From the NCBI GenBank assembly GCA_947592005.1, contig CANQDJ010000003.1, positions 1-64,000 of the forward strand: a stretch of 64,000 nt of DNA, written 5' to 3'. Below the pieces are notes generated by a model that worked only from the letters and a program-made list of their open reading frames with translations, was not told the DNA's origin and ran no database searches. Below are positions 1 through 64,000 of this stretch, piece by piece. The first letter of the stretch is position 1. Each line of letters opens with the position of its first letter. This DNA is from an uncultured Anaeroplasma sp. GTDB lineage: Bacteria > Bacillota_I > Bacilli_A > Acholeplasmatales > Anaeroplasmataceae. The position numbers were made by a program, and so were the translations under genes.

Positions 1-2
1 CA

Positions 3-875
3 TTAAAACGGCATGAGGCATTAGACCATGTGTTGTTGTATGGTCCTCCGGGGTTGGGAAAAACCACTTTGGCTACGATTATTGCCAATGAGTTAGATGT
101 AAATATTAAAGTTATTTCCGGACCTTCTATCGAAAGAAGTGGAGATTTGGCTGCGGTATTGTCTACTTTGCAAGAAGGAGATGTTCTTTTTATTGATGAG
201 ATACATCGATTGCCGAGATTTGTCGAAGAAGTTTTATATAGTGCTATGGAAGATTATGTATTGGATATTATGGTTGGAAAGGATTCACAAGCCAGAACTA
301 TACGTGTGGATCTTCCGCCGTTTACTTTAATCGGGGCTACGACAAGATTCGGGGATTTGTCTGCTCCTTTACGAGATCGGTTTGGAGTGGTTCTTCGGTT
401 GGATTATTATACGGTAAGTGATTTAAAGAAAATTATCGATCGGACGGCTTTGGTTTATAATACGAAAATTGATGAACAAGCCGCTTTGGAGTTGGCGAAG
501 AGAAGTCGTGGAACTCCGAGAATTGCCAATCGTTTGTTTCGACGAGTTCGGGATTTTGCGGACGTCCGTAACGATGGAATTATTTCTTTGGAAATATGTC
601 AAAATGCGTTAAAAAAATTGGGAATCGATCACGACGGCTTGGATTATACCGATTATCGATATTTACGGGCTATTATCGAAACATTTAAGGGTGGTCCTGT
701 TGGAGTGGAGTCTTTGGCGGCGACTATATCGGAAGAAGTAACGACAATAGAAGATGTTTATGAGCCGTATTTATTGCAGGAAGGATTTATTCAACGGTCG
801 AATCGAGGTCGTATTGCGACAGAAAAAGCATATAAACAATTAGGAATAAAATATTTGAAAGGAATTTTTTCATAA
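3..875 (+). CDS. ruvB: Holliday junction branch migration DNA helicase RuvB (5' truncated by window edge)
   Basis: Frame is open from nt 3 ([24 protein letters not shown]...); Walker A, DEIHRL Walker B, GATTR sensor, C-terminal RuvB winged-helix. The listed ORF start at 30 is internal. Confidence 0.97.
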
Positions 876-1897
876 TGTTTACGAAGGATTTTGATTATGA
901 ACTTCCGCAGGAATTGATTGCTCAAACTCCGTTGGAAAATCGTAGTGATTCGAGATTGATGATATTAAACAGAAAAAATCATACGATTGAACATCGTATT
1001 TTTAAAGATATTACGGAATATTTATCGGATCGAGATGTTTTGGTATTAAATGATACGAAAGTTATTCCTGCTAGATTGTGTGGAATGAAAGAAGATACCG
1101 GAGCGGTTATAGAACTTTTGTTATTGAGAGATTGTGGGAATAATGTTTGGGAAACGTTGGTAAAACCGCAAAGAAGGATTCATATCGGTAGTGTGGTTGT
1201 TTTCGGAGATGGCAGATTAAAGGCCAAATGTATATCAAAAGAGGATATGGGAAAGTGTCGTTTTGAATTGATATATGAGGGGATATTGATTGAAATTTTG
1301 GATTCTTTGGGAGAAATGCCACTTCCTCCGTATATTCATGAAAAATTAAAAGATAATGATCGGTATCAAACGGTATATGCGAAGCATTCTGGTAGTGCGG
1401 CAGCACCTACGGCGGGCTTGCATTTTACTCCGCAACTTTTGAAGCAGTTGGAAGATAAAGGAGTGGAGATCATTTATATTACCCTTCATGTCGGGCTTGG
1501 AACGTTCCGTCCTGTTAAGGAAGAAAATTTGGAAAATCATGAAATGCATTATGAGTCTTATGAAATATCTGAAGAAGCAGCGGAGCGGTTAAATCGGGCC
1601 AAGAAAGAAGGAAAACGAATTGTGGCAGTCGGGACGACTTCTACAAGAACGTTGGAATCTGCGTATTCTCCTACCGGTTTTAAAGCGGGTTGTGGGACAA
1701 CGTCTATTTTTATTTATCCGGGATATACGTTTAAGGCGATTGATGCACAAATTACCAATTTTCATTTACCGAAATCGACGTTGATTATGTTGGTAAGTGC
1801 TTTTGCGGGAAGAGAATTTATATTAGAGGCCTATCGAGAGGCTGTAAAAGAAAAATATCGCTTTTTTTCTTTCGGAGATGCGATGTTGATTTTATAA
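875..1897 (+). CDS. queA: S-adenosylmethionine:tRNA ribosyltransferase-isomerase
   Basis: [24 protein letters not shown]...; [15 protein letters not shown]; start overlaps ruvB stop. Confidence 0.97.
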
Positions 1898-1899
1898 GA

Positions 1900-3572
<1,673 letters not shown>

Positions 3573-3579
3573 TTATACA

Positions 3580-3620
3580 AAAAAAGGAGAACCTTTATAT
3601 CGGAACATTCTCCTTTTTAA
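3580..3620. terminator. bidirectional intrinsic terminator between tgt and coat gene
   Basis: aaaaaggagaa...ttctccttttt inverted repeat between convergent genes. Confidence 0.75.
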
Positions 3621-4030
3621 TCGGTAGATTGCGTGCATACTTCTACGCTTATCGGATCAAGACATTGCATAGAACCGACACAATCCAAATCCAATATACA
3701 AGTATAATTTGTTCCTTCAAGATCAGATCCGTTGACATTTAATAGACGAAGTGTTACATACCGATTGCAGCGAACGGATTCGATTCGGAAGAACATCGTG
3801 TCGGCTAATGGTAGCCCGTTTGTTGCGACAACAGGATTTCCGCAACAAGTGAAGAAACGAACAGGAATGGTGTTATTTGCAGAAGTGAATAGGGAAGCTT
3901 CACAAGCGATGCAGCGACCTGTCGTATCGGAGATAACTTCTTTTTGAATTTTATCGATTTTCGCAACCGTATCTTTAATGAAATTGCAGTTGGTGGTATC
4001 TAAATCCTGATTGTAAGTATCGCAGTTCAT
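3617..4030 (-). CDS. CotY/CotZ-family spore coat (exosporium/outer crust) protein
   Basis: Cys-rich; CNFIKDTVAKIDKIQKEV..., NTIPVRFFTCCGNPVVATNG, ADTMFFRIESVRCNRYVTLRLL, YTCILDLDCVGSMQCLDP resembles Bacillus CotZ pattern (FFRVERV...TLSLL...IEVDLDCFCAINCLNP). Start MNCDTYNQ at 4030 with GGGAGGTGA RBS. Confidence 0.85.
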   Translation of the reverse strand: MNCDTYNQDLDTTNCNFIKDTVAKIDKIQKEVISDTTGRCIACEASLFTSANNTIPVRFFTCCGNPVVATNGLPLADTMFFRIESVRCNRYVTLRLLNVNGSDLEGTNYTCILDLDCVGSMQCLDPISVEVCTQSTD

Positions 4031-4047
4031 TATTTCACCTCCCATTT

Positions 4048-4076
4048 TAGAGTATGCATTTTCGTTAAAAATGGTT
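4048..4076 (-). promoter_or_regulatory. candidate sigma-K-type sporulation promoter
   Basis: On minus strand AACC-N16-CATACTCTA, matching mACm-N16-CATAnnnTA, just upstream of coat gene. Confidence 0.5.
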
Positions 4077-4153
4077 TAGACAAATGTTGCATATTAACGA
4101 TATTTATTTTATAATAAATATATAAGTAATTTGTTGATAGGAAGGAGCATTCT

Positions 4154-4540
4154 ATGAGAAATTGGTTTGACGATGTTTTAGCAAACGGAGAAAATGATTT
4201 ACGATTTTTGTTTTGCCTCATTCCTTGTATAGTATGCTGTGTAATTCTCAGTGTTATATGTATATTTATTGTAAAAAAGAAAAAAAATAAAAAATCGATA
4301 TTGAAAATTGATGAAGAATTTATTTTGAATTTACAAAATGCGTATGGTGGACTAGATAATATCAGTTCTGTTGAAGTAGATAATTCAAGATTAAAAGTTA
4401 CAGTTTTGGATTTGGATTTGGTAAATTTGCGAGTGCTGAAAGAATTGTCGCAGAGTGGAGTGTTTGTTACGGGGAATGTAATAAAAACATTATATAAATA
4501 CGATTCTAAAACGATTCAAGCACAACTTTTAAAAAAATAA
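4154..4540 (+). CDS. membrane-anchored PTS EIIB (glucose family)-like domain protein lacking the catalytic Cys
   Basis: N-terminal TM (CLIPCIVCCVILSVICIFIV) then LQNAYGGLDNISSVEVDNSRLKVTVLDLDLVNLRVLKELSQSGVFVTGNVIKTLY, colinear with EIIB [25 protein letters not shown]...LGAAGVVVAGSGVQAIF; Cys position is Asp76. Confidence 0.7.
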   Translation: MRNWFDDVLANGENDLRFLFCLIPCIVCCVILSVICIFIVKKKKNKKSILKIDEEFILNLQNAYGGLDNISSVEVDNSRLKVTVLDLDLVNLRVLKELSQSGVFVTGNVIKTLYKYDSKTIQAQLLKK

Positions 4541-4551
4541 AGGAGGATAAT

Positions 4552-4827
4552 ATGGTAAAAAAAACATTTAGAATAACGGCGGAAGCGGGGATTCATGCTA
4601 GACCGGCGACGACTTTGGTTAATATAGCGATGGAATATGAATGTTCCATTGAACTTTCCGCATTGAGAAAAACAGTTGATTTTAAATCCATTATGGGTGT
4701 AATGTCTTTAGGGATATACAGTGGGACAACGATTGAAATCAGTTGTGATGGTGAAGATGAACAACGGGCAATCGAGGCTCTTACAAATAAGATAATAGAA
4801 TTGAATTTGGGAAAGGAAATAGCATAA
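4552..4827 (+). CDS. ptsH: HPr family phosphocarrier protein
   Basis: AEAGIHARPATTLV (His15 site) and KTVDFKSIMGVMSLGI (Ser46 site). Confidence 0.92.
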   Translation: MVKKTFRITAEAGIHARPATTLVNIAMEYECSIELSALRKTVDFKSIMGVMSLGIYSGTTIEISCDGEDEQRAIEALTNKIIELNLGKEIA

Positions 4828-4839
4828 AACATTTTATTT

Positions 4840-4886
4840 ATCTTCAAAATGGATGGAACGAAATCTGTTTTGAAGATTTTTGTTTT
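4840..4886 (+). terminator. intrinsic terminator after ptsH
   Basis: atcttcaaaa / ttttgaagat stem followed by T-rich tract. Confidence 0.7.
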
Positions 4887-4900
4887 ATATGGTATTGGAT

Positions 4901-6256
4901 ATGGAAAAATATGTTGCACAAATTTCGAAATATAAAACGGAAGCAATGGAAATTTTAAAAAAATTAATATCTTTTCCCAGTGTTTTGGATACCTATCGGG
5001 AGAATTCTGTTATTCCGTTTGGAAAAGCCAATCATGATGTTTTAAATTATATATTGGATTATGCGAAAAAAGACGGATTTGTTGTATGCAATACGGATGA
5101 GTATGCAGGGCATATCGAGTTTGGAAAAGGAAAAGAAACATTAGGTATTTTGGGACATTTAGATGTTGTTCCGGTCAATAAAGAGGAATGGCAAAGCGAT
5201 CCATTTACTTTAAATCTTCGTAATGGTAAGTTATACGGACGGGGAGTTATGGACGACAAAGGTCCTGTTGCTGCCGTATATATTGCTTTAAAGATATTGA
5301 AAGACAATGGATTTGAACCGCAAAAAAGAATTCGTCTTATTTTGGGTTGTGATGAAGAAAGCGGAAGTCGTTGTCTGCAAAGATATTTTCAAAAGGAAAA
5401 GAAACCGGAGATTGCTTTTTCACCCGATGCGGATTTTCCACTTATATATGGAGAAAAAGGAATGATTTCGTATGACATTTTTCATGATATCAGTGATTCT
5501 GTTTTGGAAGAATTTCATGCCGGGTTACGATATAATATCGTTCCGTCTACTGCGAAAATGCGATTAAAGAAGGATTTAAGAAAAGAATATAGAGATTTTT
5601 TAAACCGAAAGAAGTATTCGGGAGATATTATCGAGGATATGTATGTGGCTTATGGAGTTGCCGCTCATGCAATGTGTCCGGAAAAGGGGCAAAATGCGAT
5701 ATGTATTTTATTTGAATTTTTAAAGGAATGTACAGATTCTGTCTTGGCTGATTTTATGGATCGTTATTTTCTATGGGATACCAAAGGAGAAAAATTGGGA
5801 TATCAAGCATTTGATGAAGAAATGAAAAGTTTGACTTCTAATTTAGCGGTTGCCGAGTATCAAAATGGACATTTTAAAATAGGAGTGAATTGCCGAGTAC
5901 CTTTAGATGAACATTTTGTTGTGATAAAACGATGTTTGGATCAAATGAAACGACAAAGCGGTTTTTCCTACACAATCCTCAGTCAACGCCCACGACATTA
6001 TGTAAATCCAAGGGGATTTTTGGTCCAAACGTTATGGAAGTGTTATCAAAAATGTACAAAGGATTATGAGTCCAAGCCAATGACGATCGGCGGTGGAACT
6101 TATGCAGGTGAATTGACAAACGCTGTGGCGTTCGGACCGTTGTTTGTAGGAAGAGAGGATGTTTGTCATATAGCCAATGAATATATGTTGGAAGAAGATT
6201 TTTATAAACTTATCGAAATTTATTTGTGTGCTATATATGAACTGAGTAAAGTATGA
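4901..6256 (+). CDS. pepV: M20 family dipeptidase (PepV/Sapep type)
   Basis: LGHLDVVPV, YGRGVMDDKGP, CDEESGS, IGGGTYAGEL. Confidence 0.9.
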   Translation: MEKYVAQISKYKTEAMEILKKLISFPSVLDTYRENSVIPFGKANHDVLNYILDYAKKDGFVVCNTDEYAGHIEFGKGKETLGILGHLDVVPVNKEEWQSDPFTLNLRNGKLYGRGVMDDKGPVAAVYIALKILKDNGFEPQKRIRLILGCDEESGSRCLQRYFQKEKKPEIAFSPDADFPLIYGEKGMISYDIFHDISDSVLEEFHAGLRYNIVPSTAKMRLKKDLRKEYRDFLNRKKYSGDIIEDMYVAYGVAAHAMCPEKGQNAICILFEFLKECTDSVLADFMDRYFLWDTKGEKLGYQAFDEEMKSLTSNLAVAEYQNGHFKIGVNCRVPLDEHFVVIKRCLDQMKRQSGFSYTILSQRPRHYVNPRGFLVQTLWKCYQKCTKDYESKPMTIGGGTYAGELTNAVAFGPLFVGREDVCHIANEYMLEEDFYKLIEIYLCAIYELSKV

Positions 6257-6891
6257 GATTAAGAAAAGTAAAAAATGCGTTAGATAAATTAAAGGAGAGC
6301 CCTTATTTTATTTTTGATGGAAAAGATTATAAAGGAAAATGGGGAAATGTGTTTTCAAATGATAGGGCTATTCATATAGAAATCGGTTGTGGAAAAGGGC
6401 AATTTATTTTAAAACTTGCCGAACAGAATCCCGATATAAATTATATAGCCATTGAAAAATATGATTCTGTATTATTAAGAGTAAAGGAAAAATTAGATAA
6501 GAATCCGCAAGATAATGTTCGCTTGGTTTTATTTAATGCGGTAGAAATTGAATCTTATTTTGAAAGTGGAGAAGTCGCAAGAATTTATTTGAATTTTTCA
6601 GATCCATGGCCAAAGAATTGTCATGAGAAAAGAAGATTGACTTCAAGTAAATATTTAGAACAATATGAGAATATTTTAAAAGAAGGCGGTAAGGTTTTTC
6701 AAAAGACCGATAATCGAAAATTTTTCGAATATTCTTTACAGTCTTGGAATAACAATGGTTGGCATTTAGAACGTATTTCTTTAGATTTACATAAAGATAC
6801 GGAATTGTATCCGGATAATATCACTACGGAATTTGAAGATAAATGGTCTGAGGTAGGCCCTATTTATCGCTTGGAAGCGTATAAAAAGTAG
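6253..6891 (+). CDS. trmB: tRNA (guanine-N7-)-methyltransferase
   Basis: IEIGCGKGQFILKLAEQNPDINYIAIEKY, NFSDPWPKNCHEKRRLTS; ATGA overlap with pepV. Confidence 0.95.
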   Translation: MRLRKVKNALDKLKESPYFIFDGKDYKGKWGNVFSNDRAIHIEIGCGKGQFILKLAEQNPDINYIAIEKYDSVLLRVKEKLDKNPQDNVRLVLFNAVEIESYFESGEVARIYLNFSDPWPKNCHEKRRLTSSKYLEQYENILKEGGKVFQKTDNRKFFEYSLQSWNNNGWHLERISLDLHKDTELYPDNITTEFEDKWSEVGPIYRLEAYKK

Positions 6892-6899
6892 GTGTTAGT

Positions 6900-7631
6900 A
6901 TGTCTGTCTTTGTTTTAATCGGCGGTAGAACGAATATGGAACAAATGGGGAATGTATTGGAAAAAGAAATATTGAATCTTTCACAAAAGAAAAATCCGAT
7001 TGTATTGTATTGTCCTTACGCAACGATAAAAGATATAGATAAAAGTATAGATAAGTTTCATACTTTGATGAAAGATTTACCTTGTAAGATAATAGATTTG
7101 ACTTGGGAAAATATCGACCGATTTGAAGAGTTATTGGAAAGCAGTGATATTTTATATATTTCCGGTGGCTGTTGTAATGACTTGGTAGAAGTGTTTAAAA
7201 CATATGGGTTAGATAAAATTTTATATAAATATCAAAATACGGATAAAGTGTTTGCCGGCTCTTCCGCAGGAGCGATGTTATTCAGTAGGGCTTCTATGGG
7301 AGATCGAGATATGTATATAGATAATTTTCATAAATGGAATTATAAGATGGTGGATTGTTTGGGGATATTGGATATTACGATATGTCCGCATTATCAAGAA
7401 GAAGATTTGGTTATTTATAATGATAGTTTAAAACAGTATCCGTATGACGCTTTTGGAATTGAAGAAGATACTATGGTGGTTATAAAAGATAATATGTATT
7501 ATGTGGTTAAACAACAACGGAGTCGCAGTGTGTATTATTTTAACGCAGATAAAGGGTATGAAATGATGCCGTTGTATGAGGGGGTAGAATATGAAAAAGA
7601 TTGCGGTTTTAGGTCCAAAGGGAACGTATAG
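6900..7631 (+). CDS. peptidase S51 / dipeptidase E-like protein
   Basis: LYISGGCCNDLVEVFK, FAGSSAGAMLFSR nucleophile elbow. Confidence 0.85.
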   Translation: MSVFVLIGGRTNMEQMGNVLEKEILNLSQKKNPIVLYCPYATIKDIDKSIDKFHTLMKDLPCKIIDLTWENIDRFEELLESSDILYISGGCCNDLVEVFKTYGLDKILYKYQNTDKVFAGSSAGAMLFSRASMGDRDMYIDNFHKWNYKMVDCLGILDITICPHYQEEDLVIYNDSLKQYPYDAFGIEEDTMVVIKDNMYYVVKQQRSRSVYYFNADKGYEMMPLYEGVEYEKDCGFRSKGNV

Positions 7632-8415
7632 CGATATTGCCTGTGAATTATATTTAAAACAACAGGGTGAGGCGTATGAAGTAAAGTATTATCCCAGTAT
7701 TTTAAAAACGGCGTTGGCAGTAGAAAAAGATACGTTGGCAATATTACCATTTGAAAATACGTTAGATGGTTTTGTCGTAGAAAGTATGGATCAAATGATT
7801 GCCCATCGCTTTCAAATTTTATCGCAAATTAAGGTGAATATTGATTTTGCTTTTGTAACCAATGCGAAAAAATTGGAAGATGTTGAAGTATGTTATGTTC
7901 AATTTAAGGCGTATGGCCAATGTTTGGAATTTCTATCTTTGTATAGTTTTTCGATTTGTACAACTCAAAGCAATATAGAAAGTATGGAGCGTGTTTTATC
8001 AGGGGATAAGAAGTGTGGTGCGATTATTCCTATGCATAGTTTGGATTCTTATTCTTTTGAAACGGTGATTCCGCATATTGCCGACAGTAAACATAATGAA
8101 ACGAGATTTTTCATTGTTTCCAAAGAAAAAACAGTAAAACCGATTTTAACAGAGGCAGAGGTATCGTTGGTTGTTACGGCGAAAAAGGATAGGCCGGGTA
8201 TATTGTATGATATATTAAAGAATTTCCATGATTTGAATATAAATTTAAAATCCATATTATCTCGACCTATGAAAACGGAGATGGGACAATATAGGTTTTA
8301 TATAGAATGTAGTTTGTTGGAAGGGCAAATGGAACAATTAAAGGAATTGCTTATGAAATTTGCTTCTCAAGAAGATTTTGAGGTATTGGTTTTGGGAATA
8401 TATAATAAACTTTAA
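7591..8415 (+). CDS. pheA: prephenate dehydratase with ACT domain
   Basis: MKKIAVLGPKGTYSDIA, ILPFENTLDGFV, ETRFFIVSK, ACT domain KKDRPGILYDILKNFHDLNINLKSILSRP. Confidence 0.92.
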   Translation: MKKIAVLGPKGTYSDIACELYLKQQGEAYEVKYYPSILKTALAVEKDTLAILPFENTLDGFVVESMDQMIAHRFQILSQIKVNIDFAFVTNAKKLEDVEVCYVQFKAYGQCLEFLSLYSFSICTTQSNIESMERVLSGDKKCGAIIPMHSLDSYSFETVIPHIADSKHNETRFFIVSKEKTVKPILTEAEVSLVVTAKKDRPGILYDILKNFHDLNINLKSILSRPMKTEMGQYRFYIECSLLEGQMEQLKELLMKFASQEDFEVLVLGIYNKL

Positions 8416-8437
8416 GTATAGAAAGTAAGGGGAGTAT

Positions 8438-9736
8438 ATGAGAGCAGTAGATATTATAATGAAAAAAAGAAATAAAGAATGTTTGACGGAAGAAGAAATC
8501 GCCTTTTTTATTGATGGATATACGAAAGGAAGCATTCCGGATTATCAGATGTCGGCATTGACTATGGCAATCTATTTTAATGGTATGACCGATGAAGAAG
8601 CGACATATTTAACCAAAGCGATGTTACATAGTGGTGATGTTTTGGATTTGACTGGAATCGAAGGTGTGAAAGTAGACAAGCATTCTACGGGTGGAGTAGG
8701 AGATAAGACGTCTTTGGTTGTTGCCTCTTTGGTAGCCTCTTTGGGGATTCGTTTTGCTAAAATGAGCGGAAGAGGATTGGGACATACGGGCGGAACGTTG
8801 GATAAATTGGAATCTATTCCCGGATATTCCATTTCTTTATCCGAAGAAGAGTTTATTCGCCAAGTTAATTCCATAGGGCTTGCCCTTGTGGGACAGACGG
8901 CGGATTTGGCTCCTGCAGATAAGAAGTTGTATGCGTTAAGAGATGTTACCGCAACTGTAGAGTCTATTCCGTTGATTGCTTCTTCGATTATGAGTAAAAA
9001 ATTAGCGAGTGGGGCTGATGTTATCTGTTTAGATGTAAAGGTAGGCAGTGGTGCTTTTATGAAAGATTTGGAATCTGCCGGTAAACTTGCCAAACTTATG
9101 GTTGAAATCGGGAAAAGTTTTCATAAAAATATGACGGCGGTATTGACGAATATGGACGAGCCTTTGGGATATGCTGTTGGAAATGCATTGGAAGTAATGG
9201 AGGCAATCGATACATTAAACGGAAAAGGGCCTAAAGATTTTACGGAATTATGTTTGGAAATTTCTTCTCATTTGGTACTTGATGCGAAAAAGGCTGATAC
9301 TATTGAACAGGCAAGAAAGTTATGTATAAGACAAATAGAAAACAAAGAGGCTTTGCATACTTTGGCTAAATTGGTGAAGGCACAAGGCGGAGATGAAAGA
9401 TATATTTATAATCCGAGTTTATTTAAAATCGCTCCGTATTCCATTGAAGTATGTTCATTAAAAAACGGATATATCGGCCATATTGATGCGTTAGAGGTTG
9501 GAAATGTAGCGATGAGATTGGGAGCGGGAAGAGCGAAAATCGGAGATCAAATCGATCATAGTGTAGGTGTGGTTTTACGAAAAAAAGTTGGAGATTATGT
9601 AAAAAAAGGAGAACCGCTTGCGGTAATGGTTGCCAATACAAATGAAATAGAAGAAGAAAAAAATAGGTTAATTCATTCTTTTACAATTCAAGATGAACAA
9701 GTCTATCCGAAATTAATCTTAAAGGTTATGAAATAA
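8438..9736 (+). CDS. pdp: pyrimidine-nucleoside phosphorylase
   Basis: VDKHSTGGVGDKTSLVVASLVASLGI, KMSGRGLGHTGGTLDKLESIPG. Confidence 0.95.
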   Translation: MRAVDIIMKKRNKECLTEEEIAFFIDGYTKGSIPDYQMSALTMAIYFNGMTDEEATYLTKAMLHSGDVLDLTGIEGVKVDKHSTGGVGDKTSLVVASLVASLGIRFAKMSGRGLGHTGGTLDKLESIPGYSISLSEEEFIRQVNSIGLALVGQTADLAPADKKLYALRDVTATVESIPLIASSIMSKKLASGADVICLDVKVGSGAFMKDLESAGKLAKLMVEIGKSFHKNMTAVLTNMDEPLGYAVGNALEVMEAIDTLNGKGPKDFTELCLEISSHLVLDAKKADTIEQARKLCIRQIENKEALHTLAKLVKAQGGDERYIYNPSLFKIAPYSIEVCSLKNGYIGHIDALEVGNVAMRLGAGRAKIGDQIDHSVGVVLRKKVGDYVKKGEPLAVMVANTNEIEEEKNRLIHSFTIQDEQVYPKLILKVMK

Positions 9737-9885
9737 TAACGGGTGTATCTTTGTTATTGCTTGAAATTCGTTGAAAATTATGCCGAATTAAAGGATATTC
9801 TACTTTTTATCTACTGAATTTTGATTAAAAAACATATAGGAAATGTTTACAAATTTTCATTAAATGTTATAATCATTTTAAAGAA

Positions 9886-10641
9886 TTGATGGTGATTGTA
9901 ATGCGTTCGAGATTCAAAAGAATGATTCGAAAAAATGCATTTCTATGTATTCGTTTAAACAGTAGAATGAAACGTGAGATTCGACATAATCAATTAGATG
10001 ATTCTACTCGTTTTTTATATGCATATAAATTTTTACAAAAGTATTTAAAAGATATGTATTTAAAAGTTCAATCTACGGGATTGGAATATTTGAATGCCGA
10101 TTTAAAAGGAGCGTTGATTGTTTCTAATCATCAGGGAAGAGATGATTGTGCAATCATTTTGAGTACTTTAAAAGAATATCCTTCTACATTTGTGATAGAT
10201 GAAGCGAAGAGTCACGCTTTTGTTTTTGATCGTCTATGTGATTTTTTACACGCAAAACGCTTGCGGTTTGATGATTTAAAATCCCAATTGGTTTTATATA
10301 ATGAAATGGCAGAAGAAATCAAAGCGGGAAGAAGATTTGTCCTATTTCCCGAAGCGGGATATGTCGACAATAAAAACAATATGCGAGAATTTCATACACC
10401 GTGTTTCGCACCGGCATTGAAGAGTAAATGTCCGATTATTCCGGTTTGTATCTATGATACTTGGAAAGTAGATGCCAAAGAGTATCAAAATAAAAATACT
10501 TTGGTTTTGGAGTGTCATATTTTACAACCTATCTTATATGAAGAGTATCAGGAATTGAATAAAAAACAATTATCCGATTTGGTTAAATCCAGAATTGAAA
10601 CCAAGTTAAATGAATTGAAAAAAGAAAAAAATGAATGGTAA
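9886..10641 (+). CDS. 1-acyl-sn-glycerol-3-phosphate acyltransferase family
   Basis: VSNHQGRDDCAII (NHxxxxD motif), LFPEAGYV. Confidence 0.85.
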   Translation: MMVIVMRSRFKRMIRKNAFLCIRLNSRMKREIRHNQLDDSTRFLYAYKFLQKYLKDMYLKVQSTGLEYLNADLKGALIVSNHQGRDDCAIILSTLKEYPSTFVIDEAKSHAFVFDRLCDFLHAKRLRFDDLKSQLVLYNEMAEEIKAGRRFVLFPEAGYVDNKNNMREFHTPCFAPALKSKCPIIPVCIYDTWKVDAKEYQNKNTLVLECHILQPILYEEYQELNKKQLSDLVKSRIETKLNELKKEKNEW

Positions 10642-10647
10642 TAGTAG

Positions 10648-10697
10648 AAATCCTTTAAAAGAAAGCAGAGTAAAATCTTTAAAGGATTTTTATTTTC
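10648..10697 (+). terminator. intrinsic terminator
   Basis: aaatcctttaaa / tttaaaggattt stem plus T tract. Confidence 0.7.
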
Positions 10698-10763
10698 AAA
10701 ATGAAAATTTTATTTTTATTTTTTCAAAAATAAAGTATAATATTAAGCAAAGGAGGAACGGTT

Positions 10764-11198
10764 ATGCAAACAAAAGAGAAGCGGATAGAATTAATTGATA
10801 TGATCAAACAGTTATCCAATTATTTTAATAATGTACGTGATGCCTTATGTGCTCCTTATGGATTATCTTCTATTCAAGCCGTTATTGTTTTGGATATATA
10901 CCATAATCCCACACAAACTAAGGTTACCGATATTTGTAAAAGATTACACAAATCAACCAATACCATATCTCCGTTGATTAATCGATTGGTTGCGAAAGGT
11001 TTTTTACAAAAAATTCAATATCAAAAAGATGGAAGAGTTATTTTAATTCAACTGACGAAAAAGACGGAAGAGATTATTCAAAATATAAATGTAGATATTT
11101 ATGATTTTACTTGGCCGATGTTTGAAACATTGACCGATGAAGAATTCAATAAAATATACGATTGCTTAAAATTGTTATTGAAGGTTACTACGCAATGA
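10764..11198 (+). CDS. MarR family transcriptional regulator
   Basis: winged-helix VTDICKRLHKSTNTISPLINRLVAKGFLQKIQYQKDGRVILIQLT. Confidence 0.88.
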   Translation: MQTKEKRIELIDMIKQLSNYFNNVRDALCAPYGLSSIQAVIVLDIYHNPTQTKVTDICKRLHKSTNTISPLINRLVAKGFLQKIQYQKDGRVILIQLTKKTEEIIQNINVDIYDFTWPMFETLTDEEFNKIYDCLKLLLKVTTQ

Positions 11199-11725
11199 AA
11201 TATTTAATATGTTCTGATATTCATGGGGCAATCGACTCTACGGAATTTTTGATTAATAAATTTCATTTTTTGAACTGTGATAAATTCATTTGTTTGGGTG
11301 ATGTTTTATATCATGGGCCGAGAAATGATTTGCCGAAGGAATATGCTCCGAAAAAAGTAATACAAGCCTTAAATTCTATAAAAGAGGATATCCTTTGTAT
11401 TCAAGGAAATTGTGATGCGGAAGTGGATCAAATGGTTTTGGATTTTCCTCTTAGGAAAGAATTGGATATGAAGATAAATGATAAAAATGTTCATTTAGAA
11501 CATGGACATCATTTGTTAGATAAAGTTTATGATACGGATATGGTTTTGTTCGGGCATACACATATTCCCCTATTGGAAGAGAAAGATTCGGTTATATTTA
11601 TAAATCCGGGAAGTATTACGATTCCCAAAGGGGAGTCTAAAAGAGGATATATAGTTTGGGATAATCATACGATAACAGGATATACGATAGATGATACTAT
11701 AGTATTTCAATATGATTATGAATAA
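11195..11725 (+). CDS. YfcE-like phosphodiesterase (metallophosphatase)
   Basis: MKYLICSDIHG, CLGDVLYHGP, QGNCDAEVD, FGHTHIP. Confidence 0.92.
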   Translation: MKYLICSDIHGAIDSTEFLINKFHFLNCDKFICLGDVLYHGPRNDLPKEYAPKKVIQALNSIKEDILCIQGNCDAEVDQMVLDFPLRKELDMKINDKNVHLEHGHHLLDKVYDTDMVLFGHTHIPLLEEKDSVIFINPGSITIPKGESKRGYIVWDNHTITGYTIDDTIVFQYDYE

Positions 11726-11744
11726 ATTTTTAATATATAGAATA

Positions 11745-11797
11745 AAAAAGGGGCTGTGAACCTAACTTTTAAATAGAAAGGTACAGCCTCTTCTATA
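11745..11797. terminator. terminator between convergent yfcE-like gene and trpS
   Basis: ggggctgt...acagcctct inverted repeat. Confidence 0.6.
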
Positions 11798-11818
11798 TTA
11801 TTAGGAGAAGAATCTCCT

Positions 11819-12814
11819 TTATTTTTTTCTTCCCAAACCCATTTTATTTAATACTTTGGCTATTTTTTTATTTGCTAAATAACTGGCATAATCTCTACCA
11901 TTATCCAATACTTCATCGACAAGTGGTGAATTTAGTATTTCATTATATTTTTTTTGAATAGGTTCTAATTTAGCCACTACAGCATCGGCAACATCATTTT
12001 TGAAATCTTGATAATTTTTATCTTTGTATTTCTCCTCTAAATCTTTTATAGATACGTTGGTAATACAAGATAATATAGTTAATAAATTGGATATGCCAGG
12101 TTTGTTTTCTTCATCAAAGTATATTTTTCCTTCGCTATCCGTAACGGCGGATTTAATTTTTTTTCTAATGACATTTAAGTCGTCCAATAAAGAAATATAG
12201 GCTTTCGGATTCGGATCGGACTTGCTCATTTTTTTTGTCGGTTCAATCAAAGACATAATATTTGCACCGGTTTTAGAAATATATGGTTCGGGAATTACAA
12301 AAGTATCTCCGTATTTGGTGTTGAATCGTTCTGCCAAATCTCTTGTTAATTCCAAATGCTGTTTCTGATCTTTGCCTGTGGGAACAATATCCGCATCATA
12401 TAGAAGTATATCCGCTGCCATTAAAGACGGATACGTTAGAAGACCGACGGTAATTCCACCGATTTGTTTTTCTTTTTTATCTTTATATTGTGTCATACGC
12501 TCTAATTCTCCGATATAGCCGGTACATTGTAAAATCCAACCAAGTTGGGTATGAGCGGGAACTTCGGATTGAATAAAGATATGAACCCGATTGGGATCTA
12601 ATCCGCAAGCCAAATATAAGGCCGCCAATGATTTTATATTTTTTCTCAAGACCGTTTTGTCTTGCGGTACCGTAATGGCGTGTAAGTCGGCGATAAAGAT
12701 TAAAATGTCATTAAATTTAGGATCGTCTTGTAGTTTTACAAAATTTTGAACTGCTCCTAAATAGTTTGCCAGCGTTATATTTCCGCTGGGTTGAATACCT
12801 GATAAAAAACGCAT
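11819..12814 (-). CDS. trpS: tryptophanyl-tRNA synthetase
   Basis: MRFLSGIQPSGNITLANYLGAV, KMSKSDPNPKAYI. Confidence 0.97.
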   Translation of the reverse strand: MRFLSGIQPSGNITLANYLGAVQNFVKLQDDPKFNDILIFIADLHAITVPQDKTVLRKNIKSLAALYLACGLDPNRVHIFIQSEVPAHTQLGWILQCTGYIGELERMTQYKDKKEKQIGGITVGLLTYPSLMAADILLYDADIVPTGKDQKQHLELTRDLAERFNTKYGDTFVIPEPYISKTGANIMSLIEPTKKMSKSDPNPKAYISLLDDLNVIRKKIKSAVTDSEGKIYFDEENKPGISNLLTILSCITNVSIKDLEEKYKDKNYQDFKNDVADAVVAKLEPIQKKYNEILNSPLVDEVLDNGRDYASYLANKKIAKVLNKMGLGRKK

Positions 12815-12837
12815 TGTATAATCCCCTTTCATTTTAA

Positions 12838-13015
12838 ATAAAAAAACGCCCTCAAAAGAAAAACTTTTAAGGACGCCTTATTGGCGCGGTGCCACCTTAA
12901 TTCTAAATTTAATTAGCGCTTATTATTTAATTGGTTTATCCAATTCCCCAAAATACCCGTTTTGATGCTTTCACCGTCCATCAATCGCTAAAAACTAAGT
13001 AAAAAAGGTACTGTT
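12838..13015 (-). promoter_or_regulatory. T-box leader of trpS
   Basis: Minus strand AAGGTGGCACCGCG antiterminator box (12885-12898), terminator CGTCCTTAAAAG/CTTTTGAGGGCG + T7, candidate UGG specifier in GGGGAATTGGATAAACC (12940-12942). Confidence 0.9.
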
Positions 13016-13189
13016 TATAGTATATATCAAAAAAAATTAAAATTCAATAATTTTATAAAAAATAAAATAATATACAAAAAAAGTTAAATCTGCTTTACTA
13101 AATTGAAACTTTATATTGTTTTTTAGACAACTAAATTGAATTTTCTACATAAAATAACTGTAAAGATTAAAAAAAATTCAAAAAAAATC

Positions 13190-13218
13190 TTGATTTACTG
13201 AATTATATGTTTTATAAT
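13190..13218 (+). promoter_or_regulatory. sigma-A-type promoter of opp operon
   Basis: TTGATT-N17-TATAAT. Confidence 0.65.
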
Positions 13219-13251
13219 ATACATAAATTTCAAAAAAGGAGAGAGATAAAT

Positions 13252-15357
13252 ATGAAATTTAAAAAAATTGCATTGGCAGGATTCGCCGCTACTGCAGTAG
13301 TTGGATTGGCTTCTTGTAAAAAAGATGATACAGTCAACATTAACAAGACAGATGACGGCGTAATTACCATTCCAGATGGATGGACTGCCCCGGATGAAGA
13401 ACCATTTACAGGTGATATAAATAATCCGGCTGACGTTTATAATTATGTTATGGGGGATTATATGGAATACTATAATAATGCCCTTCAAGCGACTTCAGCA
13501 TCTGACAGATATTATTGGTTTGCCAAAGCGGAAGCCGAAATGTTGAATCAAGCAGTGTTGATTCCGATTCATACAGATGGTGGTAGATATGGATTTACTC
13601 GTGCCGCTTATGGATCAGCACCATTCTGTTATTGGGGAAATGAACCGGATCGATTGGATCAACTTGTTCTTGCTACAGATTTGGTGAAAAAAGAAGATAG
13701 AGAAACAATGAAAGCCAAATGGCAAGCAGAAAGAAATAAAGTTGCCGGATATTCTACCATTTCCGATGGAACTCACAAATCAGCGTATGATCCGTTAAAG
13801 GAATTGACGGCATTAGGCTATACACAAAGAAAGAACTATACAAGTGGTTTATCTACATGGCCTGAAACGTTTGATATTGCGAATACATATCAATCTAGTG
13901 ATTCACAACACTTGGTAAACTTTATGGATTATTTGATTGGATATGATAATGTCGGCTATATTACACCGGCTATTGCAACATCTTGGGAAACTTCAAGTGA
14001 CGGATTAACTTGGACGTTCCATTTAAGAGATGATGTAAAATGGGTAAAAGCAACCGGTGAGGAATATGCGACTGTTACAGCCAGTGATTTCGTATATGGT
14101 GTTCAAAGATGCGGTGAATTGGGTGCGACTTCCTATATGTTATCCGTATTGGAAAATGCTGACGAGTGGATGAACGGAGAAAAGCAATTTACAGATGTAG
14201 GAGTTAAAGCAGTAGATAATCAAACACTTCAATTTAAGTTGAAAGAAAAGACAGATTATTTCTTAACTTATTTAACATATAACTCTTTTGCCCCAATCAA
14301 TAAGGCATTTGTGGAAGAACAAGGAGAAAATTATGGTGTAGATAGAACGAATATTTTGTATTGTGGACCATTTATTTGTTCAGAAAACACTCCGGGTTCT
14401 TCTTTAAAATATGTTAAGAATACGAAATATTATAATGCGGATAAAGTTACTTTAGATGAAGTAATTTACGTTTATGAAGATGGTTCAAACCCAACGGAAG
14501 TTTATAATAAAGCCAAAGACGGAACGTATATCGGTGCTAGTTTATCCGAGGTTACTTTACCTTTGGCGAAAGCGGACGGAACGTTTGATACATATGGATA
14601 TGTTGGTAGTACAGATTATGGTATGACGTATTTCATGGGATTAAATGTAAATCGTACATCATATCATAGTGCTTATGCTGGAGAAGTTAATTCTGCAAAG
14701 ACAACTGCCCAACGAGAACTTGCCAAGAAGGCAATGTTAAATGCAAACTTTAGACGTGCTTTGGTTTATGCGTTCGATAAAGTTTCTTATCTAACACCAT
14801 CTACCGGTGCAGATTGTGCAAGATTGGCTATTCGTAACACATATACACCATATAACTTCGTTTCTACTTCCGCAGCAACGCATGGTTATAAAGCAAATAC
14901 TCCGTATGGCGATATGGTTTTAGGTGAAATGCAAGCCGCAGGAGCATTGGTAACAAACTTAACAGATGGTGTCAATGCTTACTATAAACCAGAATTGGCT
15001 AAATTATATTTGGAAAAAGCATTAGAAGAATTGGGAATTACCGAAACCATTTATTTGGATTGGCCTAATCTTGCTATTAGTCCGGTTATGTCAGCACAAT
15101 CTGCTAAATTAAAGAGTTCTATTGAGTTGGCTTTGGGTAAAGATAAAGTTACAATTAACTTCTTGGATTGTTCTACACCAGACTCTTACTATTCTTGCAA
15201 CTATTATGCTGAAATGTTCTCTGATGGTGGAATGCCTAACTATGATCTTGATGCATCAAGCGGTTGGGGTCCAGATTATGGAGATCCTCAAAGTTTCTTG
15301 GCTACAATGACTACTAGCGGTGATATGATTCATATAACTGGTATTGCAGCACAATAG
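13252..15357 (+). CDS. oppA: oligopeptide ABC transporter substrate-binding lipoprotein (OppA/AmiA family), apparently circularly permuted
   Basis: Lipobox VVGLASC; body TWPETFDIANTYQSSDSQHLVNFMDYLIGYDNVGYITPAIATSWETSSDGLTWTFHLRDDVKWV; C-term segment of AmiA-type proteins is found at N-term (RYYWFAKAEAEMLNQAVLIPIHTDGGRYGFTRAAYG...LVKKEDRETMKAKWQAERNKV). Confidence 0.9.
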   Translation: MKFKKIALAGFAATAVVGLASCKKDDTVNINKTDDGVITIPDGWTAPDEEPFTGDINNPADVYNYVMGDYMEYYNNALQATSASDRYYWFAKAEAEMLNQAVLIPIHTDGGRYGFTRAAYGSAPFCYWGNEPDRLDQLVLATDLVKKEDRETMKAKWQAERNKVAGYSTISDGTHKSAYDPLKELTALGYTQRKNYTSGLSTWPETFDIANTYQSSDSQHLVNFMDYLIGYDNVGYITPAIATSWETSSDGLTWTFHLRDDVKWVKATGEEYATVTASDFVYGVQRCGELGATSYMLSVLENADEWMNGEKQFTDVGVKAVDNQTLQFKLKEKTDYFLTYLTYNSFAPINKAFVEEQGENYGVDRTNILYCGPFICSENTPGSSLKYVKNTKYYNADKVTLDEVIYVYEDGSNPTEVYNKAKDGTYIGASLSEVTLPLAKADGTFDTYGYVGSTDYGMTYFMGLNVNRTSYHSAYAGEVNSAKTTAQRELAKKAMLNANFRRALVYAFDKVSYLTPSTGADCARLAIRNTYTPYNFVSTSAATHGYKANTPYGDMVLGEMQAAGALVTNLTDGVNAYYKPELAKLYLEKALEELGITETIYLDWPNLAISPVMSAQSAKLKSSIELALGKDKVTINFLDCSTPDSYYSCNYYAEMFSDGGMPNYDLDASSGWGPDYGDPQSFLATMTTSGDMIHITGIAAQ

Positions 15358-15380
15358 AAAAGTCAAAGTTTTTGAACAAA

Positions 15381-15408
15381 AAAGCGAAGATTATTCTTCG
15401 CTTTATTG
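15381..15408 (+). terminator. hairpin between oppA and oppB (partial terminator)
   Basis: aaagcgaaga ttat tcttcgcttt. Confidence 0.7.
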
Positions 15409-15436
15409 TTCTAACAGTAGAAAGAGGTGATTAAAA

Positions 15437-16993
15437 TTGAAAGGATATATATTAAAAAGAATTCTACATTCGATTATATCTGTTATAGTTGTAGTATTTA
15501 TTATAATGCTACTTGTCTTTCAACTTATGCACCGTGATCAAATTTTTATGGGGGATCCAAATATCCAAAAACTTTCGGATAATAAGAAAGTGGAATATCG
15601 CTATAATAAGTGGGAAAAATATGGTTATTTAAAATTGGTTACTTATGGAGATTATATTACGGAACTTGCAGAAGAACAAGGAGTAAAGAATGAAGATTTA
15701 TATAATTTGCCTGATTTGTCGGTAAATGATTCTTCTTCACAAACTGTTCTTGATTTTAAAGAAAAATATTCTAAAAAAGGATATAAAATCGTTCGATTGG
15801 ATAAAATAAAATCCAATGATAGTACGTTATTATTGGCTTATAAGGATTATAATATTTTTGCTAGATTATGGAATTTCTTTTCTCAAATGATCGTTTTTGA
15901 TACGACAAATTATATTAAATTATCCAATGATTTTATAGAACAGTATGGGGATATAGATAGAGGAATAAAGTTTTGTAAAGATCCAATTAACGGAGCCCCA
16001 TGTATTATGGGATATGGAACGAAGAATAGATATTTATTGTATTTTGATAAGAATTTTCCATTTATCCATCAAAATTTTGTAACGTTGAATTTCGGTATTC
16101 GATATACGGACGATAAGGATTTCTTTGAATATTTTTCCAGCGAACAAGGTTCGGATAAAGTGATGAAACAAAAATATCCGGGTAGTGGGGAAACTGTTGA
16201 AACGGCGGTAAATCTTCATGAAAGAAGATTCAAATATACGGAACTTACGGAGTTGGAGATTCAAAGATATGGAGAAAATGATCGGTATGTTTTGGCAGAT
16301 GAAACGTATAAGACAGGTATGTCTATGCTTGCTTATTCCTTTATAATCGGTATTATTGCTACATTCTTTGTTTATATTCTCGGAGTTCCTTTGGGAGTAT
16401 TGTTGTCTTTGCATAAAGATAAATTGGCAGATAAAATAGGAAATTTATATATTATATTTATAATGGCCGTTCCGTCATTGGCATACATTTATTTGTTCTA
16501 TATGATTGGAAATAGGGCATTCCATTTGCCTGTCATCTGGGGCTTGGGTAGTAATCCACATTGGTTAATTTATATTATGCCTATTGTGTCGTTGGCTTTG
16601 CCGTCTGTTGCCGGTATAATGAAATGGGTAAGAAGATATATGATCGATCAAATGTCGTCCGATTATGTAAAATTTGCTCGTTCACAGGGTTTATCTGAGG
16701 GCGAAATATTCAGAAAACATATATTGAAAAATGCGATTATACCAATTTCTCAGGGAATACCTGGCAGTATAATTGGTTGTTTGACGGGTGCGATTGTTAC
16801 TGAAAGAGTATATGGTGTTCCCGGAATGGGTAAACTTTTGACTGAAGCAATCAATAAAACGGATAACGCTACGATTGTTGCCATATCGTTTATATATGCT
16901 GTATTATCCGTTATCGCATTATTGATCGGTGATATTGTTATGGCAAAATTGGATCCTAGAATCTCATTTGCTACAGGGGGAGGTAGAAAATAA
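15437..16993 (+). CDS. oppB: oligopeptide ABC transporter permease (OppB/AmiC type, large extracytoplasmic loop)
   Basis: C-terminal BPD permease signature KFARSQGLSEGEIFRKHILKNAIIPISQGIPGSI. Confidence 0.92.
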   Translation: MKGYILKRILHSIISVIVVVFIIMLLVFQLMHRDQIFMGDPNIQKLSDNKKVEYRYNKWEKYGYLKLVTYGDYITELAEEQGVKNEDLYNLPDLSVNDSSSQTVLDFKEKYSKKGYKIVRLDKIKSNDSTLLLAYKDYNIFARLWNFFSQMIVFDTTNYIKLSNDFIEQYGDIDRGIKFCKDPINGAPCIMGYGTKNRYLLYFDKNFPFIHQNFVTLNFGIRYTDDKDFFEYFSSEQGSDKVMKQKYPGSGETVETAVNLHERRFKYTELTELEIQRYGENDRYVLADETYKTGMSMLAYSFIIGIIATFFVYILGVPLGVLLSLHKDKLADKIGNLYIIFIMAVPSLAYIYLFYMIGNRAFHLPVIWGLGSNPHWLIYIMPIVSLALPSVAGIMKWVRRYMIDQMSSDYVKFARSQGLSEGEIFRKHILKNAIIPISQGIPGSIIGCLTGAIVTERVYGVPGMGKLLTEAINKTDNATIVAISFIYAVLSVIALLIGDIVMAKLDPRISFATGGGRK

Positions 16994-17973
16994 TGGAATT
17001 AAGTGAATTAGAAACTAAAAGTGAAGATGAATTATTTGTATTACTGCCTGAATCTAATTTCAATCCGGAAAAAATTACTGCCCCACGTTATTCTTATTGG
17101 AAATCTGTATTTAGAGTGTTTTTTAAGAAGAAAACAAATTGGGTAATATTGGCTATATTACTAGTAATGTTGATTTTTACCTATTTGTATGCTCCGTTTA
17201 TCAAATTTAATACTTTGGATTATATGGTGAATCCCAATATATTGAATCCGCAAACTTATAATTTAAGTCCTTCTAAAGCAATTCGACAATTTGGATTTAG
17301 TTTAGAATATTGTTTGGGAACCGGTCCGAATGGAGAATCTTTGTTTAATCATATGTGGAAAGGGGCTCAAAACTCTCTTTCTCTATCGTTGATTTGTGCT
17401 GCGATTAACCTTTCTATAGGAATTATAGTCGGAGCGATTTGGGGTTTTTCCAAGAAAGTGGATACAATAATGATAGAAGTTTATAATATTATCGGTAACA
17501 TTCCGTATCTATTATTTATTTCTGTATTTGTAATGGTTGTCGGTACCGGATTCTGGAGTTTTGTTGCCGCTTTGACTGTAACCGGTTGGTTAGGAATTGC
17601 GTATTTTATAAGAACGCAAGTAATAATCATTCGTGATCGAGAATATAATTTGGCTTCTAAATGTTTGGGAACGAATATTTGGAAAATCGTTACGAGAAAC
17701 ATATTGCCGTTTTTGACATCGGTAATTGTTACGATTATCGCTACTGAAGTGCCGTCTTATATTTCTTATGAAGTATTCTTGTCTTATTTGGGTATTGGTA
17801 TGAATGCCAGCACGCCATCACTAGGAAGATTAATTAATACGGGACAAATTGTAATGTACACATATCCTGTTCAATTTATCGCTCCGGTTCTTTTGGCTTC
17901 GACACTAACCATCATTTTATATGTTGCCGGTCAAAATTTGGCAGATGCTTCTGATCCGAGAACACATATGTAG
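16993..17973 (+). CDS. oppC: oligopeptide ABC transporter permease
   Basis: BPD permease; DREYNLASKCLGTNIWKIVTRNILPFLTSVIVT; PSLGRLINTGQ. Confidence 0.92.
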   Translation: MELSELETKSEDELFVLLPESNFNPEKITAPRYSYWKSVFRVFFKKKTNWVILAILLVMLIFTYLYAPFIKFNTLDYMVNPNILNPQTYNLSPSKAIRQFGFSLEYCLGTGPNGESLFNHMWKGAQNSLSLSLICAAINLSIGIIVGAIWGFSKKVDTIMIEVYNIIGNIPYLLFISVFVMVVGTGFWSFVAALTVTGWLGIAYFIRTQVIIIRDREYNLASKCLGTNIWKIVTRNILPFLTSVIVTIIATEVPSYISYEVFLSYLGIGMNASTPSLGRLINTGQIVMYTYPVQFIAPVLLASTLTIILYVAGQNLADASDPRTHM

Positions 17974-17983
17974 AGGTGATACT

Positions 17984-19840
17984 ATGGAAGATAAAAAAGT
18001 ATTATTATCTCTTCGAAATGTAGAAGTGTCTTTTAAAGTCAGAGGTAGAACATTGAATGCGATTCGTGGCGTTGATTTAGATGTCTACGAAGGAGAATCT
18101 TTGGCTATTGTCGGTGAATCCGGTTCAGGGAAGTCTGTTTTAACGAAAACATTTTCGGGAATGTTGGATTCCAACGGATATGTCAGTAATGGTAGTATAG
18201 TTTATTATGATGATGAGTTGTCAAAGACCAATGCGAAAAAATCGAAATTCAATAAATTGATGTATTCTATTTTCTTAAAATCTTTGAATAAATTTTCAAA
18301 ATATGAATTTGGAAGTGAAATTTTTAATAAGATTTTCGATATAAAAGCGGAAATTCAAAGTAAAAAACAAGCCTCACAAGAAATTATTGAATCATATGAA
18401 AATCAAATCAATGATTTATTTTATGATCGAACAGAGAAATTCAATTATATTCAAACTATTGATAAAAAAGCCGTATATGAAGAAGGGCCATATGCCACAG
18501 GAAAAGAAGAATATTTGGCTATAAAAAAAGAAATAAAAGAATATGATTTGAAAATTAAAAATTTAAAGGCGGAATTGGCTGAAAAATCCAAAGAAGAAAA
18601 AATTAAATATAATCAAAATAAAGAATTACAAAACCAATATCAAACTATGTTACGGGAATTGAAAGAACAATATAAAACCGATATTAAAAAGGAAATAGCG
18701 GAAGATACCATAAAAAGAAACGAATGGATTTCCAAAGAATTGGTTTTATCTATTTCAAGATATCCTATCAAGAAAAAAATAAATGCATTAATTCATATTA
18801 TTTTTATCTTTCGTTCTGCTTTAAAGCGTGGTGTGGATATTTCGAATGAAGAAGTTTTGGATTCTTTATATGATAAGTATGCTTTTAGAGTGAAATATCT
18901 TGAAGAAGATGATGAAAAACTAGAAGGATACTGTAAATTGGATTTGGCAAAATTTAAATTAAATAGCGACTGGCAACAAATTCGTGGTGCTAAAGTTGCG
19001 ACAGTATTTCAAGATCCGATGACATCGTTAAATCCTATTATTACTATCGGTCAACAAATTATGTCTTGTATATTAAAACATCAAGATGTTACTCGGGACG
19101 AAGCAAAGAAAAAAGCGATAAATCTTATGGAATTGGTAGGAATTTCTGACGCAGAGAAAAGATTTAATGATTATCCATTCCAATATTCTGGTGGTATGCG
19201 GCAGAGAATCGTTATTGCGATTGCTCTTTCTTGTCAACCTCAAATTTTAATATGTGACGAACCGACGACAGCATTGGACGTTACGATACAAGCCCAAATT
19301 TTACGGTTGATTAAAGATTTACAAAAACAATTAGGATTTACAATCGTATTTATTACTCACGATTTGGGTGTTGTGGCAAATGTTGCGGATCGGGTTGTGG
19401 TTTTATATGCCGGTCAAATTGTTGAAATCGGAAAAGTAGAAGAAATCTTTTATGATCCAAGGCACCCATATACTTGGTCTTTGTTGTCTTCTTTACCGCA
19501 ATTATCTGTAAGAGGAGAAGAGTTGTTTTCTATTGTCGGGACACCGCCATCATTATATAATAAGATACAAGGAGATCCTTTTGCTCCGAGAAATCCATAT
19601 CGTATGGCAATAGATTTTGTCAAAGAACCACCGTTTTTTAAAGTTACCGAAACCCATTTTGCCAAAACATGGCTTTTGGATCCACGGGCACCTAAGGTGG
19701 AAAAGCCGGCAATTATTCAAAATTTGCATGAAAAATTGAGTGCGGCTTCGGAAAATACTATTGTTGAAGACAATCCGGAATCACCTCATAAGGAAGAACC
19801 AGAGGTAAAAGAAGATTTGACGGAAAGTGAGGGATTGTAA
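17984..19840 (+). CDS. oppD: oligopeptide ABC transporter ATP-binding protein with large insertion
   Basis: [12 protein letters not shown] Walker [15 protein letters not shown]-loop, YSGGMRQRI signature, [11 protein letters not shown] Walker B; ~250-aa insertion before Q-loop. Confidence 0.95.
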
Positions 19841-20859
19841 TGGAGGAAATTAAGGAAAAAGACAATGTTGTTTTACCGGATAAAGAGAATTTTTCTGAAA
19901 ATGAAAAGAACGAAGAAGATATACAAAAACAGGAAAGAGAAGTTTTATTGTCTTTGAAAAACGTAGATATTTGTTTTGGCAAAGGTAAAAAAACATTTAA
20001 AGCCGTCCGTAATGCCAGTTTTGATATTTACAAAGGAGAAACTTTCTCTCTTGTTGGAGAATCCGGTAGTGGAAAAACAACGATAGGTCGTGCAATTATT
20101 CGTATTAATCCCATTTCGGCAGGGCAAATTATTTTCAAAGGTAAAGTTATTTCCGGAAAATTATCTCATAAAGAAGATCGGGAAGTTGTAAGAAATATTC
20201 AAATGGTATTCCAAGATCCTGCAGCATCTCTAAATGAGCGGGCTACGGTTGAATATATTATTTCGGAAGGATTAAATAGTTTTAAATTGTATTCCAGCGA
20301 AAAGGAAAGAATGGAAAAAATCGAATCTATCGTAAAAGAAGTAGGATTATTACCTGAACATTTAACCAGGTATCCTCATGAATTTTCCGGTGGTCAACGC
20401 CAAAGAATCGGGTTGGCTAGATCAATCGTTATGCATCCGGAATTGATTATTGCCGATGAGCCGATTTCGGCATTAGATGTTTCTATTCGAGCCCAAGTGT
20501 TGAATTTATTAAAAAAATTTCAACGAGAATTGAATATGACATATTTGTTTATAGCCCATGATTTATCTATCGTTAAATTTATATCGGATAGAATCGGTGT
20601 TATATATAAAGGAGATATAGTAGAAATAGCCGAAGCGGAGGAATTATTTCAATTTCCACTTCACCCATATACGAAATCTCTTTTAAGTGCGATTCCTGTT
20701 CCGGATCCGAATATAGAGAAAAATAAAAAATTATATGTTTATGATCCGTCTATCCATGATTATTCCGAAGATAAACCGACATTACAAGACATTGGGCATA
20801 ATCATTTTGTTTTCTGTAATACAAAAGAATTTGAAGAATACAAAAAAATTAGAAGTTGA
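19840..20859 (+). CDS. oppF: oligopeptide ABC transporter ATP-binding protein
   Basis: [52 protein letters not shown]. Confidence 0.95.
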
Positions 20860-22034
20860 TTAGTATGGCAGTTGTTTTTACAAAAAAAGAAAAAAGAAGC
20901 ATTATTATCCGTATCGTTTTAATTATACTATTACTCGGTGTTATTATTGCAAGTATAATCGGTATTGTACATTCTGTAAAAGTCAAAAGAGGATTTAATC
21001 GGATTGAAAGTGATTATTCCACTTTACAATCTTTATCGGAAGAATTTGAATTTTATTATTATTTAGATGATGATAATCTTGGCAGTGTTTCCAAAAATCG
21101 GACAGAATATACAAAATTGTATAGTAGCAGTATAGAAAAGATATATATGCTTTTGGATTCTTATAATTCCTATGAAAATATAAATAATGTATATTATATC
21201 AATCATCATATCAATGAGGATATTCAAGTAGAAGAAATTTTATATGATTCCTTGCTCGAAATCTATCAATTAGATAAGACTACGTTATTATATGGTAATT
21301 TGATTGAATTTTGGGATAATCAATTTTATTCTATTGATGATCAACAAAAAAGATTAAATGATCCATTAAATAATCTAGTCCAAGCCCAAAAAATAGAAGA
21401 TTTTATTCAGTCATATAATACTATATCTTTGGAATTTAAAGAGAATCATACGATTCATTTACATGTTCCAACGGAACTTGTTTCAAAAATCAATATGAAT
21501 GAAACCGAACATTATTTGGATTTTTCTATATATCGGAATGCTATCATAATGAAATATGTGAAAAAAAGTTTCATTGATAAAGGATATATAGATGGATATA
21601 TCGTTTCTAATGATGGGTATGTTTTGTTTTTCGGTGGAAGAAAAAACATAACGAATTTTTCTATTTTCGATAACTATAACGGACATACTTCTGATATCGG
21701 CAGTTGTGATTTGTCCGATTGTACGGCGTTGGTTACTTTTTACGGTTTTCCTTTTACAAGTTTTTATCCATATTATGAGTTGGAGTGGGAAGGAGAAACG
21801 GTAAGAAGAGGAAGAATGATAGATGAAGATGGATATGCTAAAATGGATTTTGATGAGGTATATGTATATGGAGATATGGAGATGAATCGTCTTATTTTTA
21901 TAGGCAGTCATATTATTTTAGGTCAAAATATTGATTTTGATGGTTGTAATTATCTTTATATGAAAGATAAAACAATAACAACGAATGATTCAAATATTAT
22001 TGTGGATTCGTCTTATGAGGTTGTATATGAATAA
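20856..22034 (+). CDS. membrane-anchored ApbE-like protein, probably non-catalytic
   Basis: N-terminal [29 protein letters not shown]...[33 protein letters not shown] resembles ApbE N-terminal region; later [17 protein letters not shown] and [34 protein letters not shown] mirror ApbE NAGGN / HHIIDPKTG blocks in order but degenerate. Confidence 0.6.
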
Positions 22035-22311
22035 AAAACGAGTCATTATTGCCTCTTGTATATGGGGGTTATCACTTATTGCCGGTATTTTATTAAGTCT
22101 TATAGATAAGAACTGGGTAATAACGATTCCTTTATTGGTAACATTATGTATATTTTTGGGATATAATTCCGTTTCGGTGTATGCGTTAAAGAAAAGACAT
22201 AAAGGAATAGATGTCGATGTGGTTTCTTTAAAAAAATTTATGTTAATTTTATTGTTTGTAGAAGCGGTATTGAGTATCATTTGCGGATTTGTTATATTTC
22301 CGTCTTTATGA
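22027..22311 (+). CDS. small membrane protein of unknown function
   Basis: 94-aa ORF from ATG at 22027 overlapping the ApbE-like stop; three hydrophobic segments. Confidence 0.6.
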   Translation: MNKKRVIIASCIWGLSLIAGILLSLIDKNWVITIPLLVTLCIFLGYNSVSVYALKKRHKGIDVDVVSLKKFMLILLFVEAVLSIICGFVIFPSL

Positions 22312-22333
22312 AAAAGTATTCCATATAAAATTA

Positions 22334-22367
22334 AAGAAGAGGGTTAAACTATAGCCCTCTTTTTTGT
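22334..22367. terminator. terminator downstream of opp locus
   Basis: agagggtt..aactatagccctctttttt. Confidence 0.75.
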
Positions 22368-22379
22368 GTTTATATTCTA

Positions 22380-22922
22380 TTATTTTCTATGGTCGTATGC
22401 TCTCTTGCTTTTACGGATAGATTCTTTAAATTCGATATTATGATTATCCAAGAAGCCTTGAAAATCTATCAATCCTTGATGACTATCGTCTACTTCATAT
22501 TCTATTTCATAATCGATGTTATCGTAATAGACGCTTTTATCTAAAAATAAAGTTCCGTTTTTATAAGGCGTGGAAGCACGATATGTTGTTAACTCGGCAA
22601 TTTTATTTACATAATATGGTAAACCGATAATGTTGGCATCAAATCCGTTTTTCAATAGTTCTTCGGCTTTTTCTTTGCTGATAAAAAGATGTGTTTCATC
22701 TGCCCCGACTTCCGCTCTTGTTTTCTTTGTTAATTTATAATTTGAACCTTTTTGTCGGATTCTCAATACGGTTTTTTCGTTCATTAACTTTGTATCCGGT
22801 GTATCGAAATAAAAGTTAGTTTGTGGGAAAATATTGTTTTCCAATTCGAATTCTTTTAAAAGATTCAAGTAATCATTTTCGGTAATAAAAGTTTTAAATT
22901 CAATTTCTTTGTTTTTAATCAT
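22380..22922 (-). CDS. CYTH domain protein
   Basis: IEFKTFITENDYLNLL, NFYFDTPDTKLMNEKTVLRIRQKGSNYKLTKKT. Confidence 0.85.
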   Translation of the reverse strand: MIKNKEIEFKTFITENDYLNLLKEFELENNIFPQTNFYFDTPDTKLMNEKTVLRIRQKGSNYKLTKKTRAEVGADETHLFISKEKAEELLKNGFDANIIGLPYYVNKIAELTTYRASTPYKNGTLFLDKSVYYDNIDYEIEYEVDDSHQGLIDFQGFLDNHNIEFKESIRKSKRAYDHRK

Positions 22923-23042
22923 CTTTAACCACCACCAAAATAATTTTATATATAAATTTATTTATATTATCTAATATTTGTAGATAAAAATCAAGGGTTG
23001 TGTTAAAATTATGTATATTAACTGGAAAAGAAGGAAGTGTAT

Positions 23043-23822
23043 ATGATGCGATATTGCATTGTATGTAGGAATGATGAGGAGTCTAAAAAAATAGCGAATC
23101 GAATTCAGCCGAAAATCAAACACCAAATAGATGAAGATAATCCGGAATTGGTTATTGCTGTCGGTGGGGACGGAACTATTATTAAAGCCTTTCATACATA
23201 TCCGAATGCGGTATTATTCGGAATTCATTCCGGTCATTTGGGATTTTATGCCAATTATAATGTGGATAATTTGGAATGTTTGATTGAAGATATAAATACA
23301 GGAAGTTATCAAATTGAGTTTTTAGATTTATTGACTTGTAAAATAACCGATGAAGAAAATAAGGAGATTGTTGCGAATGCATTAAATGAGATTACAATAG
23401 TTACTCCGCCGAGAACTCTTATTTTAGATGTAAATATCGATCAACAGTTTTTTGAAAGATTTCGGGGGACGGGAATGTGTATTTCCACTCCGTATGGGTC
23501 AACGGCTTATAATAAGTCTTTGCATGGGTGTGTAATTGATCCGACGTTAAGGTGTATTCAACTTACGGAAATAGCGGGAATCAATTCAAATGCGTATCGG
23601 ACGTTATCTTCCCCTCTTGTTTTATCGCAAAAAAAGAATATATTGTTAAAGGCCATTTCTCCGCAAGAAGTTTTTATTACGGTAGATCATTTATCTTATA
23701 CGGTGGAAAATTTTAAGAGTTTATCCATTTATAATGATAATCAGACTTTGAGAATGGCATATCATTCACAGGAAAATTTTTTAGATAGAATAAGAAGAAC
23801 ATTTTTAATATCACAGAAATAA
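23043..23822 (+). CDS. nadK: NAD kinase
   Basis: AVGGDGTIIKAFH, GIHSGHLGFYANY, GTGMCISTPYGSTAYNKSLHG. Confidence 0.93.
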   Translation: MMRYCIVCRNDEESKKIANRIQPKIKHQIDEDNPELVIAVGGDGTIIKAFHTYPNAVLFGIHSGHLGFYANYNVDNLECLIEDINTGSYQIEFLDLLTCKITDEENKEIVANALNEITIVTPPRTLILDVNIDQQFFERFRGTGMCISTPYGSTAYNKSLHGCVIDPTLRCIQLTEIAGINSNAYRTLSSPLVLSQKKNILLKAISPQEVFITVDHLSYTVENFKSLSIYNDNQTLRMAYHSQENFLDRIRRTFLISQK

Positions 23823-23848
23823 AAACGGGACTAATTTCCCGTTTCATT
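23822..23848. terminator. bidirectional terminator nadK/clpP
   Basis: aaaacggga ctaat ttcccgttt. Confidence 0.7.
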
Positions 23849-24421
23849 TCTTTTGGTCAGAATTTCATCAATCAAATGATATTCCAATGCTTCTTTGGCT
23901 GTCATATAATAATCTCTTTCGGTATCGTTGGTTATTTTTTCTAAGGGTTGTTTGGTATGAAATGCCAAAAGTTCATTCATATTTTTTTTCGTACGTAAAA
24001 GTCTTTTTGCTTGAATATCAATGTCTGATACAACGCCTTGCATTCCGCCATAGGGTTGGTGAATCATAATTTCACTATGAGGTAAAGCGTATCTTTTACC
24101 GGTTGCGGAAGCCAAAAGAAAGGCGGCCATGGACATTGCCATACCTATACATATCGTATGAACTTTTGATGAAATAAAACAAATGGTATCATAAATAGCC
24201 ATACCCGATGTGATAGAGCCGCCAGGAGAATTGATATAAATCCAAATCGGATCAGTATTGACGGAGTCTAAATATAATAATTGAGAAACGATTATCGATG
24301 CGATATCGTCGTTGATTTCACCGGTAAGAAGAATGATTCTGTCTTTTAAGAGTCTGGAATAAATATCATAACCTCGTTCCCCGTTTTCTCCTTGTTCTAA
24401 AATATAAGGTACATAATTCAT
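23831..24421 (-). CDS. clpP: ATP-dependent Clp protease proteolytic subunit
   Basis: [52 protein letters not shown]. Confidence 0.97.
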
Positions 24422-24452
24422 TTTTATCTTATCCTTTCTAAAACCATTTTAC

Positions 24453-24466
24453 ATAAAACGTTTACA
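24453..24466. promoter_or_regulatory. candidate cre (CcpA) operator between clpP and gap
   Basis: ataaaacgtttaca, 12/14 to TGWAANCGNTNWCA. Confidence 0.4.
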
Positions 24467-24572
24467 TAATTTTGTTTGTTTATGTCGACTATAAATTTTG
24501 TTGATTAAAAAATAATATAGTGGTAAAATATTAGTGTAAAAATATTACAATTTTTAGGAGGAATTTATTATT

Positions 24573-25604
24573 ATGGCTATTAAAGTAGCAATTAATGGTT
24601 TTGGTCGTATTGGTCGTTTGGCTTTCAGACAAATGTTTGGTGCTAAGGGATATGAAATTGTTGCAATTAACGATTTAACAGAACCGAAAATGTTAGCAAA
24701 TTTGTTGAAGTATGACACTGCACAAGGTGGATATTGCGGACGCATCGGAGATGCATTCCACACAGTAGAAGCCGGTGAACATTCTATCACAGTTGATGGT
24801 AAGACAATCACAATTTATGATGAAAAAGATGCCGTTAATTTACCTTGGGGAAAATTGGGTGTCGATGTTGTATTGGAATGTACTGGTTTTTATACAAAGA
24901 AGGAAAAAGCACAAGCACACATTACCGCTGGTGCTAAGAAAGTCGTTATTTCCGCTCCGGCAGGAAACGATTTGCCGACAATCGTGTATGGCGTTAATGA
25001 AAAGACTTTGACTGCAGCCGATACAATTATTTCCGCTGCTTCTTGTACTACAAACTGTTTGGCTCCAATGGCTGATGCATTGAATAAATATGCACCGATT
25101 CAATCTGGTATTATGAGTACGATTCATGCTTATACCGGTGATCAAATGATTTTGGACGGACCGCATAGAAAAGGCGATTTAAGAAGAGCACGTGCCGGTG
25201 CTGCAAATATTGTTCCTAATTCAACCGGTGCCGCTAAAGCAATCGGTTTGGTTATTCCTGAATTGAATGGTAAGTTAATTGGTTCTGCTCAACGTGTTCC
25301 GGTTGTTACAGGTTCTACTACGATTCTAACCGCAGTTGTTAAAGGAAAAGACATTACTGTTGACGGAATTAATGCTGCAATGAAGGCTGCTCAATCTGAC
25401 TCATTTGGTTATAATACCGATCCAATCGTTTCTTCTGATGTAATCGGTATGAAGTTCGGTTCATTATTTGACGCAACACAAACTATGGTTGCTAAAGTAG
25501 GAGAAGATACATATCAAGTTCAAGTTGTTTCTTGGTATGATAATGAAAATTCTTATACAAGTCAAATGGTTCGTACTATTAAGTACTTTGCTGAATTAAA
25601 GTAA
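24573..25604 (+). CDS. gap: type I glyceraldehyde-3-phosphate dehydrogenase
   Basis: [44 protein letters not shown]. Confidence 0.98.
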
Positions 25605-25621
25605 TAAAATCATTCGTATAT

Positions 25622-25653
25622 AAAAGTCTATCTATTGATAGGCTTTTTTATAT
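25622..25653 (+). terminator. terminator after gap
   Basis: aaaagtctatc tatt gataggctttttta. Confidence 0.75.
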
Positions 25654-25706
25654 TTCGTTTCTTTTAGTTAAAAATATGATATAATTTTTATAACGGAGGT
25701 ATTATT

Positions 25707-26372
25707 ATGGGTTGGAAAGAATTTTTAGATGAAGAGAAAAAACAAGAATATTATAAAAAATTAAAAGAAGCGATAGATAAAGAATATGCAACATATCGGT
25801 GTTTTCCGGAATATTCTAAAATTTTTCATGCGTTATCTAAAACTAAAATGGAGAATGTAAAAGTAGTGATTTTGGGACAAGATCCATATCATGAATATGG
25901 ACAGGCACATGGGTTGGCTTTTTCCGTTTTATGTCCTGTTTTACCACCTTCTTTACAAAACATATATCGAGAAATGGCCGATGATTTACAGATGCCCGTT
26001 CAACAAGATGGGAATTTGGATTATTTGGCGGAACAAGGTGTTTTACTATTGAATACTTTATTATCTGTTCGAGAGGGACAAGCCTTTTCTCATAGAAATT
26101 TAGGTTGGGAAATATTGACGGATCATATTATTCAAAAATTAAATGAATTACCTCAACCGATTGTGTTTATTTTATGGGGCTCTGCCGCTCAATCTAAAAA
26201 AGTATTTTTAAATAATTCGAATCATTATATTATTCAATCTGCTCACCCATCTCCTTTATCTGCTTATCGTGGTTTTTTCGGTTCTAAACCGTTTAGTCGT
26301 ACGAATGCTTTTTTACAAAGCAAAGGAATTCCGCCGATTCGCTGGATAAAAGCCCAAAAGCCCGATATTTAA
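25707..26372 (+). CDS. ung: uracil-DNA glycosylase
   Basis: VVILGQDPYHEYGQAHGLAFSV, AHPSPLSAYRGFFGSKPFSRTNAFL. Confidence 0.97.
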   Translation: MGWKEFLDEEKKQEYYKKLKEAIDKEYATYRCFPEYSKIFHALSKTKMENVKVVILGQDPYHEYGQAHGLAFSVLCPVLPPSLQNIYREMADDLQMPVQQDGNLDYLAEQGVLLLNTLLSVREGQAFSHRNLGWEILTDHIIQKLNELPQPIVFILWGSAAQSKKVFLNNSNHYIIQSAHPSPLSAYRGFFGSKPFSRTNAFLQSKGIPPIRWIKAQKPDI

Positions 26373-26402
26373 CCGCATACATATAGTATGGGTGATTAAA
26401 TT

Positions 26403-26888
26403 ATGCAAGGAAACTATTTTATGAATGGTTATAATTCAATGAAGCAATATGTTGTTAAGCCCGGAGATAGTTTATATATGATTGCGAAAGCGAATAATAC
26501 GACAGTAGAAGATTTAAAAAATGTGAATCATTTGTATTCTAATACAATTTATCCGAATCAAATTTTATTTCTTCCCGTTGTAGATAATGTTGGTATAACA
26601 AATAAAACGTATATGACCTCTGATGGTGATTCTTTAAAAGATATATTAAAGAAATTTAATTTAGAGTTAGAGGATTTATCCGATTATAATGATATTGATA
26701 AATTGAAGTTAGAAGGGAATCAGTTGTTGTTTATTGATAAAAGAAACAAAGGAAAAACCCATAAGGTAGGATATGGTGATAAAATAGAAGATGTCTTATC
26801 CAAATATCAACTTTCTCCTTTGGAATTCTTAAAGTTAAATGAAAATAGTATATTAAAAGTCGGCGAAGAGATAATTGTTGAAAAATAA
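26403..26888 (+). CDS. protein with three LysM-type repeats
   Basis: YVVKPGDSLYMIAKANNTTVEDLKNVNHLYSNTIYPNQILFLP plus two more degenerate LysM units. Confidence 0.85.
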   Translation: MQGNYFMNGYNSMKQYVVKPGDSLYMIAKANNTTVEDLKNVNHLYSNTIYPNQILFLPVVDNVGITNKTYMTSDGDSLKDILKKFNLELEDLSDYNDIDKLKLEGNQLLFIDKRNKGKTHKVGYGDKIEDVLSKYQLSPLEFLKLNENSILKVGEEIIVEK

Positions 26889-26950
26889 TTATCTTTTTTT
26901 CTGCCATAATCGAAAAGGATAAATTATATAATTTGGGATAAACTAAAAAA

Positions 26951-27006
26951 TGTGATAAAAAAGGGTAAAAAAAGTAGATTTTTTGGTAAACGTTTACTTA
27001 TCACAA
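26951..27006 (+). promoter_or_regulatory. cre-like palindrome and TGTGATAA/TTATCACA inverted repeat upstream of adhE
   Basis: gtaaacgtttac perfect palindrome at 26986-26997; TGTGATAA (26951-26958) and TTATCACA (26998-27005). Confidence 0.5.
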
Positions 27007-27062
27007 ATCATTATTAAATAATGTATAATAAAACAAATGAGTTTTAAATTTCGGAGGAAATT

Positions 27063-29687
27063 ATGGAAGATAGAGTTTTAACTCCTCAAGAAGAGGTAAA
27101 TATTTTAGTTGAACGTGGATTAAAAGCATTGGCGGAATATGCAAATTTTACTCAAGAAAAAATCGATTATATTGTGGCAAAATGTTCCGTTGCCGCTTTG
27201 GATAAGCATGGTCAACTTGCCAAATTGGCAATAGAAGAAACCCAAAGAGGAGTTTTTGAAGATAAAGCGACGAAAAATTTATTCGCTTGCGAGTATGTTA
27301 CACATAATATGAAACGATTGAAGACGGTTGGCGTTATCGCCGAGGATCCGGTAACGGGAATAACCGAGATTGCTGAACCGGTGGGTGTTGTTGCAGGTAT
27401 TACACCTGTAACCAATCCGACTTCTACCGCTATATTTAAGGCTTTGATTTGCCTTAAAACAAGAAATCCGATTATTTTTGGTTTTCATCCGAGTGCACAA
27501 AAATGTAGTGTGGAAGCGGCTAAAGTAGTATATGAGGCTGCGTTGGAAGCGGGGGCTCCGGAATATTGTATTCAATGGATTGAGCACCCTTCTATGGACG
27601 CTACAACCGCTCTTATGAATCATGAAGGAGTTGCGACAATATTGGCAACGGGCGGAAATGCGATGGTGCGTGCCGCATATTCTTGTGGAAAACCGGCTTT
27701 GGGAGTTGGTGCGGGGAACGTACCGGCATATATGGAAAAAAGTTGTAATATTCGCCAAGCGGTAAATGATATTGTTATGTCTAAATCTTTTGATAATGGT
27801 ATGATTTGTGCTTCGGAACAAGCCGTTATTATCGACAAAGAGATTTATGAGGAAGCAGTGGAAGAATTTAAAAAATTTGGTGTGTATTTTGCGAATAAAA
27901 CAGAAAAGAAAAAATTGGAAGCGTATATGTTCGGAGTTTACAAGAAAGAAGATTGTTCGAACGCAAAATTGAATCCGAATATAGTCGGTAAATCCGCTTT
28001 ATATATTGCCGAACAAGCCGGATTGAATGTTCCGCAGAATACAGTTATTATTATGGTAGAATGTAATAAGGTTGGAGTAGATGAACCGTTGACCAGAGAA
28101 AAACTTTCTCCTGTTCTTGCGATGATAAAAGCCAACACGACGGAAGAGGGAATCGATTTGGCAAAACAAATGGTGGAGTTTAATGGTCTTGGTCATTCGG
28201 CGGCAATCCATACGGCTTCTAAAGAACTTGCCACTCGTTTCGGTGATGTTATTCCCGCTATTCGTGTAATTTGGAATTCCCCATCTACTTTCGGAGGTAT
28301 AGGGAATGTATATAACGCCTTTATTCCTTCTTTAACATTGGGGTGTGGTTCTTACGGACATAATTCGGTAGCAGGTAATGTCAGTGCGATTAATTTATTA
28401 AATATTAAGAAAGTAGGACGGAGAAGAAATAATATGCAGTGGTTTAAAATTCCAGCAAAAATCTACTTTGAAAGAGATTCTATTGAATATTTACATCAAA
28501 TGAAAGAAATGAAGAAGGCTTTGATTGTTACCGATCGATCTATGGTTGATTTGGGATATGTAAACAAAGTAACCGATCAATTACAACTGCGTACACCGGA
28601 AGTCCCGTATCAATTATTTTGCGATGTAGAACCCGATCCGTCTATTCAAACCGTTTTAAAGGGAGTTGCGTTGATGCGTTCATTTGAACCGGATACGATT
28701 ATCGCTTTAGGTGGTGGTTCGGCGATGGACGCTGCTAAGGGAATGTGGCTATTTTATGAACAACCGCAAGTGAATTTCAATGATTTGAAACAAAAATTTA
28801 TGGATATTCGTAAAAGGGCTTTTCAATATCCGGAATTGGGTAGAAAGGCAAAATTGATTTGTATTCCGACAACATCTGGAACCGGTTCGGAAGTAACTCC
28901 GTTTGCTGTAATTACCGATAAAGATGAACAAAAGAAGTATCCTTTGACGGATTATTCTTTGACACCGACTGTGGCAATTATCGATCCGGCGTTGACGATG
29001 TCTTTGCCTAAATCCATTACCGCAGATACGGGTATGGACGTATTGACTCACGCAACAGAGGCTTATGTTTCCACATTGGCAAGTGATTTTACAGACGGTT
29101 TGGCTGTTCAGGCAATTAAGATGGTGTTTGCTTATTTGGAACGGTCTTATAAGAATGGAAAAGAAGATCCGGAGGCAAGAGAAAAAATGCATAATGCTTC
29201 TGCGTTGGCCGGTATGGCTTTTGCGAACGCATTTTTGGGTATGAATCATTCTATGGCTCATAAAATAGGTGGAGAATTCCATGTTCCGCACGGTAGAGCC
29301 AATGCCATTTTATTACCGTTTACCATTCGATATAATGGGCAAAAGCCACAGAAACTTTCTACTTGGCCGAAATATAACTATTATCGAGCCGATGAAAGAT
29401 ATGCCGAATTGGCAAGAATATTGGGATTACCTTGTTCTACTATTGAAGAAGGTGTCGAATCGTATGCTAAAGCCTGTGGTGAGTTGGGAAGAAAAGTGGG
29501 AATTAAGATGAATTTTGAAAGTCAAGGATTAGACCGTGATTTATATATGGCAAATGTGGATAAGTTGGCGTATTTGGCGTATGAAGATCAATGTTCGCCG
29601 GCGAATCCTCGCGTTCCGATGGTAGAGGATATGAAGCAGATTTTGATTTCCGCATTCGATACTACGGAGTTTTTAGATAAGGAGTAG
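27063..29687 (+). CDS. adhE: bifunctional acetaldehyde-CoA/alcohol dehydrogenase
   Basis: N-terminal ALDH and C-terminal Fe-ADH ([40 protein letters not shown]). Confidence 0.97.
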
Positions 29688-29688
29688 T

Positions 29689-29994
29689 ATGTTAACGTCA
29701 AAAGAAAAAGTATATTTAAGAAGTCTTGCTCATTCTTTGAAACCTATTTTTCAAATAGGAAAAGAAGGGCTAAATGAAAATATGTTAGAAGAAATATTAA
29801 ATTATTTGAATAAACATGAACTTATGAAAGTTTCTATTTTACAAAATTCTTCCGTTACGTTTGATGAAGCGGAAGCGTATTTTGAAATGGCAGGAATCGA
29901 ATTTGTTCAAAAAATAGGAAGGACGATGGTTTTGTATAAATATTCTTCCGATGCGAAAAATCCAATCGTTTTTCCTGTGAAAAAGAGAGGATAG
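29689..29994 (+). CDS. yhbY: YhbY family (CRM-domain) RNA-binding protein
   Basis: LTSKEKVYLRSLAHSLKPIFQIGKEGLNENML, IGRTMVLYK. Confidence 0.88.
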   Translation: MLTSKEKVYLRSLAHSLKPIFQIGKEGLNENMLEEILNYLNKHELMKVSILQNSSVTFDEAEAYFEMAGIEFVQKIGRTMVLYKYSSDAKNPIVFPVKKRG

Positions 29995-30066
29995 ATGGAA
30001 ATTTTCCGTTTATCCTTTTTATTTATTTTTTTTTTTGATATAATTAAAATATTAAGGGGAATTGTT

Positions 30067-30378
30067 ATGAAAAGGTGTAGAATAACAGTAATAAGAAAGA
30101 CGAATCATACGGATTTATCTGCTATATATGAAAATCCGATTTTCCCTGTATGTGATATGGAGGAAGGGCAGGTTTTTTATAGTGATGGAACATATAAACC
30201 GGAAGGAATGTGTGAAAGTGCTTGGAATACGATAATGCCTTTTGTAATGATTTTATCTTGTGGTGGAGAAAATATATACGGAGATTGGATGAAAAATAAA
30301 AAATCGGCTATGATTTCTTGTAATGACGGGTTTCGTCCTGTCAGTTTTTATATAGAAGCAATAGAAGAAAAGGAGTGA
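30067..30378 (+). CDS. TIGR04076-like small protein
   Basis: MKRCRITVIRKT...PVCDMEEGQVF...PEGMCESAWNTIMPFVMILSCGG. Confidence 0.7.
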   Translation: MKRCRITVIRKTNHTDLSAIYENPIFPVCDMEEGQVFYSDGTYKPEGMCESAWNTIMPFVMILSCGGENIYGDWMKNKKSAMISCNDGFRPVSFYIEAIEEKE

Positions 30379-32999
30379 GTGATTTGAAACGAATGATTTT
30401 GGTTGACGGAAATTCTTTGATGTATCGTGCGTATTACGGTACTGCCGCAGCGGGAACGATGACTGCCAATTCAAAAGGAATTTATACCAATGCCATTTAT
30501 GCGTTTGCGAGAATGATGAATCATTTGATTCAAAGTGAATATGATAATATTTTAGTGGCTTTTGATGCGGGAAAAAAGACGATTCGTCATGATTGGATGC
30601 CGGATTATAAAGCGGGAAGAAGTCCTATGCCCGATGAATTCCGTATGCAGATTGCTTATATAAAAGAGTTTTTGGATATTATGCGTATTCGTCAATATGA
30701 ACAACCATTATATGAGGCAGACGATATTATAGGAACTATGGCGAAGAAGGCGGAAGAGGCAGGATACCATGTGGATATTTATTCTTCCGATAAAGATTTA
30801 TTACAACTTATTTCTTCTAATACGACGGTTCATTTAACTCGAAAAGGAATGACCGATTTGGAAGATTACACACCGGATACTTTTTATGAAAGGTATTTTA
30901 TAAAATATACACAATTTATTGATTTAAAGGCTATGATGGGGGATAAAAGCGATAATCTTCCCGGCATTGCGGGAATTGGTGAAAAAAAGGCAATCAAGTA
31001 TCTCCAAGCCTATGGAACATTGGAAGAGATTATTTCTCATAAAGAAGAAATTAAGGGTGCGGACGGAGAAAAGATTCGTTCGGGATATGAAACCGCACAA
31101 TTATGTAAAAAAATGGCTACAATCATTCGTGATTTCGATATTCATTTAACGTTGGAAGATACTTCTAGAAAAGAGAAGAACCAAGAAAAGTTAATTGCCT
31201 TTTATCAAGATTTGGAGTTTAAATCTTTGTTAAAAGAATTGGAATTACCTAGTGTTAAACAAGATAAAGTAGATTTGGAAATCGTAACCGATTCAACCAG
31301 ATTAAAAGAAATTCTTTTACCATATTCTTCTTTCATTTTCGAAACATTTGAATATAATTATCACCGTAGTCCTTTAATCGCTATCGGATTAAAGAATCGT
31401 TTGGGAACATTTATTATCGAACCGAATATTTTACAAACCGCAGAGATGACTGAGTTTTTAAAAGATAAAGAGAATCATAAGTCTATTTTTGATTATAAGA
31501 GAGCGTATGTTTTATGTAAGCGATTGGGATTGGATTTGGAAGGAATTGATTTTGATCTTTTGTTGGCAACGTATATTTTAAATCCAAGTGTAGCAAAAGA
31601 AGAATTTAAAGGAATATCCGATTTTTATGATTATAAAGATGTGTATTATGAAGAACAAATTTACGGTAAAGGTGTAAAAAGGGCTTTGCCGGAAAAAAAT
31701 ATCATTTATCAACATATTGCGAAAAAAGCGAACTGTTTGTATTTTTTGAAAAAAGAGGTATTGACTCGCTTGGAAGAAAAGAAACAAATGGCCCTTTTGA
31801 TAGATATAGAAATTCCATTATCCAAAGTATTGGGGAAAATGGAATTTACGGGAATGAAAATCGATTTGGAAGAAATGGAAAGACAGCGAGTATCTTTAAA
31901 GGAAGATATTGATAAATTAGAAAAAGAAATTTATCTTCATGCCAAAAAAGAATTCAATATTGCTTCTCCGAAACAATTAGGTACGATTTTATTCGATGAT
32001 TTGGCAATTCCATATCCGAAAAAGAAAGGAAATAGTTATTCTACCGATATGGATATTTTACAAGCGGTTTATTATCTTCACCCTATTATCCCGTTGATTG
32101 TGGATTATCGGGCTAAAACCAAATTATATTCTACTTATATTTTAGGTTTAAAAGATATGATTTATCCCGATCAAAAAGTTCATACCATCTTTCAACAGGC
32201 TTTAACTCAAACGGGAAGATTGTCTTCTGTTGAACCGAATCTTCAAAATATACCGATTCGTTCGAAAGAAGGGCATTTAATTCGTAGAATGTTTATTCCG
32301 AGTAATGAAAACTATGAATTTTACAGTGCCGATTATTCGCAAATCGAATTACGGGTTTTGGCACATATGGCGAATGTGAAAAAATTAAAAGAAGCGTTTT
32401 TAAGTGGAGAAGATATTCATACGAAGACGGCTCAAGAAGTGTTTCATAAGACAGAAATCACTTCAGAAGATAGAAGAAGAGCGAAAGCAGTGAATTTCGG
32501 AATTGTATATGGTATTTCCGCTTTTGGACTCGCTACAGATTTGGGGATTACCAATGTGGAGGCTTCCAATTTTATTAAACGATATTATGAAGTATATCCG
32601 GAAATTAAAACGTTTATGGATAATACGATAGAATTTTGTAAAGAGATGGGATTCGTACGAACGATGAAGAATCGGATTCGGTATATACCGGAAATCACTT
32701 CGGGAGTGTATATGCAAAGAGAGTTTGCCAAGAGAATGGCGATGAATGCCCCTGTACAAGGAAGTGCTGCCGATATTATCAAGATAGCGATGATTTTGGT
32801 AGATAAGGAAATGGAACAGTTGAATTTAAAGAGTAAGTTGATTGTCCAAGTTCATGATGAATTGGTTTTCGAAGTGGCGAAGGAAGAAAAGGATATTCTT
32901 CAAGAATTGGTAAGAAGGAATATGCAACACGCTGTAGAATTGTCTGTTCCGTTATATGTAGACGATTCGTTTGGAAAGAATTGGTATGAGGTGAAATAA
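30375..32999 (+). CDS. polA: DNA polymerase I
   Basis: 5'-nuclease domain, SADYSQIELRVLAHM, DRRRAKAVNFGIVYG, VQVHDELVFEV. Confidence 0.97.
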   Translation: MSDLKRMILVDGNSLMYRAYYGTAAAGTMTANSKGIYTNAIYAFARMMNHLIQSEYDNILVAFDAGKKTIRHDWMPDYKAGRSPMPDEFRMQIAYIKEFLDIMRIRQYEQPLYEADDIIGTMAKKAEEAGYHVDIYSSDKDLLQLISSNTTVHLTRKGMTDLEDYTPDTFYERYFIKYTQFIDLKAMMGDKSDNLPGIAGIGEKKAIKYLQAYGTLEEIISHKEEIKGADGEKIRSGYETAQLCKKMATIIRDFDIHLTLEDTSRKEKNQEKLIAFYQDLEFKSLLKELELPSVKQDKVDLEIVTDSTRLKEILLPYSSFIFETFEYNYHRSPLIAIGLKNRLGTFIIEPNILQTAEMTEFLKDKENHKSIFDYKRAYVLCKRLGLDLEGIDFDLLLATYILNPSVAKEEFKGISDFYDYKDVYYEEQIYGKGVKRALPEKNIIYQHIAKKANCLYFLKKEVLTRLEEKKQMALLIDIEIPLSKVLGKMEFTGMKIDLEEMERQRVSLKEDIDKLEKEIYLHAKKEFNIASPKQLGTILFDDLAIPYPKKKGNSYSTDMDILQAVYYLHPIIPLIVDYRAKTKLYSTYILGLKDMIYPDQKVHTIFQQALTQTGRLSSVEPNLQNIPIRSKEGHLIRRMFIPSNENYEFYSADYSQIELRVLAHMANVKKLKEAFLSGEDIHTKTAQEVFHKTEITSEDRRRAKAVNFGIVYGISAFGLATDLGITNVEASNFIKRYYEVYPEIKTFMDNTIEFCKEMGFVRTMKNRIRYIPEITSGVYMQREFAKRMAMNAPVQGSAADIIKIAMILVDKEMEQLNLKSKLIVQVHDELVFEVAKEEKDILQELVRRNMQHAVELSVPLYVDDSFGKNWYEVK

Positions 33000-33512
33000 A
33001 TGGATTATATTTTAAATCGAAGAAGTATCAGAAAGTTTGATTTGTCAAAGAAGATTGCTTATGAAGAATTGGTAGAACTTTGTCGATATGGAGAATCCGC
33101 TCCTTCGGCAAGAAAACAAAAATCTAGAGAATATATAGTGATTGACGATTATACGATTATTGAACAATTATCCGAAGTTTCTAAAGGTTCGATGATTTTA
33201 AAAAATTGTAATACAATGATTGCGGTTATTGGTAAAGATCCTATGGAACTTCCTACTCCGCATATGCAAGCCCAAGATTTATCCGCTGCGACGGAAAATA
33301 TTCTACTTGCGGCAACCTCGAAAGGATATGGAAGTTGTTGGATTGGAATTTATCCATTGGAAGATCGGGTTTCTCGGGCAAATGCTATTTTGAATGTAAC
33401 GGGGAATCGGTTTGTATTTTCGCTTATAGCGTTAGGCTATCCTTCAGAAAAAGATTGTTTCTTTGATGCCGACAAACTGGATTCTCGCAATATCATTCAC
33501 AACAGGTATTGA
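33000..33512 (+). CDS. nitroreductase family protein
   Basis: RRSIRKFDLSKKI, GYGSCWIGIYPLEDRV, ALGYPSEK. Confidence 0.9.
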   Translation: MDYILNRRSIRKFDLSKKIAYEELVELCRYGESAPSARKQKSREYIVIDDYTIIEQLSEVSKGSMILKNCNTMIAVIGKDPMELPTPHMQAQDLSAATENILLAATSKGYGSCWIGIYPLEDRVSRANAILNVTGNRFVFSLIALGYPSEKDCFFDADKLDSRNIIHNRY

Positions 33513-33513
33513 T

Positions 33514-34323
33514 ATGCCGGAACTTCCGGAAGTCGAAACGGTGCGTAAAGCACTACTCTCTTTGGTCGGAAAAGAAATAGAGAGTATAGATATTTATTAT
33601 GATAAGATTGTCGAGGATAAAGAAGGATTTCAAAAAAACGTAATCGGTAAAACGATATTGGATATGAAACGATATGGGAAATATTTATTGTTTGAATTGG
33701 AAAACGGATATATTGTTTCTCATTTACGAATGGAAGGGAAGTATTTCTATTCGGAGAACAAACCGATTTTATTACCGCATATTCATGTTGTATTTCGATT
33801 TCATGATTCTTCGGTATTATGTTATCAAGATGTTCGTAAATTCGGGAGAATGATGTTTAAGAAAAAAGAAGAATTATATCAAACAAAACCATTTATTGAT
33901 TTGGGAATCGATCCGATTTTGTGTAAAGAAATTGAAATTTGGCGAATTTATGATAAAATAAGGAAGAAACATATACCGATAAAAACTATTTTATTGGATC
34001 AAAGTATTCTTTGCGGATTGGGAAATATTTATGCAGACGAAGTGTTATACGCAAGCCATATTCTTCCTACTCGTGAAGGGTCTTCTTTGAAACTGGAGGA
34101 GGTTGAGGCAATTCTGAATCAAAGTAGGATTATTTTGTCTAAAGCGATTGAATATAAAGGAACTACCATTCGTAGTTATACCTCTTCTTTGAATGTAAAA
34201 GGAGAGTATCAACAATTTTTGATGGTTCATACAAAAAATATTTGTCCTTTTTGTATGAAAACTTTGGAGAAAAAGAAAATATCTGGTAGGACAACCTACT
34301 TTTGTAAGGAGTGCCAAAAATAA
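33514..34323 (+). CDS. mutM: formamidopyrimidine-DNA glycosylase
   Basis: MPELPEVETVRKAL, LLDQSILCGLGNIYADEVLY, C-terminal CxxC...CxxC zinc finger. Confidence 0.96.
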   Translation: MPELPEVETVRKALLSLVGKEIESIDIYYDKIVEDKEGFQKNVIGKTILDMKRYGKYLLFELENGYIVSHLRMEGKYFYSENKPILLPHIHVVFRFHDSSVLCYQDVRKFGRMMFKKKEELYQTKPFIDLGIDPILCKEIEIWRIYDKIRKKHIPIKTILLDQSILCGLGNIYADEVLYASHILPTREGSSLKLEEVEAILNQSRIILSKAIEYKGTTIRSYTSSLNVKGEYQQFLMVHTKNICPFCMKTLEKKKISGRTTYFCKECQK

Positions 34324-34325
34324 AT

Positions 34326-34934
34326 ATGAAACGTATTATCGGAGTTACCGGTGGAATTGCCAGTGGAAAAAGCAATGTATGTCATGTGATTTCTTCTTTG
34401 GGATATTCGGTTATTGATAGTGATGCGATCAGTAGAGAACTTTCTGAGAAAGGGAAACCGTTGTATAATGCCATTGTCGGTCGATTCGGGACGGAATATT
34501 TAGATGAAGAAGGAAATTTGAATAGGAGTAAATTGGGAAAATTGATTTTTCGTAATTCCGCTGCTAAATTGGTATTGAATCAAACGACACACCCTATTAT
34601 TGTGGAAGAGATTAAAAAAAGAATCAAGGAACAGCCGGACGGAATTATCTTTATTGAAATACCTTTATTGTTTGAATCCAAATTGGAGTATCTATGTGAT
34701 AAAATTATTTGTGTATTTTTATCTAAAAAACAACAAGTTCTTCGTTTGATGGAACGAGAAGGAATTGATGAAGATTATGCTTTGGCTAAAATTCATTCCC
34801 AAATGGATTTATATATGAAAAAAGAATTATCCGATTATGTTATCGATAGTCAAGGTAGTTTTGAACAAACCGAAGAAGCGGTTATACAAGTGATTAATCA
34901 AATCAAAGGAGAAGAAAAAAATGGCAATTATTGA
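34326..34934 (+). CDS. coaE: dephospho-CoA kinase
   Basis: IIGVTGGIASGKSNV, IDSDAISREL, EIPLLFESKLE. Confidence 0.95.
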   Translation: MKRIIGVTGGIASGKSNVCHVISSLGYSVIDSDAISRELSEKGKPLYNAIVGRFGTEYLDEEGNLNRSKLGKLIFRNSAAKLVLNQTTHPIIVEEIKKRIKEQPDGIIFIEIPLLFESKLEYLCDKIICVFLSKKQQVLRLMEREGIDEDYALAKIHSQMDLYMKKELSDYVIDSQGSFEQTEEAVIQVINQIKGEEKNGNY

Positions 34935-35268
34935 AACGAAAGAAAACGCAACGGATCCGGTATTGCAAACGCATTATTATAAAGCGTCTTATGATCAAAT
35001 CAAAGAAGTATATTTGGAAACCGTAAAAAGGCTTCACCATAAAGTATTGTCTATGAATGATGATTATGGGGAAGTATTTTCCGAAACGTTTCATTTATCT
35101 TGTACGGCTAAGATTATTATGCAGACGCCGAAAGAAACGTCTATTGATTTTTATATTGATTCGGAGTACCTTTTCTTTAGCGGTAAAAAGGCAAAAAAAT
35201 TTATCACTGAAGTTTATACTTCTATCGAGAAAAAATATGAATTAAAGGGATTGAGTTTACATAAATAG
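34921..35268 (+). CDS. conserved-looking hypothetical protein between coaE and dnaB
   Basis: 115-aa ORF, ATG overlaps coaE stop, same strand and tight spacing; no family recognised. Confidence 0.7.
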   Translation: MAIIETKENATDPVLQTHYYKASYDQIKEVYLETVKRLHHKVLSMNDDYGEVFSETFHLSCTAKIIMQTPKETSIDFYIDSEYLFFSGKKAKKFITEVYTSIEKKYELKGLSLHK

Positions 35269-35278
35269 GAGGGATAGA

Positions 35279-36451
35279 ATGGCAATAAAGGCAGTCGACG
35301 GCAATTCAAAACTTAATATTTATGCTAGTTTTACATTATCGAATGATGATGTTTCGGCACTATCTTTATTGTATGCCCCTTTGATCGGAAGCGATGCGTA
35401 TATGTTGTATATGGGTTTGCATTCGCTATTGGAACGGAATAATTTAAAGAGCGAAGAAATGATTCATCAAGATTTATTTGATATATATTCTTTTACCCCT
35501 TCCGGTTTTACTAAGGCAAGAATTCAATTAGAAGGTATTGGGCTTTTAATCGTTTATGAAACGAAGGAAAAAAACTATATTTATGTTTTATGTCCTCCTT
35601 TAACGGCTAAAAACTTTATAAAAGATGCGACACTTGGATTATATTTGTATTCTAAAATAAGAAAAGAAACATTTGATTTTATTTATAATCATTTTAAAAT
35701 AGAAAAAATCGATAAAAACGAATGTGTCAATGTGACAAAGAGTTTTGATGAAGTGTTTACTTCTTATTTGGATAGTGATATTACATTTGATAAGTTTAAA
35801 TATATTTTGGGTAAGAAACCGAATAAGAATTTAAAGATAAAGGATTATAAGTTCAATTTTGACGCTTTTGTCAAAGAAATCAATGTGGATTTTTTGGATA
35901 CGGGAGTCAATAAGAATTTTGAAGAACAAATTTGTAATTTGGCTTTTGTCTATGGATTTGATGAATTGGAAATGGTGGGTTTGTATCAAGATTCTATCAA
36001 TAAAAGCGGATTATATGATTATCGTTTATTGAAAAACAAAGCCAATCAACTTTTCATTTATAAACGGAATATGAAGGCTCCGAAATTGGTTCATAAAGAT
36101 GAAGTAGCGGTGGAAAATCAAGAATTGATTTCTTATTTAGAAAATACACCGAGTGCGGTTTTATTGGAAGATGTTATCCCGAATTATCCCGAACGGTATC
36201 TAAAGACGATTGAAGAAGTTTATGCCAATATCGAACTTCCTAGAGGGGTATTGAATTGTATGATTTTAAAAGTTATTCGGGATAAAGGCGGAGAGTTACC
36301 TACTCTTAATTATTTTAAGAAAATGAGTCAATCTTGGATAACGGATAATATTTTTTCTACCCAAGATGCCATTAAGTATGTAACGACGTTGAATGATAAA
36401 AATATACCGCAAAAGAAAGCCAGTACGATTAAAGGGTGGGACGAAATATGA
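35279..36451 (+). CDS. dnaB: replication initiation/membrane attachment protein (Gram-positive DnaB, DnaB/DnaD domains)
   Basis: LSLLYAPLIGSDAYMLYMGL, C-terminal DnaB_2 (VLNCMILKVIRDKGGELPTLNYFKKMSQSW), followed by dnaI. Confidence 0.88.
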   Translation: MAIKAVDGNSKLNIYASFTLSNDDVSALSLLYAPLIGSDAYMLYMGLHSLLERNNLKSEEMIHQDLFDIYSFTPSGFTKARIQLEGIGLLIVYETKEKNYIYVLCPPLTAKNFIKDATLGLYLYSKIRKETFDFIYNHFKIEKIDKNECVNVTKSFDEVFTSYLDSDITFDKFKYILGKKPNKNLKIKDYKFNFDAFVKEINVDFLDTGVNKNFEEQICNLAFVYGFDELEMVGLYQDSINKSGLYDYRLLKNKANQLFIYKRNMKAPKLVHKDEVAVENQELISYLENTPSAVLLEDVIPNYPERYLKTIEEVYANIELPRGVLNCMILKVIRDKGGELPTLNYFKKMSQSWITDNIFSTQDAIKYVTTLNDKNIPQKKASTIKGWDEI

Positions 36452-37311
36452 AAAAATACGAATTTCAATCCGATCCGAATGTGGTGAAGGATTATATTGA
36501 ACAGGTAGCGGAAAAACTGCCTCAATATGATGTCAATATATATAATGTGAATGATTTTCAAGTTTTATTGACGGAAAAAGAGAATTGTCGTAAATGCAAA
36601 GGGTTAGCCGAATGTAAGAATGCGAATTATGGATTATTTACAGTTTATAATGACGATTATTTTTCTTTGCAGGAATGTCGATATCGTAAAACGGAACAAA
36701 AGCGGATTTTTGAGCATAATTTGATTAAAACTCTGTATTTACCGCAAAAGATTTTAGAGGCTACAATGGAGGATTTCGATCAAAATACCGGAAGTCGAAA
36801 AGAGATTTTTAAATTCGTTGTCGATTTTATTTCCAATTATACGAAAGATTCCAAGAAACAGGGTTTATATCTATATGGTTCTTTTTCTATCGGAAAAACT
36901 TATACGTTGGCTTGTATTGCCAATGAACTTGCCAGAAATAATATTTCTTGTTTATTGATTTATTTTCCGGATTTGGTTGTTGATTTGAAAAACGCAATCA
37001 ATACCCCACAACGATTTGAAGAATTGATCAATATGTTAAAATCTATCGAAGTTTTAATGTTAGACGATTTGGGTAGTGAAAATATAACTCCGTGGGTAAG
37101 AGATGAGATATTGGGACCTATTATCAATTATCGGGTATTGGAAAATAAACCGATTTTCATTTCTTCGAATTTAAAGCCGAATGATTTGGTTATTCATTTG
37201 GCGATAACCGAAACGCCGTCGAATCAAATTAAGGCGGAAAGAATCGTTTCTCGATTAAAGGCTTTGGTTCAGTATATCAGTATGGACGACGGGCAAAAAT
37301 ATTCGAGATAA
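36448..37311 (+). CDS. dnaI: primosomal protein DnaI
   Basis: GLYLYGSFSIGKTYTLACIANEL, VLMLDDLGSENITPWVRDEIL. Confidence 0.93.
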   Translation: MKKYEFQSDPNVVKDYIEQVAEKLPQYDVNIYNVNDFQVLLTEKENCRKCKGLAECKNANYGLFTVYNDDYFSLQECRYRKTEQKRIFEHNLIKTLYLPQKILEATMEDFDQNTGSRKEIFKFVVDFISNYTKDSKKQGLYLYGSFSIGKTYTLACIANELARNNISCLLIYFPDLVVDLKNAINTPQRFEELINMLKSIEVLMLDDLGSENITPWVRDEILGPIINYRVLENKPIFISSNLKPNDLVIHLAITETPSNQIKAERIVSRLKALVQYISMDDGQKYSR

Positions 37312-37379
37312 GGAAGAAAATGATCTTTTGAATTTAGGATTGATTTTCATAAAAAAAATAGTATAATTAAATTGTCAAT

Positions 37380-37597
37380 GATAAAGGATATGATTCTGAG
37401 TTTTATTTTTCAGAGAGGATATGGTTGGTGAAAATATCTAAATGGATTCAGGAATTACTCCCTTTTTAGACGAACGGAGGAAATGCCGTTCCGTAGGATT
37501 CGCGTTAAGAATTTTGAGGTGTTAGAGTAATAATCTAAAATTAAGGTGGTACCGCGGATATTCGTCCTTAGAGAAATCTAAGGATTTTTATTTTTTC
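37380..37597 (+). promoter_or_regulatory. T-box leader of thrS
   Basis: aaggtggtaccgcgg (37543-37557), terminator tccttagagaaatctaaggatttttattttt, candidate ACU specifier at 37457-37459. Confidence 0.93.
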
Positions 37598-37612
37598 AAG
37601 GAGGGATTCAAT

Positions 37613-39514
37613 ATGATTGAGATTCAATTAAAAGACGGAAGTAAAAAAGAAGTAAAAGAAGGCACAAAAATTATAGAATTGGCAAAGGAATTATCTCCGA
37701 GTTTGGCCAAAAAGAGTATTTGTGCAAAATTAGATAATCAATTGGTGGATTTGAAAACACCATTATTGCAGAATGCAGTGTTGGAACTTGTTTTACAAGA
37801 TACTCTTGAAGCGTTTGAGGTCCTAAATCATTCTTGTGCTCATTTAATGGCTCAAGCGATGAAGCGGTTATATCCGAATACTTGTTTCGGTGTGGGCCCT
37901 GCGATAGAAGAAGGATTTTATTATGATTTTTATGTAGATAGTCCGATTACTTTGGAAGATTTACCAAAGATTGAAAATGAAATGAAAAAGATTGTCAAAG
38001 AAAATTTGCCGATCGTACATACGATGGTATCGAAAGATACCGCCAAACAACAATTTCATAATGATAAGTTTAAAATGGAGTTAATCGATGCCATAGATTC
38101 TGATGAAGTGGGAATTTATACGCAGGGAGAATATGCCGATGTTTGTCGTGGACCGCACGTTATTTCTACGGGAGTATTAAAAAATTTTAAGTTATTGAAT
38201 GTGGCAGGAGCGTATTGGCGAGGGGATTCCAAAAATGAAATGCTTACTCGTATTTATGGTACTTGTTGGGCTACAAGTGAAGAATTGGAAGCCCATTTGC
38301 ATAATTTAGAGGAGCGAAAAAAGAGAGATCATAGAAGATTGGGTAAAGAATTAGGATTATTTATGCTTTCGGAATATGGTCCGGGCTTGCCGTTTTGGTT
38401 GCCGAAAGGATATCAATTAAGACGGACTTTGGAGGATTTTTGGTTGAATCTTCATAAAGAACGAGGATATTTGACAATCAATACGCCGATTATGTTAAAT
38501 CGAGAATTATGGGAAACTTCCGGGCATTGGGATCATTATAAGGAAGATATGTTTACCATCGAAGTAGAAGATGGAACGTACGCAATCAAACCGATGAATT
38601 GTCCGGGTGCGATATTGGTTTATAAAAATGAATTGCATTCCTATAAAGATTTACCACTTCGATACAGCGAATTGGGAAATGTCCATCGATATGAGGCTTC
38701 GGGAGCATTAAACGGTTTATTCCGAGTTCGTGGTTTCACACAAGATGATGCCCATATTTTACTTAGGGAAGAACAAGTAGGAGAAGAAGTTGCGAGAATT
38801 TTATCGTTGTATGATTATGTATATTCTGTGTTCGGATTGGATTATTCTATTGAATTATCTACTCGTCCGGAAGAGAATTATATTGGTTCTATTGATGTAT
38901 GGAATACGGCGGAAGAAGCGTTGGAAAAGGCTTGTCTTGCTACAGGGCATCAATTTAAAATCAATCCGGGAGATGGAGCGTTTTACGGACCGAAGTTGGA
39001 TTTTAAACTTCGGGATTCTATGAATCGAATTTGGCAATGTGGAACGGTTCAATTAGATATGCAGTTACCTGGAAGATTTAATTGTACTTATATAGCGGAA
39101 GACGGCACGAAAAAGACACCGGTTATGATTCATAGGGCTTGTTTTGGTTCTTTGGAGCGATTTATCGGTATTTTGATTGAGAATTATGCCGGTGCTTTTC
39201 CTTGTTGGTTAGCCCCTGTTCAGGTTAAAATTATTCCTGTTTCATTGGAAAAGCATAAGATGTATTGTGAAAAGTTACAAAAAGAGTTTGCCGAAAATAA
39301 AATTCGTTTCGAAGTAGATGAAAGAGAAGAAAAAATGGGATATAAAATTAGAGAAGCCCAAACACAAAAGATTCCATATACTTTGGTAATCGGAGATAAA
39401 GAAGTAGAATCCAATTTGGTAACATATCGGAAATATGGTTCACAAGAACAAGTAACGATTTCAAAAGATGAGTTTATCGAACGGATAGCGAAACATAATA
39501 AAGAGTTAAATTAA
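37613..39514 (+). CDS. thrS: threonyl-tRNA synthetase
   Basis: TGS domain, HSCAHLMAQAMKRLYP, MNCPGAILVYKNELHSYKDLPLRYSELGNVHRYE. Confidence 0.98.
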   Translation: MIEIQLKDGSKKEVKEGTKIIELAKELSPSLAKKSICAKLDNQLVDLKTPLLQNAVLELVLQDTLEAFEVLNHSCAHLMAQAMKRLYPNTCFGVGPAIEEGFYYDFYVDSPITLEDLPKIENEMKKIVKENLPIVHTMVSKDTAKQQFHNDKFKMELIDAIDSDEVGIYTQGEYADVCRGPHVISTGVLKNFKLLNVAGAYWRGDSKNEMLTRIYGTCWATSEELEAHLHNLEERKKRDHRRLGKELGLFMLSEYGPGLPFWLPKGYQLRRTLEDFWLNLHKERGYLTINTPIMLNRELWETSGHWDHYKEDMFTIEVEDGTYAIKPMNCPGAILVYKNELHSYKDLPLRYSELGNVHRYEASGALNGLFRVRGFTQDDAHILLREEQVGEEVARILSLYDYVYSVFGLDYSIELSTRPEENYIGSIDVWNTAEEALEKACLATGHQFKINPGDGAFYGPKLDFKLRDSMNRIWQCGTVQLDMQLPGRFNCTYIAEDGTKKTPVMIHRACFGSLERFIGILIENYAGAFPCWLAPVQVKIIPVSLEKHKMYCEKLQKEFAENKIRFEVDEREEKMGYKIREAQTQKIPYTLVIGDKEVESNLVTYRKYGSQEQVTISKDEFIERIAKHNKELN

Positions 39515-39516
39515 AT

Positions 39517-39545
39517 AAAAAGCCTAGAAATCTAGGCTTTTATTC
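39517..39545 (+). terminator. terminator after thrS
   Basis: aaaaagcctagaaatctaggctttta. Confidence 0.8.
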
Positions 39546-39562
39546 TAATAGGAGATGAGAGT

Positions 39563-41101
39563 ATGGCATTGTTGGAAGTGGAAAATTTAAGATTCAAATA
39601 TACGGACACCGACTTATTCAATGATGTTCATTTTCGTATTCTCCCTAAGGAACATATTGTATTGGTAGGAGAAAATGGTAGCGGTAAATCGACATTTTTA
39701 AATTTGATTGCCAAAAATTTAATTCCGGATTCGGGAAAGATATCTTGGTTGAATCAAACTCGATATGGATATTTAGATCAGCATTTGAAAGTGAAAACGG
39801 ATATTTCAGTATATGATTATATTACCGAAGTATTTCGTCCTTTGTTGGAAAAAGAACAAAAAATGAATGCATATTATGAAAAATTGAGTGATTGTTCGGA
39901 ACAAGAAATGGAGAAATATTTGACGTATGCTCAAAGTATTCAAGAAGAATTGGAAGATAGCGGATTTTATGCGATGAATTCTACATTGAATAATATGTTA
40001 AACGGATTGGGAATTCAGCATATAGGGTTGGATACTCATTTAAAGAATTTAAGCGGAGGGCAAAGAGCCAAAGTTTATTTGGCAAAACTTCTATTGGAAC
40101 AACCCGATGTGATTTTAATGGACGAACCTACGAATTTTTTGGATTCGCAACATATTGAATGGTTGGCAAAGTATTTGGTGGATTTTCCTAAGGCTTTTGT
40201 TGTTATCAGCCATGACGAATCTTTTTTAAGAAAAATAGGTATGGTTGTTTACCATCTTCAAAATAAGACATTGGTTCGTTATAATATGCCGTATGAATTG
40301 TTTTTAAAAGAAAAGGATATTCGTTCCGAACAATATAAAAAAGCGTATGAAAATCAACAGAAGTATATTAAAAAGACAGAAGAATTTATTGCGAAAAACA
40401 TTGTTCGTGCAACGACAACCAAACAGGCTCAATCTCGTAGAAAGGCTTTGGAGAAGTTGAATAAATTGGAAAAACCGAAAAGTCATGAGCCGATGCATCT
40501 CCATTTTCCTTTTTCCAAAGAATTGGGAGCGGAAGTTTTAAGATTACGTGATTTAACGGTCGGATATGGAGATAAAGTGGTTTTATCCCATTTGGATTTT
40601 TTGTTGAAACACAATCAAAAAATTGTAATTTTAGGAAAAAACGGTATTGGGAAATCGACGATTATAAAGACGATTATGGGCATTCTTCCTCCGATTTCCG
40701 GAGAATATATATGGAATCCATCGTCTACTTTAAATTATTTTGCCCAAGAAGAAGAGTATGATGCCTATATTACACCGATTGGGTATTTAAGGTATTTTTA
40801 TCATTTAAAAACCGATGGAGAATTGCGAAGTATTTTGGCAAATGCAGGAATTAAAGGCGATTTGGCGACGAAACCGATGAGAGAGTTATCCGGAGGTCAA
40901 CAAACGAAAGTTAGGTTAGCATTAATGACAATGAAAAAAAGCAACATTTTAATTTTTGATGAACCCACCAATCATTTAGATGTTGCTTCCAAAGCGGAGT
41001 TATGGACTGCCATCGATCAATTTCAAGGAAGTGTGATTTTGGTTACACACGAGGACGACTTTTATGAAGGATTGGTCGACATGGAATTACGATTTGAGTA
41101 A
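39563..41101 (+). CDS. ABC-F family ATP-binding protein
   Basis: two ATPase domains GENGSGKSTFL / GKNGIGKSTII, LSGGQ x2, DEPTNFLD / DEPTNHLD, no TMs. Confidence 0.93.
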   Translation: MALLEVENLRFKYTDTDLFNDVHFRILPKEHIVLVGENGSGKSTFLNLIAKNLIPDSGKISWLNQTRYGYLDQHLKVKTDISVYDYITEVFRPLLEKEQKMNAYYEKLSDCSEQEMEKYLTYAQSIQEELEDSGFYAMNSTLNNMLNGLGIQHIGLDTHLKNLSGGQRAKVYLAKLLLEQPDVILMDEPTNFLDSQHIEWLAKYLVDFPKAFVVISHDESFLRKIGMVVYHLQNKTLVRYNMPYELFLKEKDIRSEQYKKAYENQQKYIKKTEEFIAKNIVRATTTKQAQSRRKALEKLNKLEKPKSHEPMHLHFPFSKELGAEVLRLRDLTVGYGDKVVLSHLDFLLKHNQKIVILGKNGIGKSTIIKTIMGILPPISGEYIWNPSSTLNYFAQEEEYDAYITPIGYLRYFYHLKTDGELRSILANAGIKGDLATKPMRELSGGQQTKVRLALMTMKKSNILIFDEPTNHLDVASKAELWTAIDQFQGSVILVTHEDDFYEGLVDMELRFE

Positions 41102-41130
41102 GATATTTTATAAAGATATCTTACTTTTTC
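41098..41130. terminator. bidirectional terminator
   Basis: agtaagatatttt ataaa gatatcttactttt. Confidence 0.75.
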
Positions 41131-42013
41131 TTTCGTTTTGATATACTTCGATAATCTCATTTAATACGTCCAAATGGGTAAAATCTTTATGATAGACGAC
41201 ATTTAATTCTCGAATCATACTTAGATTTTCAATCGCTAATGTTTTGAAATGGTTTTTTTCAATATCTTTCAAACAAGAACTTTTGGCTAAAATAGAGATA
41301 CCATAGTTATTTCGAACCAAATCCTTTATCATAGCGATGTTATCGATTTCCATCGAAACATCAAAATTGGAGATATCTTCTCCGATTCCTTTTAAATGAT
41401 CTGCAAATAATTGTGTTGTTCCGGAATTACGAGAACGGAGAATTAAAGTTTGTTTTTTTAAATCAGCGATAGAGATCATATTCTTTTTGGATAATGGATT
41501 TTGATTGGATACGGCAAGAACAAGACTATCTGTATCAAGTAGGATATAGTTTAGTTTATCGTCGTATATTTTTCCGTCGACAAAGGCAATATCCAATTCA
41601 AAATTCTTAATTTTACTATAAAGATTTTTTATATTATCTGTAAAAATATTTATATGTAAATTTTCTTTTTGTAAAGAATACTTTGCCAAAATTCTACTTA
41701 GAATACTGCTTTCGGCAGAAGGAGTAAGCCCGATATTCAACCGTTGAATATTGGATTTGTTATCTTCTAGTGCCTGAATCATATTTGTATATAAATTATG
41801 TAGACGAGTGGCGTATTTAACCACGATTTTTCCTTCTTCCGTCAATTCGACGTTATGGTTTTTACGATGAAAGATTTTAATATTCAGTTCACTTTCTAAT
41901 TGTTTGATATGAGTGCTGATTGCCGGTTGAGTTAAATTTAATTCTTCGGCGGCTTTAGAGTAGTTGCAAGTTTTCGCAACGGTTAAAAGGGTAAGTAGTC
42001 TTGCGGTTATCAT
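41108..42013 (-). CDS. LysR family transcriptional regulator
   Basis: LLTVAKTCNYSKAAEELNLTQPAISTHIKQLESELNIKIFHR. Confidence 0.93.
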   Translation of the reverse strand: MITARLLTLLTVAKTCNYSKAAEELNLTQPAISTHIKQLESELNIKIFHRKNHNVELTEEGKIVVKYATRLHNLYTNMIQALEDNKSNIQRLNIGLTPSAESSILSRILAKYSLQKENLHINIFTDNIKNLYSKIKNFELDIAFVDGKIYDDKLNYILLDTDSLVLAVSNQNPLSKKNMISIADLKKQTLILRSRNSGTTQLFADHLKGIGEDISNFDVSMEIDNIAMIKDLVRNNYGISILAKSSCLKDIEKNHFKTLAIENLSMIRELNVVYHKDFTHLDVLNEIIEVYQNERKSKISL

Positions 42014-42105
42014 AAAAACTCCTGTTATAATAAAATTTTATATCTATATTAAATATTATAATTTGATTTTTAAAAAAAGCAAGCATAAAATAAAGGAAAG
42101 TATGA

Positions 42106-43470
42106 ATGGGGCAGTATAGTATGGATCATTTTGAATTTTACAATCAACTTTCCGAACCGACAAAAATATTATTGGCTTTAAGCGTTATGTTGTTGGCTGG
42201 GTTTTTATTAACAAGAATAACTAAATTATTGAAATTGCCTAATGTAAGCGGATATATTATAGCGGGAATCCTTATCGGTCCGTATTGTTTGGATTTAATA
42301 TCTAAGGATATCATTCAACATATGGATTTTGTGAGTGATATTGCGTTAAGTTTTATCGCTTTCGGAGTAGGGAAATTTTTTAAAAAAGATGTATTGAAAA
42401 AAGTAGGCGGTAAAGTAATTGTCATTACAATTTTTGAAGCACTGATGGCTATGCTTGTCATTTCGATATCGATGCATTTTATTTTCCATTTGGATTGGAA
42501 TTTCGCTTTGTTATTGGGAGCGATTGCTTCCGCTACCGCTCCTGCTTCTACGATGATGACGATAAAACAATATAAGGCAGAAGGGGAATTTGTCAATATT
42601 TTGCTTCAAGTGGTTGCGTTAGATGATATAGTTTGTTTGTTGGCATTTAGTGTCGCTACGTCTTTTGTTTCCGCCTCCGAAGGTGGGATTCAGGTTATGG
42701 AGATTATTAAACCGATAGGGTTTAATATTTTGGCTATTTTACTTGGTGCGGTGTTGGCTATTATTTTAAGATTGGTTCTTAATCCGAAAAGAAGTAAAGA
42801 AAATCGATTGATTTTGGTAATTATGGAACTTTTATTGATTTGTGGCCTTTGTTCGATTATGAATATTTCTCCTTTGTTATGTTGTATGATATTTAGTACG
42901 GTATATATTAATATTACGGACGACAGTTATCTGTTCCACCAAATAGATAATTTTACTCCTCCGATTATGTTATTGTTTTTTGTGTTGTCGGGAATGCGGT
43001 TGGATTTAACTACTTTAACTACCGTCGGAATTATCGGAGTTGCGTATTTTATCATTCGTATTTTAGGTAAATATGTCGGATCTTTTATCGGCTGTGCCAT
43101 TACGAAACAAAACAAGAATATACGGAATAATTTAGGTTTGGCTTTGATTCCGCAAGCGGGAGTCGCTATCGGTCTTTCTGTTTTAGGCCAGCGATTGTTG
43201 CCAACGGATTTGGGAAATTTGTTGTCTACGATAATTTTATCTTCTTCCGTTTTATATGAATTTATCGGCCCTGCGTGTGCGAAAGCGTCTTTGTTTTTAT
43301 CTCATTCGATTGAATGGCAGAAAAAAAGAAGAAAAACAGAAGATATTTTACACGAGGAAGCCAAAGAAAATTTGGAATTGTTGTTGAAAGAAGTAGAAGA
43401 AAGTACACCGAAGGAAACGGAAAAGGAAGAAACAAAGTACGATTTGGTGATTTATAAGCCGAAATCGTAA
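42106..43470 (+). CDS. CPA2-type cation:proton antiporter
   Basis: LPNVSGYIIAGILIGPYCL, LGAIASATAPASTMMTIKQY, LGLALIPQAGVAIGLS. Confidence 0.88.
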   Translation: MGQYSMDHFEFYNQLSEPTKILLALSVMLLAGFLLTRITKLLKLPNVSGYIIAGILIGPYCLDLISKDIIQHMDFVSDIALSFIAFGVGKFFKKDVLKKVGGKVIVITIFEALMAMLVISISMHFIFHLDWNFALLLGAIASATAPASTMMTIKQYKAEGEFVNILLQVVALDDIVCLLAFSVATSFVSASEGGIQVMEIIKPIGFNILAILLGAVLAIILRLVLNPKRSKENRLILVIMELLLICGLCSIMNISPLLCCMIFSTVYINITDDSYLFHQIDNFTPPIMLLFFVLSGMRLDLTTLTTVGIIGVAYFIIRILGKYVGSFIGCAITKQNKNIRNNLGLALIPQAGVAIGLSVLGQRLLPTDLGNLLSTIILSSSVLYEFIGPACAKASLFLSHSIEWQKKRRKTEDILHEEAKENLELLLKEVEESTPKETEKEETKYDLVIYKPKS

Positions 43471-43521
43471 ATAATTTAAAAAAATAAAGAAATCCCACTA
43501 TTATTATATAGAGGGATAAAA

Positions 43522-44742
43522 ATGAATGAAATACAGCGAGTTTTAAAACAATATTTTGGATATGACGATTTAAAAAAAGAACAATATGAAATTATTCAAA
43601 CGATATTGGCCAAAAAAGATTGTATCGGCATTTTGCCTACTGGTTACGGAAAATCGATTACATATCAGATTTCGGCAGTACTGTTAGAAGGAATCAGCCT
43701 TGTTGTTACTCCGTTGATAGCGTTAATGCAAGATCAGGTAATGGCTTTAAAGAAGAGGGGCTATCCGTCCGCATATCTCAATTCTACACAATCGTTTGAA
43801 GAACAAAAAAAGATTTATCAAAATTTGAGTAAATTTAAACTTTTGTATGTATCTGCCGAACGATTGGAGAATCCATTTTTTTTAAAAGAGATAATGAAAT
43901 ATAAAGTATCTATGATCGTTTGTGATGAAGCACACACGGTATTATGGGGAGAAGATTTTCGAAAGGCGTTTATTCGCATTCCTTTGTTTATCAAAAAGGT
44001 AAAGATTCGCCCTGTTCATTTGGCTTTAACGGCCACCGCTACGGATCAAACGATTCATAAGATTTGTCAATATTTTCAAATGGATAATCCCGAGATTATT
44101 ACAGTACCATGTGATCGAAAAAATATCTTTTATAAAGTGGTGTCTGTTTCGAAGAAAGAAGAGTTTGTTGTAAGGTATGTTTTTCAACATCGTAGAGAGA
44201 AAGGAATTTTATATTGCCTTACGATTGCCCATTGTAAAAAAATAGCGGAGTTTCTTTCTCCTTATTTGAAATGCGGTATGTATTACGGATTGATGAATTC
44301 GCAAGAAAAGACGGAAGTCCAAACGGCATTTATGAATGGAGAAATTCGGTTGATGATTTGTACAAACGCTTTTGGTATGGGAATAGATATTCCTGATATT
44401 CGGTATGTTTTATTATATGATATGCCGATTTGTTTGGAAGATTTTGTTCAACAAACCGGTAGGGCATCGAGAGATGGAGAATATGCGGAGGCAATTCTTT
44501 TGTTTCAAAGGAAAGATATTGAAATTGCTCGCTATTTTATTGAATATATGAATCCGCAAGGGTTCACGATAGAAGAATATAAAAGGATAAAGGAAGAACG
44601 ATATGACAAGTTGGATAAAATGATTGAATTTTGTTTAACAAAGAAATGTCTACATCAAATGGTAAGCCGTTATTTTCATCAAAGTCATAAAGGGAATTGT
44701 AATATGTGTGAAAATTGTCGGAAGAAAAGATGGTTAAAATAA
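43522..44742 (+). CDS. recQ: RecQ family ATP-dependent DNA helicase (short form)
   Basis: GILPTGYGKSITYQ, VCDEAHTV, TNAFGMGIDIPDIRYV, QTGRASRDG, C-terminal Cys cluster; no HRDC domain in 406 aa. Confidence 0.92.
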   Translation: MNEIQRVLKQYFGYDDLKKEQYEIIQTILAKKDCIGILPTGYGKSITYQISAVLLEGISLVVTPLIALMQDQVMALKKRGYPSAYLNSTQSFEEQKKIYQNLSKFKLLYVSAERLENPFFLKEIMKYKVSMIVCDEAHTVLWGEDFRKAFIRIPLFIKKVKIRPVHLALTATATDQTIHKICQYFQMDNPEIITVPCDRKNIFYKVVSVSKKEEFVVRYVFQHRREKGILYCLTIAHCKKIAEFLSPYLKCGMYYGLMNSQEKTEVQTAFMNGEIRLMICTNAFGMGIDIPDIRYVLLYDMPICLEDFVQQTGRASRDGEYAEAILLFQRKDIEIARYFIEYMNPQGFTIEEYKRIKEERYDKLDKMIEFCLTKKCLHQMVSRYFHQSHKGNCNMCENCRKKRWLK

Positions 44743-44798
44743 GGGGATATTTTGCATAAGTTTTTCTATTTTTTCATACAATATTATTGGTGAAATGT

Positions 44799-45320
44799 AT
44801 GAAAAAATGGGTTATATTCGTAGGATATTTTGTTGTCTGTGCCTTAGGTGTATTATTTCATTTTGCGTATGATTTTTTTAAGATAGATTATTTAAAGATT
44901 ATTTTTCCTTCCAATGAGAGTGTGTTTGAGCATTTAAAGTTATTTATTTTTCCTACGATTCTTTATATGATTTTCGATATTTTGATTCAAAAAGAAAAGG
45001 AAGGAATTTTAGCATCTTATATCAGTGGGTTGGTTGTGGCAAGTGTTTTTATGATTGCCGGCTATTATACATATAGTGGGATTATCGGAGAAGATAGTCC
45101 GATAATCAATATAATGATTTTCTTTGTTTCGGTTTTGATTATATTTGTTTATAGATATAGAAAAACAACACTGTTTGACGGTGTCAATAGTGTTGTTGCC
45201 TTTGTTGTTTTTCTTTTAATTATTGAAATTTTCAGTTTTTATCCAACCAATATACAATTATTTCAAGATCCTACGAATCATGAGTTTCCTTTAAAAGATT
45301 TGTTAAATCTTCTTCCGTAA
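44799..45320 (+). CDS. DUF6512-like integral membrane protein
   Basis: MKKWVIFVGYFVVCALGVLFHFAYDFF...FPSNESVFEHLKLFIFPTILYMIFDIL; multi-TM. Confidence 0.7.
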   Translation: MKKWVIFVGYFVVCALGVLFHFAYDFFKIDYLKIIFPSNESVFEHLKLFIFPTILYMIFDILIQKEKEGILASYISGLVVASVFMIAGYYTYSGIIGEDSPIINIMIFFVSVLIIFVYRYRKTTLFDGVNSVVAFVVFLLIIEIFSFYPTNIQLFQDPTNHEFPLKDLLNLLP

Positions 45321-46143
45321 ATAGATATTTTGTATTGCAGAAATTACATATGATTTCTGCCTTTTTTTCTTTTTCCAATATGTCTTTTATTTCTATGCTT
45401 CCCAAAGAACGTAATCCTCTTTCAAATCGTTCTTTACTGCAATTACAAAAATAAGATAATTCTTTGGTTTCTAATATTTCAAAATCCCCATCGGTAATTT
45501 CACGGATTATATCTGATGTGCTATATCCGTTTTCGATCATTTGGGTACAGGATTTTATTGTTTTGAGTTTGGCTTCCAATTTTTCAATATCCGCTTCTTT
45601 ACACCCAGGCATAATTTGAATAAGAAATCCGCCGGCGGAAGTTACTTTACCTTCTTTATCAAAGGCCACACCCAATCCGACAGAAGAAGGGATTTGTTCG
45701 GATTTGGCAAAATAGTAAGTAAAATCTTCGGCAATTTCTCCGCTTATGATTTCACAACTAGAAGAAAAAGGTTGTCTTAAATGTAAATCTTTGATTACTT
45801 CAATCGTTCCCGCTCCGACCGCATCTTTCACATTCAACTTACCATTGTTGTAAGATAAATACACACATGGATTTTCCACGAATCCTCTTACTTTTCCATC
45901 GGTTGCCTCCACGATAATTTTACCTAACGGACCATCTCCGTTTACTTTGATATTTAAGTATTCTCCGCTTTTATAAGTACAAGACATAATCGCAGCCATT
46001 GTCAATGTTCTTCCCAATGCGGCACAAGAAGTAGGCCATAGGTGGAATATGTCTTGGGTATGTTGGATAATGTCGGTTGTTATGGCGGCATAAATCCGGA
46101 CGGTTTGGTTCATACAATAGGCTTTTTGTAGATAGTTTTTCAT
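45271..46143 (-). CDS. hslO: redox-regulated chaperone Hsp33
   Basis: FLIQIMPGCKEADIEKLE, CNCSKERFERGLRSLG, CNFCNTKYLFTEEDL. Confidence 0.96.
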   Translation of the reverse strand: MKNYLQKAYCMNQTVRIYAAITTDIIQHTQDIFHLWPTSCAALGRTLTMAAIMSCTYKSGEYLNIKVNGDGPLGKIIVEATDGKVRGFVENPCVYLSYNNGKLNVKDAVGAGTIEVIKDLHLRQPFSSSCEIISGEIAEDFTYYFAKSEQIPSSVGLGVAFDKEGKVTSAGGFLIQIMPGCKEADIEKLEAKLKTIKSCTQMIENGYSTSDIIREITDGDFEILETKELSYFCNCSKERFERGLRSLGSIEIKDILEKEKKAEIICNFCNTKYLFTEEDLTNLLKETHDS

Positions 46144-46188
46144 AGTATCACCGAAAAAATTTTAGCATAGTTTTCAATGCATAAAAAT

Positions 46189-46202
46189 TGAAAACGTTTT
46201 TT
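46189..46202. promoter_or_regulatory. candidate cre-like site upstream of the 46.25 kb promoter
   Basis: tgaaaacgtttttt, 12/14 to TGWAANCGNTNWCA. Confidence 0.3.
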
Positions 46203-46225
46203 TGACAAAAAAAGACTTTCTTGCG

Positions 46226-46253
46226 TTGACATAATTCGTTAAAGCACTATAAT
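46226..46253 (+). promoter_or_regulatory. near-consensus sigma-A promoter
   Basis: TTGACA-N16-TATAAT. Confidence 0.8.
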
Positions 46254-46257
46254 AAAA

Positions 46258-46453
46258 GTATCTATTTTGGGCTGGTTCCTTAATAGATACTTTAGCAAAG
46301 ATAGTTTAATAAAATAAACTTGAGTATAATTATGAAGAGCGGAATAGTTATTTTCATAATTATGAGTTCTTCGATAAAGGGGACTATCAGGTAGTTCCTT
46401 TTATATTTATATTTAATATAGAACGTGCTGAGGGAAATGGCTGTCTTTTTTTA
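46258..46453 (+). ncRNA. candidate structured RNA or 5' leader of unknown family
   Basis: three long stems: gtatctatt/aatagatac, ataattatgaa/ttcataattat, aaaggggacta/tagttcctttt; ends before a T7 run. Confidence 0.5.
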
Positions 46454-46470
46454 ATGAATGGGTTGGAAGT

Positions 46471-47220
46471 ATGAATTATATAATAGTCGATTTAGATGAT
46501 ACACTTTTAAAAAGTGATAAAACGGTAAGTGAATATACGGCAAACGGCTTGGATATGCTTCGTAAAACCGGATTTCTTTTTGTTATAAATACGGCACGCA
46601 GTTATATGAGAACCGAAGAGTATATATCTTTATTGAAACCGGATTATGTGATTTGTAATGGCGGTACAGAAATATATAATTCAGCCCAAGAATGTATTTA
46701 TCAAAAGAAAATGACGAAAGTAGTAACAAATGAAATTCTTTATGAAATATTAAATGATCCTTCTGTTGTGAATTTCAGTGTTCAGGGGATTGAGAAATTG
46801 TATTCGAGGGATTTAACGTATGTATCAAAAAATTCTTTTGTTACCTATTTTTCTTTTGAAGAAGAATTAGAAGAAGAGAGTTATAAAATTTTAATATCTT
46901 CTCCCGATTTTTTAAAATATCAGAAGATTGCCGAGAACTATGGTTTATTTTTCGAAAAATATTTCGATGGAACATGGTTTCGGATTTCTCCGTCTACTAA
47001 GGCTTTGGGAAATGCGGCATTATTTAATTTATTGAAGGATAATGATCCAAAGGATTATGTATTCGGAGATGACAATGGCGATATGGATATGATTCGAAAT
47101 GCGTATCATGGTGTATTATTGGTGAATGCGAAAGAATCTTTAAAAAATCAGGTTTCTCATATAACGGAGTATGACAACAACAATGATGGGGTTGTTCGTT
47201 ATATGGAAAAGTTTCGATAA
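46471..47220 (+). CDS. Cof-type HAD-IIB family hydrolase
   Basis: YIIVDLDDTLLKSDKTVSEYT, VFGDDNGDMDMIRNAYHGVLLVNA. Confidence 0.92.
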   Translation: MNYIIVDLDDTLLKSDKTVSEYTANGLDMLRKTGFLFVINTARSYMRTEEYISLLKPDYVICNGGTEIYNSAQECIYQKKMTKVVTNEILYEILNDPSVVNFSVQGIEKLYSRDLTYVSKNSFVTYFSFEEELEEESYKILISSPDFLKYQKIAENYGLFFEKYFDGTWFRISPSTKALGNAALFNLLKDNDPKDYVFGDDNGDMDMIRNAYHGVLLVNAKESLKNQVSHITEYDNNNDGVVRYMEKFR

Positions 47221-47257
47221 ACTCATTTTCTTTTTGGTAAAATGAGTTTATTTTTGT
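47217..47257 (+). terminator. terminator after HAD gene
   Basis: ataaactcatttt...aaaatgagtttatttttg. Confidence 0.75.
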
Positions 47258-47311
47258 TGTGGGATTTCTTATTTTGGTGGTATAATATTTTACAATACAA
47301 GAGGTGAGAAT

Positions 47312-48043
47312 ATGGCTGTGATGTTTAAAGAAAAGAGATTTTTCTTGCATACGAGTAATTGTGATTTTAAAAACAATGCGAAGGCTTCGGGAATTTTAGA
47401 TATTTTTCAAGATATGGCAAGCATGAATGCCGAAGAAATCGGAGTCGGATTTGATGATATGGATTCTATGGGCTATATTTGGGCGGTGTTATATGAACAA
47501 ATGGAAGTAGTGCGTCGATTGCCGAAGTATAAAGAAGAAGTTATAGTGAAAACTTGGCCGAAAAGTAGGGGAAAACTTGAATTTGAAAGAGAATATGAGT
47601 TAGATGATTCCGAAGGAAATGTGTTAATTCGAGGAATATCGAATTGGGTAGCGATGGATAAATGGAAAAGGACTTTGGTAAAGGGCGATGATATTCATTT
47701 TAATGGGGAATATTATCCTTACAGTCATTATTCGGAAAAACAGAAGAGAAAATTGAATTTGAATGCGGATAATGCTTGTGTTGAATATACGTATTCGGTA
47801 GGATTAGATGATTTGGATTCGAATATGCATATGAATAATGCGAAGTATTTGAATATGATATATAATATGCAGAATGAAAAGGAATATCGGTGTTGGAAGA
47901 AAGTTGAAATTGCTTTTCTACATGAAGCGAAATTAAAAGATGGTATTGAAATTAAACATTGGAAAGAAGACAATAAGGATTATTATAAGGGATTTATTTC
48001 GAATGTTGCTTGTTTTGAAGCGATAATGGAATGGGAGGAATAG
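47312..48043 (+). CDS. acyl-ACP thioesterase family protein
   Basis: double hot-dog layout; VKTWPKSRGKLEFEREYEL, VGLDDLDSNMHMNNAKYLNMIYN. Confidence 0.85.
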   Translation: MAVMFKEKRFFLHTSNCDFKNNAKASGILDIFQDMASMNAEEIGVGFDDMDSMGYIWAVLYEQMEVVRRLPKYKEEVIVKTWPKSRGKLEFEREYELDDSEGNVLIRGISNWVAMDKWKRTLVKGDDIHFNGEYYPYSHYSEKQKRKLNLNADNACVEYTYSVGLDDLDSNMHMNNAKYLNMIYNMQNEKEYRCWKKVEIAFLHEAKLKDGIEIKHWKEDNKDYYKGFISNVACFEAIMEWEE

Positions 48044-48045
48044 AA

Positions 48046-49341
48046 ATGAACGATTTATTGAAATTTATTGAACAATCGCCTACGGCTTTTCATGCGGCGT
48101 ATCATATTGCGGAAGAATTAGAAAAAAACGGGTTTCAACGATTGGTAGAAGCGAATATTTGGTCGCTTTCTTATGGAGGGAAATATTATTTTTTAAGAAA
48201 TGATTCGAGTGTGGTTGCGTTTAAACTTCCTAAGAATAAGAAGAATATTTCTTTTAATATCACTGCTGCTCATTTGGATTCTCCGACTTTTAAATTAAAA
48301 CCGAATTTTCAAATCGAAGAAAGTCGGGTTTTAAAATTGAATACAGAAGTATATGGGGGTCCGATTTTAAATACATGGTTGGATAGACCTTTGAATATTG
48401 CGGGAAGAGTTATTGTTTGTGAAGGAAATGTTTTGAAAACAAAATTGGTTTCTTTTGAAAAACCGATGGCGGTGATTCCGAATTGTTCTATTCATTATTA
48501 TCCTGAATTAAATAAGGGAGTCGGATTGAATCCACAAGTGGATTTGTTACCTATATATTGTGATAAAACAATAAAGAAGATAGATTTAATAGAAGAGATT
48601 GCCAAAAGGATTTCTGTGGATAAACAGCAGATTCTTTCTCATGATTTATATTTATCTCTTATGGATCGTGGGGGATTTGTTGGTAGTCAAAATGAATTTA
48701 TCGTTGCCCCGCAAATAGATAATTTGGAATGTAGTTATGCTTGTTTAAAGAGTTTTTTGGCAAGTGAGAATGAGAATACGGTAAATGTGTTGGTGGAATT
48801 CGATAATGAAGAAATCGGTTCAAGGACAAGACAAGGGGCAGGTTCAAAGATGTTGGCCGATACGTTGGAGCGGATTGCCGATGCTTGTGAATGGACAAAG
48901 GAAGAGTATAAGACGGCGTTAGCCCATTCTTTTATTGTTTCGGCGGATAATGCACAAGGATTTCACCCGAACTATCCACAAAAATACGATATGACCAATG
49001 CGGTTTATTTAAATGGCGGTATTGTGATTAAAACTTCGGCTAGAGGTGCTTATACGACCGATGCGGTAAGTTTGGCGTATTTTAAGCAGATTTGTGATTT
49101 GGCTCAGGCAAAAGTTCAATTCAATTCCAATCGAAGCGATATTGCGGGAGGATCGACACTTGGTGCGATTTCTTTATCGAATGTTTCGATTTATTCTTTG
49201 GATATAGGGCTTCCGCAGTTGGCTATGCATTCGGCTATGGAAACGGCAGGAAGGTATGATTATGAAGAAATGGTCAAAGCGTTGACAAAATTTTATGAAT
49301 TGCAACTAAAAATCGATGGAAATGGGGATTTATTTTTCTAA
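48046..49341 (+). CDS. M18 family aminopeptidase
   Basis: AAHLDSPTFKLKP, FDNEEIGSRTRQGAGS, HSAMETAGRYDYEEMV. Confidence 0.94.
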   Translation: MNDLLKFIEQSPTAFHAAYHIAEELEKNGFQRLVEANIWSLSYGGKYYFLRNDSSVVAFKLPKNKKNISFNITAAHLDSPTFKLKPNFQIEESRVLKLNTEVYGGPILNTWLDRPLNIAGRVIVCEGNVLKTKLVSFEKPMAVIPNCSIHYYPELNKGVGLNPQVDLLPIYCDKTIKKIDLIEEIAKRISVDKQQILSHDLYLSLMDRGGFVGSQNEFIVAPQIDNLECSYACLKSFLASENENTVNVLVEFDNEEIGSRTRQGAGSKMLADTLERIADACEWTKEEYKTALAHSFIVSADNAQGFHPNYPQKYDMTNAVYLNGGIVIKTSARGAYTTDAVSLAYFKQICDLAQAKVQFNSNRSDIAGGSTLGAISLSNVSIYSLDIGLPQLAMHSAMETAGRYDYEEMVKALTKFYELQLKIDGNGDLFF

Positions 49342-49395
49342 TTCGACAAATTTTTCACAAGAAATGGTTATAATGGGAGTAGGAGGGTGAAGAAA

Positions 49396-49719
49396 ATGGA
49401 TTATGTAGATAAAAATACGGCATTGAAATATTTGGCGAACAGTGAAAAGATTTTCAATCGAGTAAAAGATAGTTTTTTGAATACATATAAGACGGGAGTA
49501 GAAGATATTACATCTTTGTATTCGAATAAGCAGTTTGAGGATTTATATCGATATATTCATTCGATTAAAGGTATTTCTTTAAATGTGGGATCTATGATAT
49601 TGTTTGAAGATAGTTGCACTATTTTGGATAAAATAAAAAAGGAAGAAGTTACTCTTCCTCAGTTGGAACAATTCATTCATACTCTTCGTTCCGTTTATTT
49701 TGAACTGCAACAATTATAA
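49396..49719 (+). CDS. stand-alone HPt (histidine phosphotransfer) domain protein
   Basis: DLYRYIHSIKGISLNVGSMILFEDSCTILDKIKKEE, HPt H-x-x-K-G motif. Confidence 0.8.
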   Translation: MDYVDKNTALKYLANSEKIFNRVKDSFLNTYKTGVEDITSLYSNKQFEDLYRYIHSIKGISLNVGSMILFEDSCTILDKIKKEEVTLPQLEQFIHTLRSVYFELQQL

Positions 49720-50412
49720 TTTTTGTAAAACGATTAATATTCGTTCGTCGGTCGGTTCGATATCTTCGTTGAAATCTCCGCTTATTTTTATTAATTTGAA
49801 TCGTTGATCCATCAGTTGAGAAATATCATAGTAATATTCATAATAAGTTTCTTTTAATAAAGTATCTCCTTCTTGAATTTTTATCAGATGTTTTAAAGAA
49901 GTAGGAGAGGCTTTTACGGTTTTCCAATCTAATTGAAAGGTTATAAAGTCTTCTTGCCAGTGGTGCGTTTCATATTCTTTCATCATTTGTTTGGAAAATA
50001 TATCAAAGATAAAATATCCGTTTGGTTTTAAGTGTTGATATACGCAATTTAAAAGATTTTGAATTTGAGATACTGAATTTAAGAAATTGATAGAATCGAA
50101 GAAACAAGTAATAAGATCATATTTTTTGGTTAGATGAAAATTCGTCATATCCTTTTGATATAAAGGGAAGTCTAAATGATTGATTTTCATCTTTTCTTTT
50201 GCGATTTCCAATATGGTTTCGGATAGATCCAATCCTTCCGGATTATATCCTTTTAATTTCAACATTGTGCAAAGCGTTGCTGTTCCACAAGCCAAATCCA
50301 ATATGGAATCGTTTGGTTTTAAATAGGGTTCTATGAATTCCAACCATAAATCATAATTTAATTTTGCCATTATTTCATCGTAATAATAGCCGAATTTTTT
50401 ATATGCGTTCAT
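49714..50412 (-). CDS. class I SAM-dependent methyltransferase
   Basis: SILDLACGTATLCTMLKLKGYNPEGLDLSETILEIAKEK. Confidence 0.92.
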   Translation of the reverse strand: MNAYKKFGYYYDEIMAKLNYDLWLEFIEPYLKPNDSILDLACGTATLCTMLKLKGYNPEGLDLSETILEIAKEKMKINHLDFPLYQKDMTNFHLTKKYDLITCFFDSINFLNSVSQIQNLLNCVYQHLKPNGYFIFDIFSKQMMKEYETHHWQEDFITFQLDWKTVKASPTSLKHLIKIQEGDTLLKETYYEYYYDISQLMDQRFKLIKISGDFNEDIEPTDERILIVLQKL

Positions 50413-52064
50413 TGTTTTTTCACCTTTAATTTTAGTATTGTTTCTTCATTCGGATCGATATATATGGTTTTATGATGGGTATAAGTAACAAAACAATTTC
50501 TTTTTTCGGGAATCTTTTTGATATAGCGAATTCTTGTGTAATCTACGGCGACCGAAGAAGAAAGACGCATAGAGGAATAGTAGGCGGCAAGCATAGCGGC
50601 AGTTCGAATTTCTTCTTCCGTTAACTCTGTTTCTTTATGAACGACGACATGGCTTCCGGCCCCATCTTTGATATGAAACCACATTTCATTGGCTTTGGCG
50701 AATTTGTGGGTAAGATATTCATTTTGAAGATTGTTTTTTCCTACGGATATCAAAGTATTATTTAATTCGTAGGTAAGAAGTTTCGGTTTTTGTTTTTTCT
50801 TCGGTTTGTTTTCTTTTATAAAAAGATATTTGGCTTCAATCAGTTCGTCTTGAATTTCCAATGCTTCTTGGATAGATGCTTGTCGGATTTGATATTCTAA
50901 TATTTTAAAATATTCTATTTCATTTTTCGCCAATTCAGTTTGTTTATGGATATAAGCGATGGAAATTTTACTTTTTTGATATTTTTTAAAGTATCGATTG
51001 GAATTTTCCACAATAGTGTATTTGATATCCAAAGGTATGGTTAGTTCGGTATTGGTGTAGTAATTGAAGAGCGTTATTTCTTTTTTCTTTTCTTTTAGAT
51101 TGGGAGCGGAAAGAAGAAGTTCTCCATATAGACGGAGTTCGTCTGTTTTTTCTTTTTGTTGTAATTCTATGGTGAATTTGGCAATCTTTTTTTCGTTTTT
51201 TTGAATTTGTCTATGGACAAAGTTTAATAGATCGTTGGTTTTACTGCGAACTCTTGCCTCTAAATCGGCTTTATAATAAAATTCTTCTAATACTTCGCTT
51301 AAAGTGGAAAATTCTTTTTCGATAGGGTTTTCGAAAGAATGGTAATAGAAGTCGAGTTTGTCTTTATAGTTTTTGAAAATGCAAGGTTTATTTTCTATAT
51401 GTAAGAAGTGATAGAATTGGGTAATTGGAGAAGGATATGTAAAAATGGGATAGGCGATGTTTAATGAAATTCCCATAAAGGTATCGATATAATCTTTGGG
51501 AGATTGAAGATGTTTTTCTTTTTCTATTTGTTTTAATTGTTCTAATGTAAGAGGTAAAGGATTTATTTTATTCATTAAAGGAAATTCATATTTGGCATTG
51601 GGTAAAATGGTTCGATTATATTCTCCAATCCCATCATGTTTTAAGGCTTCTAATATGATGAAATTTTCATCTGTCAATATAAGATTGGAATATCTTCCCA
51701 TAACTTCGCAAATCAGATATTTTGTTTTTAAATCTTGAATTTCATTATATCCTTGCAGAGTAAAATAGATAATTCGATCACAAAGATATGTTTCGATGTT
51801 TTCGATGAAATATCCTTCGATATGTTTTCGTAAAAATAAAGTGAAACTTTTCGGTTTTACAATGGAATCATAGGTTCTTTTGGATAGATGTATGCGGGCA
51901 AAATCGGGAGAAAAAGATAATAAAAGGGATTGATTTTGGCGATGAACCCGTATCGTGAAAATAAAATCGGAATCGCCGATTTCCGTTATTTTGGATATTC
52001 TTCCTGTTTTTAATATTTCCAATTCGTCTTTTAAACGAGTTAATAAAACACCATCAAAACTCAT
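50409..52064 (-). CDS. rqcH: NFACT family protein (RqcH / fibronectin-binding A type)
   Basis: MSFDGVLLTRLKDEL, NEYLTHKFAKANEMWFHIKDGAGSHVVVHKETE, DYTRIRYIKKIPEKRNCFVTYTHHKTIYIDP. Confidence 0.93.
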   Translation of the reverse strand: MSFDGVLLTRLKDELEILKTGRISKITEIGDSDFIFTIRVHRQNQSLLLSFSPDFARIHLSKRTYDSIVKPKSFTLFLRKHIEGYFIENIETYLCDRIIYFTLQGYNEIQDLKTKYLICEVMGRYSNLILTDENFIILEALKHDGIGEYNRTILPNAKYEFPLMNKINPLPLTLEQLKQIEKEKHLQSPKDYIDTFMGISLNIAYPIFTYPSPITQFYHFLHIENKPCIFKNYKDKLDFYYHSFENPIEKEFSTLSEVLEEFYYKADLEARVRSKTNDLLNFVHRQIQKNEKKIAKFTIELQQKEKTDELRLYGELLLSAPNLKEKKKEITLFNYYTNTELTIPLDIKYTIVENSNRYFKKYQKSKISIAYIHKQTELAKNEIEYFKILEYQIRQASIQEALEIQDELIEAKYLFIKENKPKKKQKPKLLTYELNNTLISVGKNNLQNEYLTHKFAKANEMWFHIKDGAGSHVVVHKETELTEEEIRTAAMLAAYYSSMRLSSSVAVDYTRIRYIKKIPEKRNCFVTYTHHKTIYIDPNEETILKLKVKKQ

Positions 52065-52165
52065 ATTTTTACCCTCTGTCTTTTTAGTTAGTATAGCATT
52101 TATTTAAAAAAAATGCTATTGTAAACTATATTTTTATGGTAAAATTGAAAAAAGGGGTTGGAAGT

Positions 52166-52561
52166 ATGGCTTTTTGGAGTAAAAAGAGAATTCGAGATAA
52201 TATATTGAAAACGTTGGAAGAACAAAATATTTCCTATACGGAAGAACAAGGATATATCACTTTTGAATTATATGCTTCTGCCTTTTCTTATTCTGTTTTT
52301 CCGTATATTAAGATTATAGAAGAAACACAAGAGATGTCAGTTATAATCAATGTCCGTAAGGTAGAAGAATCTTTGGGAGTGAAAGAACTTCTTCGAATCA
52401 ATGCGTTTAATGTCGCTTCGAAATATTTTACCGCAAAGGTAAAAGATGGTGTAATTCTTTTGGAATATAATTGTGTAACTTCTTATGAAGATTGTCCGAA
52501 GGTATTTACGGAAATAATGGAAAGCATTTTCACAGTCTATGAAAGCGTGGATAAGTTATAA
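52166..52561 (+). CDS. YbjN-like hypothetical protein
   Basis: small alpha/beta ORF with RBS; weak resemblance only. Confidence 0.5.
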   Translation: MAFWSKKRIRDNILKTLEEQNISYTEEQGYITFELYASAFSYSVFPYIKIIEETQEMSVIINVRKVEESLGVKELLRINAFNVASKYFTAKVKDGVILLEYNCVTSYEDCPKVFTEIMESIFTVYESVDKL

Positions 52562-52614
52562 GTCTATTGATTTATTCGCTGAATTAAGGTAGAATTTTCT
52601 CATGAGGTGCAAAT

Positions 52615-53256
52615 ATGAAATTAAATGATCGGGGACTTTTAATTGTTATATCCGGACCTTCCGGTGTTGGTAAAGGAACGGTGCGAAGAGCGTTATTTAA
52701 TATGCCGAAGCATAATTTGACATATAGTGTTTCTATGACTACTCGTGATATGCGACCGGGTGAGGTAGATGGGGTGGATTATTATTTTGTTAAAAAAGAA
52801 GAATTTGCCCAAAAGATAAAAGAAGGTAAATTTTTGGAGTATGCCGAGTTTGTAGGGAATTATTACGGAACACCTTTGGATAAGGTGAATGAACAATTAG
52901 ATAAAGGAAATGAAGTGGTTTTGGAGATTGAGGTTGAAGGAGCCCAACAGGTTAAGAATAAAGTTCCGGATTGTGTTATGATTTTTATTGCTCCACCGGG
53001 GAAACAGGCGTTGTATGATCGATTGCGGAATCGGGGTACGGAGTCGGAAGAAGTGATTCAACAAAGAATTGAGAAGGCGAATCGGGAATTTCAAAAGGCA
53101 TATTTGTACGATTATATTGTAGTAAATGATGATGTGAATAATGCGGCAGATCGGATTATGGCAATCATTCGGGCAGAACACGCTAAAACGGAGCGTTCGA
53201 TTCATGCGTATATGGAAATGATTGGTGAAAATAATAATTCTATAGATAAACCGTAG
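52615..53256 (+). CDS. gmk: guanylate kinase
   Basis: [37 protein letters not shown]. Confidence 0.97.
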
Positions 53257-53296
53257 ATTTTGTGATATAATATAAATAGAATTCGGAGGCATTGAA

Positions 53297-53515
53297 ATGA
53301 ATAAAAAGAATTATGATGGTATGAGATATCCGTCTGTGGATTTGTTGTTAGAAAAGATTGATTCTAAATATAAATTGGCTTATGTGGCGGCCAAACGTGC
53401 AAAAATTATCGAAGAAGAAAATTGGACTTCTGCCGAAGATGGTGTTTGTGTAAAGCCGATAGGACAAGCCCTTGAAGAAATCTTGCTTGGCAAAACCAAA
53501 ATGACATTTAAGTAG
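53297..53515 (+). CDS. rpoZ: DNA-directed RNA polymerase subunit omega
   Basis: MRYPSVDLLLEKIDSKYKLAYVAAKRAKII; downstream of gmk. Confidence 0.93.
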   Translation: MNKKNYDGMRYPSVDLLLEKIDSKYKLAYVAAKRAKIIEEENWTSAEDGVCVKPIGQALEEILLGKTKMTFK

Positions 53516-53519
53516 AAAT

Positions 53520-53553
53520 CTGTGGCTAATTTTGATTTGTTAGCCACTTTTCA
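53520..53553 (+). terminator. terminator after rpoZ
   Basis: gtggctaa ttttgatttg ttagccac tttt. Confidence 0.75.
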
Positions 53554-53566
53554 TTTTAGGAGGAGT

Positions 53567-54280
53567 ATGTTTGTTCGGTATTTTTTTATTTTTATTATTT
53601 ATGCTTTTTTGGGATATTTATGTGAGGTTGTCTATGTTTCGATAGGAAATCGAAAATTGACGAATCGGGGGTATCTTTACGGACCGATTTGTCCGATATA
53701 CGGATATGGAGCGGTTATTTTGTTGTTGGCTTTAAATCCGATATATGAATTACATTTATGGTATTTGGTTTTTATTTTAGGAGTGGTTTTGACTTCTACT
53801 TTGGAATATTTGACTAGTTATTTTATGGAATTGATTTTTCATATGCGGTGGTGGGATTATTCCGATTATAAGTTTAATATCAAAGGAAGAGTTTGTTTGA
53901 AAAATTCTTTGTTGTTCGGTATTTTGACGATGGTTGTTTTTTATGGGTTACAGCCGACTGTCAATTTTATTTTGAATCAAATTTATACATATCCGGTTGC
54001 TTGGTATATTTTATTTGGTGTCGTTTTGTTTATGTATGTTGTAGATACGATATTATCTACTTGGAAAAATATCAAAGTTTCCAAAATTTTTATCAAAATG
54101 GAAGATTATATGGATAGCCGATTGGAAGAAGTCAAAGATATGTTTAAGAAAAGTAAAATGTATCAGGGAATCTTGCGAATGAGTGTTCATTATCCGGGTA
54201 TGAAGATTCGATATAAGAAGAAAAAAATGCGGTTGCCTTTGAAGGAATTGTTGGCGAAGATAGGGAACGGTAAGGAGTAG
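53567..54280 (+). CDS. putative ABC transporter permease (CmpB/COG4905-like membrane protein)
   Basis: YAFLGYLCEVVYVSIGNRKLTNRGYLYGPICPIYGYGAV; ATG at 53567 lies after the terminator. Confidence 0.8.
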   Translation: MFVRYFFIFIIYAFLGYLCEVVYVSIGNRKLTNRGYLYGPICPIYGYGAVILLLALNPIYELHLWYLVFILGVVLTSTLEYLTSYFMELIFHMRWWDYSDYKFNIKGRVCLKNSLLFGILTMVVFYGLQPTVNFILNQIYTYPVAWYILFGVVLFMYVVDTILSTWKNIKVSKIFIKMEDYMDSRLEEVKDMFKKSKMYQGILRMSVHYPGMKIRYKKKKMRLPLKELLAKIGNGKE

Positions 54281-54285
54281 GTGTT

Positions 54286-56049
54286 ATGTCGATCATTTCC
54301 GAAAAATTAAAGTTATTGCCGGATTTACCTGGTTGTTATCAAATGAAAGATAAAGATGGGCAAATCATTTATGTCGGCAAAGCCAAAAATTTGAAGAATA
54401 GGGTAAGAAGTTATTTTCATGGGGCTCATAATGCCAAAACCACAAAGTTGGTAAGTGAAATTTGTGATTTTCATTATATTATTACTTCTTCCGAATTGGA
54501 AGCCTTTGTGTTGGAAATCAATATGATTAAAGAATATGATCCCAAATATAATATTAGTTTGACGGACGATAAGACGTATCCATATATTGCCATAACCAAT
54601 GAGGAACACCCAAGATTGATTGTAACAAGGAATCAAAGGAAGAAGAAAGAAGCGAGATATTTCGGTCCATATCCGAATGTTAAGGCTGCCAGAGCGACGA
54701 TTGATTTATTGAATCGTCTGTATCCGTTGCGGAAATGTTATCATATTCCTAATAAAGAATGTTTGTATTATCATTTGCATCAATGTTTGGCTCCTTGTAT
54801 TGTAAAAGAGAAAATCGATTATACGGATTATAAGAATAAAATCGCAAGTTTTTTAAATGGCGATGCGAAAGATATTTTGCAAAAGTTAAGAAAGAATATG
54901 GATGATGCTTCTCAAAATATGGAATATGAAAAGGCGATAGAGTATCGGGATTTGATTCAATCTATAGAGAATACAATAGCCAAACAGAAAATTTCCATTA
55001 ATGATTTGACGAGTAGGGATTATATCGGAATTTATCAGGACGATGATGAGATTTCTATTAATATTATTATTACGAGATTGGGAAATATTGTTCAAAATCA
55101 TCAAACTATTATTAATTTATATGATTCTTTAGAAGATGAAGTATGGAATTATTTGTATCAATTCTATGAATGCAATACTAAACCGAAAGAATTGAGTATA
55201 GAAGGAGTTTCTCCTTCGGAAGAGGTTGTTGAACTTTTGGGTATTTCTTTGACAGATGCTAAAATGGGGAAGAAAAAAGAGATTTTGTCTATGGCAGTTG
55301 CCAATGCGAAATTTAATTTGGAAAATAAAAGGAATATTTATCGAAATCAAGTCTTAAAGAAAATGGAAACGGTAGAGGCTTTGGGAAAACTATTGGATAT
55401 TCCCACACCGAAGCGAATCGAATCGTTCGACAACTCCAATTTATTCGGAGAGTATCCTGTATCGGCGATGGTTTGTTTTATAGATGGGCAACCGGCTCCT
55501 AAATTATTTCGAAAATATCATATTAAGACTGTTGTCGGGGCAAATGATTATGAATCGATGAAAGAGGTTATTTATCGAAGATATTTTCGTCTATTGATGG
55601 AGAATGAATCTTTTCCCGATTTAATTCTTATGGACGGTGGAGAAATACAGGTTCATGCGGCGATGGACGTTTTGGCATCGCTTCATTTGGATATTCCGGT
55701 AGCGGGGATACAGAAAGATACGCATCATAAAGCGACGGCTTTATTTTATAAAGAGCATCTTATTTTTTTAGATAAAAATGATCCTGTCTTCTTATTGTTG
55801 GCAGAGATTTCTCAAAAGGTACATGATTTTGCGATATCGTTTTTTAGAAGTAGTAAAGCGAAGGGTTTTTTCTCTTCTCAATTAGATGGTATTGTCGGTT
55901 TGGGGAAGAAGAGAAAGGAACTTTTGTTGAAGCATTTTATTACGATCGATGCCATTAAAAAAGCGACAGAAGAAGAAATTATGTTGGCAGGTATTCCGAA
56001 AAATTTGGCAAAGGAAGTTTATACTCATTTCCATTTAGAGGAAGATTAA
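54286..56049 (+). CDS. uvrC: excinuclease ABC subunit C
   Basis: GIY-YIG GCYQMKDKDGQIIYVGKAKNLKNRVRSYF, ESFDNSNLFGEYPVSAMV, HHH C-terminus. Confidence 0.97.
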   Translation: MSIISEKLKLLPDLPGCYQMKDKDGQIIYVGKAKNLKNRVRSYFHGAHNAKTTKLVSEICDFHYIITSSELEAFVLEINMIKEYDPKYNISLTDDKTYPYIAITNEEHPRLIVTRNQRKKKEARYFGPYPNVKAARATIDLLNRLYPLRKCYHIPNKECLYYHLHQCLAPCIVKEKIDYTDYKNKIASFLNGDAKDILQKLRKNMDDASQNMEYEKAIEYRDLIQSIENTIAKQKISINDLTSRDYIGIYQDDDEISINIIITRLGNIVQNHQTIINLYDSLEDEVWNYLYQFYECNTKPKELSIEGVSPSEEVVELLGISLTDAKMGKKKEILSMAVANAKFNLENKRNIYRNQVLKKMETVEALGKLLDIPTPKRIESFDNSNLFGEYPVSAMVCFIDGQPAPKLFRKYHIKTVVGANDYESMKEVIYRRYFRLLMENESFPDLILMDGGEIQVHAAMDVLASLHLDIPVAGIQKDTHHKATALFYKEHLIFLDKNDPVFLLLAEISQKVHDFAISFFRSSKAKGFFSSQLDGIVGLGKKRKELLLKHFITIDAIKKATEEEIMLAGIPKNLAKEVYTHFHLEED

Positions 56050-56134
56050 TGTAGAAATATAAATTATTTATTAAAAAAATTGTTAAAAAAGTCATTTTAT
56101 TATATAATTGTTTTGTAAGTAGGGAGGTACATGT

Positions 56135-56764
56135 ATGGAAGAGAAAGATGTTCGAAAAATAATTTCTCAAAATATATGTGGCTTGCGAAAAAGGGAAAAA
56201 ATGACGCAAGCGGATTTGGCAGAAAAATTGTATTATTCAGATAAGGCAATTTCGAAGTGGGAGAGAGGAGAATCTTTGCCTGATGCGGAAATGCTTTATC
56301 AGATTTCACAGTTATTTCATGTCGATATTCAATATTTATTTACCGAACATGAAGATATGGGTTTAACTTTGGACGAGCAAAGAAGAATGCAAAAGAAAGA
56401 AAACGGATATAGATGTTTGTTTGTTTTGTCTATCTTTATTATCATTTTTACACTTTGTTTGACGATATTGACCAGCTTTATGAAAGAGTTGGAAGTCAGT
56501 CGGTTGAAAATGTTGTTGTTTTTTATTCCGTTGTTACCGGCGGTGTTATTGACTATTAATTTGGTGTTTGGGAGAAAACGATTGAATTTGGTTTTTGCGT
56601 CTTTGATTATATGGACGCTTGCCGAAGCGTTTTATGTTTATTTTTATCGTTTTAATTTAATGTATATTTTCGCTGTGGCGATTGTTTTAGATGTTGCGAT
56701 TTTGGTATGGCCGAGATTCAATCAATTTTTGAAAAACAGAAATAATAAAAATAAAAAGAAATGA
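56135..56764 (+). CDS. XRE family transcriptional regulator with C-terminal TM segments
   Basis: ICGLRKREKMTQADLAEKLYYSDKAISKWERGESLPDAEML plus hydrophobic C-terminus. Confidence 0.92.
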   Translation: MEEKDVRKIISQNICGLRKREKMTQADLAEKLYYSDKAISKWERGESLPDAEMLYQISQLFHVDIQYLFTEHEDMGLTLDEQRRMQKKENGYRCLFVLSIFIIIFTLCLTILTSFMKELEVSRLKMLLFFIPLLPAVLLTINLVFGRKRLNLVFASLIIWTLAEAFYVYFYRFNLMYIFAVAIVLDVAILVWPRFNQFLKNRNNKNKKK

Positions 56765-56773
56765 TGAATATTC

Positions 56774-56802
56774 TTGTAAAAAGAACCATTAAATTGTATA
56801 AT
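56774..56802 (+). promoter_or_regulatory. candidate promoter of hydrogenase operon overlapped by inverted repeat
   Basis: TTGTAA-N17-TATAAT; gtataatgaa...ttcattatac covers the -10. Confidence 0.45.
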
Positions 56803-56882
56803 GAATGAGGGATTGCTTTCATTATACTTTTTTATTTTAATAAAAAATCAGGCAATTTCTTAAAATTAAGGGGGCATTTATA

Positions 56883-57365
56883 ATGTTTTTAAGAAAAGAG
56901 GCTGTCAATCAAATCAAAGAGATTTGTTCGAGATATAAAAACGAACCATCTCCTTTAATGCTTGTGTTGGCAGACGTTCAAAATGAGTATGGATATATTC
57001 CATTGGAAGTTCAAGAAGTTATAAGCGGTGAACTCGGTATTCCCGTAAGTGATATTTACGGTGTTGTAACATTTTATAGTTTTTTCTCTTTAAAACCGAA
57101 GGGAAGATATGTTATAGGAGTTTGTATCGGAACGGCTTGTTATGTAAAAGGTGGCCAAAATGTGCTGGATAAGTTTAGCGAATTGTTGAAAATCAATATC
57201 GGTCAAACAACGGAAGACGGTTTATTTACTTTAGATGGTTTACGTTGTATTGGGGCTTGTGGTATCGCACCGGCTATATCTATTAATGGTAAGGTTTATC
57301 CTAAGGTTAAATTATCCGATGTCGGAAATATTATTGAAGAATATCGAAATAAGGAAATGGAGTAG
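56883..57365 (+). CDS. hydC: NuoE-like [2Fe-2S] subunit of NAD-dependent [FeFe] hydrogenase
   Basis: GVVTFYSFFSLKPKGRYVIGVCIGTACYVKGG, LDGLRCIGACGIAP. Confidence 0.93.
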   Translation: MFLRKEAVNQIKEICSRYKNEPSPLMLVLADVQNEYGYIPLEVQEVISGELGIPVSDIYGVVTFYSFFSLKPKGRYVIGVCIGTACYVKGGQNVLDKFSELLKINIGQTTEDGLFTLDGLRCIGACGIAPAISINGKVYPKVKLSDVGNIIEEYRNKEME

Positions 57366-57368
57366 ACC

Positions 57369-59252
57369 ATGGGAACAAATAAATGTATGATTAAGAATGA
57401 AAAAGAATTGAATAAGAAAATAGAAGCCTGTACAGAGTCATTGACGAAAAAGTTCAATGGAGAAAACGGGAAACGTTCTATTACGATATGTGGTGGTACA
57501 GGTTGTTTGTCTTCCAATTCTCATGAAATATTGGAAGAATTTAAAAAACAGATTAAAGAATTGCATTTAGAGGATAAGGTCGATGTAAATATTGTTGGTT
57601 GTTTCGGTTTCTGTTCTCAAGGTCCGTTTGTTAAGATTTATCCGGAAGATACGTTGTATCATGCGGTAAAGGTTTCTGATGTAAAGCGGATTATCGAAGA
57701 GGATATCCAAAAGAATAAAATCGTGGAAGATTTATTGTATGTTGATCCGAATACCAATCAAAAATGTCAACGACAGGAAGATATTCCATTCTATCAAAAA
57801 CAAATGCGTATTGCGTTACATGGTTGTGGAAGAATCAATCCGGAGGATATCGAAGAGGCTTTTGGATATGATGCTTTTAAGGCTTTGCGTAAGGCTTTAT
57901 CTATGAAACCACAAGAGGTTGTCGATGAAATTTCAAAAAGCGGTCTTCGTGGTCGTGGAGGCGGTGGTTTCCCGACAGGTAAGAAATGGCAATTTGCGTT
58001 AAATCAACAAAATGATGTGAAGTATGTTGTTTGTAACGGTGATGAAGGCGATCCGGGAGCATTTATGGATCGTTCTATATTGGAAGGAAACCCGATAAGT
58101 GTTATTGAAGGTATGATGATTGCCGGATATGCCATTGGGGCTCAAAATGGATACTTTTATGTTCGTGCTGAGTATCCGGTAGCGGTAAATCGGTTAAGAG
58201 TGGCAATCCGTCAAGTGGAAGAAGCCGGTTTATTGGGTGAGCATATTTTGGGAACGGATTTCAGTTTTCATTTACATATTCGTTTGGGAGCCGGTGCTTT
58301 TGTATGTGGAGAAGAAACGGCGTTGTTAAATTCTATTGAAGGAAAACGAGGAATGCCAAGACCTCGTCCACCTTTCCCTGCCGTATCCGGTTTATGGGGA
58401 AAGCCGACGATTATCAATAATGTTGAAACGTTTGCCAATGTTCCGTATATTTTGCGTGTCGGTGCGGACGAGTTTGCCAAGATTGGTACGGAACGTTCCA
58501 AAGGAACTAAGGTTTTCGCTTTGGGTGGTAAAGTAAAGAATGTCGGTTTGGTAGAAGTACCTATGGGAACGACTTTAAGAGAATTGGTTTATGATATCGG
58601 TGGTGGAATTCCGAATAATAAAAAGTTTCAAGCAATTCAAACCGGTGGTCCGTCCGGTGGTTGTTTAACAATCAATGAGTTGGATACTCCTATTGATTAC
58701 GATAATTTGATTGCCAAAGGTTCTATGATGGGTAGTGGTGGTGCTATCGTTATGGACGAAGATAACTGTATGGTTGATGTTGCTAAATTCTATTTGGAAT
58801 TCATTTGTGATGAATCTTGCGGTAAATGTTCTCAATGTCGTATCGGAACAAAGCGGTTGTTGGAGATTTTGACTAAGATTACCAATGGTACGGCTACTTT
58901 AGAAGATATCGATCGGTTGGATAGTTTATCTCATTCTATTAAGGCAGGTAGTCTTTGTGGTTTGGGTCAAACGGCAGCCAATCCGATTTTATCGACGTTA
59001 TCTAAATTTAAAGAAGTGTATATGCGTCATATTATTGATAAAAAATGTGATGCAGGTGTATGTAAAGATTTGATTGAATATACAATCGATCCGAATAAAT
59101 GTAAAAAATGCTCTTTGTGTGCAAGAGGGTGTCCGGTTGATGCGATTCATGGTGTGGTTGGTAAAGAACCGTTTGTTATTGACCATGCAAAATGTATTAA
59201 ATGTGGTAGTTGTTACTCTGCTTGTAAATTTGGGGCAGTTCATAAAGGATAG
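57369..59252 (+). CDS. hydB: NuoF-like FMN/NADH-binding hydrogenase subunit with C-terminal 2[4Fe-4S] ferredoxin
   Basis: SGLRGRGGGGFPTGKKWQF, CNGDEGDPGAFMDRSILEGNP, ESCGKCSQCRIGTKRL, CKKCSLCARGCPVDAI. Confidence 0.95.
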   Translation: MGTNKCMIKNEKELNKKIEACTESLTKKFNGENGKRSITICGGTGCLSSNSHEILEEFKKQIKELHLEDKVDVNIVGCFGFCSQGPFVKIYPEDTLYHAVKVSDVKRIIEEDIQKNKIVEDLLYVDPNTNQKCQRQEDIPFYQKQMRIALHGCGRINPEDIEEAFGYDAFKALRKALSMKPQEVVDEISKSGLRGRGGGGFPTGKKWQFALNQQNDVKYVVCNGDEGDPGAFMDRSILEGNPISVIEGMMIAGYAIGAQNGYFYVRAEYPVAVNRLRVAIRQVEEAGLLGEHILGTDFSFHLHIRLGAGAFVCGEETALLNSIEGKRGMPRPRPPFPAVSGLWGKPTIINNVETFANVPYILRVGADEFAKIGTERSKGTKVFALGGKVKNVGLVEVPMGTTLRELVYDIGGGIPNNKKFQAIQTGGPSGGCLTINELDTPIDYDNLIAKGSMMGSGGAIVMDEDNCMVDVAKFYLEFICDESCGKCSQCRIGTKRLLEILTKITNGTATLEDIDRLDSLSHSIKAGSLCGLGQTAANPILSTLSKFKEVYMRHIIDKKCDAGVCKDLIEYTIDPNKCKKCSLCARGCPVDAIHGVVGKEPFVIDHAKCIKCGSCYSACKFGAVHKG

Positions 59253-59267
59253 TAAGGAGAAATATAT

Positions 59268-61070
59268 ATGGCTAATGTAAATATTAAAATTGAAGGTCGT
59301 AGTTTTAAAGTAGATGATTCATTAACGATTTTACAGGCTGCAAGGGCTTGTGGCTATAATATTCCTTCTTTATGTTCATGGAAGAACGGAAGATGTTCTT
59401 TGGCTTCTTGCCGTGTATGTTTGGTAGCATTAAGAGGTCAAAATCGTTTAGTGCCGAGTTGTGCATATCCGGTTAGTGAAGGATTGGATATTTTAATCAA
59501 TGATCCTATGGCAATTGAAGCGAGAAGAACCAGTGTGGAATTGTTGTTATCCAATCACTCTATGAATTGTCAATCTTGTTCTAAAAACGGACAATGTGAA
59601 TTGTTGGAAGTTTCTCGAATCGTCGGGGCAAGACCTGATGTTTATGTAGGGGCAAAGACACCGACTACATACGACAATTTGGCACCGGGATTGATTCGGG
59701 ATACATCTAAATGTATTTTATGTGGAAGATGTGTGGAAACTTGTAAGGCAGAACAAGGATTGGGTATATTAGGTTTTGAAAAGAGAGGATTCGATACGAT
59801 TGTTAGTCCATCTGCCAATCGGTCTTTTGCGGAAGTCCCTTGTATTCAATGTGGTCAATGTGTAAATGTATGTCCTACGGGGGCTTTGATGGAACAAAGC
59901 GAAATTGATAAGTTGGATCAGGCGTTTGCGGAAGGAAAATATGTCATTGTTCAAACCGCTCCTGCCGTTCGTGCGGCGATCGGAGAAGAATTCGGTGAAA
60001 AGATAGGGACCAGTTGTACAGGAAAAATGGTTGCGGCATTGCATCGATTGGGATTCTATCGTGTATTCGATACGAATTTCGGTGCGGATTTAACCATTAT
60101 GGAAGAAGCAAACGAATGGATTAAACGATTATCTACCAAAGGAACATCTCCGATGATTACTTCTTGTAGTCCGGGTTGGGTTAACTTTATAGAATATTAT
60201 TATCCGAATTTAATCGGACATCTATCTAGTTGTAAATCCCCACATCAGATGCTTGGTGCTATTGTAAAATCATATTACGCTGAAAAACATAATATCGATC
60301 GTTCTAAGATTTGTGTGGTATCCATTATGCCTTGTATTGCGAAGAAGTATGAAAACAAACGTCCGGATAATGCGGTAGACGGGATTGCCGATGTCGATGT
60401 TGTATTGACGACTCGGGAACTTGCCAAATTGATTCGTCGTGCGGGTATTACTTGGAAGAAACTTCCGAATGAAGAATTCGATCATGATTTAATCGGAGAA
60501 TATACTGGTGCCGGTGTTATCTTCGGAGTTACCGGTGGTGTTATGGAAGCGGCAATTCGTACGGCATATCATATTTTAACAGGAGAAGAATTAGAACCGG
60601 TTGAATTTACTGCCGTTCGAGGTTTAAAAGGAATTAAAGATGCCGAATTGGAAATCAATCATCAAAAATATAAGATTTGTGTTGCCAGCGGAATGAAAAA
60701 TGCTAAAATATTGTTAGACCAAATTCAAGCCGGTGAATCTCCATATGATTTCATTGAAATTATGGGTTGTCCGGGTGGTTGTGTCAATGGTGGCGGTCAA
60801 CCGTTTGTTAAAGAATTATTCTTACCGAATGAAGAGGACGATATTTTACAAACTTATATTCAAAAACGGGCTCAAGTATTATATGATAAAGATAAGTTTA
60901 AGGCAGTAAGAAGATCACATTTGAATAAAGATATTATTACTTTATATAATGATTTCTTAGGAGAGCCTGGTTCTCCTCTTGCCCATAAACTTCTTCATAC
61001 AAAATACAATTCCAAACGAGAGAAATATCCGAATCCTCATGAGGAAGGATTTTACAATAAAAAGAAGTAA
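59268..61070 (+). CDS. hydA: [FeFe] hydrogenase catalytic subunit, group A
   Basis: H-cluster motifs MITSCSPGWVNF, SIMPCIAKKYE, EIMGCPGGCVNGGGQP; 2Fe-2S and ferredoxin domains at N-terminus. Confidence 0.96.
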   Translation: MANVNIKIEGRSFKVDDSLTILQAARACGYNIPSLCSWKNGRCSLASCRVCLVALRGQNRLVPSCAYPVSEGLDILINDPMAIEARRTSVELLLSNHSMNCQSCSKNGQCELLEVSRIVGARPDVYVGAKTPTTYDNLAPGLIRDTSKCILCGRCVETCKAEQGLGILGFEKRGFDTIVSPSANRSFAEVPCIQCGQCVNVCPTGALMEQSEIDKLDQAFAEGKYVIVQTAPAVRAAIGEEFGEKIGTSCTGKMVAALHRLGFYRVFDTNFGADLTIMEEANEWIKRLSTKGTSPMITSCSPGWVNFIEYYYPNLIGHLSSCKSPHQMLGAIVKSYYAEKHNIDRSKICVVSIMPCIAKKYENKRPDNAVDGIADVDVVLTTRELAKLIRRAGITWKKLPNEEFDHDLIGEYTGAGVIFGVTGGVMEAAIRTAYHILTGEELEPVEFTAVRGLKGIKDAELEINHQKYKICVASGMKNAKILLDQIQAGESPYDFIEIMGCPGGCVNGGGQPFVKELFLPNEEDDILQTYIQKRAQVLYDKDKFKAVRRSHLNKDIITLYNDFLGEPGSPLAHKLLHTKYNSKREKYPNPHEEGFYNKKK

Positions 61071-61080
61071 TGAATAAATA

Positions 61081-61118
61081 AAACCTCAATATTGCCAAAA
61101 AATATTGAGGTTTTTTAT
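61081..61118 (+). terminator. terminator after hydA
   Basis: aaacctcaatatt gccaaaa aatattgaggttttttat. Confidence 0.85.
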
Positions 61119-61134
61119 CTGTAAAAAAGAAAGA

Positions 61135-61163
61135 TTGCAATTATTTTTACTTCCTTGTATAAT
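61135..61163 (+). promoter_or_regulatory. sigma-A-type promoter
   Basis: TTGCAA-N17-TATAAT. Confidence 0.6.
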
Positions 61164-61193
61164 AATATAAGTAGAGAAACAGGAGGATAGAGT

Positions 61194-62696
61194 ATGCTAG
61201 ATTCGTATGCATCATTAATAAAAATAAGACGACAAGTTTTTGAAGAAGTTGCCAGATTGGCTTATGAGGGAGGAGATTATTCCCGAATAGAAGAAATCCC
61301 TTATAAGATGTTAAAAGGAAAGGCAAAATACAGAGAATCTATATTTTTGGAAAGAGCGATTGTAGCGGAAAGACTTCGATTGGCAATCGGTTTGCCGGTT
61401 CGTAGTGCGGACGAACATGCTCCCATATCGAAAGGAATTGAAGACGCCATTCGAACCGATAGGTATTATGAACCACCTCTTGTAAATGTTATTGACTTTG
61501 CTTGTAATGCTTGTCCCGAAGATTCTTATTTCGTTACGGATAACTGTGTCGGTTGTTTGGCCAATCCTTGTGCCAATGTATGTCCGAAAGATGCGATTCG
61601 GATAGTGAATCGTCGTTCAATTATCGATCAAAGTAAATGTATTAAATGTGGTAGATGTTTAGATGTTTGTCCATATCAAGCGATTGTTCATCGGGAGCGT
61701 CCATGTGAAAAGGCTTGTGGTATGAACGCCATTGAATCCGATGAAAATGGAAGAGCCAAAATCAATTATGATAAATGTGTAAGTTGCGGAATGTGTATTG
61801 TAAATTGCCCATTTGGTGCGATTGCGGATAAATCACAATTATTTCAAGTAATTCAGGCAATCAAAAGCGATGTGGAAGTATATGCGATAATGGCACCGGC
61901 ATTTATCGGACAATTTGGACCGAAAGTGAATTTGAAAACAATCGATGACGCAATGAGTAAGTTGGGATTCGATGGTGTGTTTGAAGTCTCTATCGGTGCG
62001 GATTTATGTACGATTCAAGAAGCACAGGATTTTTTGAAAGAAGTTCCGGATAAGTTAAAGTTTATGGGTACTTCTTGTTGTCCAAGTTGGTCTGTTATGG
62101 CAAAGACGGAGTTTCCGGAATTTAAAGATAATATTTCAATGGCTTTGACTCCGATGGTTTTAACGGCTCGATTGGTAAAGAAAAAATATCCGAATTGTAA
62201 AGTGGTTTTTATAGGACCATGTTCTGCCAAGAAGTTGGAGGCAACTAGAAAAAGTGTACGAAGCGATGTCGATTTTGTTTTAACTTTTGAAGAATTAATG
62301 GGAATGTTCGTTGCGAAAAAGGTAGATTTTAATACGTTGGTAGAAAAACCTTTGAAAAACGAAACGACGGCGGACGGTCGTGGTTTTGCCGTATCGGGTG
62401 GAGTTGCCCAAGCGGTAGTAAATGCGATTAAGCGGTTGGAACCAAATCGAGAGATAAAAATTGAATCTGCCAAAGGATTACATAATTGTAAGAAAATGTT
62501 GGAGATGGCCAAGACAGGGAAATACGATGGATATTTATTAGAAGGTATGGCTTGTCCTATGGGTTGTGTCAGCGGTGCAGGAACGATTGCTACAGCGAAT
62601 AAAACCAAAGCGATGGTTGAAGTTTCAAAGAGAGAAACGCCTTTGAAGAATTCATTGGATTCCAAGTTTTTGGAGAAGTTATCTACATTAGATTAA
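61194..62696 (+). CDS. group B-type [FeFe] hydrogenase (monomeric, ferredoxin-rich N-terminus)
   Basis: FMGTSCCPSWSVMA, IGPCSAKKLEA, EGMACPMGCVSGAGT plus several CxxCxxCxxxCP clusters. Confidence 0.88.
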   Translation: MLDSYASLIKIRRQVFEEVARLAYEGGDYSRIEEIPYKMLKGKAKYRESIFLERAIVAERLRLAIGLPVRSADEHAPISKGIEDAIRTDRYYEPPLVNVIDFACNACPEDSYFVTDNCVGCLANPCANVCPKDAIRIVNRRSIIDQSKCIKCGRCLDVCPYQAIVHRERPCEKACGMNAIESDENGRAKINYDKCVSCGMCIVNCPFGAIADKSQLFQVIQAIKSDVEVYAIMAPAFIGQFGPKVNLKTIDDAMSKLGFDGVFEVSIGADLCTIQEAQDFLKEVPDKLKFMGTSCCPSWSVMAKTEFPEFKDNISMALTPMVLTARLVKKKYPNCKVVFIGPCSAKKLEATRKSVRSDVDFVLTFEELMGMFVAKKVDFNTLVEKPLKNETTADGRGFAVSGGVAQAVVNAIKRLEPNREIKIESAKGLHNCKKMLEMAKTGKYDGYLLEGMACPMGCVSGAGTIATANKTKAMVEVSKRETPLKNSLDSKFLEKLSTLD

Positions 62697-62699
62697 TAA

Positions 62700-62732
62700 A
62701 AATATAAGGCATTTGATGCCTTATTTTTTTGG
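62700..62732 (+). terminator. terminator
   Basis: ataaggcatttgatgccttatttttttg. Confidence 0.75.
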
Positions 62733-62739
62733 GGATAGT

Positions 62740-63195
62740 ATGATATATAGTTTAAATTACGAAAGTCCAATCGGTATTTTGTTTATAGAAAGTGAAGATA
62801 ATAAAGTTATCGGAATAAAATACCATATGAAAAAAGAAAAAGAATATCCGAATGATTTTGTTTTTAAAGTGAAAAAGGAACTAGAAGAATATTTTAATGG
62901 TAAATTAACTGTTTTTTCTTTTGAAATAAACCCAAAAGGAACAATATTTCAACAAAAAGTATGGAAAACATTAAAAACTATTCCTTACGGAGAAACAAAA
63001 TCGTATAAAGAGATTGCCGAATATATCGGTAATCCCAACGCATATCGAGCGGTGGGAAATGCCTGTCATAAGAATCCGATTCTTATTGCCATTCCCTGCC
63101 ATAGAGTTCTCGGCTCCAATCGATCTTTAACGGGATTCGCTTTGGGGTTGTCGGTTAAACAACAATTATTGGCTTTGGAACAGAAGAAATTTTAA
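62740..63195 (+). CDS. ogt: methylated-DNA--protein-cysteine methyltransferase
   Basis: MIYSLNYESPIGILFIE, TIPYGETKSYKEIAEYIG, ILIAIPCHRVLGSN. Confidence 0.95.
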   Translation: MIYSLNYESPIGILFIESEDNKVIGIKYHMKKEKEYPNDFVFKVKKELEEYFNGKLTVFSFEINPKGTIFQQKVWKTLKTIPYGETKSYKEIAEYIGNPNAYRAVGNACHKNPILIAIPCHRVLGSNRSLTGFALGLSVKQQLLALEQKKF

Positions 63196-63249
63196 TATTG
63201 GAAAGAGATTAAAAGGTATGATATACTTAAATAAATGGAGGATAGAAAA

Positions 63250-64000
63250 ATGATACGAGTTGGAATATGCGGTTATGGAAATTTGGGAAAAGGAGTTGAA
63301 TCGGCGATTCAACAAAATGAAGATATGGAATTGGTTGGTATTTTTACAAGAAGAAATCCGAAAGAGATTCAACCTAAGACGAAAAAAGGTATAGTTTATA
63401 AAATAGAAGAAATGAAAAAATTTAAAGATCAAATCGATGTGATGATTTTATGTGGCGGTAGTGCGACGGATTTGCCTTGGCAAACTCCAGAAATCGTTAA
63501 AGATTTTAACGTGGTGGATTCTTTTGATACACACGCAAAGGTTGCCGAACATTTTTTAAAGGTAGATAAGAATGCGGTAGAGTCCCGCAAGATTGCGATT
63601 ATATCTACCGGCTGGGATCCGGGAATGTTTTCTTTGAATCGGGCGATGATGGAAGCCATTTTACCGAATGGCAAAGTATATACCTTTTGGGGAAAAGGGG
63701 TCAGTCAAGGACATAGTGATGCTATTCGCAGAATAAAAGGCGTTGTGGACGCAAGACAATATACTATACCGGTAGAAGAGGCTCTAGAAAAGGTTCGAAA
63801 CGGAGAAAATCCGGAATTGACAACTCGCCAAAAACATATTAGAGAGTGCTTCGTGGTGGCAGAAAATAAAAGCGAGGAACAACGGATTGAAAAAGAAATC
63901 AAAGAAATGCCGAATTATTTTGCCGATTATGATACGACGGTTCATTTTGTAAGTTTAGAAGAATTACATCAAAATCATAGCGGTATTCCTCATGGAGGCT
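63250..64000 (+). CDS. ddh: diaminopimelate dehydrogenase (3' truncated by window edge; absent from supplied ORF list)
   Basis: MIRVGICGYGNLGKGVESAI, CGGSATDLPWQTPEIVKDFNVVDSFDTHAK, STGWDPGMFSLNRAM, FWGKGVSQGHSDAIRRI; open to the window end. Confidence 0.94.
   Translation, partial: MIRVGICGYGNLGKGVESAIQQNEDMELVGIFTRRNPKEIQPKTKKGIVYKIEEMKKFKDQIDVMILCGGSATDLPWQTPEIVKDFNVVDSFDTHAKVAEHFLKVDKNAVESRKIAIISTGWDPGMFSLNRAMMEAILPNGKVYTFWGKGVSQGHSDAIRRIKGVVDARQYTIPVEEALEKVRNGENPELTTRQKHIRECFVVAENKSEEQRIEKEIKEMPNYFADYDTTVHFVSLEELHQNHSGIPHGG

Follow-up and report, generated by a model that had tools for sequence, protein, structure and literature searches.

The gene at 13252-15357 of the window (the whole 64,000-nucleotide stretch of DNA that was analysed) raises the question of how a peptide-binding lipoprotein might be built, and work, when its segments stand in an unusual order. 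The first-pass annotation had read the gene as an OppA/AmiA-type lipoprotein that is circularly permuted, with the family's C-terminal segment placed between a retained export signal and the usual mature N-terminus. The export signal is indeed there, as a signal peptide and a lipobox, and 701 aa is the size of a full-length protein, which agrees with the view that the gene was rearranged rather than shortened by deletion. The layout of the locus is given in Table 1.

Table 1. Features of the permuted gene and its operon in the window.
Feature	Coordinates	Strand	Details	Basis
Promoter-like TTGATT-17-TATAAT	13190-13218	+		promoter scan no better than chance
Shine-Dalgarno AAGGAGAGAG	immediately 5' of ATG at 13252	+	good match	direct reading
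Permuted AmiA-type peptide-binding lipoprotein gene	13252..15357	+	701 aa, ORF intact	
Signal peptide and lipobox LAS-C	13252..13317	+	lipidation Cys22	sequence reading
Tether, Cys22 to displaced block	13318..13422	+	~36 aa	spacing comparison with relatives
Displaced C-terminal block	13423..13743	+	residues 58-164	PDB alignment, profile, conservation, AlphaFold2
New linker, old C-terminus to old N-terminus	13744..13833	+	residues 165-194	conservation, AlphaFold2
Normal N-terminal and middle part	13834..15354	+	residues 195-701	Pfam, PDB alignment, conservation, AlphaFold2
Hairpin between SBP gene and oppB	15381..15404	+	10 bp	
OppB permease	15437..16993	+	AmiC-like extracellular region	
OppC permease	16993..17973	+		
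OppD ATPase	17921..19840	+	~242-aa insert, residues 101-342	
OppF ATPase	19840..20859	+		

The Pfam model SBP_bac_5 (PF00496) matched residues 237-691 over profile positions 2-365 of 368 (144.9 bits, cut-off 32.4). As this profile terminates close to the cut, the Pfam match is unable to reveal a permutation, and NCBIfam equivalogs gave only partial matches to the protein. Searching the PDB with phmmer returned AliC, AmiA, AliB and AliD as best matches. Query residues ~201-690 aligned on the N-terminal ~500 residues of these proteins, and a weak, separate second domain placed residues ~62-162 on their last ~100 residues; in AliC chain numbering the main stretch covers 19-494 and the displaced stretch 515-618 (i-E 0.03 for the latter). 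Because the displaced stretch was weak in single-sequence comparison, we built a profile from canonical C-termini, using 27 unpermuted sequences alone so that the test was not circular. Its sole match among the 374 ORFs of the window was ORF 13252-15357, at residues ~65-162 (iE 6.7e-14). In 89/89 permuted relatives the same profile found its match at the N-terminal side (iE 1e-23 to 7e-13), and it matched none of 1,780 shuffled control sequences. On the chains of known structure, the aligned blocks together leave no large gap between them, and the cut falls near AliD 528-531.

The block order in the target is C-N-M. ORF 13252-15357 is thus circularly permuted: both segments are homologous to the parent, their order is exchanged and the fold is predicted to be complete. 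The PDB alignment and the canonical-only profile thereby uphold the permutation proposed at first reading, including the alignment of residues 62-164 to the OppA/AmiA C-terminus. Since it departs from the canonical segment order with both termini in lobe 1, the protein is, on sequence grounds, a member of a permuted sister group and not a canonical AmiA. Some limits had to be redrawn: the displaced block begins near residue 58, not 62, and the linker (~30 aa), which does join the old termini, includes a short conserved helix (181-187). Besides further helices and two strands, the displaced block contains the Ami-type C-terminal helix (H147-164) and the invariant pair W128-G129. Residues 195-701 stop shortly past the peptide-amine binding motif GWGPDYGDP (W672, D675). 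A lipobox pattern was found in 70 of the 89 permuted relatives. The spacing from the cysteine to the first block has a median of 44.5 residues in the permuted family versus 13 in canonical relatives, and long tethers are seen in mycoplasma-like canonical relatives as well.

AlphaFold2, run on an alignment of 66 permuted sequences, predicted one compact SBP (mean pLDDT 90.8, pTM 0.89) in which the displaced block reached pLDDT ~82-98. The model has the bilobed fold with an extra domain, as also found by Foldseek, whose best PDB match was AmiA (E 5.6e-36), followed by AliD and AliB over ~530 columns. The TM scores of 0.59-0.65 by query length are what would be expected of a sequential aligner confined to the main block. 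When the block was deleted, mean pLDDT was 86.4 (on an alignment of 54 rows versus 66 for the intact protein), residues 446-465, 526-555 and 656-695 fell to about 51-75 and the strands 428-430, 459-464 and 666-672 disappeared. The residues that lose confidence fall within the region aligned to domain III, in lobe 2. The model thus supports an N-terminal block that makes lobe 2 complete and contributes strands to lobe 1 along with the Ami-type C-terminal helix, the aligned stretch being a predicted helix (147-164) that is now internal. The first-pass annotation had named an unrelated extra domain as the counter-case; the block is instead integral to the predicted fold, and lobe 2 degrades without it.

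In AliD, lobe 1 comprises residues 29-63, 64-190, 191-296 and 583-617 and lobe 2 residues 297-582 (PMC11192437). Domain I is formed by 29-63 together with 583-617, so that the native N- and C-termini share a lobe (PMC11192437), as the first-pass annotation had assumed for cluster C binding proteins. By alignment (AliD positions were taken from phmmer as chain numbering plus 25), the new termini map near AliD 528-531, in domain III of lobe 2. The attachment of the lipid tether has therefore probably moved from lobe 1 to lobe 2. AliD W498 and D501 are the Trp and Asp that clamp the amino end of the peptide, and I603 lies in pocket P1 (PMC11192437). W672 and D675 correspond to W498 and D501 and are invariant in 66 sequences, and AliD G602-I603 aligns with G129-N130, adjoining the invariant W128. 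The cleft should thus comprise every piece, the displaced block included.

The gene order SBP-oppB-oppC-oppD-oppF is kept in permuted and canonical AmiA operons. The hairpin 3' of the SBP gene is a possible attenuator or processing site that may hold SBP mRNA in excess. The OppD insert lies between Walker A and the Q-loop, is lysine/glutamate-rich and probably coiled-coil, and was not present in the canonical AmiA operons checked; as a rule, OppD measures ~585-650 aa in complete permuted operons versus 354-384 aa in canonical ones. In the OppB and OppD trees, proteins of permuted operons stand apart from canonical ones (support 77 for OppB, which is weak, and 99 for OppD). Together with the OppD insert, this split looks as if the whole operon had been co-inherited. 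Since the alignment to the NCBIfam mycoplasma OppD model (561 aa) runs through the insert, similar inserts may occur in mycoplasma. Mycoplasma-like canonical operons of the source family (L168-L170) have a very long OppF ORF (553-926 aa), and in the window a 392-aa ORF at 20856-22034, which has no Pfam match, overlaps the end of oppF and is a possible further operon member.

The source genome carries one copy, the sole SBP of its family found there. The gene is present, in the same C-N-M order, in 12 of 23 other genomes of the genus; G018 and G023 of this genus have a canonical-order relative instead. A scan of 85,462 genomes, one per species, yielded 412 relatives, of which the best 80 were fetched for their order, and all 80 were permuted. 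These carriers were mostly from gut or rumen and mostly Clostridia with some spirochaetes; they included Acholeplasmatales, Lachnospiraceae (among them Butyrivibrio), Oscillospiraceae and Erysipelotrichaceae-labelled MAGs. The N-terminal block sought in relatives was thus found in 89 permuted proteins, and what had been presented as a single case is a large old family. Other relatives from Bacilli are in normal order. Among 392 genomes sampled from the source phylum, each further full-length AmiA-like protein that was checked proved canonical, except for the divergent L141. Very few additional permuted copies turned up in the phylum of a Butyrivibrio (399 genomes sampled) or in that of a spirochaete (198 genomes), indicating that the family is patchy. 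L141 (L194 1601-3526) is a divergent permuted AmiA-like lipoprotein from another family, lies outside any opp operon and has a very long branch. Mycoplasma OppA is canonical by profile, the C-block matching weakly at 787-883 of 896. None of the scanned loci carried the C-block at both ends, as a duplication intermediate would, and a viral structure library gave no match.

In a tree of 73 rows, with the blocks aligned separately, a branch with SH-aLRT 99 divided the permuted proteins from all others. An OppA-rooted tree, which leaves out L141 and the incomplete L007, recovered them as a clade sister to canonical AmiA-like proteins with moderate support (UFBoot 91, SH-aLRT 86). A single order change was obtained in 94% of its bootstrap trees. 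The placement of L141 is not secure. Because both OppA and AmiA have the canonical order, permutation is the derived state, and the trees favour one origin for it within the AmiA-like proteins.

A second permuted family, P0002 (L105-L107; also L189-L191), is of OppA type and comes from another family within the same order. Its N-terminal segment has its match in the C-terminal ends of OppA and DppE from B. subtilis, and its cut lies in the loop equivalent to the AmiA-like cut. The tree groups three permuted proteins beside their nearest relatives, the canonical L173-L176, with strong support. This permutation is independent of the AmiA-like one. In both the permuted form and L173-L176 the SBP gene lies 3' of oppBCDF; the permuted OppA thus replaced the normal protein in place. 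P0002 and the target share the same kind of permutation at an equivalent loop, a kept signal peptide and an opp operon; in contrast to the target, P0002 is an OppA sensu stricto with a linker of ~6 aa, and its unpermuted sisters are far closer to it than AmiA-like proteins are. A search of viral contigs for this second permuted family found nothing.

Taken together, the gene very probably arose by circular permutation from an AmiA-type ancestor and specifies a functional oligopeptide-binding lipoprotein that serves an Ami/Opp ABC importer. The sequence shows that ~105 residues of the old C-terminus, severed in the loop ahead of a helix (AliD ~528-531), now follow the export signal and precede the old N-terminus, and that the ~30-aa linker bridges the old termini, both in lobe 1 in AliD. 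In-frame duplication or fusion with later trimming is the likely route. The chain is predicted to fold as a compact two-lobed SBP. Peptide capture would be unchanged, to judge from the W672/D675 and W128-G129 equivalences, the lipid tether with its longer flexible spacer would sit on lobe 2 instead of lobe 1, and docking on the co-inherited OppB/OppC would be kept. Only tentatively do we suggest that the shift of the anchor to the other lobe might be a selected and recurrent change in peptide hand-over from tethered SBPs to their permease that took place two or more times at a single permissive loop, with the permuted form a distinct gut-bacterial transporter lineage having its own OppD insert.

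Other readings of the locus have to be weighed against this one. Pfam marks the middle domain only, and in pairwise comparison the block scores weakly against the PDB chains (i-E 0.03 to >1); both observations would suit a C-terminally truncated SBP with an unrelated or regulatory domain at its N-terminus. We rejected this very improbable reading because the canonical C-terminal profile matches the target at 6.7e-14 and 89/89 relatives at 7e-13 or better, because removal of the block degrades lobe 2 of the model and because the length is that of a full-length protein. The chance that assembly or binning rearranged a normal gene is practically negligible: although the source assembly has 76 contigs and MAGs make up most of the loci, one order recurs, with a conserved linker and operon, in 89 distinct proteins whose assemblies are independent, and the permuted locus L061 lies on a Butyrivibrio sp. 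VCB2006 contig without a MAG label. An artefact was rejected on these grounds.

It is unlikely that the permuted AmiA-like order arose repeatedly by convergence inside that family. The separate permutation in another OppA subfamily, the moderate clade support (91/86) and the very long branch of L141 would allow for it, yet one change is enough in both trees and is found in 94% of bootstrap trees, and permuted members have the linker motif and the OppD insert in common. We give somewhat less credit still to a protein that folds but serves as a sensor or decoy lipoprotein without a role in import. L141 does stand outside an opp operon, and TpMglB-2, a permuted SBP of Treponema pallidum, may double as a chemoreceptor (PMC4990184); against this, wherever the locus is long enough to tell, the gene nearly always opens a complete oppBCDF operon, it encodes the single SBP of its family found in the source genome, and the amine-binding Asp and Trp are invariant.

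Naturally permuted SBPs are barely documented, with one solved case from another cluster. In the PMC literature searched, which leaves subscription papers mostly outside so that absence is not proof, we found no report of permuted OppA or oligopeptide-binding (cluster C) proteins. The present data add a large permuted family that was hidden by a Pfam model ending near the cut, and homology-based annotation and modelling will mishandle many such gut-bacterial proteins. They also show that the loop was permuted a second time, independently, in proteins whose unpermuted sisters are close, and whether it matters which lobe of an SBP is tethered becomes directly testable. For engineered peptide sensors, the loop is a split site already proven in nature.

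With pneumococcal AmiA, AliA, AliB, AliC and AliD (PDB 8a42, 8qlj, 8qlh, 8qlc; PMC11192437) the target shares SBP_bac_5, cluster C membership, lipoprotein character and the three-domain fold, as well as the Ami-type C-terminal helix, the GW..D motif, the AmiC-like extracellular region of OppB and an operon with permease and ATPase genes. It differs in its permuted segments, a putative anchor at lobe 2 instead of lobe 1, a longer tether, an OppD partner with a 242-aa insert and a shorter, internal version of helix alpha19, which measures ~30 aa in canonical proteins. The solved precedent is TpMglB-2 (Tp0684) of cluster B, a lipoprotein with circular permutation that closes around the glucose it binds (PMC4990184). 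Its authors proposed a 'Cluster Bc' and suggested a link to tethering (PMC4990184). The idea that anchoring itself demands permutation is weakened here, as canonical AmiA-like relatives are lipoproteins too. Common to both cases are a naturally circularly permuted SBP lipoprotein and an occurrence in spirochaetes and gut Gram-positives (PMC4990184). TpMglB-2, however, is a cluster B (Type I) glucose binder in which strands from the N-terminus were transferred to the C-terminal end, with a fourth hinge crossing gained (PMC4990184), whereas in our protein C-terminal residues have moved to the N-terminus of a putative cluster C peptide binder; by fold and sequence it is cluster C and lacks the Type I glucose-binding fold of Cluster Bc. 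As TpMglB-2 demonstrates, an SBP can remain functional after permutation.
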